Assembly: GCA_027489365.1 (NCBI GenBank) | Contig: JAIXZV010000191.1 | Coordinates: 1 to 33,889 of the forward strand | Direction of reading: 5' to 3' | From: Sphingomonadales bacterium | Lineage (GTDB): Bacteria > Pseudomonadota > Alphaproteobacteria > Sphingomonadales > Sphingomonadaceae | Length of the DNA stretch: 33,889 bases | In this document: in pieces, positions 1 through 33,889 of the stretch | Position numbering within the stretch: the first letter of the stretch is position 1 | Layout: the number at the start of each line of letters is the position of its first letter | Notes under the pieces: generated by a model | What the model was told of the DNA's origin: nothing | Databases searched by the model: none | Seen by the model: only the letters and a program-made list of their open reading frames with translations | Position numbers and translations under genes: made by a program

Positions 1-810
1 CGTATAGCACAGGCGGCATACAAGGCTCGCGATGACGCCACTTTAACTATGGCTGACGCCGAAGCAGCATTGCTCGATGCGCTCGGTCTTCGGAATTGGG
101 CACCGCCGGAACCGCTAAGTTACACCCGCTCTGCCGCCGAAGCCGCTGCCGCCGGGCGGCTCGATGCGAATTTCTTTTCCCCGCGTTATGACGCCGTCCT
201 CACCCAAATCCGCGCGACCGGCGCAGCCGTGACTTTAGGGGACTGCACGAGCCTTATCTCGCGCGGCAAACAGCCTGCATATGCCGACGATGGGCTCCGG
301 GTCGTCAATTCAAAGCACGTTCGTACCAATCGCGTTACGACTAGCGATGCTCGATTGGCAGCGCCGAGTTCGCTTAGAATCCGACGTGGCGACTTGTTGA
401 TCAACGGAACCGGGGTTGGCACCATCGGTCGCACCGCACCGTATATGGAAGAAGAAGAAGCGCTGCCCGACAATCATGTCACGATCGTGCGATTGATTGG
501 CATTGACCCGATTTATGCCTCGGTTTTTTTAAACAGCCGGGTTGGTCAAATGCAGATCGAACGCAGGATTTCGGGGTCGTCAGGGCAGATTGAGCTTTAC
601 CCGCACGACATCCGCGCGGTCGAACTGTGGCTTGCTCCACCGGATGTGCAAGCGGCCATCACAGCGTTGGTGCAAGCGGCATTTGACCTCGAACGCCGAT
701 CCAACGATTTCCTCGCCGCCGCTAGACGCGCCGTCGAGATTGCGATTGAGGATGGCGAGGGAGCAGCACTGGCGTTTGCAGCGGAGCAACAAGAAGGGAC
801 GCGGGAGTAA
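1..810 (+). CDS. Type I restriction specificity (HsdS-like) protein, C-terminal part, 5' end outside window
   Basis: The frame is open from base 1 with no stop before the first ATG (49), and no Shine-Dalgarno precedes that ATG, so this is probably the 3' part of a longer gene. The visible protein resembles one target-recognition domain of a type I restriction-modification S subunit or the C-terminal TRD of a fused methylase. It has a 'LDANFFSPRYD' entry motif, a 'GDLLINGTGVGTIGR' core, and a 'SGSSGQIELYPHDIRAVELWLAP' end region followed by a helical tail. In such proteins this domain reads the DNA target and directs methylation or cleavage. The TAA stop sits in the loop of a perfect hairpin (798-820). 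The gene converges on nusG. The family-level call is fair; which R-M type it belongs to cannot be told without the upstream genes. Confidence 0.7.
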   Translation, partial: RIAQAAYKARDDATLTMADAEAALLDALGLRNWAPPEPLSYTRSAAEAAAAGRLDANFFSPRYDAVLTQIRATGAAVTLGDCTSLISRGKQPAYADDGLRVVNSKHVRTNRVTTSDARLAAPSSLRIRRGDLLINGTGVGTIGRTAPYMEEEEALPDNHVTIVRLIGIDPIYASVFLNSRVGQMQIERRISGSSGQIELYPHDIRAVELWLAPPDVQAAITALVQAAFDLERRSNDFLAAARRAVEIAIEDGEGAALAFAAEQQEGTRE

Positions 811-899
811 ATCCCGCGTCTTTCGTCGGACGGGGTCGCGTGCCGCGACCCGCCGGCCGGTCGAGCGCCGTTCTCGTGAAATAGCTGCGCTATTTCACG
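798..899. repeat. Structured palindromic element, copy 1
   Basis: Three inverted repeats in a row. The first is GACGCGGGA-gtaaa-TCCCGCGTC (798-820). The second is a GGGTCGCG/CGCGACCC stem inside GTCGGACGGG...CGCGACCCGCCGGCCGG. The third is CGTGAAATAGC-tgc-GCTATTTCACG (875-899). The same layout with different but still self-complementary stems recurs at 5270-5363. Loop GTAAA, the GTCGGACGGG block and the CGACCCGCCGGCCGG block are shared. The hsdS-like stop codon lies in the first loop. Its function is unknown; it may act as a transcription terminator for the convergent pair. Confidence 0.75.
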
Positions 900-907
900 T
901 GCGGGTC

Positions 908-935
908 TCGAAATAGCGCGTTCGCGCTATTTCGA
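908..935. terminator. Long hairpin at the 3' end of nusG
   Basis: TCGAAATAGCGCG-tt-CGCGCTATTTCGA is a perfect 13-bp inverted repeat. The nusG stop codon (TAG on the minus strand, 927-929) lies inside the stem. There is no U-tract, so intrinsic termination is uncertain; it could still act as an mRNA 3'-end stabiliser between convergent genes. It shares the GAAATAGC word with the third stem of the adjacent palindromic element and may belong to it. Confidence 0.5.
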
Positions 936-1466
936 ACGCTCGACTTGCTCAAACTCCAGCTCAACCGGCGTAGCGCGCCCGAAGATCGAAACCGAAACCT
1001 TGACGCGGCTGCGGTCGAAATCGAGCTCCTCGACAATCCCGTTGAAGCTTTCGAACGGGCCGTCGAGCACCTTGACCGAATCGCCGATTTCGAAATCGAC
1101 CTTGATCTTCGCCTTGGGCGCGGCGGCGGCGGCTTCGTCCTTGGTGTTGAGCATCCGCGCGGCTTCCGCCTCGGGGATCGCTTGCGGCTTGCCGTTCGGC
1201 CCCAGGAAGCCGGTGACCTTGGGCGTGTTCTTGACGAGGTGATAGACGTCGTCGTTCATGTTCAACTTGGCCAGCACATAGCCGGGCATGAATTTGCGCT
1301 CGACCGAAATCTTCTTGCCGCGGCGCGCCTCGGTTACGGTTTCGGTCGGGACTTCGATCTGCTCGACGAGCTGTTCGAGGCCCATGCGGGTCGCCTCCGC
1401 CATGATCGAATCGCGGACCTTGCCCTCGAAACCCGAATAAGCGTGGATGATGTACCAGCGTGCCAT
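927..1466 (-). CDS. nusG: Transcription termination/antitermination factor NusG
   Basis: NusG binds RNA polymerase through its N-terminal NGN domain and links it to Rho or ribosomal S10 through its C-terminal KOW domain. The 179-aa protein has the family's usual length. It starts 'MARWYIIHAYSGFE', contains the conserved 'RKFMPGYVLAKL' of the NGN domain (residues 58-68), an Ala-rich linker (112-118), and a KOW domain 'GDSVKVLDGPF' at 128-138. It lies 12 nt after secE in the usual secE-nusG pair. Its stop codon is in a 13-bp palindrome. In many proteobacteria rplK follows nusG; here an R-M gene in the opposite direction follows instead. Identification is secure. Confidence 0.97.
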   Translation of the reverse strand: MARWYIIHAYSGFEGKVRDSIMAEATRMGLEQLVEQIEVPTETVTEARRGKKISVERKFMPGYVLAKLNMNDDVYHLVKNTPKVTGFLGPNGKPQAIPEAEAARMLNTKDEAAAAAPKAKIKVDFEIGDSVKVLDGPFESFNGIVEELDFDRSRVKVSVSIFGRATPVELEFEQVERSK

Positions 1467-1478
1467 GTCTTGTGTCTC

Positions 1479-1676
1479 TTACTTTGCGAGGCTGAGCAGC
1501 AGGGCGATGACCGCCTCGAAGCTGGTGTCGATCACGAAGAAGAACAGGCCGAGGATCAGCGTCATGATCACCACCATAAGGCCCGTCGTCAGCGTCTCGC
1601 GCCGCGTCGGCCACACCACCTTCTTGGTCTCGGCCTTCACCTGGTTGAAGAATTCGAGAGGGGTCGTCTTTGCCAC
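1479..1676 (-). CDS. secE: Preprotein translocase subunit SecE
   Basis: SecE is the small essential membrane subunit that clamps SecY in the SecYEG translocon. The conserved amphipathic stretch 'EFFNQVKAETKKVVWPTRRET' is followed by a single transmembrane segment (about residues 32-58), as in the short one-TM alphaproteobacterial SecE. I chose the GTG at 1676, giving 65 aa beginning 'AKTTPLEFF', because it matches the usual short-family length. An in-frame ATG at 1715 would give 78 aa ('MSGKQSFNK...'); neither start has a strong Shine-Dalgarno. It is probably co-transcribed with nusG. Product is certain, start uncertain. Confidence 0.93.
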   Translation of the reverse strand: MAKTTPLEFFNQVKAETKKVVWPTRRETLTTGLMVVIMTLILGLFFFVIDTSFEAVIALLLSLAK

Positions 1677-1867
1677 GGTGCCTGCACTCTTGTTGAAGCT
1701 CTGCTTGCCGGACATGGGCCCGCCGCCCGGACCTGCCAAGGCCCGATGACGAGAATTCCCGATGTCGGAATGGCTATGGCTTACCAGCGGCGCGGGGCGG
1801 GGGCAAGGGGTGATGAGTTTGCGGGGCGGGACGCGCTTCGTGGCTGCGGGCGCCCTGGGCGTGGTGC

Positions 1868-2785
1868 TCAGCCTGCGGGCGCGGCGCGCGCCTGCGTTGC
1901 CAAGCGCGGGGCCAGCCAGCGCAGGAAGCCTTTGAGCACGGCGGACTGCTGCTCCGCCCGGCGATGGATCAGGTTGACGGTCCAGACGGTCGGCGGATCG
2001 AGGTCGAGGCATGTGATCGTCCCGTCGGGCACCGCCACCCCGATCTCGCGATCGACGAAGCCGACCGCGTCGCAGCGCCGCACCAGTTCGACCACGCTGC
2101 GCTGCGTCGATGCCTGGTGCAGCACCGGCGGGCGGATGCCGAAGTCGCGCATCAACTGCTCGACCGCGAGATGGATGTTGTGGGGGCGTGCCATCACCAC
2201 AAAGCTTTCCCCGGCCAGTTCGCGGAAATGCAGCCGGTCGCGATTGGCGAGCCGGTGGTGCGGCGCGACGACGGCGCTGAGCTGGCGCGATCCGATCGGG
2301 ATCGCGTGCAGGTCGTCGTCGGTCGGCGGGACCCCGACGACTGCGCCAAGATCGACCTCGCCGAGCGCCACGTTCCGGATCACGTCCTCGGGCGGACTCA
2401 CGCGAAAATTGACCGAGACCTGCGGATGGTCACGCATGAAGGTGCCGATCAAATCCCCGAGCATCGTCTCGGCGATGACCGGCACGGCAATCGTCCACAG
2501 GCTGCCGTGCCGTCCTTGCCGGATGTCGGCGACGGCGCGCCCGTCTGCGTTTAAGCCGGCAAAGCTCAGCTCGACCGATGCGAGCAGGACGTCGCCTTCG
2601 GCGGTGAGCGTCATGCCGTGGCGGCCGCGCTCGAACAGCTTGAAGCCGCACTGCGCCTCGAACGCTGCGATCAGGCGGGTGACATTGGGCTGAGTCATGT
2701 TGAGCGCGTCCGCCGCCCTGGTCGCGGAGCCATGAACTGCGACCGCGCGAAAGATGTCGAGCGCGCGTGGATCGATCATATGCAT
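1868..2785 (-). CDS. LysR-family transcriptional regulator
   Basis: A 305-aa LysR-type regulator of normal length. Residues 5-62 form the winged helix-turn-helix ('LDIFRAVAVHGSATRAADAL', 'TQPNVTRLIAAFE'), and about 90-295 form the periplasmic-binding-protein-like effector domain. Such proteins usually activate or repress an adjacent divergent operon in response to a small ligand. The divergent neighbour is the unrecognised gene at 3021, so that gene is the first candidate target, though this is only positional inference. Two ATGs six nt apart (2785, 2779) could start it. The gene lies between secE and tRNA-Trp, in the block that appears inserted. Ligand unknown. Confidence 0.92.
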   Translation of the reverse strand: MHMIDPRALDIFRAVAVHGSATRAADALNMTQPNVTRLIAAFEAQCGFKLFERGRHGMTLTAEGDVLLASVELSFAGLNADGRAVADIRQGRHGSLWTIAVPVIAETMLGDLIGTFMRDHPQVSVNFRVSPPEDVIRNVALGEVDLGAVVGVPPTDDDLHAIPIGSRQLSAVVAPHHRLANRDRLHFRELAGESFVVMARPHNIHLAVEQLMRDFGIRPPVLHQASTQRSVVELVRRCDAVGFVDREIGVAVPDGTITCLDLDPPTVWTVNLIHRRAEQQSAVLKGFLRWLAPRLATQARAAPAG

Positions 2786-3020
2786 CGAAGACTGTCTCTG
2801 AGCTTTGCCTGCGGCAGCACCGAATGGCCAGGTCGCTGCTCAAGCCATACGCAACGCTGATGGATCACGCCAGATTGCGCATTTGACCCGAATCTTTTCG
2901 CTGATCATGGTCGGCCCGTCACACCGCCACGCCAGTCGATCCACCGACGCAACCGGAACCACCGGCTGCGGCAGGAGCCGCCTGGCTGCGCGGCACAGAC
3001 GCCAAACAGGGGATAAGACC
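2786..3020. promoter_or_regulatory. Divergent intergenic region, LysR gene / 383-aa gene
   Basis: A 235-bp divergent gap between the LysR gene and the gene at 3021, the normal place for a LysR operator. I see no clear T-N11-A palindrome and no good sigma70 pair; a TTGACC at 2883-2888 lacks a convincing -10. Just before the downstream start there is an AGGGG ribosome-binding site (3007-3012). Confidence 0.4.
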
Positions 3021-4172
3021 ATGAGCACCAAGTTCGATGACGATCGCTTCATGACAATGTTCAACCCGTCGCAGCCAAACGATAAAGACGGGGAGGCGAT
3101 CAAATTCGGCAGTCAGAATTCCGAATATCGCGTCTATGTGCCGAAATTTTCGAAGGATAAGAGTAAGGTCTCTATCGACAGCAACGGTGCGATGACGCTG
3201 ACGCTCGAACATAATCACTGCCGCAGGGGGGTGTTTCAAACCGACGACGTGGTAACATCGACTATTAATTTTGATGCGAATGGCACGGTTACAGACCATG
3301 GCTTCAAGGTCGACGGTGGCGGTGCAGTTCAGATTTCCGACAATCTCGAAAAAGATGTCGTGATCGGAGTTGAGTTGCTCGGTTTAGCGACCGCACCGTT
3401 CAGCGAGGGTATTTCGCTCGAGGTGGCCGATGAAGTCGTCGCCGATATCAAGGCATTTTGCACATGGTTTAACAGGATCACCGGTTGGGTTGCCAAATGG
3501 ACCGACGATGGCGGTCGGCTGAATTTTCCGGCGGTGATCTGCCAGGATCTCAACAAGGCGTTTACATCGACGACCTTCAATGGCGTCAGCAACGCGCCGC
3601 TGCCACAACTCCCGAAATTCTATTTCGATACCGCGGCCTTTGCGCAGGCGATGGCGGGATCGTCGGTGCTGTCGCTCGATCATAGCGACCATGACGGCTG
3701 GACGCTCGACCACAATCAGAACCCCAGCGTGCTCGCTTATTCGCACCAGGACGCCACGAGCGGAAAGCGGTGGAGCTATGAAACCTGGTGCCCCGATACG
3801 TCGCCCTGCCGACAGGGCGCGGCCGTGCTGGTTTCGTGCAAGATTGATCAGCTACGGGACGACAAGGACGACCATGTCGTGCTCGTGGTCGCGTTCAATC
3901 GGGCAGGGAACTTCATCGCTGGCCAGGCATCGGTCCAGAGCATCAAGCATGACGGGCAGGCACAGACACCGATCGTCGTTGCCGGCGTGGTCGATGAGAA
4001 GACCAGTAGCAACGCGGTGAACAACAATTTCATCTATGGCCTCGGCAACGAACTCGACAAGGCGATCAAGACGGCAGAGGGTAAAGGGACCACCGATGCC
4101 GGGTTCGAATATCTGCGCTCGATCGTCGATCAAAATCTCCATGCCATGGTGCAGGCGATCAAGCTGAAGTGA
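3021..4172 (+). CDS. Hypothetical protein, 383 aa, unrecognised
   Basis: I do not recognise this protein. The ATG at 3021 has AGGGG 8 nt upstream; the ORF track extends further 5', but that extension is not supported. The protein starts 'MSTKFDDDRFMTMF', has no signal peptide and no membrane segment, and appears soluble. Its N-terminal half looks beta-rich with alternating polar and hydrophobic residues. Residues about 130-160 look helical. A later segment has a Cys cluster ('ETWCPDTSPCRQG') followed by 'VLVSC'. Codon use is looser and AT-richer than in neighbours (TTT, AAT, GAT, AAA are frequent), suggesting transfer. It is transcribed away from a LysR regulator that may control it. It seems intact. 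Confidence 0.8.
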   Translation: MSTKFDDDRFMTMFNPSQPNDKDGEAIKFGSQNSEYRVYVPKFSKDKSKVSIDSNGAMTLTLEHNHCRRGVFQTDDVVTSTINFDANGTVTDHGFKVDGGGAVQISDNLEKDVVIGVELLGLATAPFSEGISLEVADEVVADIKAFCTWFNRITGWVAKWTDDGGRLNFPAVICQDLNKAFTSTTFNGVSNAPLPQLPKFYFDTAAFAQAMAGSSVLSLDHSDHDGWTLDHNQNPSVLAYSHQDATSGKRWSYETWCPDTSPCRQGAAVLVSCKIDQLRDDKDDHVVLVVAFNRAGNFIAGQASVQSIKHDGQAQTPIVVAGVVDEKTSSNAVNNNFIYGLGNELDKAIKTAEGKGTTDAGFEYLRSIVDQNLHAMVQAIKLK

Positions 4173-4276
4173 CGCGGAGAGCAGCCGTCGTGCGCGAGCG
4201 CCGACGTCGCTGGCCTTGAGGTATCTGCCGCGCGCCGGTCGTCCGCAGGGTCGATCGGCGCGCGTGCGTAGCGTAA
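4173..4276. other. Convergent intergenic gap with an inverted repeat
   Basis: A gap of 104 bp between two converging genes. It contains GCGCGCCG (4230-4237) and CGGCGCGC (4256-4263), an 8-bp inverted repeat with an 18-nt loop and no T-run. A weak bidirectional terminator is possible but not shown. Confidence 0.3.
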
Positions 4277-4615
4277 TCAGCGCTGTTTCCTGGCCGGGGG
4301 CGCGTTGAAGTCGACGGGCTTGTTCGCCACCCAATCGACGAACTTCCGCACCGCGGGATGGGCGAGCAAAGCCTCCACATCGGTGCCGTAGCGCTGCAGT
4401 TCGGCGTTGGTGAAAGTGGCGATCAGCGTTTGCTGGCAGACCGGGTGCATGGGCACGACATCGCGCCCGCCACGGCTTTTGGGCACGGGGTGATGCCAGA
4501 CGACCGTCTTGCCGGTGGGTCGGCCGCAGAGCCAGCAGATGATGATGGCCGGGGGCGCGTCATCCACCGGATCCACATCGACATAAGGGTCGTGCTTCGA
4601 ATGTTTGCGTGCCAT
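4277..4615 (-). CDS. HNH endonuclease-like small protein
   Basis: A 112-aa protein with a C-x2-C knuckle (C27, C30 in 'CWLCG'), a central 'HHPVPKSRGG' (H41, H42), and 'MHPVC' (H57, C60). This is the arrangement of small HNH/ββα-Me nuclease-like proteins, with two Cys pairs holding zinc and a His pair at the active site. The usual late Asn/His of the motif is not obvious ('VCQQTLIATF'), so catalytic activity is uncertain. The C-terminal part (70-112) is helical. The next minus-strand gene lies 50 bp upstream. It could be a DNA-binding or nuclease protein of mobile origin, but similar genes also occur as sphingomonad chromosomal genes. Confidence 0.7.
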   Translation of the reverse strand: MARKHSKHDPYVDVDPVDDAPPAIIICWLCGRPTGKTVVWHHPVPKSRGGRDVVPMHPVCQQTLIATFTNAELQRYGTDVEALLAHPAVRKFVDWVANKPVDFNAPPARKQR

Positions 4616-4665
4616 CGGTTCCCCTGATCTGCCGCGACGCGCGGGTTGGCCACCCGCGTGGTAGC

Positions 4666-5028
4666 TCAGCCCTGATAGCGCAACGTGTTGGCAAACCCAT
4701 CCTTCGCCTTCGTCATCTTCGCGATTTTTCGAAGGTTGGCGCGGACGTGCCGGTCAACGCGCCGGTCGTCATAGCTGCCGGTGATCGGATATCCGTCGTG
4801 GGCGAGCAACAGCCTGATCTGCGCAGCGAAGGTCGCCTGCTCATCGCAGCTACCGGCGGTCTGCAGAGTTCGGCAGACCCACTCCTCGGCGGCGGCTTTG
4901 TCATAATCGTCCTGCGCTTCATAGCCGCGCCGGTCCGCCGCCGCTTGATCGAGCCGCGCCGCCTTGAGGCGGCTCTCCAGCCATGTGCGCACGAGGTCAC
5001 GATCCCACGCGTTCGGCGAACCACCCAT
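4666..5028 (-). CDS. Hypothetical protein, 120 aa
   Basis: Not recognised. I start it at the ATG at 5028 ('MGGSPNAWDRDLV'), preceded by TTGGAAAGC as a moderate ribosome-binding site. The ORF track extends to 5292, but that part runs through an AT-richer intergenic stretch and a palindromic repeat and reads as non-protein-like. The 120-aa product is mostly charged alpha-helix, with two cysteines and a basic C-terminal part ('RRVDRHVRANLRKIAKMTK'). It is soluble. It may be transcribed with the HNH-like gene 50 bp downstream. Its function is unknown. Confidence 0.6.
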   Translation of the reverse strand: MGGSPNAWDRDLVRTWLESRLKAARLDQAAADRRGYEAQDDYDKAAAEEWVCRTLQTAGSCDEQATFAAQIRLLLAHDGYPITGSYDDRRVDRHVRANLRKIAKMTKAKDGFANTLRYQG

Positions 5029-5269
5029 GATGCTTTCCAATCCCGCGCGCCCAAGAAGCGCGGCCCCAAGCCCTCGATTGGGAGTGGGGCGTTTGGTGTG
5101 GTTAGTAAAGTGGGGCTGTGATTTCACCGCCGTAAACTTCACCGTCCTTCCAACCGCATTGTGCAGGTGGTCTATGGTGTTAGGGGGATTATAAATCGCT
5201 AGCCAAAGAGGCTGCGAAGCTCGCGGTTCATCGGAATTATGCCGGGGAACGCTGTCTGTGGCGGGGGCC
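5029..5269. promoter_or_regulatory. Non-coding stretch upstream of the 120-aa gene
   Basis: A 241-bp stretch without a supportable gene, AT-richer than the surroundings. A minus-strand TATAAT (5188-5193 as ATTATA on the plus strand) is a good -10, but no convincing -35 lies at the right distance. It is the likely promoter region for the two minus-strand small genes. Confidence 0.35.
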
Positions 5270-5363
5270 GTGATGGGAGTAAATCCCATCACGTCGGACG
5301 GGTTCGCTGGCGCGACCCGCCGGCCGGCCTTGCGGCGGCTCGGGATTAGCTTTGCTAATCCGG
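5270..5363. repeat. Structured palindromic element, copy 2
   Basis: This matches the element at 798-899. GTGATGGGA-gtaaa-TCCCATCAC (5270-5292) is followed directly by GTCGGACGGG and a CGCGACCCGCCGGCCGG block, then GGATTAGC-ttt-GCTAATCC (5343-5361). Compared with copy 1, both outer hairpins differ in stem sequence yet remain perfectly paired, and the loop GTAAA and the AGC/GCT loop closure are kept. It lies immediately 3' of tRNA-Trp (minus strand). Confidence 0.75.
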
Positions 5364-5376
5364 TGCGCCTTAGGCT

Positions 5377-5453
5377 TGGCAGGGGAGCTCGGACTCGAAC
5401 CGAGGGCCTTCGGTTTTGGAGACCGACGCTCTAACCAACTGAGCTACACCCCT
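5377..5453 (-). tRNA. trpT: tRNA-Trp (anticodon CCA)
   Basis: Read on the minus strand: AGGGGTG acceptor arm, D-arm GCTC...GAGC, anticodon arm TCGGT-CTCCAAA-ACCGA with anticodon CCA, T-arm CTCGG-TTCGAGT-CCGAG, then CTCCCCT, G73 and an encoded CCA (5377-5379). All arms fold. One acceptor pair is unusual: position 6 is T facing T at 67, where tRNA-Trp normally has a Watson-Crick pair. tRNA-Trp is commonly just upstream of secE-nusG in alphaproteobacteria; here about 3.7 kb separates them. Confidence 0.95.
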
Positions 5454-5499
5454 ATCAGCGATGTCCGTTAGCGTGCTGCCGCGCGGCCCGCAAGCGGCT

Positions 5500-7857
5500 T
5501 TACGCAGCGGCGCGGTCGCTCCAGTCGCGCTGCGCCAGGCTACGCGCTTCGGCGACGGGGAGCGGGCGGCCGAAATAATAGCCCTGTACCTTGGTGCAGC
5601 CGAGATCTTGCACCATGCGGTGTTCGTCCTCGGTCTCGACGCCCTCTGCAGTCGTGGCCATGCCGAGGCTCTGTGCCAGCGCGACGACCGCGCGGATGAT
5701 CGCGATTGCCTCGGGCACTTTTTTGGACGCGCCGATGACGAAGCTGCGGTCGATCTTGATCGTCGAGAATTTGGTGCGGCTGAGATAGCCGAGCGAGGAA
5801 TAGCCCGTGCCGAAATCGTCGAGGCTGAGCCGCACGCCGAGGCCCAGGATGCGTTCCAGCACCTTCACCGCGCCGGTATCGTCACGCATGAACACGCTTT
5901 CGGTGACTTCGAGCTCGAGCCGGCTGGCGGGCAGTCCGCTGTTCGCCAGCGCCGAGGCGACGATCGCGACGAAGCCGGGGTTGTGCAATTGCTCGGGCGA
6001 GACGTTGACCGCGACGCGCGTTTCGCCGGGCCAGGTCGCGGCCTCGGCACAGGCCGAGCGCAGCACCCATTCGCCGATCGGCGCGATCAGCCGCGCATCT
6101 TCGGCGAGCGGAATGAACTTGGCGGGGGAGACCGGGCCGAGTTCGGGGTGCGTCCAGCGCACCAGCGCCTCGAACCCTTTCAGGCTGCCGCTGGCGGCAT
6201 CGACCACGGGCTGATAATGCACGTCGAGCTCGTCATTGGTCAGCGCCTTGCGCAGCGCCTGTTCGAGCACGCGGCGTTCCTCCGCCGCGACGTGCAATTG
6301 CGGCTCGTAACAATGGTAGGTCCCGCCGCTCTGGTCCTTCGAGCGGTACAGCGCGAGATCGGCCGAGCGAATCAGCATTTCCGCCGTCGCGCCGTCGCGC
6401 GGGCCGAACGCCACCCCGACGCTCGCCCCGGTGTAGAGCGTGTGGTGATCGAGATCATAGGGCTTGGCGAGCGTGTCGACGATCGTCTGCGCGAGCCGTT
6501 CGACTCGCGCGCCGTCGCTGGCATCGCGCACGACCACCGCGAATTCGTCGCCGCCCAGGCGCCCGATCAGCTCATTCTCGCTCATCAGCATGGCGAGCCG
6601 TTCGGACACGCGGCCGAGCAGCCGATCGCCGATCGGATGGCCGAGCGAATCGTTGACCGCTTTGAAGCGATCGAGATCGATCATCATGAAGGCGCAGCGG
6701 CTGCCCCATTTGGTGGCATCAGCCATCGCGCGCGCGAGCGCTTCGTTGATGTGCAGCCGGTTGGGCAGGCCGGTCAGTGTGTCGAAGCGCGCCATGCGGT
6801 TGATCTTGTCGGCGGACGCCCGCTGTTCGGTGACGTCCGACCCGACGCCGCGGAAGCCGATGAAGGCGCCGCGTTCGTCGACGCGCGGGTTGGCGGCGAT
6901 TTCGAACCAGCGTTCGGTATCGTCCACCCGCACCGGCAGCAGGACGTCGCGAAACGCGACGCGGCCTTTCAGATGTTCGGCCAGCTGGCGCAGGCCCGCC
7001 GAGAAATTACCCGCTTCCCAGGTCGGCCCGGCGAGCACTTCGAGCAGCGACTTGCCGTTGACGCTGAGCGGATCGAGCCCGACCGAATGGGCGAAGCGTG
7101 GCGAGGCGCGCACGACGCGGCGCGTGGCATCGGTTTCCCACAGCCAATCGGCGCTGTGATCCTGCGCCTCACGCAGCAGCAGGCTGACGGTCTCGTCGCG
7201 TTCGGCCAGCGCGATCTCGCCCGCGCGAATCACCACCAATGCGCGGGCGCGGGTGAAGCAGCCGATCATCAGCAATACGGTGAAGAGCAGCACGGCTGCG
7301 GCCAGCACCGGCCCGGCGACGAACCACAGCATCGTCGCGATCGCCGCACCGAGAATGCCCAGGAAACTGAGCGTGGCGAGCGGCAGCGCGGCCATCGCCA
7401 CCGCCGACGCGGTCATCAGCACCGACAGCACGACCAACAGCGCAAGCGCGGTGCCGGTATTGGCGGCCACCCCGAAGGCCAGCGGCGGGACCGACCAGAC
7501 CGCAGCGAGCGCGACTCCCTCCAGCACGGTATCGCGCACGTCGCCGAGCGTCGCGCTGCTGGCCGAGCGGTGGCGCGCGGCGAGGCGGCGGAAGGTGACC
7601 GCGACCGCGACCGCCGCGACGACCGCACCCCAGCACGCCATCGCCCACAGCGGCGCGGCATGTTCGAGAATCAGCGTGACGAGCGCCGCGCCGACGACAT
7701 TGGCGGCGAGCAGGAAGAAGGCGAGCTGGCTGCCGGCGTGCAATTGCGCCGCACGGATCGGCGCCCAATCGGTCGTGTCGGCGGGATCATACAGGCCGAG
7801 CAAGGCTCGGGCGTCGATCCGCGGCATGGCGAATTGGGAGGTCGGTTCGGTGCTCAC
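5500..7857 (-). CDS. Membrane-anchored PAS-GGDEF-EAL cyclic-di-GMP enzyme
   Basis: A bifunctional c-di-GMP turnover protein of about 785 aa. Several transmembrane segments lie in residues about 40-200. A PAS domain follows (about 230-340, 'SADWLWETDATRRVV', ending 'GSDVTEQ'), then a GGDEF domain with intact 'GRLGGDEF' (about 435) and an EAL domain with intact 'GFEALVRW' (about 562), 'DDFGTGYSS' and 'TAEGVET'. The I-site position five residues before GGDEF reads SENE, not RxxD, so product inhibition at that site is not expected. Both catalytic motifs are intact, so either or both activities are possible. The start is uncertain: the track's TTG at 7878 has no RBS, and the GTG at 7857 ('MSTEPTSQF') is preferred. 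Confidence 0.93.
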   Translation of the reverse strand: MSTEPTSQFAMPRIDARALLGLYDPADTTDWAPIRAAQLHAGSQLAFFLLAANVVGAALVTLILEHAAPLWAMACWGAVVAAVAVAVTFRRLAARHRSASSATLGDVRDTVLEGVALAAVWSVPPLAFGVAANTGTALALLVVLSVLMTASAVAMAALPLATLSFLGILGAAIATMLWFVAGPVLAAAVLLFTVLLMIGCFTRARALVVIRAGEIALAERDETVSLLLREAQDHSADWLWETDATRRVVRASPRFAHSVGLDPLSVNGKSLLEVLAGPTWEAGNFSAGLRQLAEHLKGRVAFRDVLLPVRVDDTERWFEIAANPRVDERGAFIGFRGVGSDVTEQRASADKINRMARFDTLTGLPNRLHINEALARAMADATKWGSRCAFMMIDLDRFKAVNDSLGHPIGDRLLGRVSERLAMLMSENELIGRLGGDEFAVVVRDASDGARVERLAQTIVDTLAKPYDLDHHTLYTGASVGVAFGPRDGATAEMLIRSADLALYRSKDQSGGTYHCYEPQLHVAAEERRVLEQALRKALTNDELDVHYQPVVDAASGSLKGFEALVRWTHPELGPVSPAKFIPLAEDARLIAPIGEWVLRSACAEAATWPGETRVAVNVSPEQLHNPGFVAIVASALANSGLPASRLELEVTESVFMRDDTGAVKVLERILGLGVRLSLDDFGTGYSSLGYLSRTKFSTIKIDRSFVIGASKKVPEAIAIIRAVVALAQSLGMATTAEGVETEDEHRMVQDLGCTKVQGYYFGRPLPVAEARSLAQRDWSDRAAA

Positions 7858-7909
7858 GCCGCCGGGTTTAGCGGACAAGGGTTAGCGGATCGTTATGGGG
7901 GGGGGAGCT

Positions 7910-8767
7910 TCAGATCCGGGTAACCGGCAGCCGCAGAAAAATCTTTCCAGAGGGAGATTCGGGCGGCAGCGCGCCTGCGCGGATGTTGACCTGCAGCGAC
8001 GGCAGAATCAGCGTTGGCGCGGCCAGCGTCTTGTCGCGCGCCTCCCGCATGGTCACGAACGCATCCTCAGTCGCGCTGCCAACGAGATGGATATTGCCGG
8101 CTTCTGCCGCCACGGTCGTTTCCCAGCGATAGTCTGCGCGGCCCGCAGGCAGATAATCATGCGCCACGAAGATCCGGGTCTCCGGCGGCAAGGCCAGGAT
8201 GCGCTGGATCGAACGGTAGAGCGTGCGCGCATCGCCGCCGGGAAAATCGGCGCGGGCGGTGCCATAGTCGGGCATGAACAGCGTATCGCCGACAAAGGCC
8301 GCATCGCCGATCAGATAGGTGTTGCACGCCGGTGTGTGGCCGGGCGTGTGCATGGCGCGGATCGTCAGCGTTCCGAGCGGCAGCGTGTCGCCCTCGCCGA
8401 GCAGGATATCGAACTGGCCGCCGTCGGGTGCCACGTCGTTGGCATCGAACATTGGCGCAAACACCTGTTGTACGTCGGTGATATGCGCGCCGATCACCAA
8501 GGGCGCGCCGGTCTTGCCGCGCAAATAGTCGCCGGCCGACAGATGGTCGGCATGGGCATGGGTTTCGAGGATGTAAGCGAGCGTCAGACCCTGGTGCGCA
8601 ATCGCCGCCAGCAGCGCATCGGCGGAGGTCGTTGCCAAGGTCCCAGCCTTCGGCTCGAAATCGAGCACGGGATCGATGATCGCGGCGGTGCCGCTCGGCG
8701 AATCGACGACGAGATGCGTCGCGGTGAAGGTCGCGGGATCGAAGAAGGTCTGGACGCTGGGGTTCAT
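7910..8767 (-). CDS. MBL-fold persulfide dioxygenase-like hydrolase (Blh/ETHE1 type)
   Basis: A 285-aa metallo-beta-lactamase-fold protein. 'THAHADHLSAG' (residues 70-80) is the HxHxDH metal motif, 'HTPGHTPACN' supplies the next His, 'VGDTLF' the Asp, and 'VAHDY' the final His. Glyoxalase II-like proteins with these motifs next to rhodaneses and BigR-type repressors are persulfide dioxygenases or Blh hydrolases that oxidise glutathione persulfide to sulfite. The ORF track's 491-aa form runs through the divergent regulator and is not real. AGGAG lies 7 nt before the second of two adjacent ATGs (8767). The gene is divergent from the ArsR-type repressor at 8834, which probably controls it. Confidence 0.88.
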   Translation of the reverse strand: MNPSVQTFFDPATFTATHLVVDSPSGTAAIIDPVLDFEPKAGTLATTSADALLAAIAHQGLTLAYILETHAHADHLSAGDYLRGKTGAPLVIGAHITDVQQVFAPMFDANDVAPDGGQFDILLGEGDTLPLGTLTIRAMHTPGHTPACNTYLIGDAAFVGDTLFMPDYGTARADFPGGDARTLYRSIQRILALPPETRIFVAHDYLPAGRADYRWETTVAAEAGNIHLVGSATEDAFVTMREARDKTLAAPTLILPSLQVNIRAGALPPESPSGKIFLRLPVTRI

Positions 8768-8770
8768 CAT

Positions 8771-8833
8771 GAAGCTCCTATGAGCCATTACATAAGAGCT
8801 TGCTAAATTAGATTCAACGCATATATTTGATGT
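8771..8833. promoter_or_regulatory. Divergent promoter/operator of the sulfide-response module
   Basis: A 63-bp AT-rich gap in GC-rich DNA. Rightward, TTGCTA (8800-8805), a 16-bp spacer and TATATT (8822-8827) form a good sigma70-type promoter only 6 bp before the ATG at 8834, so that transcript would be leaderless. Leftward, TTGAAT, a 17-bp spacer and TATGTA form a weaker promoter for the MBL gene. Overlapping both are ATTCAA/TTTGAT and CATATA/TGTATG partial inverted repeats, fitting the TA-rich operators described for BigR. The exact operator is inferred. Confidence 0.6.
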
Positions 8834-9193
8834 ATGATCGACCTTGCCCACTTCGACATTGCCCGCTTTGAAGCCAGCGCCACGGCGGCTGCCCGGCTGC
8901 TGCGCGCGCTCGCCAATGAGCGGCGGCTGATGATCCTGTGCCAATTGTCTGCGGGCGAGCTTTCGGTCGGCGAGTTGCTGCCGCGCATCGGCCTGTCGCA
9001 ATCGGCGCTGTCGCAACATCTCGCGGTGCTGCGCAGCGACGGGCTGGTGGCGACCCGGCGTGACGGCGTCTCGATCCGCTATCGCATTGCCGATCCAGCG
9101 GCAGCGCAGGTGATGGCGACGCTCGCTGCGATTTTCTGTTCCGATGATGTGGAGACATCCAATGTCCAAGACCCTGATCGCGTTGACGCCTGA
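8834..9193 (+). CDS. bigR: ArsR-family repressor, BigR/SqrR-like persulfide sensor
   Basis: A 119-aa winged-helix ArsR protein. The recognition region is 'LSQSALSQHLAVLRSDGLV' (about residues 54-72), followed by the wing 'TRRDGVSIRYRIAD'. It lacks the metal-binding ELCVCDL motif of ArsR/SmtB metal sensors. It has exactly two cysteines, C36 and C102, 66 residues apart. BigR (C42/C108) and its relative SqrR sense persulfide through two cysteines at equivalent positions in the first and last helices, and the spacing matches. It therefore probably derepresses the divergent MBL enzyme and the rhodanese-exporter genes when sulfane sulfur accumulates. Its last 32 bp overlap the rhodanese gene. The symbol rests on family similarity, not a search. 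Confidence 0.85.
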   Translation: MIDLAHFDIARFEASATAAARLLRALANERRLMILCQLSAGELSVGELLPRIGLSQSALSQHLAVLRSDGLVATRRDGVSIRYRIADPAAAQVMATLAAIFCSDDVETSNVQDPDRVDA

Positions 9194-9695
9194 TGCCGTG
9201 GAGGAGCGCCTGCGGCAGGGCCATGTGCTGCTGATCGACATTCGCGAGGAGGACGAATTCGCGCGTCGGCATATTCCGGGTGCCGTGTCGCGTCCGCTGT
9301 CGCGGTTCGAGGCGGTCGCGTTGCCCGAGATGGCTGGGACCGACGTCATCTTTACCTGCCGATCGGGAATGCGCACCGCGGCCAATGCAGATCGCCTGGC
9401 GAGGCCGGTCGGTGGTAACGCCTATGTCCTGGACGGCGGCCTCGATGCCTGGGCACGCGCCGGATTGCCAGTGGAGGCCAATCGCAAGGCTCCGCTCGAA
9501 ATGATGCGGCAAGTGCAGATCGTGGCGGGATCGCTGGTGCTGACAGGCGTGATCCTGGGGTGGCTGGTGTCACCCTATTTCTTTGGCGTGTCCGCCTTTG
9601 TCGGCGCCGGGCTGACCTTTGCAGGGATCAGTGGATTTTGCGGCATGGCGCGGTTGCTCGGCTATCTGCCGTGGAACCGTCCGGTCGCGGCATAG
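9162..9695 (+). CDS. Rhodanese domain protein with C-terminal DUF2892 membrane domain
   Basis: A 177-aa protein. Residues 8-105 are a rhodanese domain with catalytic loop 'CRSGMR' (C66), 'LIDIREEDEF' and 'YVLDGGLDAW'. Residues 113-170 hold a DUF2892 domain with two hydrophobic helices ending in 'GMARLLGYLPWN'. It would carry persulfide sulfur near the inner membrane and pass it between the dioxygenase and acceptors such as glutathione or sulfite. The ATG at 9162 is chosen because GGAG lies 7 nt upstream; it overlaps the end of the repressor gene, suggesting coupling. The TauE-type gene starts 3 nt after its stop. Confidence 0.93.
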   Translation: MSKTLIALTPDAVEERLRQGHVLLIDIREEDEFARRHIPGAVSRPLSRFEAVALPEMAGTDVIFTCRSGMRTAANADRLARPVGGNAYVLDGGLDAWARAGLPVEANRKAPLEMMRQVQIVAGSLVLTGVILGWLVSPYFFGVSAFVGAGLTFAGISGFCGMARLLGYLPWNRPVAA

Positions 9696-9698
9696 TCG

Positions 9699-10475
9699 GT
9701 GGACGCCGCCACAATATCCTATCCCGCTGCGATCGTAGGCGGGGCGGTCATCGGGCTGCTGCTGTCGGTGTTCGGCGGGGGTGGGTCGGTGCTGGCGACG
9801 CCGTTGCTGCTCTACATCGTCGGCGTGCGCGATCCGCATGTGGCGATCGGCACCTCGGCCGCGGCGGTTGCGGCCAATGCCGCGCTTGGCCTGTTCGTGC
9901 AGGCGCGTGCCGGCCGGGTGAAATGGCCCTGTGCTTTGGTGTTCGGTACCACAGGGCTGATCGGATCGCTGGTCGGCGCGCATATCGCCAAACAGATCGA
10001 CGGGAGCCAGTTGCTGATCTGGTTCGCGCTGGCGATGGCGTTGGTCGGCGGATCGATGCTGCTGCCGCGCAAGGCGGACGGCGATGCGAGCGTGCGCTTG
10101 ACGACGGCGCTGACTTTCAAGCTGGCCCCGGTTGGGGCGGCGACCGGGCTGGCCGCCGGGTTCTTCGGGATCGGCGGTGGGTTTCTGATCGTGCCGGGGC
10201 TGATGGCAGCAACGGGGATGACCCTGGCCAATGCGGCGGCGTCGTCATTGGTGTCGGTCGTGCTGTTCGGCGCGGCGACCAGCGCGAGCTATGCGGTTTC
10301 CGGCCTGGTCGATTGGTCGCTGTTCGCCGCGCTGCTCGGCGGCGGGGCGATCGGGTCGGTAATCGCCATTCCGGTCGCACGCTTGCTCGCGGACCGCGCG
10401 GCGGGGGCGCGGACCGCCTTCGCGATCATGGTGCTTGTGACCGCAGCCTATGTCGCGTGGCGCGCGCTGAGCTGA
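9699..10475 (+). CDS. TauE/SafE-family sulfite/sulfur exporter
   Basis: A 258-aa membrane protein with about eight hydrophobic segments. The two pseudo-repeats carry the family's Gly-rich signatures: 'SVFGGGGSVLATPLLLY' near the N-terminus and 'GFFGIGGGFLIVPGLM' in the second half. TauE/SafE proteins move sulfite, sulfoacetate or related anions. Beside a persulfide dioxygenase, which produces sulfite, and a rhodanese, sulfite export is the likely job. It starts with GTG 3 nt after the rhodanese stop. It is the last gene of the bigR-like operon; a 10-bp hairpin overlaps its end. Confidence 0.9.
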   Translation: MDAATISYPAAIVGGAVIGLLLSVFGGGGSVLATPLLLYIVGVRDPHVAIGTSAAAVAANAALGLFVQARAGRVKWPCALVFGTTGLIGSLVGAHIAKQIDGSQLLIWFALAMALVGGSMLLPRKADGDASVRLTTALTFKLAPVGAATGLAAGFFGIGGGFLIVPGLMAATGMTLANAAASSLVSVVLFGAATSASYAVSGLVDWSLFAALLGGGAIGSVIAIPVARLLADRAAGARTAFAIMVLVTAAYVAWRALS

Positions 10476-10485
10476 GCGCCACGCG
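10454..10485. terminator. Candidate bidirectional terminator hairpin
   Basis: CGCGTGGCGC (10454-10463) pairs perfectly with GCGCCACGCG (10476-10485) across a 12-nt loop, between the converging exporter and acyl-AMP ligase genes. The TGA stop of the exporter gene is at the loop edge. There is no T-run, so efficiency is uncertain. Confidence 0.4.
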
Positions 10486-10490
10486 CGCGG

Positions 10491-12275
10491 TTACGCCGCC
10501 AGATCGTACGGCTTGATATCCCCGTTCAAATACAGGTTCCGCGCCTTGGCCCGGCTCAATTTGCCCGAGCTGGTGCGCGGGAGCGTGCGCGGCGGGATCA
10601 GTTCGATCACGCAGTTCATGCCCGTCACCGAGCGGACGCGTTCGCGGATTTCGTCGCGGAGGCGGACGCGTTCGGATTCGTCCGAGGTGCGGCACTGGAC
10701 GAGCACGGCGGGGGTTTCCTCGCCGCCCGGCGTCGTGATCGCGAAGGCGGCGATGTCACCGGCCTTGAAGCCGGGGAGCTGCTCGACCGCCCATTCGATG
10801 TCCTGCGGCCAATGGTTGCGGCCGTTGACGATGATCATGTCCTTGGCGCGGCCGACGATGTAGATATAGCCATCGCTGAGATAGCCCATGTCGCCCGTAT
10901 CGAGCCAGCCGTCGACGAGGCACGCGTCGGTCGAATCCTGATCGCGGAAATAGCCGACCATCACCGATGGCCCCGAGCACCACACTTTGCCGATCGCGCG
11001 TTCGGGCAGGGGGGTGCCGTCTTCCTCGCGGATCTGGACCTTCATGTCCCGCACCGGCTTGCCGCAATTGACGATCGCGCGGTAGCGTTGCGGGCGGTCT
11101 TCACCGGCGGCGACGCCCGACAATTGCGTTTCCTCGACCAGTTCGACGCGAATGCCCTCGGTCGGCGGCATGATCGACACCGCGAGCGTCGCTTCGGCGA
11201 GGCCGTAGCTCGGCAGGAAGGCGCTGGCCTTGAAGCCGGCCTCGGCGAAGGCATCGACGAAGCACTGCATCACGTCGGGGCGGATCATGTCGGCGCCATT
11301 GCCGGCAAGCCGCCAGCGCGACAGGTCGAAGCGTTCGGAGGCCTTGGTCTGGCTCGACATGCGGCGCGCGCAAATATCGTAGCCGAAGGTCGGGGAATAG
11401 CTGATCGAGGTGCCGGGGTTGCGGCTGATCATGTCGAGCCACGCCAGCGGGCGGCGCGCGAAATCCTCGGTCTTGAGGTAATCGGTCGAAACCTGATTGG
11501 CGACCGGCGAGAGGAAGCAGCCGACCAGCCCCATGTCGTGATACCACGGCAGCCACGAGACGCAGCGGTCGCTGTCGATGAGCTGCATCCCGTGCGCGTG
11601 GGCGGCGAGATTGTTGAGCAACGCGTGGTGCGTGATGACGACGCCGTGCGGGAAGCGCGTCGATCCGCTGGAATATTGCAGATAGGCGATGTCGTCGCCG
11701 CGTGCCTTGGGCAGCGCGACCGTGGGGGCAGGGCGGGTGACGAGTTCGGACCAATCGACCCCTTCCACCCCGGCGGCGCGCGCGGCATCGCCGCCCATTT
11801 GCGCGAGCTCGGGCGGATAGATCAGCAGCGTCGGATCACAGCTCGAAAGCTGGACGCGGAGCTGTTCGATGTACGAATCGCGGCCGCCGAAGCTGGTCGG
11901 CAGCGGCAGCGGGACGGGCCAGGCACCGGCATAGACGGTGCCGAAGAACAAAGCCGCGAAATCCGGGCTGGTTTCTGCGACGATCGCGATGCGGTCCTCG
12001 GGCTTGATCCCGGCGTCGATCAGGCGGCGCGCCATCGCCAGCGCGTCTTCGCGGAGGTCGGCAAAGGGATAGGCGCGCGACAGCGTGCCGCGCGCATCGT
12101 GAAAATTCAGCCCGCGCGTGCCCTGCGCGGCATAATCGAGCGCTTCGCCCAGCGTTTCGAAATCGGCGAAGCGTCGTGCCAGCGTGTCCGCGGTCGGCGT
12201 CGCGACCAAATTCGGCGCGGCCCGCCCCGGTGTTGTCACCGAGGTTTCCCGCGTGTCCGCTACATCTGTGGTCAT
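10491..12275 (-). CDS. Fatty acyl-AMP ligase (FAAL, FadD32-like)
   Basis: An adenylate-forming enzyme that activates fatty acids as acyl-AMP, usually for loading onto an acyl carrier protein rather than CoA. Visible motifs are the P-loop-like 'YSSGSTRFPHGVVITH', 'SWLPWYHDMGLVG', 'SYGLAEATLAVS' (a FAAL-type A5 motif), 'DGWLDTGDMGYL', 'GRAKDMIIVNGRN' and the late lysine in 'RTSSGKLSRAKARN'. The ATG at 12275 gives about 594 aa. The track's GTG at 12338 adds 21 residues that look non-conserved. No PKS, ACP or sphingolipid gene is adjacent, so the lipid pathway is unknown; in sphingomonads sphingolipid or hydroxy-fatty-acid synthesis is possible. It is divergent from recX. Confidence 0.9.
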   Translation of the reverse strand: MTTDVADTRETSVTTPGRAAPNLVATPTADTLARRFADFETLGEALDYAAQGTRGLNFHDARGTLSRAYPFADLREDALAMARRLIDAGIKPEDRIAIVAETSPDFAALFFGTVYAGAWPVPLPLPTSFGGRDSYIEQLRVQLSSCDPTLLIYPPELAQMGGDAARAAGVEGVDWSELVTRPAPTVALPKARGDDIAYLQYSSGSTRFPHGVVITHHALLNNLAAHAHGMQLIDSDRCVSWLPWYHDMGLVGCFLSPVANQVSTDYLKTEDFARRPLAWLDMISRNPGTSISYSPTFGYDICARRMSSQTKASERFDLSRWRLAGNGADMIRPDVMQCFVDAFAEAGFKASAFLPSYGLAEATLAVSIMPPTEGIRVELVEETQLSGVAAGEDRPQRYRAIVNCGKPVRDMKVQIREEDGTPLPERAIGKVWCSGPSVMVGYFRDQDSTDACLVDGWLDTGDMGYLSDGYIYIVGRAKDMIIVNGRNHWPQDIEWAVEQLPGFKAGDIAAFAITTPGGEETPAVLVQCRTSDESERVRLRDEIRERVRSVTGMNCVIELIPPRTLPRTSSGKLSRAKARNLYLNGDIKPYDLAA

Positions 12276-12394
12276 CAGTGTTTGTGCCCTTGATCGCGGC
12301 CGTTCGACGACGGCTGCGCCTGTGTTTTCGACATGCACCCCTGCTTATGCCAGACGTTCAAAATCCAGTTCGACTGTGGCACAATGATGGCGTC

Positions 12395-12955
12395 ATGTTC
12401 CAGTCATCAAAGAACCGTTCGAAATCAAGAGAGATACGCACGGTTCCGCCGTTGGATGCGGCGGCGCTCGAGCGGCTGGCGCTGCGCTATGTCGAGCGGT
12501 TCGCGACGACGCGGCGGCGCTTGATCGACTATCTGACGCGCAAGATTCGCGAACGCGGGTGGGACGGGACGGCGACGGACGGGGCGGCGGCGGACCCGGT
12601 GGCGCTGGCCGAGAAGTTCGCCGAGCTCGGCTATATCGACGATCGCGCGTTCGGCGAGGCGCGGGCGGCGGCGATGGGGCGCCGGGGGCTGGGCAAGCGC
12701 CGCGTGACCGGGGCGCTGCAGCAGGCCGGTCTGGACGAGGAGGATCGCGAGGCGATCGCGCCTGCAGTCGAGGATCGAGCGCTGGAGACCGCAATGGCGT
12801 TCGCGCGGCGGCGGCGGATCGGGCCGTTCGCGGCGGTGCGGGCGGAGCGGCCGGAGCGCGAGAAGCAGATCGCGGCGATGATTCGCGGCGGGCACGATTT
12901 CGCGCTCGCGCGGCGCATCGTGGCGCTGGAACCGGGCGAGGCGTTGGAGCCGTGA
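12395..12955 (+). CDS. recX: Regulatory protein RecX
   Basis: RecX binds RecA filaments and modulates recombination and the SOS response. The 186-aa product is made of three-helix repeats: 'RLALRYVERFATTRRRLIDYLTRKI', 'LAEKFAELGYIDDRAFGEARAAA' and 'GKRRVTGALQQAGLD', followed by a fourth Arg-rich segment. 'LGYIDD..FG' is the family hallmark. The ATG at 12395 is preferred; an ATG at 12347 would add 16 residues, and neither has a clear ribosome-binding site. No recA is in the window. The basic, Arg-rich product is typical of high-GC RecX. Confidence 0.88.
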   Translation: MFQSSKNRSKSREIRTVPPLDAAALERLALRYVERFATTRRRLIDYLTRKIRERGWDGTATDGAAADPVALAEKFAELGYIDDRAFGEARAAAMGRRGLGKRRVTGALQQAGLDEEDREAIAPAVEDRALETAMAFARRRRIGPFAAVRAERPEREKQIAAMIRGGHDFALARRIVALEPGEALEP

Positions 12956-13016
12956 GCGTAAGCGATGTCGGATTCGCGCGGCTTTCGGGGCTAGCGCGCC
13001 GAATCTCCACCGAATT

Positions 13017-13045
13017 TTGCGTCCAAATTGTGTCCGTGCTAGTTT
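13017..13045 (+). promoter_or_regulatory. Candidate promoter of the cold-shock gene
   Basis: TTGCGT (13017-13022), a 17-bp spacer and TAGTTT (13040-13045) lie 22 bp before the ATG at 13068. A GGGGGA ribosome-binding site follows at about 13053-13058. The fit to the sigma70 consensus is moderate. Confidence 0.4.
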
Positions 13046-13067
13046 CTTGCGCGGGGGACAGTTCTCG

Positions 13068-13658
13068 ATGCGTAACGAAGTAATTTCGGCGCTTGGCGGC
13101 ACGGAACAGGAGGGCACGGGGGGCAATGCGCCGGGGACGGCCGATCCTTCCGCGCGACTCTATACTGGCGTCGTCAAATGGTTCGACATGACGCGCGGCT
13201 TCGGTTTCGTCGTGGCGGATGATGCGAGCGTCGGCGATATTCTCGTGCATTTTTCGGTTCTGCGCCCGCATGGCCGACGCAGCGTGCCGGAAGGCGCGCG
13301 GATCGAATGCCTCGCCTCGGTGCGCGACCGTGGGCTGCAGGCGAGCGAGATCCTGTCGATCGATCTGACCGACGCGATCGAGCCGCCGATTCGCCCGCGC
13401 GGGGAGGCGGCGCGGGGCGATGCCGCAGCGCTGATCGAACAGGCCGGGCCGTTCGAGCCGGTCACGGTCAAATGGTTCAACCGTTTGAAAGGCTATGGCT
13501 TCCTGCTACGCGGCAACGACGACAGCGACGTGTTCGTGCATATCGAGACGCTGCGGCGCGCGGGGATCGAAGAGATCGAGCCGGGCCAGGCATTCCGCGC
13601 GCGGATCGTGGAGCGGGACAAGGGGCCGCTCGCGGTGATCGTCGAGTATGAGGATTGA
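13068..13658 (+). CDS. Double cold-shock-domain protein
   Basis: A 196-aa protein with two cold-shock (OB-fold) RNA-binding domains. The first has 'GVVKWFDMTRGFGFVV' and 'DILVHFSVL'; the second has 'VTVKWFNRLKGYGFLL' and 'DVFVHIETL'. In both, RNP1 and RNP2 aromatics are present. A 30-aa linker rich in Pro/Arg/Ala separates them. Two-domain CspD-like proteins of this length are typical of alphaproteobacteria and bind single-stranded nucleic acid in cold or stationary phase. The ATG at 13068 (M18 of the track ORF) is chosen for its GGGGGA ribosome-binding site. The DUF192 gene begins 9 nt after the stop. Confidence 0.95.
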   Translation: MRNEVISALGGTEQEGTGGNAPGTADPSARLYTGVVKWFDMTRGFGFVVADDASVGDILVHFSVLRPHGRRSVPEGARIECLASVRDRGLQASEILSIDLTDAIEPPIRPRGEAARGDAAALIEQAGPFEPVTVKWFNRLKGYGFLLRGNDDSDVFVHIETLRRAGIEEIEPGQAFRARIVERDKGPLAVIVEYED

Positions 13659-13667
13659 AGGCTCACA

Positions 13668-14162
13668 ATGACGGTACGATATGCAGCGGCGCTGGCGATG
13701 GCGCTGCTCCTCGCCACCAGCGGATGTAGCGGCGCTGCGGACACGGCAGCCACCGCGCAGACCCCGAGCGGTACGGTGGCGGTCAGCATCAAGAGCGCGA
13801 ATGGCACCCACGCCTTCACCGTCGAACTCGCCAAGACCGCCGAGGAGCAGGAGCGCGGGCTGATGTTCCGTACCGACATTCCGGAGAATGGCGGGATGTT
13901 GTTTGCGCCGTATCCGCCCGACGGCGGGCCGCCACGCCCGGCCAATTTCTGGATGAAGAACACGCCGAGTCCGCTCGACATTCTGTTCATCCGCGCCGAC
14001 GGGACGATCGCGCGGATCGCGGAAAATACGGTGCCGCAGTCGGAAGCGCTGATCCCCTCGGGCGAAGCGGTGAGTGCGGTGCTGGAGTTGCGTGGCGGGC
14101 GCGTGCTCGATCTCGGCATTGCCGAGGGCGACCGCGTCACCTGGACCGGGCGACCGGGCTAG
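13668..14162 (+). CDS. DUF192 family lipoprotein
   Basis: A 164-aa protein with a lipoprotein signal peptide ending in a lipobox ('LLATSGC', Cys 20) and a DUF192 domain. The domain shows the usual 'EERGLMFR' type motif ('EQERGLMFRTDIPENGGMLF'), then 'NFWMKNTPSPLDILFI' and 'VLELRGGRV'. DUF192 proteins are small periplasmic or envelope beta-proteins of unknown biochemical function. It follows the cold-shock gene by 9 nt and probably shares its transcript. Confidence 0.93.
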   Translation: MTVRYAAALAMALLLATSGCSGAADTAATAQTPSGTVAVSIKSANGTHAFTVELAKTAEEQERGLMFRTDIPENGGMLFAPYPPDGGPPRPANFWMKNTPSPLDILFIRADGTIARIAENTVPQSEALIPSGEAVSAVLELRGGRVLDLGIAEGDRVTWTGRPG

Positions 14163-14217
14163 CCCTTGTCCGGAATCGCGGTTGAAGGCGGGGCGGTGGC
14201 GCGCTAAGCGCTTTCCC

Positions 14218-14610
14218 ATGGGCATCAACCTCAATCCCTTCACCTGGTGGAACGGCGCCACCATCGGCACGGCATTCGGGCTGCGCGGCAAGGCGCGCGT
14301 CGGCGAAGATTCGCTCGGCAACGTCTATTACGAAGGCGGGCGCGACACTGCGGGCAATCCGCGGCGCTGGGTGATCTACAACGGATCGAACGACAGCAGC
14401 CGGGTCGCGCCCGAATGGTTCAGCTGGCTGCACCATCAGGTCGAGGACGTGCCGGAGCGCGCGCTGCCCGCACCACGCGCGTGGCAGAAGCCGGCCGAGC
14501 CTAACCTGACCGGAACCCCCGCCGCCTATCGCCCCAAGGGCGCGCTGGAAAAGGGTGGCGTGCGCGCCGCTGCGACCGGCGATTATGAAGCGTGGGTGCC
14601 CGACGCGTGA
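14218..14610 (+). CDS. NDUFA12-family complex I accessory subunit
   Basis: A 130-aa homologue of the mitochondrial NDUFA12 (B17.2) subunit, which alphaproteobacteria carry as an accessory subunit of NADH:ubiquinone oxidoreductase. Conserved features are 'FTWWNGATIGTAF', 'VGEDSLGNVYYE', 'RRWVIYNG' and 'VAPEWFSWLHH'. The ATG at 14218 is chosen, since the track ORF's extra upstream residues fall in the gap after the DUF192 gene. It ends in a GTGA overlap with the DUF2155 gene. In many alphaproteobacteria this gene lies near a DUF2155 gene and aat, as here. Confidence 0.95.
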   Translation: MGINLNPFTWWNGATIGTAFGLRGKARVGEDSLGNVYYEGGRDTAGNPRRWVIYNGSNDSSRVAPEWFSWLHHQVEDVPERALPAPRAWQKPAEPNLTGTPAAYRPKGALEKGGVRAAATGDYEAWVPDA

Positions 14611-15254
14611 TTCGCCCTGGGCGGTGGGGTGCGATGCTGGCGGTGACGCTGCTCGCCGCCGGATGCGGGCCGACCAAGCCCGCCGCGCCCGATGCGAAGC
14701 CGACCCCTGTCACCGCGCTCGACGCCGACACCAGCGCCAGTAACATCACGACGGTCGATGTCGGCGGCGGGGTCGATCCCAGCCTTGGTGCGACGCCGAT
14801 GGCGGAACGTGTCGCGACGCTGGGCTTGCTCAACAAGCGCAACGGGGCTGCACGCGACATCGTGCTGAAGCCGGGTAAGGCGGTGCGGATCGGCGATGTC
14901 ATCGTGCGGCTGCGCGCGTGCGAACGCACCGCGCCGTGGGAGCAGGAGCAATATACCGGCGCCTTCGTGCAAGTGGACGTGCAGGGCCGTGACAACGCCT
15001 GGCGCCGTGCCTTCTCCGGGTGGCTGTTCAAGGAGCGTCCGGCGCTGAACGTCGTCCAGCACCCGATCTATGACGTGTGGGTCAAGAGCTGCGCGATGAC
15101 CTTCCCGGTCGGCGGCCCCGATTCGATCGCGGGCGGGGGCGACCCGGAGTCTAGCGAGACGCCACGGTCGAGCGCGAAGAAATCGCCGACTCCAGACGAA
15201 GAAGCGCCCGAGCCGACCGCGCCCGATATTGAGGAAGACAATGCCGAGAGATAA
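14607..15254 (+). CDS. DUF2155 domain lipoprotein
   Basis: A 215-aa protein beginning at the GTG that overlaps the preceding TGA (GTGA). The start 'MIRPGRWGAMLAVTLLAAGCG' is a lipoprotein signal with a lipobox. The DUF2155 core includes 'LRACERTAPWEQEQYTGAFVQV', 'FSGWLFKERPALNVVQHPIYDVWVKSC'. The domain is common in alphaproteobacteria beside NDUFA12, and its function is unknown. The last ~45 residues form a Pro/Glu/Ser-rich acidic tail ('SPTPDEEAPEPTAP'), which is encoded antisense to the aat 3' end over 187 bp. Confidence 0.92.
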   Translation: MIRPGRWGAMLAVTLLAAGCGPTKPAAPDAKPTPVTALDADTSASNITTVDVGGGVDPSLGATPMAERVATLGLLNKRNGAARDIVLKPGKAVRIGDVIVRLRACERTAPWEQEQYTGAFVQVDVQGRDNAWRRAFSGWLFKERPALNVVQHPIYDVWVKSCAMTFPVGGPDSIAGGGDPESSETPRSSAKKSPTPDEEAPEPTAPDIEEDNAER

Positions 15255-15829
15255 TCGGCACGGCTGATCTCGATCGCGCCCAAAGACGCGAGGTGATCGG
15301 TCAGGAACTGGCAATCGAGCAAGCTGAAGCCGCCGACGCGCAACCGCGCGACCAGCCACGCCATCGCGACTTTTGAGGCGTCACGCACGCGGCTGACCAT
15401 GCTCTCGCCGAAAAACGCGCGGCCGAGCGCGATGCCGTACAGTCCGCCAGCCAGCGTATCGCCGTCCCACACTTCGATCGAATGCGCGAAGCCCAGAGTG
15501 TGCAAGTGATTGGTGACGCGCTCGATCGGGGGATTGATCCAGGTGTCGGGCCGAGTGGGGGCGGATTGCGCACACAGCGCGAGGATCTCGGGAAAGGCGC
15601 GGTCGGCGGTGACGCGAAAGCGCTCGGCGACCAGCGTCTTCTTGAGCGAGCGCGAGAGATGGAAACCGTCGAGCGGCAGGATCGCGCGCTCGGTCGGCTC
15701 GACCCAATAGACTTCATCGGTGTCGCGCCCGTCGGCCATCGGAAACACGCCGACCGAATAGGCGCCCAGCATTAAATTCGGGTCGAGCGCCGGGAAGGGG
15801 TCGGGCGCGGACTGTTCCGCGTCGGTCAC
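15068..15829 (-). CDS. aat: Leucyl/phenylalanyl-tRNA-protein transferase
   Basis: Aat transfers Leu or Phe from charged tRNA to N-terminal Arg or Lys of proteins, marking them for ClpAP (N-degron pathway). The 253-aa protein contains the family's 'YSVGVFPMAD', 'ILPLDGFHLSRSLKKTL', 'TWINPPI...HLHTLGFAHSIEVWDG', 'LAGGLYGIALGRAFFGESM' and 'LLDCQFLTDHLASLGA'. The last ~50 residues are a small/Ser-Gly-rich tail ending 'GKVIAQLLTHTS', encoded on the strand opposite the DUF2155 tail. It starts with GTG 18 nt after the ParA-like gene, so the two are probably one operon. Confidence 0.96.
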   Translation of the reverse strand: MTDAEQSAPDPFPALDPNLMLGAYSVGVFPMADGRDTDEVYWVEPTERAILPLDGFHLSRSLKKTLVAERFRVTADRAFPEILALCAQSAPTRPDTWINPPIERVTNHLHTLGFAHSIEVWDGDTLAGGLYGIALGRAFFGESMVSRVRDASKVAMAWLVARLRVGGFSLLDCQFLTDHLASLGAIEISRADYLSALSSSISGAVGSGASSSGVGDFFALDRGVSLDSGSPPPAIESGPPTGKVIAQLLTHTS

Positions 15830-15847
15830 GCTGCGGTGCGCTCTGGA

Positions 15848-16570
15848 TCAAGCGGCAATGCGGCGCTCGATTGCCTGCCACAGCCGCGCGAATGCCTGCG
15901 CGCCCGCCGATTTGGCGGCGAAGCTGCCGACCGGTGCGCGCCGCGCGGTGACTTGCTCGATCAGGCTCGCCATCGGGATGACCGGCCAATCGGGATGCCG
16001 CGCCAGCGCGTCGGCATGGAGCTTGCGGCGGCCATCGACCATCGAATGCACCGGCATCACCTGCGCCTTCGATCCGAGATGCTTGAGCACTTCGGCGAGC
16101 GCGCGCTCTGACAAAGGCGATGGGATGACGGGCACGACGATCAAATCGGCGGCACGCATTACCTGGTCGCTCGTCTCGGTCAGCCCCGGCGGGCAATCGA
16201 GCAGGATGCGGTCATAATCCTTGCGCAGGCCGGTCAGCAGCTTTTGCAGCCGCTTTTTCTTGTCGAGTTCATGAAACAGCAGGTCGAGCCCGCGCAGCGA
16301 CGCATCGGCGCGCAGCAGATCGAGCCGCGGGGTAGTGGTCTTCTCGATCAGCTTGTCCGGGCTGACATCCTTGGCGAAGACCGATTGGGCTTGGCCCTTC
16401 GCCTTGGGGTCGGGCGTAGCGCTCAGCAGGAAGCTGGAGGCGGCTTGCGGGTCGAGATCCCAGAGCAGGGTGCGCCGCGACGATGCGGTCGCGGCGACCC
16501 AAGCGAGATTGACGGCGAGCGTCGTCTTACCGACGCCGCCCTTCAGACTGTAGATCGCAATCGTCGACAC
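15848..16570 (-). CDS. ParA/MinD-family P-loop ATPase
   Basis: A 240-aa deviant Walker A ATPase. 'LKGGVGKTT' at residues 9-17 carries the signature lysine, 'LLWDLDPQAASSF' is the A' motif, and 'ILLDCPPGL' is Walker B. The family includes chromosome, plasmid and protein-cluster partitioning factors. No parB or centromere-like repeat is nearby, so it is likely an orphan ParA that positions some cargo or a cell-division/regulatory complex. It starts with GTG. Downstream is aat (18 nt). The substrate cannot be deduced. Confidence 0.88.
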   Translation of the reverse strand: MSTIAIYSLKGGVGKTTLAVNLAWVAATASSRRTLLWDLDPQAASSFLLSATPDPKAKGQAQSVFAKDVSPDKLIEKTTTPRLDLLRADASLRGLDLLFHELDKKKRLQKLLTGLRKDYDRILLDCPPGLTETSDQVMRAADLIVVPVIPSPLSERALAEVLKHLGSKAQVMPVHSMVDGRRKLHADALARHPDWPVIPMASLIEQVTARRAPVGSFAAKSAGAQAFARLWQAIERRIAA

Positions 16571-16634
16571 GTCGGGGCCCTCGCTTACGCATGGCCATAG
16601 TGGCGGATGACGATGCGCCGTGCAATCGGCGGAA

Positions 16635-17018
16635 TTAGCCGACCTTGCAGACTTGCGCCGGCTTGCCGGGCTGGGTCAGCGTGACCGACTTGGGCGTGCC
16701 GGTCAGGACATAGCCATCGGCGGTCAGCGGATCGCCGGCCTTTTCGGCGGTGAGCTTGACCGGGGTCGCGTCCTTCTTGTTCTTCACCAGAACCTGCTTG
16801 TCGCCTTCGAAGAAGGTGACGAAGGCGAGGCTGTTGTCCTTGCACCGCATACTGACGTCGGCCTTGATCGCCGGGGGCAGTTCGACCGGGGCCTTGTTCG
16901 CCAGAACCGACGCCATCGGATCGGGCGCGATGTTGGTCACTTCTTGCGGCTTGTTTTCACAGGCCGAGAGCGCGAACAGCGCAACGGCGGCGGCGGGGAG
17001 GAGGTTACGGATGCTCAT
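16635..17018 (-). CDS. Small lipoprotein, MliC-like
   Basis: A 127-aa protein from ATG at 17018 ('MSIRNLLPAAAVALFALSACEN') with a lipobox at 'LSAC'. The mature part has a cysteine pair (in 'MRCKDNS' and the C-terminal 'QVCKVG') and a beta-rich pattern with 'VTFFEGDKQVLVK' and 'GYVLTGTPKSVTL'. This resembles MliC/PliC membrane-bound C-type lysozyme inhibitors, which protect peptidoglycan in the periplasm. The similarity is by pattern only. The track's longer start (17054) would add a charged leader before the signal sequence and is not preferred. Confidence 0.7.
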   Translation of the reverse strand: MSIRNLLPAAAVALFALSACENKPQEVTNIAPDPMASVLANKAPVELPPAIKADVSMRCKDNSLAFVTFFEGDKQVLVKNKKDATPVKLTAEKAGDPLTADGYVLTGTPKSVTLTQPGKPAQVCKVG

Positions 17019-17171
17019 GCGATTTTTCTTCGCGCACGCGGCATTCCGCGTCAAGGTCGTAGCTTCCCCTAAGGGCGATCATTTTTGCGTCGCAACAATT
17101 CGGAAATATCATGGTCATATTCCGCAGCGGCCTTCGGCACGGTTTCAGGATGGCAGAAGGGGCCAGTCAGG
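17019..17171. other. Non-coding gap between lipoprotein gene and vapC
   Basis: A 153-bp gap without a supportable gene. An open minus-strand frame (17069-17269) reads '...PKAAAEYDHDISELLRRKNDRP' here, which looks more protein-like than most shadows, but its upstream half lies out of frame inside vapC. No ribosome-binding site is seen. Confidence 0.3.
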
Positions 17172-17567
17172 CTAAAGTGCCGCAACGACGTCGGTGTGCG
17201 TGAAATCGTCGCCCTTGAAGAGCAAGGGCTGGCGCGTTGCCTTGGCCAAAGCATAGGAAAAGCAGTCACCCAGATTCAATTGCGCCGAATCGCCCGATCC
17301 GCGCCCATAACGGCGATACGCCGCGTGGCCGATCATCGCCTGATCGACGCTGACCGCCTCGATCACGATGGCGAATTTCGCGATGAACGCATCGATTCTG
17401 GGCAACAGCTTTTCGCAATCGGGATGCCGCGTCACGACCGCGGCGAGTTCGATCCAGCTCCCCCCGGATATGTGGCGGGTCGGTGCGGCCACCAAAGCCT
17501 GCGTAATGGCGACGGCCTCCGGTTCGTTCAAAAATAGCGCCATGATTGCCGATGTGTCGATGATCAT
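17172..17567 (-). CDS. vapC: VapC-type PIN-domain toxin ribonuclease
   Basis: A 131-aa PIN-domain RNase, the toxin of a type II toxin-antitoxin pair. The acidic Mg-binding residues are visible: D4 in 'MIIDTSAIMAL', a Glu in 'SWIELAAVV', the Asp in 'LGDCFSYALAKA', and the Asp pair in 'LLFKGDDFTHTD'. VapC toxins typically cleave tRNA or rRNA. Its ATG overlaps the antitoxin stop by 4 nt (ATGA, 17564-17567), so translation is coupled. The track ORF's longer start (17630) is antitoxin sequence in another frame. Confidence 0.93.
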   Translation of the reverse strand: MIIDTSAIMALFLNEPEAVAITQALVAAPTRHISGGSWIELAAVVTRHPDCEKLLPRIDAFIAKFAIVIEAVSVDQAMIGHAAYRRYGRGSGDSAQLNLGDCFSYALAKATRQPLLFKGDDFTHTDVVAAL

Positions 17568-17830
17568 AGCGGCAGGCCATCGTCGTCGTAGATCGAATCC
17601 ATAATCTGCTTCGAGGTCTTGCCTTCCCATTCCGGCGGCAGATTGGCCATGAATTCCGCACTGAGCTCCCGCACGAAGCGCAGTGCGTCCTCCAGTTTCT
17701 CCGCGCGGGCGCGCTGCTCCCGCTCAAGGGCGGTGCGGATCGTCGCCGTGATCGTTTCGCCGGACGATCCCGCCAATTCCTTGGCGAGCCGGATCGTTTC
17801 GGCATCCTTGATGTTGAGTTGCACACCCAT
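17564..17830 (-). CDS. vapB: VapB-family antitoxin
   Basis: An 88-aa antitoxin in the Rv0623-like VapB family. 'MGVQLNIKDAETIRLAKELA' is typical of its N-terminal part, followed by 'SGETITATIRTALERE', probably the DNA-binding ribbon-helix-helix-like half. The acidic C-terminal half ('LPPEWEGKTSKQIMDSIYDDDG') would wrap and block VapC. The start at 17830 is set by a strong AGGAGG ribosome-binding site about 6 nt upstream. It precedes vapC with a 4-nt overlap and probably represses its own promoter. The gene is divergent from cysK. Confidence 0.92.
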   Translation of the reverse strand: MGVQLNIKDAETIRLAKELAGSSGETITATIRTALEREQRARAEKLEDALRFVRELSAEFMANLPPEWEGKTSKQIMDSIYDDDGLPL

Positions 17831-17926
17831 ATCTACCTCCTGCGCCAGCCGATCTACCACAAGCGCTTGATCGCCGCCAAGCGAAGCCTGCTTGCCCGGA
17901 GCCGAGCGGCGACCTAGCTAAAGCCG
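17831..17926. promoter_or_regulatory. Divergent vapBC / cysK promoter region
   Basis: A 96-bp gap. A perfect 10-bp palindrome CAAGCGCTTG lies at 17860-17869, 30 bp from the vapB start. VapBC complexes bind palindromes in their own promoter, so this is a candidate operator. No clear -35/-10 pair is seen for cysK, whose start lacks a strong Shine-Dalgarno. Confidence 0.4.
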
Positions 17927-18919
17927 ATGCACACCACCCCCAACACGCTCGCGCTGATCGGCAACACGCCGCTGGTTCTCCTCAAAGGGCCTAGCGAAGC
18001 CGCTGGCGCCGAGATTTACGGCAAATGCGAATTCGCCAACCCCGGTGCCTCGGTGAAGGACCGGGCCGCGCTGGGCATCGTCGAGGACGCCGAGGCGCGC
18101 GGGGCAATCGCGCCCGGCGGCACATTCGTCGAGGGGACGGCGGGCAATACCGGGATCGGCCTGGCGCTGGTCGCCAATGCCAAGGGGTACAAGACGATCA
18201 TCGTGATGCCCGAGACGCAAAGCCGCGAGAAGATGGACACGCTGCGCGCGCTCGGGGCCGAACTCGTGCTGGTGCCCGCCGCGCCCTATTCGAACCCCGG
18301 CCACTTCGTGCACACCTCGCGCCGGATCGCCGAGGAAACGCCCAATGCGGTATGGGCCAACCAGTTCGACAATATCGCCAATCGCAAGGCGCACATCACC
18401 GGCACGGCCGAGGAAATCTGGGCGCAGATGGACGGGCGGATCGATGGTTTCACCTGCGCGGCGGGGACGGGCGGGACGATCGCCGGGGTCGGTATGGGCC
18501 TTAAGGCGAAGGACGAATCGGTCTGCATCGCGCTCAGCGATCCGCATGGGGCGGCGCTGTACGATTATTATGCGCATGGCGAGTTGAAGGCGGAAGGATC
18601 GTCGGTGGCCGAAGGGATCGGGCAGGGGCGGATCACCGCCAATCTGGAGGGCGCGCCGATCGACACGCAGTTTCGCATTTCCGATGCCGAGGGGATGACG
18701 TGGGTAACGCGGCTGCTGTCGGAGGAGGGGCTGTGTCTGGGGCTTTCCTCCGGCATCAATGTCGCAGGCGCGGTGGCGCTGGCGCGGCAGCTTGGGCCGG
18801 GCAGCCGGGTCGCGACGATCCTGTGCGACACCGGATTTCGCTACCTCTCGACGCTCTACAACCGCGCGTGGCTCGAGGCGAAGGGACTTGCGGTGCCGCC
18901 GTGGCTGGCATCGGCCTGA
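17927..18919 (+). CDS. cysK: Cysteine synthase A (O-acetylserine sulfhydrylase)
   Basis: A 330-aa PLP enzyme that makes cysteine from O-acetylserine and sulfide. The PLP lysine is K44 in 'NPGASVKDRAALG'. The substrate-binding loop is 'GTAGNTGIGL', where the usual TSGNTG has Ala for Ser. A phosphate-binding loop 'AAGTGGTIAGVG' and a Ser in 'LSSGINVAGA' are also present. The length is normal. It is monocistronic or followed 47 bp later by a small membrane protein gene. It uses sulfide, as does the sulfur module at 7910-10475, but the two loci are 7 kb apart and are not shown to be co-regulated. Confidence 0.95.
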   Translation: MHTTPNTLALIGNTPLVLLKGPSEAAGAEIYGKCEFANPGASVKDRAALGIVEDAEARGAIAPGGTFVEGTAGNTGIGLALVANAKGYKTIIVMPETQSREKMDTLRALGAELVLVPAAPYSNPGHFVHTSRRIAEETPNAVWANQFDNIANRKAHITGTAEEIWAQMDGRIDGFTCAAGTGGTIAGVGMGLKAKDESVCIALSDPHGAALYDYYAHGELKAEGSSVAEGIGQGRITANLEGAPIDTQFRISDAEGMTWVTRLLSEEGLCLGLSSGINVAGAVALARQLGPGSRVATILCDTGFRYLSTLYNRAWLEAKGLAVPPWLASA

Positions 18920-18966
18920 CGTCCAAAAGGCTGGAATCGACAAGCGCATCGTAATGCGTTACATTT

Positions 18967-19302
18967 ATGCCACAGCCTATGAAAATGATCGCACAGCACC
19001 CGCAAAGGGAAGCAGGCCAGACAACCCAGCGCGTGAAGGTCGGTATGATCGGCCTTGCTGCGGTGGTCCTGCTCATCGGTCTGGCGGCCGCCATCTTCGC
19101 GACGATCAACCATGACCGCGATGTCGCCGCGATCGGGAGCGCTCGGCCCGAAGTCGTTTCAGCGATCGTCTCGGGCAACAGTGCAGCGACGGCGACGACC
19201 GCGACCAAGGAGCCGCTCGCCGAGCTGGGCGTCGCGCCGAGCGCCGAAATCGCCAGCAACACCGCCCAGCCGCAATCGCGCCCCGCGCACCCGCAGCGGT
19301 GA
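18967..19302 (+). CDS. Small single-pass membrane protein, hypothetical
   Basis: A 111-aa protein starting at ATG 18967 (an ATG at 18979 is also possible). A short N-terminal cytoplasmic part ('EAGQTTQRVKVG') precedes one transmembrane helix ('MIGLAAVVLLIGLAAAIFATI', about residues 27-47) and a periplasmic, low-complexity tail rich in Ala/Ser/Thr and ending in Pro/Gln repeats. I do not recognise it. Its place just upstream of mraZ suggests a sphingomonad-specific neighbour of the dcw cluster, but no division role can be claimed. Confidence 0.65.
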   Translation: MPQPMKMIAQHPQREAGQTTQRVKVGMIGLAAVVLLIGLAAAIFATINHDRDVAAIGSARPEVVSAIVSGNSAATATTATKEPLAELGVAPSAEIASNTAQPQSRPAHPQR

Positions 19303-19325
19303 TCGCGCAGCGTCGCTGTGCGGCG

Positions 19326-19345
19326 GGGAAATCACGGGAAATCAT
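19326..19345 (+). promoter_or_regulatory. Two tandem GGGAAATCA boxes
   Basis: GGGAAATCAC followed directly by GGGAAATCAT, an exact 10-bp repeat. It carries the same GGGGAA-type core as the opposite-strand boxes at 19468-19503, 120-180 bp away. It is a possible second MraZ-binding site in inverted orientation; two boxes alone could be chance. Confidence 0.4.
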
Positions 19346-19467
19346 GCCGGATCACACCACCGCCTTCGGGGAAGCGCGGGATGGCGAGACGCATTCTTCG
19401 AACACAGCAGGAACAAGCTGATATGACGCGACAAAAATGGACGGCGAATTTAAGGAATTAACCGTAC

Positions 19468-19503
19468 TTCCCCGTCATTCCCCGGCTTTCCCCTTGTATC
19501 CCC
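19468..19503 (-). promoter_or_regulatory. Candidate MraZ operator: four boxes at 10-bp period
   Basis: TTCCCC at 19468, 19478 and 19488 and ATCCCC at 19498, each separated by 4 nt, so the period is exactly 10. On the minus strand this reads GGGGAW-N4 repeated four times. E. coli MraZ, a ring-shaped oligomer, binds TGGGN repeats spaced at 10 bp in front of its own operon. The array lies 123 bp before mraZ, matching that architecture, with core GGGGA on the opposite strand. Confidence 0.65.
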
Positions 19504-19522
19504 GGTAAACTGCGTGTTAACT
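19494..19522 (+). promoter_or_regulatory. Candidate dcw promoter overlapping the box array
   Basis: TTGTAT (19494-19499), 17-bp spacer, TTAACT (19517-19522). The -35 lies inside the last two TTCCCC boxes, which would let MraZ block RNA polymerase. The -10 matches the consensus only 3/6, so the exact promoter is uncertain. The leader to mraZ would be about 95 nt. Confidence 0.4.
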
Positions 19523-19625
19523 CTGCTTCCAACAGGGGCAGACTCATCTCGCCTGCGCGACAGTGCGCTGAGCATCGCAACGGACGCGATTCTCGGGACG
19601 GGAGAGGTTTGCCCGCCGGAGCGGG

Positions 19626-20132
19626 GTGGGCGTGGACGAACGCAGCGAATATCAGGGAGACGGTCTTGGCCTTGTCGATGACAAGGGCCGGGTCGCGATT
19701 CCCGTTTCGCTGCGGCAGGCGCTGGCGACCAACTCGCCGCGTCCCGACGGCAAGGATGGCGGTACGATCATCGTCGGCGTGCATCCCAAGCAGCGCTGCC
19801 TGCGCGCCTACGACCCGGCGTACGTCAAGATCCTGAAGGCCAAGGTCGAAGCGCGCGAGGCGCAGCACACGGGCGAGGACGGCGAGCCCAATTACAATTT
19901 CAAGCGCCGCGGCGCGAGCGGCGAACAGGCCCCGTTCGACGGATCGGGCCGTTTCATCATGCCGGCTTTCCCGCGCGACTATGCCGGCATCGGCGAACAT
20001 GCCTTTTTCTGGGGCACGTTCGACTGGATCGAGATCTGGGACCCGGCGACACTGATCGCGGCGACCGATGTCGATCCGGTGATGCAGGCTGCCTGCCGTT
20101 TCCATTGCAAGCAGAAGGGGATCGCCCTGTGA
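19626..20132 (+). CDS. mraZ: Transcriptional regulator MraZ
   Basis: First gene of the dcw cluster. MraZ is an AbrB-like DNA-binding protein that represses its own operon. The 168-aa product has two SpoVT/AbrB-like halves: '[20 protein letters not shown]' at residues about 14-33 and '[22 protein letters not shown]' in the second half, each with the signature D-x-x-G-R-[FV]-x-[IM]-P. Two in-frame GTGs (19626, 19632) could start it; GGAG at 19618-19621 is better spaced for 19632. It ends with a GTGA overlap with rsmH. The likely binding sites lie at 19468-19503. Confidence 0.94.
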
Positions 20133-21124
20133 TCCCTTCAAATCCTGTGACCCCCGCAGAGGCTGTGAACGACGCGCCGCATGTGCCGGTCTTGCTTGCC
20201 GAAGTGCTCGACGCGCTCGCCATTGCCCCCGGCGAGACGCACGTCGACGCGACCTTCGGTGCGGGCGGCTATACGCAAGCGATGCTGGCGCAGGGCGCGC
20301 GCGTGTTCGCGTTCGATCGTGACCCGGATGCGATTGTAGCGGGCGCGGCGGTGGTTGCGGCGTCGGACGGTGCGCTGACGCTGGTGCCCGCGACCTTCTC
20401 GGCGATGGACGCCGAACTCGCGGCGCGCGACGCCGTGCCGGTGCAGGGCGTGACGATGGATATCGGCGTGTCGTCGATGCAGCTCGACCAGGCCGAGCGC
20501 GGGTTTTCGTTCCAGTCCGACGGTCCGCTCGACATGCGGATGAGCCAGGAGGGCATGAGCGCCGCCGACTTCGTCAACGAAGCCGACGAAGCCGAGATCG
20601 CCTTCGTGATCAAGGAATATGGCGAGGAGCCGCGCGCGCGCCGCGTTGCGCAGGCGATCGTCTATAATCGGCCGATCACACGCACCGGCGAGCTTGCGCG
20701 GATCGTGCGCAAGGCGCTTGGCTACAAGCCACACGACAAGAAGGACCCTGCGACGCGGACCTTCCAGGCGATCCGCATCCATATCAATCGCGAGCTGGGC
20801 GAACTGGCCGACGGCCTTGCCGCAGCCGAGCGCGTGCTCGCGCCCGGCGGTCGGCTGGCAGTGGTGACGTTCCACAGCCTGGAGGACCGGATGGTCAAGC
20901 GGTTCCTGCGCGAACGCAGTGGATCGCTGCCGTCGGGATCGCGGCATTTACCCGAAGTGGCGGCGAAACACGCGCCGAGCTTCGAATTGGTCGGGCGGGC
21001 GTTACGCGCCGACGACGATGAGATCGCGCGCAATCCGCGCGCCCGTTCAGCCACGCTTCGTACGGCAACGCGTACCAGTGCCGCCGCGTGGCCGGAAAAA
21101 TCTGTGACAGAGGGAGCGATGTGA
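20129..21124 (+). CDS. rsmH: 16S rRNA m4C1402 N4-methyltransferase RsmH (MraW)
   Basis: RsmH methylates N4 of C1402 in 16S rRNA and is the standard second gene of the dcw cluster. The 331-aa protein has '[13 protein letters not shown]', the SAM-binding '[15 protein letters not shown]', '[21 protein letters not shown]', 'DGPLDMRM', and '[13 protein letters not shown]', with '[15 protein letters not shown]' at the end of the fold. The start is the GTG of the GTGA overlap with mraZ; the track's ATG at 20105 would overlap mraZ by 28 nt and is less likely. It ends TGATG onto ftsL. Confidence 0.96.
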
Positions 21125-21708
21125 TGCTGGGTCTGGCGTGGAAGAGCCTCGGGTGGTTTCTGGCGGGTGTCGCGGTGGCGCTCGGGTTCCTGCTGGTGCC
21201 GTTGCAGGTGGCGGCCGAGCGCAAGAAGCTCGACCGTACTGCGGCCGAGATCGCGCGCGCCAAGCGCGACATTCGCGCGCTGGAAACCGAATTCGACACG
21301 CGCGCGAGCCTGGCGCAGCTCGACAAATGGAATGCCGAGTCGCTCGGCATGGTGGCACCGGCCGCTGACCAGTTCGTCGCGGACGAAGCAGCGTTGGCGT
21401 CGATCGAGCCGACCGCCGCTGGCTCGGGTCCGCAGATGGCGGCGTTCGTGCCCGCCGCGCCGGTCTATGCGACGACCAGCCAGGCCCCGGTTGCCGAGCC
21501 TGCCACAGCCGCGCCGCCCGAGACGGCACCCGCTCCGCGCGCCGCGATGGCAGCGGTCAGCCAGCCGACGTCGCAACCGGCAGCCCGTCCGCGCACCGAA
21601 GCGCGCCCGCGTGCGGCGGTGGCGTTGCTCGACCGCGCCTTGCTCGACGATAGCGTGATCGGCGACTTGCGCAGCGGTGCGCGCGCCGAAACCGGACGTG
21701 GGCGGTGA
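21124..21708 (+). CDS. ftsL: Cell division protein FtsL-like
   Basis: A bitopic membrane protein in the position and topology of FtsL, which with FtsB and FtsQ activates FtsWI in the divisome. The 194-aa product has a short cytoplasmic start, one transmembrane helix ('LGWFLAGVAVALGFLLVPLQV', residues 9-29) and then a coiled coil ('AERKKLDRTAAEIARAKRDIRALETEF'). The rest is a long Ala/Pro-rich disordered tail, longer than in E. coli FtsL (121 aa). GGGAG 7 nt upstream fixes the ATG at 21124, which overlaps the rsmH stop by 1 nt. Sequence identity of FtsL is low, so the call rests on position and topology. Confidence 0.85.
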   Translation: MLGLAWKSLGWFLAGVAVALGFLLVPLQVAAERKKLDRTAAEIARAKRDIRALETEFDTRASLAQLDKWNAESLGMVAPAADQFVADEAALASIEPTAAGSGPQMAAFVPAAPVYATTSQAPVAEPATAAPPETAPAPRAAMAAVSQPTSQPAARPRTEARPRAAVALLDRALLDDSVIGDLRSGARAETGRGR

Positions 21709-23435
21709 GTACGCTCGTCGCCCGCCCGATCCCGGCACGCCGCTCGACCGATCAGCGCCACGCGCTGGTCGCGGTCGCGCATGTGCGGCTGATGATGCTG
21801 ATGCTGCTGATCATGGCGGGGTTCCTGCTAGTGATCGGGCGGATCGCCTTGCTCGGCCTGCTGGGAGAGCCAGCGGGGGCGGCGACGCTGACGATCAATC
21901 CGGTGGTGCGCGGCGACATTCTCGACCGCAACGGCCAGCCGCTCGCGCGCACGATCGAAGCGTGGACGATCGGTGTCCGCCCGCCGGAATTGCTCGGCGA
22001 CCGGCAGGTGCTGGCGGGGCAACTTGCGACGCTGATGCCGGCGCATGATTCAGTCTGGTATCTCGACCGGCTGAACATGAAGGGCAAGTTCACCTATCTG
22101 GAGAAGCACGCGTCGCCCGCCTTGGTGAACCAAGTCCATGCGCTGGGCGAGCCCGGCATCGTCTTCGCGCGCGAGCCCGAGCGGCTGTATCCGCAGTCGA
22201 CGCTCGCCGCGCACGCGCTCGGCTATATCGGGCCGACGGCGACTGATCCGCACATCATGGGCCGCGCCGGGATCGAACGTGCGTTCGACGAGCGGCTGAG
22301 CGATCCGCGGCGGCGGGGGCAACCGATCGCGCTGTCGATCGATTCGCGCGTTCAGGCGGCGATGGAGAGCGAACTCGGCCGTGCGATGGTGTCGTTCAAG
22401 GCCAAGGACGCGACCGGCATCGTGCTCGACGTGCGCACCGGCGAAGTGATCGCGATGGTGTCGCTGCCGGTCTACAACCCCAACAAATTGAGCGGCACGA
22501 GCATCGATGCGCTGCGTAACAATGTAACGCAGTCGGTCTATGAACTTGGGTCGACCTTCAAGCCGATCACGGCGGCGGCGGCGATCGAGAGCGGGACGGT
22601 CACCTCGATGGCGCGGCGGTTCGATGCGACGGTGCCGCTCAAGGTCGGGCGCTTCACGATCCATGACGATCGCGGCGACGAACAGAAGCGCTGGCTGAAC
22701 ATCCCCGAGACGCTGATCTATTCCTCCAACATCGCGACTGCGCGGATTGCCGAGGAAATGGGCAAGGACAAGCTGACCGCGATGTTCACCGCGATGGGCT
22801 TTGGCGAGCGCCCGTCGATCGAGCTGCGCGAGCGCGCCGGGCCGATCTGGCCGAAATATTGGGGTAATACGACGCTGATGACGACCGCGTACGGCCACGG
22901 CATCGCGGTGACGCCGCTGCACCTCGCAAATGCCTATGCGACGCTGGTGAACGGCGGGATCTGGCGGCCGACGACGATGCTGAAGGTCGCCCCCGGCACG
23001 GTACCGGCGGGGCGGCGCGTGCTGTCCGAAGCGACGAGCGCGCGGATGCGGCAATTGCTGCGGATGATCGTGTTGCTCGGCACGGGTAAGAAGGGTGAGG
23101 CACCGGGCTACCGCGTTGGCGGCAAGACCGGGACGGCGGAGGTTGCGGGCGCGGGCGGGTATAACAAGCACGCCAATGTTTCGACCTTTGCCGCAGCCTT
23201 CCCGATGGATGCGCCGCGCTATGTGGTGGTGGCGATGCTCAATTCGCCGGTCGGGAATGCGGAGTCGTTCGGTCTCACCACGGCGGCGTGGACCGCAGCG
23301 CCGGTGGTCAGCCGCGTGATCGCACGGACCGGATCGCTGCTCGGCGTTACGCCCGATACGAAGCGCGATATCGACGTCTCGGAACTGATGCCGCTGGTGT
23401 GGCACGGCGCGGGCGACCGCAAGAACGCAGAATGA
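21705..23435 (+). CDS. ftsI: Septal peptidoglycan transpeptidase FtsI (PBP3)
   Basis: FtsI cross-links septal peptidoglycan and works with FtsW. The 576-aa protein has one N-terminal transmembrane helix (about 28-50), a pedestal domain starting 'VRGDILDRNGQPLA', and a class B PBP transpeptidase domain. The catalytic motifs are intact: 'GSTFKP' (Ser283, Lys286), 'SSN' (340-342) and 'KTGT' (474-477). It starts with GTG in a GTGA overlap with ftsL. Beta-lactams bind the active-site serine. It ends 7 nt before murE. Confidence 0.97.
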   Translation: MSTLVARPIPARRSTDQRHALVAVAHVRLMMLMLLIMAGFLLVIGRIALLGLLGEPAGAATLTINPVVRGDILDRNGQPLARTIEAWTIGVRPPELLGDRQVLAGQLATLMPAHDSVWYLDRLNMKGKFTYLEKHASPALVNQVHALGEPGIVFAREPERLYPQSTLAAHALGYIGPTATDPHIMGRAGIERAFDERLSDPRRRGQPIALSIDSRVQAAMESELGRAMVSFKAKDATGIVLDVRTGEVIAMVSLPVYNPNKLSGTSIDALRNNVTQSVYELGSTFKPITAAAAIESGTVTSMARRFDATVPLKVGRFTIHDDRGDEQKRWLNIPETLIYSSNIATARIAEEMGKDKLTAMFTAMGFGERPSIELRERAGPIWPKYWGNTTLMTTAYGHGIAVTPLHLANAYATLVNGGIWRPTTMLKVAPGTVPAGRRVLSEATSARMRQLLRMIVLLGTGKKGEAPGYRVGGKTGTAEVAGAGGYNKHANVSTFAAAFPMDAPRYVVVAMLNSPVGNAESFGLTTAAWTAAPVVSRVIARTGSLLGVTPDTKRDIDVSELMPLVWHGAGDRKNAE

Positions 23436-23442
23436 GGCTCAC

Positions 23443-24858
23443 ATGAAACTCGGCGCGCTGACCGGCGGGAACGAGACCGACACCGTCACCGGCTTCGCGA
23501 TCGATCACCGCAAGGTCGCGCCGGGGGTGGTGTTCGGCGCGTTTCAGGGTGCCGTCGTCAATGGCGAGGATTTCGTCGCGGCGGCGGTGGCGGGTGGCGC
23601 GATCGCGGTCGTTGCACGCCCGGAAGTCGTGGTCGATGGCGCGCTGCACATCGCCAACGCCGTGCCACGGCAGAAATTTGCGCAACTCGCCGCGCGCTAT
23701 TTCGCGCCATTCCCGTCCGTCGCGGTGGCGGTGACGGGCACCAACGGCAAGACCTCGACCGTCGAGATGGTCCGGCAATTGTGGCGGATGAACGGGTTCA
23801 GCGCCGCGTCGATCGGGACGCTGGGCGTGACGACGGGCGACGATCGCGTCTCGACCGGGCTGACCACGCCCGATGTCGTCACCTTCCTGTCGAACGTCGC
23901 GGGGCTTGCGCGTGAGGGTGTTAGCCATGTCGCGTTCGAGGCATCGAGCCACGGCCTGTCGCAATACCGCACCGAGGGGCTACGGGTGTCGGCGGCGGCG
24001 TTCACCAATTTGAGCCGCGATCATCTCGACTATCACGGCACGATGGAGGCGTATCTCGAAGCCAAGTTGCGCTTGTTCAGTGAAGTGCTGGCCGACGACG
24101 GCGTCGCGGTGGTGTGGGCGGACGATGCCGCCTCGGCGCGCGTGGCCGAGGTTGCGCGCGGGCGCGGGCTGCGCGTGATCTCGGTCGGCACGACGGGCGA
24201 GACGCTGAAGCTGGTGTCGCGGGAACCGACCTTGCTGGGGCAGGGGTTGGTGATCGAAGCCGAGGGCAAGACCTATAAGGTCAATTTACCCCTGATCGGC
24301 GCGTATCAAGCGGCGAATGCGCTGACCGCCGCTGGGCTGGTGATTGCGGGCGGTGGCGATGTCGCGGCGACGCTGGCCAATCTTGCGCGGTTGCAGCCGG
24401 TGCGCGGGCGGCTGGAACGCGCGGTGATCGCGCAGAGCGGCGCGCCGGTCTATGTCGATTATGCGCACACGCCCGATGCGCTGGAGGCGGCGACCTCGGC
24501 GCTGAAGCCCCATGCGGGCGGGCGGCTGATCGTGGTGATCGGCGCGGGCGGCGACCGCGACACGGGCAAGCGCCGCGAGATGGGCGCGGTCGCGGCGGCG
24601 ATGGCGGACGTCGTGATCGTCACCGATGATAATCCCCGTTCCGAAGACCCGGCGGTGATCCGCGCGATGGTGCTGGAAGGCGCGCCGTCGGCGACTGAGA
24701 TTGGTTCGCGGCGCGAGGCGATCGGCGCGGCGATCGCGCAAGCCGGGCCGCAGGATATCGTGCTGATCGCGGGCAAGGGGCATGAGCAGGGGCAGATCGT
24801 CGGCGATCTGGTCTTGCCGTTCGATGACGTGAGCGTGGCGCGGGAGATGGCAGCGTGA
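23443..24858 (+). CDS. murE: UDP-MurNAc-tripeptide synthetase MurE
   Basis: MurE adds the third residue to UDP-MurNAc-L-Ala-D-Glu in the cytoplasm. The 471-aa Mur ligase has the ATP loop 'GTNGKTS' (99-105), a central domain with 'EASSHGL' and the carbamylated-lysine region 'YLEAKLRLF', and 'YAHTPDAL' in the C-terminal part. 'DNPR' (396-399) marks meso-diaminopimelate, not lysine, as the added amino acid, as expected for a Gram-negative. It begins 7 nt after ftsI. Its 3' flank carries a 75-bp palindrome before murF. Confidence 0.97.
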   Translation: MKLGALTGGNETDTVTGFAIDHRKVAPGVVFGAFQGAVVNGEDFVAAAVAGGAIAVVARPEVVVDGALHIANAVPRQKFAQLAARYFAPFPSVAVAVTGTNGKTSTVEMVRQLWRMNGFSAASIGTLGVTTGDDRVSTGLTTPDVVTFLSNVAGLAREGVSHVAFEASSHGLSQYRTEGLRVSAAAFTNLSRDHLDYHGTMEAYLEAKLRLFSEVLADDGVAVVWADDAASARVAEVARGRGLRVISVGTTGETLKLVSREPTLLGQGLVIEAEGKTYKVNLPLIGAYQAANALTAAGLVIAGGGDVAATLANLARLQPVRGRLERAVIAQSGAPVYVDYAHTPDALEAATSALKPHAGGRLIVVIGAGGDRDTGKRREMGAVAAAMADVVIVTDDNPRSEDPAVIRAMVLEGAPSATEIGSRREAIGAAIAQAGPQDIVLIAGKGHEQGQIVGDLVLPFDDVSVAREMAA

Positions 24859-24867
24859 GTCTCAACT

Positions 24868-24942
24868 CGTTCGTTTCGAGCGAAGTCGAGAAACCGACCC
24901 ACGCGCCCGGCATCCGTTTCTCGACTACGCTCGAAACGAACG
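24868..24942. repeat. Long palindrome between murE and murF (type B)
   Basis: CGTTCGTTTCGAGCGAAGTC... (24868-24894) pairs with 24916-24942 over 27 bp with one mismatch (an A facing an A near the middle of each arm) and a 21-nt loop. The same arms recur at 32481-32549, inside murB. The sequence reads 'FVSSEVEK' in one frame on either strand. The palindrome fills most of the 100-bp murE-murF gap, in an operon whose other junctions overlap or lie within 7 nt. Confidence 0.9.
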
Positions 24943-24958
24943 GTGGAGGCGTGGCCCA

Positions 24959-26338
24959 GTGAGCCAGCCGCTTTGGACCTCCGCCGAGATCGCCGCTGCG
25001 ACGGGTGGCACCGCCGCCGCGCCGTTCAGCGCCACCGGCGTCACCTTCGACTCGCGCGAAGTGACCACTGGCGACCTGTTCATCGCGCTGACCGGCGAGG
25101 CGACTGACGGGCATCGCTTTCTGACCCAAGCGTTTGAGCGCGGGGCGGCGGGGGCGCTGGTATCGCAGCCGTGCGCACATCCATCGGTGCTCGTATCCGA
25201 TACGATGGCGGCTCTGGAAAACCTCGCGCGCGCGGCGCGGGCGCGGACCGAGGCCAAGATCATCGGCGTCACCGGGTCGGTCGGCAAGACCGGCACCAAG
25301 GAAGCTCTGTTCGCGGCGCTCGACCGTGGCGTACCCGGCGAAGCGCATCGTTCGGTCAAGAGTTATAACAACCATACCGGCGTTCCGCTGAGCCTGGCGC
25401 GGATGCCCGCCGCCACGCGCTTCGGCGTGTTCGAAATGGGGATGAACCATGCCGGTGAGCTGGCGCATCTGACGACGCTGGTGCGTCCGCACGTCGCGAT
25501 CGTCACCACCGTCGCCTCGGCGCACCGCGAATTCTTCGACAGCGAAGAAGCGATCGCCGATGCGAAGGGGGAAATCTTCCAGGGGCTGGAGCCCGGCGGC
25601 GTTGCGATCGTGCCGTACGACAACATCCACCGCGACCGCTTGCTGGCGGCTGCGGCGCCGTATGCCGCGCGCACGGTAACCTTCGGCTTGGAGAAAGGCG
25701 CCGACGTCCGCGCGATCGAGACGATGCGCACCGCAAGCGGTGGCACGTTCGTGACGGCGGCGATCGGCGCGCGGGAGTTGAGCTTCACGATCAGCCAGCC
25801 GGGGCTGCATTGGGTGTCGAACTGCCTTGCCCTTCTGGCCGCCGTCGATGCGGTGGGCGGCGATCTGGCGCTGGCGGGCCTTGCGCTCGCAGATCTCGGC
25901 GGCTTGCCTGGGCGCGGCGCGCGCTTCCCGGTCCCGGTCGGCACGGGCGAGGCACTGGTGATCGACGAAAGCTACAACGCCAATCCCTCGTCGATGCGCG
26001 CGACGCTCGCGGTGCTGGGTGCGGAGCAGGCCACGCGGAAAATCGTCGTGCTGGGCGAAATGCGCGAGCTTGGCGTGGACAGCGATGCCTATCACGCCGC
26101 GCTGGCCGAGCCGATCGCGGCCGCAGGCGTCAAGGCGGGTATTTTGGTCGGTGAACGGATCGCGCCGCTTGCCAACGCGCTTGAGGGGCAGGGCGATTTC
26201 GTCCATGTGCCCGACGCCGCTGCGGCGCGCGCCGCTTTGTCCGCCATGCTGGCGCCGGGCGACGCGGTGCTGATCAAGGGATCGAACGGCGTAGGGCTGG
26301 CGGCGGTCGTCGCGGCTTTGCGAAGCGGAACACTGTAA
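24959..26338 (+). CDS. murF: UDP-MurNAc-pentapeptide synthetase MurF
   Basis: MurF adds the D-Ala-D-Ala dipeptide to the UDP-MurNAc tripeptide. The 459-aa Mur ligase has the P-loop '[15 protein letters not shown]' (about 103-117), '[10 protein letters not shown]', '[11 protein letters not shown]', and the C-terminal '[13 protein letters not shown]' and 'GEMRELG'. The GTG at 24959 has GGAGG (24945-24949) 9 nt upstream, immediately 3' of the palindrome at 24868-24942. It ends TAATG onto mraY (1-nt overlap). Confidence 0.96.
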
Positions 26339-27408
26339 TGCTATTTCTTCTCGCCGAATATCTCGGTTTCCCCGGGCTGTTGAACCTGATCCGGTATCAG
26401 AGCTTCCGCACCGGGGCGGCGGTCGCGACGTCGCTGTTCCTGGGGCTGTTGATCGGTCCGCGCTTCATCGGGTGGCTGCGCGTGCGGCAGGGCAAGGGCC
26501 AGCCTATCCGCGCCGACGGCCCGCAATCGCACCTCGCCAAGCGCGGCACGCCGACGATGGGCGGGCTGATGATCCTCACCTCGATGGTCTTTTCGATCCT
26601 GTTGTGGATGGATCTGTCGAGCCCGTACGTGTGGGCCTGCACCTTCGTGACGCTGGGGTTCGGTGCGATCGGGTTCCTCGACGATTTCGACAAGGTGCGC
26701 AAAGCGAGCACGGCGGGCGTGTCGAGCCGGTTGCGCTTGATCGGCGAGTTCGTGATCGCCGGGATCGCGGCGACGCTGATCGTGCAGCAGAACGGCACGC
26801 ATTTGTATCTGCCGTTCTACACCGGATCGGTGATCGATCTGGGCTATTTTTACATCGTGTTTGCGGCCTTCACGATCGTGGCGTTCGGCAATGCGGTGAA
26901 TTTGACCGACGGGCTCGATGGCCTGGCGACGATGCCGGTGATCATCGCGAGCGTCGCGTTCATGCTGATCGTCTATCTTGTCGGGCGCGCCGATTATGCG
27001 ACGTACCTCGGCATTCCGCACGTGCCGCATGCGGGCGATCTGGCGATCTTCTGCGGCGCGATCGTCGGGGCGGGGCTGGCCTTTTTGTGGTTCAACGCGC
27101 CGCCTGCCGCCGTGTTCATGGGCGATACCGGGAGCCTTGCGCTTGGCGGCGCGCTCGGCACGATTTCGGTCGTCGCCCATCATGAAATCGTGCTCGGCAT
27201 CATCGGCGGGCTGTTCGTGGTCGAGGCGATGAGCGTCATTATCCAGGTGTTCTTCTACAAGCGCACCGGCAAGCGCGTGTTCAAGATGGCGCCGATCCAC
27301 CACCATTTCGAACAGCTTGGCTGGAGCGAGCCGACCGTCGTGATCCGTTTCTGGATCATTGCGTTCGTGCTGGCGCTCGCTGGTTTGTCGACGTTGAAGC
27401 TGCGGTGA
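26338..27408 (+). CDS. mraY: Phospho-MurNAc-pentapeptide transferase MraY
   Basis: MraY transfers phospho-MurNAc-pentapeptide to undecaprenyl phosphate, forming lipid I in the inner membrane. The 356-aa protein has about ten transmembrane helices. The conserved '[10 protein letters not shown]', 'GFLDDFDKV' (the catalytic DD), '[14 protein letters not shown]', '[12 protein letters not shown]' and 'APIHHHFE' (the HHH motif) are all present. It starts at the ATG overlapping murF's TAA. A GTGA overlap joins it to murD. Confidence 0.97.
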
Positions 27409-28697
27409 TCGTTTCGCCGACCTGGGCGGGCAAGCGCTTTGCTGTGCTCGGGTTGGCGCGCTCGGGTGCGGCGACGGTGCGCGCGCTGCTGGCGGGCGGG
27501 GCGGAGGTGCTGGCGTGGGATGCGGACGCGGCGAAGGTCCGCGCAATTTCGCGCCACGCGAACCTCTTCATGGACGACTTCACCGACTGGCAGGAATTCG
27601 AAGTCGACGCGCTCGTGCTGTCGCCCGGGGTGCCGCTAAATCGGCTGCCGCTGGCAACGGTGGCGCGCGAGCAACAGACACCGATCATCGGCGACATCGA
27701 ACTCTTCGCTCAGGCCCGCGCCGCGCTGCCGCCGCACAAGGTCGTCGGCGTGACGGGCACCAACGGCAAATCGACCACCGTCTCGCTGATCCACCATATC
27801 CTGCAGACCGCCGGGATGCCGTCGCGGCTCGGCGGGAACATCGGGCTGCCGATCCTCGAGCAGGAGCCGCTCCTCGAGGGCGGCGTGTACGTGCTCGAAC
27901 TGTCGAGCTATCAGATCGACCTGACGCAGAGCCTCGATTGCGATGTCGCGGTGTTGCTCAACATCACGCCCGACCATCTCGACCGCTATGACGGGTTCGA
28001 GGCGTACGCAGCGTCCAAGGCGCGGCTGTTTGCGATGCAGTCGAAGGGACATGCGGCGATCATCGGGATCGGCGATGCCGCCTCGGCGCAGATCGCGCGG
28101 AGCCTGTCGGCGCGGGGCGAGGACCTGACCAAGATCGCGCCGGGCGTGTGCATGGTGCAGCCGCTGTCGCCGAGCCTGGCGGGGCCGCACAATTTGCAGA
28201 ACGCGCTTGCGGCGATCAATGCCTGCGAGGCACTTGGCGTCCCGAATGCAGCGATCGATGCCGGGCTGTTGAGCTTCACCGGCCTGCCGCATCGGATGGA
28301 GCGGATTGCCACCAAGCATGGCGTCGCGTTCGTCAACGACAGCAAGGCGACCAACCCTGAATCGACCGCGCCCGCGCTGGCGGCGTTCGACCGGATTCAC
28401 TGGATTCTGGGCGGGAAAGCCAAGACCGACGATCTCGATGCCTGCGCGCCGAGCTTTGGCCGGGTCGTGCGCGCCTATACGATCGGTGCGTCGGGCGCGA
28501 AGTTTGCGGAAATCCTGCACGGCAAGGTCCCGGTCGAGCAAAGCGGCGATCTCGCAACTGCGGTCGCTGCCGCCGCCGCGAATGCGCAGGCCGGAGACAC
28601 GGTCCTGCTCTCGCCAGCGTGCGCATCGTTCGACCAATTCCGTGATTTCGAGGATCGTGGCGACCAATTCCGCGCGCTGGTCGAGGCGCTCGCATGA
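27405..28697 (+). CDS. murD: UDP-MurNAc-L-alanine:D-glutamate ligase MurD
   Basis: MurD adds D-glutamate to UDP-MurNAc-L-Ala. The 430-aa Mur ligase has an N-terminal Rossmann domain ('[19 protein letters not shown]'), the ATP loop 'GTNGKST' (about 117), 'LELSSYQID', '[10 protein letters not shown]', '[11 protein letters not shown]', 'LPHRMERI' and '[12 protein letters not shown]'. It starts at the GTG overlapping the mraY stop (GTGA). It ends in an ATGA overlap with ftsW. Confidence 0.96.
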
Positions 28698-29917
28698 ACG
28701 CCCCCGCGCCGAAATTGTGGAAGAGCATGAAGGGTCGCGGCGGGCGCGGTGACCGTTCGGCGCTCGGCATGTGGTTCTGGGATATCGACCGGATGCTGCT
28801 GCTGCTGACGCTGCTGCTGATCGCGGTCGGGCTGGTCGCGGTGGGCGCGGCGTCGCCCGCTGCTGCGACACGCTATTCTGGTGCCAACCATATCGTGCCG
28901 CCGCTCTTTTACCTTTGGTGGCAGTTGATCTGGATCGGCGTGTCGCTGCCAGTGTTGCTGGTCGTGTCGATGCTGCCGGTGCCGCTCGCGCGGCGGCTGG
29001 CGCTGCTCGGGACCGCTGTCTGCCTGGTCCTGCTGATGCTGGTGCCGGTGATCGGGGTGGAGAAGAACGGCGCGACGCGCTGGATCAACCTGGGCATCTC
29101 GCTTTTGCAGCCCTCGGAGTTCCTCAAACCCTTCTTCATCGTGACGGTGGCGTGGTTGCTGTCGATGCGTGCGCAGGATGAGGCTCTGCCAGTGGTGATC
29201 ATCACGGGCGGGATGACGGCGCTGGTCGCGACGCTGCTGATGCTGCAGCCCGATTTCGGGCAGACGGTGGTGTTCTGCGCGGTGTGGATGGCGCTGCTGA
29301 TGATTTCGGGTACGTCGCCAAAGGTGATGGGCGGCTTGATCGCGGCGGTGCCGGTCGGGCTCGTCGCGGCGTACATGTTCTACGGCACGGCGCGCGCGCG
29401 CATCAACGCCTTCCTGTTCCCCGAGGCTGAGGGGATTGGTGCCGCCGACCATTTCCAGACCAATGCCGCGCACGACACGATCACGGCGGGCGGTTGGCGC
29501 GGGACCGGGCCGGGCGGCGGTTCGATGAAATTTCGGCTACCCGAGGGGCATACCGATTATATCTTCTCGGTAATCGGCGAGGAATTCGGGCTGATCGCCT
29601 GCGTCATCATCGCAATGCTGTTCCTGGCGATCGTGGTGCGGGTGTTCGTCAAATTGCTCGACGAGCAGGATGAATTCCGGCTGTTTGCCGCCGCGGGCCT
29701 TGCCACGCAATTCGGCGTGCAGGCGTTGATCTCGATGGCGGTCAACACCGGCCTCGCGCCGTCCAAGGGCATGACGCTGCCGTTCATCAGCTATGGCGGA
29801 TCGTCGCTGATCGCGCTGTCGATCGGGATGGGCTTGCTGCTGGCCTTCACGCGGCGCAATCCGTTCGTTACGCGCTCCAAATACATTGCGCATTCGAGCG
29901 CGCGGAGCGGCATATGA
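28694..29917 (+). CDS. ftsW: Septal peptidoglycan glycosyltransferase FtsW
   Basis: FtsW is the SEDS-family polymerase that forms septal glycan chains together with FtsI. The 407-aa protein has about ten transmembrane helices after a short cytoplasmic N-terminus ('[17 protein letters not shown]'). SEDS landmarks are 'GATRWINLGISLLQPSEFLKP', 'ALLLMLQPDFGQT'-like 'LLMLQPDFGQTVV', 'HTDYIFSVIGEEFG' and 'PFISYGGSSLIA'. It starts in an ATGA overlap with murD and ends in an ATGA overlap with murG. Confidence 0.97.
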   Translation: MNAPAPKLWKSMKGRGGRGDRSALGMWFWDIDRMLLLLTLLLIAVGLVAVGAASPAAATRYSGANHIVPPLFYLWWQLIWIGVSLPVLLVVSMLPVPLARRLALLGTAVCLVLLMLVPVIGVEKNGATRWINLGISLLQPSEFLKPFFIVTVAWLLSMRAQDEALPVVIITGGMTALVATLLMLQPDFGQTVVFCAVWMALLMISGTSPKVMGGLIAAVPVGLVAAYMFYGTARARINAFLFPEAEGIGAADHFQTNAAHDTITAGGWRGTGPGGGSMKFRLPEGHTDYIFSVIGEEFGLIACVIIAMLFLAIVVRVFVKLLDEQDEFRLFAAAGLATQFGVQALISMAVNTGLAPSKGMTLPFISYGGSSLIALSIGMGLLLAFTRRNPFVTRSKYIAHSSARSGI

Positions 29918-31059
29918 CGGCGAAACATTTCGTATTGGCGGCGGGCGGGACCGGCGGGCACATGGTTCCGGCGGCGGCCCTTGCGGCCGAATTGACCAAG
30001 CGCGGGCATTATGTCGCGCTGATCAGCGACGAGCGTGGCGTGCGCTTCCCCGGCCTGTTTGAGGGCATCCAGACGCACATCCTGCCCGCCGGGCGGTTGG
30101 GCGGCGGGCCGATCGGCTATGCCAAGGCGGCGTCGGCGATGCTCAAGGGCCGCGCAATGGCGATCGAGCTGTACAAGAGCTTCCGCCCCGATGCGGTGAT
30201 CGGCTTCGGCGGATACCCCGCGCTGCCGGCGTTGCTCGGCGCGTTCAATCAGGACATCCCGACGGCGGTGCATGAACAGAATGCCGTGCTCGGCCGCGTC
30301 AACCGGCTGGTCGCGGGCAAGGTCGATGCGATCGCGACCTCCTATGCCAACGTCCAGCGCCTGTCGCCCAAGCATCGCGACAAGACGCATCTCGTCGGCA
30401 ATCCGGTGCGCGATGCGGTGCTGGCGCTGCGCAGCAAGCCGTACCCGCTGCTGGAGGAAGACGGCATTTTCCGCGTGCTCGTCACCGGCGGCAGCCAGGG
30501 CGCGAGCGTGCTTAGCCAGGTCGTGCCCGATGGCCTCTCCCTGCTGCCGGTCGCATTCCGGCGGCGGTTGCAAGTGACGCATCAGGCGCGGATCGAGGAT
30601 ATCGAGGCGTGCCGCGCGAAATATAAGGAACTGGATATCGCGGCGGAGTTGGCGACCTATTTGCCCGACATGCCCGAGCAACTGGCCTGGGCGCATCTGG
30701 TGATCGCGCGGGCGGGGGCATCGACGCTGGCGGAACTGACTTGTGCCGGACGGCCTGCGATCCTCGTGCCGCTGCCAAGCGCCACCGACGATCACCAGAC
30801 GGCCAATGCCAAGGAAATGACTTCGGCTGGCGGCGCGCGGACGATCGACCAGCGCAGCTTTACGCCGGTCGAACTCGCCAAGCAGATGCAGCGGCTGGGG
30901 CTCGATCCCGAAGCGCTGCAGAATGCGGCGGGCCGCGCGTGGGCGTGCGGGCGGCCCGATGCGGTGCGCGATCTCGCCGACCTGGTCGAGAGTCTGGGCG
31001 ATACCCGCGGCGACATGCCGATCGGCAAGCCGCAACCGATCAAGGAAGCATTCGCATGA
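29914..31059 (+). CDS. murG: Lipid II synthase MurG (GlcNAc transferase)
   Basis: MurG adds GlcNAc to lipid I to give lipid II on the cytoplasmic face. The 381-aa GT-B glycosyltransferase has '[17 protein letters not shown]' (residues 8-24), '[13 protein letters not shown]', '[14 protein letters not shown]', '[11 protein letters not shown]' and '[13 protein letters not shown]' with '[13 protein letters not shown]'. It starts in an ATGA overlap with ftsW and ends in an ATGA overlap with murC. Confidence 0.97.
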
Positions 31060-32459
31060 AGGGCGTCGCAACCGACATTGGCACGATCCATTTCGTCGGC
31101 ATCGGCGGGATCGGCATGTCCGGCATTGCCGAGGTGATGAAGAACCTCGGCTATGCGGTGCAGGGGTCGGACGTGGCCGAGGGCTATGTCGTCGAGGGGC
31201 TGCGCGCGAAGGGGATCAAGGTCCTGATCGGGCATCATGCCGACAATCTCGGCGATGCGGCGGTGATCGTCACCTCGACGGCGATCAAGCGCGGCAACCC
31301 GGAGGTGGAAGCGGCGCTCGAACGGCGCATCCCGGTGGTGCGGCGCGCGGAAATGCTCGCCGAGCTGATGCGGTTGAAATCGACCGTCGCGGTCGCGGGG
31401 ACGCATGGCAAGACGACGACCACCTCGATGGTTGCGGCGCTGCTCGACGCGGGCGGGATCGATCCGACCGTAATCAATGGCGGGATCATCAACAGCTACG
31501 GATCGAACGCGCGCCTGGGCGCGAGCGACTGGATGGTGGTCGAGGCCGATGAGAGCGACGGCAGCTTCTTGCGATTGGACGGGACGATCGCGGTCGTCAC
31601 CAATATCGATCCCGAGCATCTCGATCATTACGGCTCGTTCGATGCGGTGAAGGACGCTTTTGTCGAGTTCGTCGAGAATGTGCCCTTCTACGGCGCGGCA
31701 TTGCTGTGCCTCGATCATCCCGAGGTGCAGAACATCATCCCGCGCGTGCGCGACCGGCGGGTGGTGACGTACGGCTTCTCGGCGCAGTCCGACGTGCGCG
31801 GCGTCAACGTGACGCCGATCCCCGGCGGCAACCGCTTCGAAGTGATCGTCCGCCACCGCGACGGGACGAGCCGCTCGATCGAGGGGATTGAAATGCCGAT
31901 GCCGGGGCGGCACAACGTGCAGAATGCGCTGGCGGCGATCGGCGTGGCGCTTGAGCTCGGCATCGACGATGCGACGATCCAGCAGGGCTTTGCGAAATTC
32001 GGCGGCGTGAAGCGGCGTTTCACCAAGGTGGGCGAGACGGGTGGCGTCACGATCATCGACGATTACGGGCATCATCCGGTCGAAATTCGCGCCGTGCTGT
32101 CGGCCGCGCGCGAGGGCGTCGAAAATCGCGTGATCGCGGTGGTGCAGCCGCATCGCTACTCGCGGCTCGGCGATTTGATGGAAGAATTCCAGGGTGCGTT
32201 CAACGATGCCGATATGGTGTTCGTGGCGCCGGTCTATGCCGCGGGCGAGGCACCGGTCGAGGGTGTCGATGCGGCGGCTTTGGTCGAGGGCCTGAAGCGG
32301 CGCGGGCATCGCTCGGCGGCGACGATTGCGGATGCGGGCGCGCTGGCAACGGCGCTGGCGGGTGTCGTGCAGCCGGGGGATATGGTGGTGTGCCTGGGGG
32401 CAGGGGATATTACCAAATGGGCGGCCGGGTTGGCGGCGGGTATCGAGGCGGCGCGATGA
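31056..32459 (+). CDS. murC: UDP-MurNAc:L-alanine ligase MurC
   Basis: MurC adds L-Ala to UDP-MurNAc, the first peptide step. The 467-aa Mur ligase has the Rossmann start '[18 protein letters not shown]' (residues 11-28), the ATP loop '[12 protein letters not shown]' (about 114-125), 'EADESDGSF', '[12 protein letters not shown]', '[14 protein letters not shown]', 'KFGGVKRRF', '[10 protein letters not shown]' and 'QPHRYSRL'. The track's start at 30741 is in murG; ATG at 31056 (ATGA overlap) is the correct start. It ends in an ATGA overlap with murB. Confidence 0.97.
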
Positions 32460-33436
32460 GCCGTGGCGCAACCTCCCAACCGTTCGTTTCGAGCGAAGTC
32501 GAGAAACCTGGCACGGCGCATGGTTTCTCGACTTCGCTCGAAACGAACGGATGTCTTCCCGTGACCCAAGGCTGCCTGACCCAATCCGCCCCGCTCGCCC
32601 CGCTCGTTTGGTTCAAATCCGGCGGCAGTGCTGAGTGGCTGTTCGAACCCAAGGATGTCGCCGACCTCAGCGCTTTCCTCGCCGATCTCGACCCCGCAAC
32701 GCCGGTAATGGCACTCGGCCTCGGCTCGAACATGATTGTGCGCGACGGTGGCGTCCCCGGCGTGGTGATCCGACTGGGCAAGCCGTTCGCCAAGGTCGAG
32801 GCGATCGATGCAACCACCTTGCGCTGCGGCGGCGGGGCGAGCGGCATTCTCGTGTCCTCGACCGCGCGCGATGCCGGGATCGCTGGCGTCGAATTCCTGC
32901 GGTCGATCCCGGGCACGGTCGGCGGGTTCGTGCGGATGAATGGTGGGGCTTACGGGCGCGAGACCAAGGACATTCTGGTCGAGTGCGACGTGGTCCTGAG
33001 CTCGGGCGAGCGGCAGACGTTGGCAGTCGAGGCGCTGGGCTACACCTATCGCCATTCGACCTTGCCCGAAGGCTGCGTCGTCGTTGGTGCGACGTTCCGG
33101 GGTTCGCCAGGTGATCCCGTAGCGATCCAGGCCGAAATGGACCGCATCGCCGCCGCGCGCGAGGAATCGCAGCCGTTGCGCTCGAAGACCGGTGGCTCGA
33201 CCTTCAAGAACCCGGACGGGCACAAGGCATGGGCGCTGATCGACGCCGCCGGGTGCCGCGGCTTGCGCATTGGTGACGCGCAAGTCAGTGAGAAGCATTG
33301 CAATTTTCTGCTGAACCTCGGCAATGCGACGAGCGCGGAGATCGAAGCGCTCGGCGAAGAAGTCCGCGCGCGCGTGCTGGCGCAGTCTGGCGTGACGCTG
33401 GAGTGGGAAATTCAGCGGGTGGGGGTGGTGAAGTGA
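32456..33436 (+). CDS. murB: UDP-N-acetylenolpyruvylglucosamine reductase MurB, with palindrome-encoded N-terminal insert
   Basis: MurB reduces UDP-GlcNAc-enolpyruvate to UDP-MurNAc with NADPH and FAD. FAD and substrate motifs are '[21 protein letters not shown]', '[18 protein letters not shown]', 'YRHS', and the catalytic Ser in '[10 protein letters not shown]'; '[11 protein letters not shown]' ends it. The ATG at 32456 overlaps the murC stop (ATGA) and gives 326 aa. Residues about 9-32 ('[10 protein letters not shown]...FSTSLETNG') are the translation of a 69-bp palindrome, and ordinary MurB sequence resumes at '[13 protein letters not shown]'. A GTG at 32561 ('[14 protein letters not shown]') would skip the insert, but lacks a clear ribosome-binding site. 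MurB function looks intact; its true N-terminus is undecided. Confidence 0.95.
32481..32549. repeat. Long palindrome inside the murB 5' coding region (type B)
   Basis: A perfect 27-bp inverted repeat (32481-32507 and 32523-32549) with a 15-nt loop; one more pair extends it on each side. The arms match those of the palindrome at 24868-24942. It is open in the murB frame with no stop, so it is translated if the coupled ATG at 32456 is used. Confidence 0.92.
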
Positions 33437-33451
33437 GTTCAGGTCTTCAAA

Positions 33452-33597
33452 TCCTCCCCGGAACGGGGAGGGGGACCATTCGCGTTCTTCACGCGAATGG
33501 TGGAGGGGGCGCTCCGCGAGCGCTCCGCCCGTTGCCCACCCCCTCCACCATTTTGCCGGAAGAGGCAAAATGGTCCCCCTCCCCGTGCCGGGGAGGA
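33452..33597. repeat. Multi-hairpin palindrome between murB and ddl (type C)
   Basis: Outer arms TCCTCCCCGGAACGGGGAGG... (33452-33480) and 33569-33597 pair over 29 bp with one mismatch. Inside, two side hairpins occupy equivalent places: CCATTCGCGT-tcttc-ACGCGAATGG and CCATTTTGCC-ggaaga-GGCAAAATGG. A central GGTGGAGGGGG/CCCCCTCCACC stem closes the middle. The side stems differ in sequence but both pair perfectly, and their loops are reverse complements of each other. It fills the murB-ddl gap and ends in GGAGG, the likely ddl ribosome-binding site. Confidence 0.9.
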
Positions 33598-33602
33598 ATG
33601 CA

Positions 33603-33889
33603 GTGACGCTCCACGTCGCAGTCCTGATGGGCGGCTGGTCGGCCGAGCGGGAGGTTTCGCTGTCCTCGGGCGCTGGCGTTGCCGAGGCGTGCGAGAGCCT
33701 GGGGCACCGCGTCACGCGGATCGACATGGGGCATGACGTCGCGGCGAAGCTTGCCGAGGCAAACCCCGACATCGTGTTCAACGCGCTCCACGGCACGCCG
33801 GGGGAGGATGGGTCGGTGCAGGGGATGCTCGATCTGATGGGGTTGAAATACACCCATAGCGGCCTCGCCACCTCGGTGATCGCGATCGA
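33603..33889 (+). CDS. ddl: D-alanine-D-alanine ligase, 5' part (runs off window)
   Basis: Ddl makes the D-Ala-D-Ala dipeptide used by MurF. The visible 95 residues begin '[20 protein letters not shown]' from a GTG at 33603 and include '[23 protein letters not shown]' and '[10 protein letters not shown]', the start of the ATP-grasp enzyme. GGAGG at 33592-33596, six nt upstream, is supplied by the end of the type C palindrome. The gene is cut by the window end; ftsQ, ftsA and ftsZ normally follow. Confidence 0.95.

Follow-up and report, generated by a model that had tools for sequence, protein, structure and literature searches.

E. coli reportedly carries an MraZ operator at the promoter PmraZ. 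Upstream of mraZ, strain K-12 of E. coli has the boxes AGTGGGAAAT, TGTGGGGCAA, AGTGGGAATA and AGGGGTGAGG on the plus strand, in steps of 10 bp and just before the ATG. For Mollicutes, the MraZ site is given as (AAAGTGKN3)n (Fisunov et al. 2016, cited in PMC5282649). In B. cenocepacia, four 7-nt repeats separated by 3-nt spacers have been proposed as the MraZ site of the dcw promoter PmraBc, and binding of MraZ has been shown for a fragment that contains the repeats (PMC7761207). An MraZ motif of alphaproteobacteria was not found in the open-licence literature searched, so the motif described here is useful for annotation. The array that carries it is probably a variant of the already known MraZ operator.

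The array adjoins the head of the dcw cluster in a window of 33,889 nucleotides, i.e., the whole stretch of DNA that was analysed. On the plus strand, the regulator gene mraZ (19626-20132, GTG start) is followed by rsmH (mraW; 20105-21124, the actual start probably being 20132 or further downstream), an ftsL-like gene (21088-21708), and ftsI coding for the division transpeptidase (21705-23435; profile match). The ftsL-like assignment is based on cluster position and on a weak NCBIfam FtsL match (6.8e-4, below cut-off). The mraZ product matches the Pfam MraZ family (PF02381) at 3.3e-9, above the curated cut-off and in two domain stretches; it falls short of the NCBIfam equivalog cut-offs (best, NF001476, with 50.9 bits vs 162) and was missed in a six-frame Pfam search. 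Both DxxGR motifs (D18..G21R22 and D105..G108R109) are kept in the alignment with E. coli MraZ. An AlphaFold2 model built from 23 Sphingomonas sequences (pLDDT 85) has solved MraZ structures as its best matches, namely 1N0E, 9QLG, 9R4J and 9SZ7; 9R4J represents M. genitalium MraZ on its promoter, and 9SZ7 on a four-box promoter. The predicted protein is a divergent member of the MraZ family. A species of the same genus codes for a second MraZ-like protein with 33% identity (genome G332, C1:1886266-1886667). Elsewhere in the window, inspection of translations by eye pointed to a minus-strand ORF pair (17172-17860) that looks like a PIN-domain toxin (17172-17630) with its antitoxin (17564-17860), and to a minus-strand ORF for a ParA/MinD-like ATPase with a KGGVGKTT motif (15848-16570).

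The main array is located about 120-160 bp 5' of the mraZ start codon and consists of four boxes that read GGGGAW on the minus strand. Box 1 (19468-19473) and box 2 (19478-19483) are TTCCCC on the plus strand and GGGGAA on the minus strand; box 3 (19488-19493), likewise GGGGAA on the minus strand, lies directly 5' of the inferred -35 element, and box 4 (19498-19503; ATCCCC/GGGGAT) covers the last two bases of this element and part of the spacer. The box starts (19468, 19478, 19488, 19498) follow each other in steps of exactly 10 bp, as an earlier note on this DNA had stated for four boxes of the TTCCCC type; its observation that their orientation is opposite to that in E. coli is likewise borne out, with the minus strand used here and the plus strand in strain K-12. 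When the window was searched for three consecutive boxes with at most 3 mismatches, 4 matches were obtained, all of them inside the main array, as compared to 0.33 expected from shuffles. The exact three-box pattern occurs a single time in the 3.94-Mb genome, at the main array, and the remaining three-box matches of a genome scan at up to 2 mismatches are imperfect and scattered. The strict four-box pattern was found at no more than one place per genome in 41 relatives searched as whole genomes, which yielded zero matches to the reversed control pattern. The idea of a broader MraZ regulon was rejected for this genome, given that there is no second array and that the relatives have at most one such locus per genome.

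When 138 loci were aligned on the array, a TT right after box 3 and a TA located 23 bp further on were both found to be conserved. These positions probably mark a -35 and a -10 separated by a 17-bp spacer, the -35 being TTGTAT at 19494-19499 (TT 90-94% conserved) and the -10 being TTAACT at 19517-19522 (T and A in the first two positions each 87% conserved), both on the plus strand. A strict scan for the sigma-70 consensus found no promoter, and the overlap between array and -35 is therefore taken from the alignment; for the possible -35 that the boxes overlap according to the earlier note, the alignment offers conserved positions and the scan no consensus promoter. Transcription is predicted to start near 19529, which would give a leader of about 97 nt. 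In Sphingomonas, the segment following the -10 (about 19529-19560) shows strong conservation (AACAGRGGGCAG...CTC). The idea of a structured leader RNA, either UpsM-like or a riboswitch, was rejected, because there was no Rfam match within 19000-19800 and no terminator-like site was found. Inspection by eye for the CtrA-type motif TTAA-N7-TTAA near the array showed an imperfect copy only.

Conservation was analyzed in the mraZ upstream regions of 110 Sphingomonadaceae loci, mostly one per genus, and of 28 near Sphingomonas loci. A periodic model with a unit of 10 columns gave the minus-strand consensus A-N-G-G-G-A-W-W. In a two-fold held-out test, with the 99th percentile of shuffles as threshold, the array was detected upstream of mraZ in 105/110 family loci, and a period scan of the family loci scored period 10 far above periods 7-9 and 11-13. 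In the near Sphingomonas sample the array is visible by eye in 28/28 loci, so that the motif search in relatives suggested in the earlier note was successful in both samples. All 20 loci from other Sphingomonadales families carry a minus-strand array, as do 26/30 loci from other alphaproteobacterial families, with ATGGGAW as the usual spelling in both sets; the reversed orientation is therefore class-wide. A plus-strand array, mostly 50-100 bp from the start, is present in 20/28 loci from beta- and gammaproteobacteria. Many sphingomonads spell the box TGGGAA, which is identical to the E. coli K-12 box.

Occurrence of the array follows that of mraZ. Under one scoring scheme, in which a score reaching 14.5 was counted as an array, it was found in 0/14 MraZ-less vs 35/50 MraZ-bearing alphaproteobacterial loci (Fisher p = 1.6e-6, kinship ignored). 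Two genomes of one Sphingomonadaceae genus, AT-rich and about 2.1 Mb in size, have rsmH and lack both mraZ and the array. Genome G193, which was MraZ-less according to Pfam, in fact codes for a divergent MraZ and has kept the array; in the other alphaproteobacteria classified as MraZ-less by Pfam, neither an MraZ nor a convincing array was seen. At one locus (L144, genome G008), mraZ appears to be broken across frames, due to either a sequencing error or recent loss, and the array is intact. Its retention in most alphaproteobacteria with mraZ, and its absence from those without, mark the array as the predicted binding site of MraZ and as the probable operator of alphaproteobacteria in general, with a distribution wider than the sphingomonads. 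The suggestion that this might be the sphingomonad form of the MraZ operator accordingly needs to be divided: its reading as an operator agrees with the array in 105 of the 110 loci, and the orientation is shared with other alphaproteobacterial families. An operator confined to sphingomonads is ruled out by the arrays of these families. The spelling CGGGGAW and the distal pair are more local features than the reversed orientation.

The distal pair, CGGGGAAATCACGGGAAATC (19324-19343), is located about 140 bp 5' of the main array and in opposite orientation. It comprises two plus-strand boxes, GGGGAA (19325-19330) and, 10 bp from it, CGGGAA (19335-19340), and thereby confirms the inverted pair reported in the earlier note at about this distance. 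The pair is conserved: inverted two-box sites above the 99th shuffle percentile were found in 21/28 near Sphingomonas loci, as compared to 2/28 with sites in the same orientation, and at the same percentile in 37/97 vs 7/97 family loci. A model trained on the pair detected it in 40/97 family loci on cross-validation, the site not being significant in about 60% of them. In other alphaproteobacterial families, 5 inverted vs 3 same-orientation sites among 31 loci are close to noise.

The distances between the distal pair and the -35 gather near 140, 150, 160, 171, 181 and 193 bp, with few values in between. By the Rayleigh statistic, the strongest period among them is 10.5 bp (R = 0.69), and none of 20,000 uniform sets was as strong; off-phase distal sites were also detected, e.g., at 96, 108, 137 and 207 bp. 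Since related species could mimic phased spacing, an rsmH tree was constructed, the final version of which leaves out locus L039 because its sequence had produced an alignment artefact. The spacing class changed at least 31 times on this tree, an approximate number of events given that the tree is a quick one with many open forks. For 18 pairs of loci on non-overlapping tree paths, the spacing differences (9, 10, 10, 10, 11, 11, 13, 20, 23, 32, 36, 41, 42, 44, 44, 62, 63 and 105) favour 10.5 bp (p = 0.00025), and thus insertions and deletions are tolerated mainly in whole turns. Whole-turn spacing is the classical signature of sites that need to be on the same face of the helix, and it is as expected for looping or for face-of-helix contact, both predicted here from spacing. 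The possibility of looping, raised in the earlier note, gains support from these new data. Inverted GTGGG-type pairs 5' of the plus-strand array were seen in 12/29 loci from beta- and gammaproteobacteria, vs 2 in the same orientation; at six loci (L222, L226, L227, L235, L236 and L237) an inverted GTGGG pair lies 100-220 bp upstream of the array. Looping outside the alphaproteobacteria is therefore possible as well.

Between the distal pair and the main array, the plus strand contains GAAC-N7-GAAC (19400-19414), an LexA/SOS-type motif with the known alphaproteobacterial LexA pattern. It occurs exactly in 18/110 family mraZ upstream regions, with 0.1 expected, its distance from the -35 being near 74, 84, 94, 104 or 114 bp. 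Its presence at mraZ suggests an SOS input into the division cluster, which may be an additional one that does not belong to the MraZ operator. Consensus groups of the GTTC and GAAC types from alphaproteobacterial LexA sites have been used (PMC6473078), and B. subtilis LexA binds upstream of a mraZ at a gut metagenome site (PMC3998124). The search for a canonical LexA in this genome returned sub-threshold matches only. A LexA-like S24 gene, sub-threshold for TIGR00498, is found on contig C227 of the same genome (about position 1105 of the reoriented locus L280), with GTTC-N7-GTTC about 30 bp 5' of its likely start; this arrangement is consistent with the motif being the LexA box of this genome. 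A plus-strand DnaA box, TTATCCACA, is present upstream of mraZ in 33/110 family loci, with 0.2 expected (e.g., at L015 and L026, about 250-280 bp before mraZ), and in 0/28 near Sphingomonas loci.

The turn-like steps of the LexA-type site bear on one alternative, namely, that the array is an MraZ site and the distal pair either a relic or the site of some other factor, its phasing reflecting a general helical constraint. Since the LexA-type site is also spaced in turns from the -35, phasing is not a property of MraZ boxes alone, and the absence of the distal pair from many loci points in the same direction. Nevertheless, the pair has the box and the internal 10-bp spacing of the array, its inverted form is far commoner than the same orientation, and inverted GTGGG pairs occur in beta- and gammaproteobacteria, where the main array is on the other strand. 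We consider this alternative rather unlikely. A broader proposal is that sphingomonad MraZ loops the array to the inverted distal site, with the LexA-type site on the same face inside the loop, the output of the division genes thereby combining autorepression with DNA-damage signalling, and that looping, suggested by the pairs in beta- and gammaproteobacteria, is an overlooked and more general mode of MraZ action; this we put forward tentatively, as something that may be the case without being the expected outcome.

The mechanism that we favour, and regard as likely, is that MraZ, from the four-box array, autorepresses the dcw promoter and perhaps loops the array to the distal pair; all four elements of this reading (MraZ binding, repression as the sign, the promoter, and the loop) are ones that we infer. 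An MraZ ring would occupy, along one side of the helix, the four GGGGAW boxes phased by 10 bp. With box 3 adjoining the -35 and box 4 overlapping it, the bound ring would cover this element, obstruct sigma-70 and repress the cluster, mraZ itself being part of the feedback loop. The distal pair, about 13-19 helical turns 5' of the -35 in Sphingomonas and in a large share of Sphingomonadaceae, would most likely be bound by MraZ too; in many sphingomonads, occupation of the inverted pair, either by the array-bound ring or by another one, would close a loop, and DNA looping, or a ring-to-ring contact along the same helical face, would strengthen repression. As to the sign of regulation, repression is what the analogy with E. 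coli and with M. genitalium suggests. In M. genitalium, loss of MraZ raises transcription of the cluster (PMC8475190).

This result also argues against activation, in which MraZ would act from the array in a class I- or class II-like manner, with the distal pair as a site for recruitment or buffering. The position of boxes 1-3, 5' of the polymerase and upstream of the inferred -35, makes activation possible and differs from that of the E. coli array, which is downstream of the -10; moreover, overexpression of MraZ in M. gallisepticum was reported together with raised FtsZ (PMC8475190). The overlap of box 4 with the -35 and the spacer fits an activator poorly, and we regard activation as improbable. 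In R. sphaeroides, NtrX is a direct activator of mraZ (PMC7240162), so other factors do act at this alphaproteobacterial promoter, and the boxes might be bound by a different regulator of mraZ, such as NtrX or a cell-cycle regulator. However, the motif proposed for NtrX, GCA-n9-TGC (PMC7240162), is unlike the GGGGAW repeats, loci without mraZ lack the array, and the array fits the box and period of E. coli MraZ, which makes such a regulator very unlikely. Despite the GC-rich genome, a chance or compositional repeat of C-rich DNA is practically excluded by the shuffles and held-out tests, the strand asymmetry, the optimum at period 10, and the conservation in the family and in other alphaproteobacteria. 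The phased inverted distal pair leads to a concrete prediction, namely that MraZ loops DNA, and the strand flip of the operator between alpha- and beta/gammaproteobacteria offers a natural comparison of one ring protein acting from opposite promoter sides.

Compared to the systems described, the array in the window shares with E. coli PmraZ the regulator family, the TGGG/GGGG box, the exact 10-bp period, the number of about four boxes, and the position at the head of the dcw cluster. In E. coli, however, it is the plus strand that carries the boxes, which follow shortly after the -10 and adjoin the ATG, whereas those of the window read on the minus strand and lie 5' of the inferred -35, with an overlap; the E. 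coli-type arrangement, with coding-strand boxes downstream of the -10, is not found in the window array, and no inverted distal pair was found upstream of E. coli mraZ. B. cenocepacia PmraBc resembles the window array in having four repeats at a dcw promoter, and differs in that its repeats are downstream of the -10, as in E. coli (PMC7761207). In the operator of Mollicutes, as outlined in the secondary source, an MraZ oligomer likewise recognizes direct repeats that follow each other every 10 bp, and the model of the window MraZ is closest to the M. genitalium cryo-EM complexes 9R4J and 9SZ7; the box core in Mollicutes is GTG rather than GGGGA, and an inverted upstream pair is not mentioned in the part of the source considered. 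The repressor operators of the lac and ara systems are looped, and the effect of their distal operator depends on whole-turn spacing. The regulator of the window, a ring of AbrB-like domains, is unlike a lac- or ara-type protein. What the locus has in common with lac and ara is a putative second, distal operator at whole-turn spacing, recognized here from the spacing of the sequences and predicted to form a loop.
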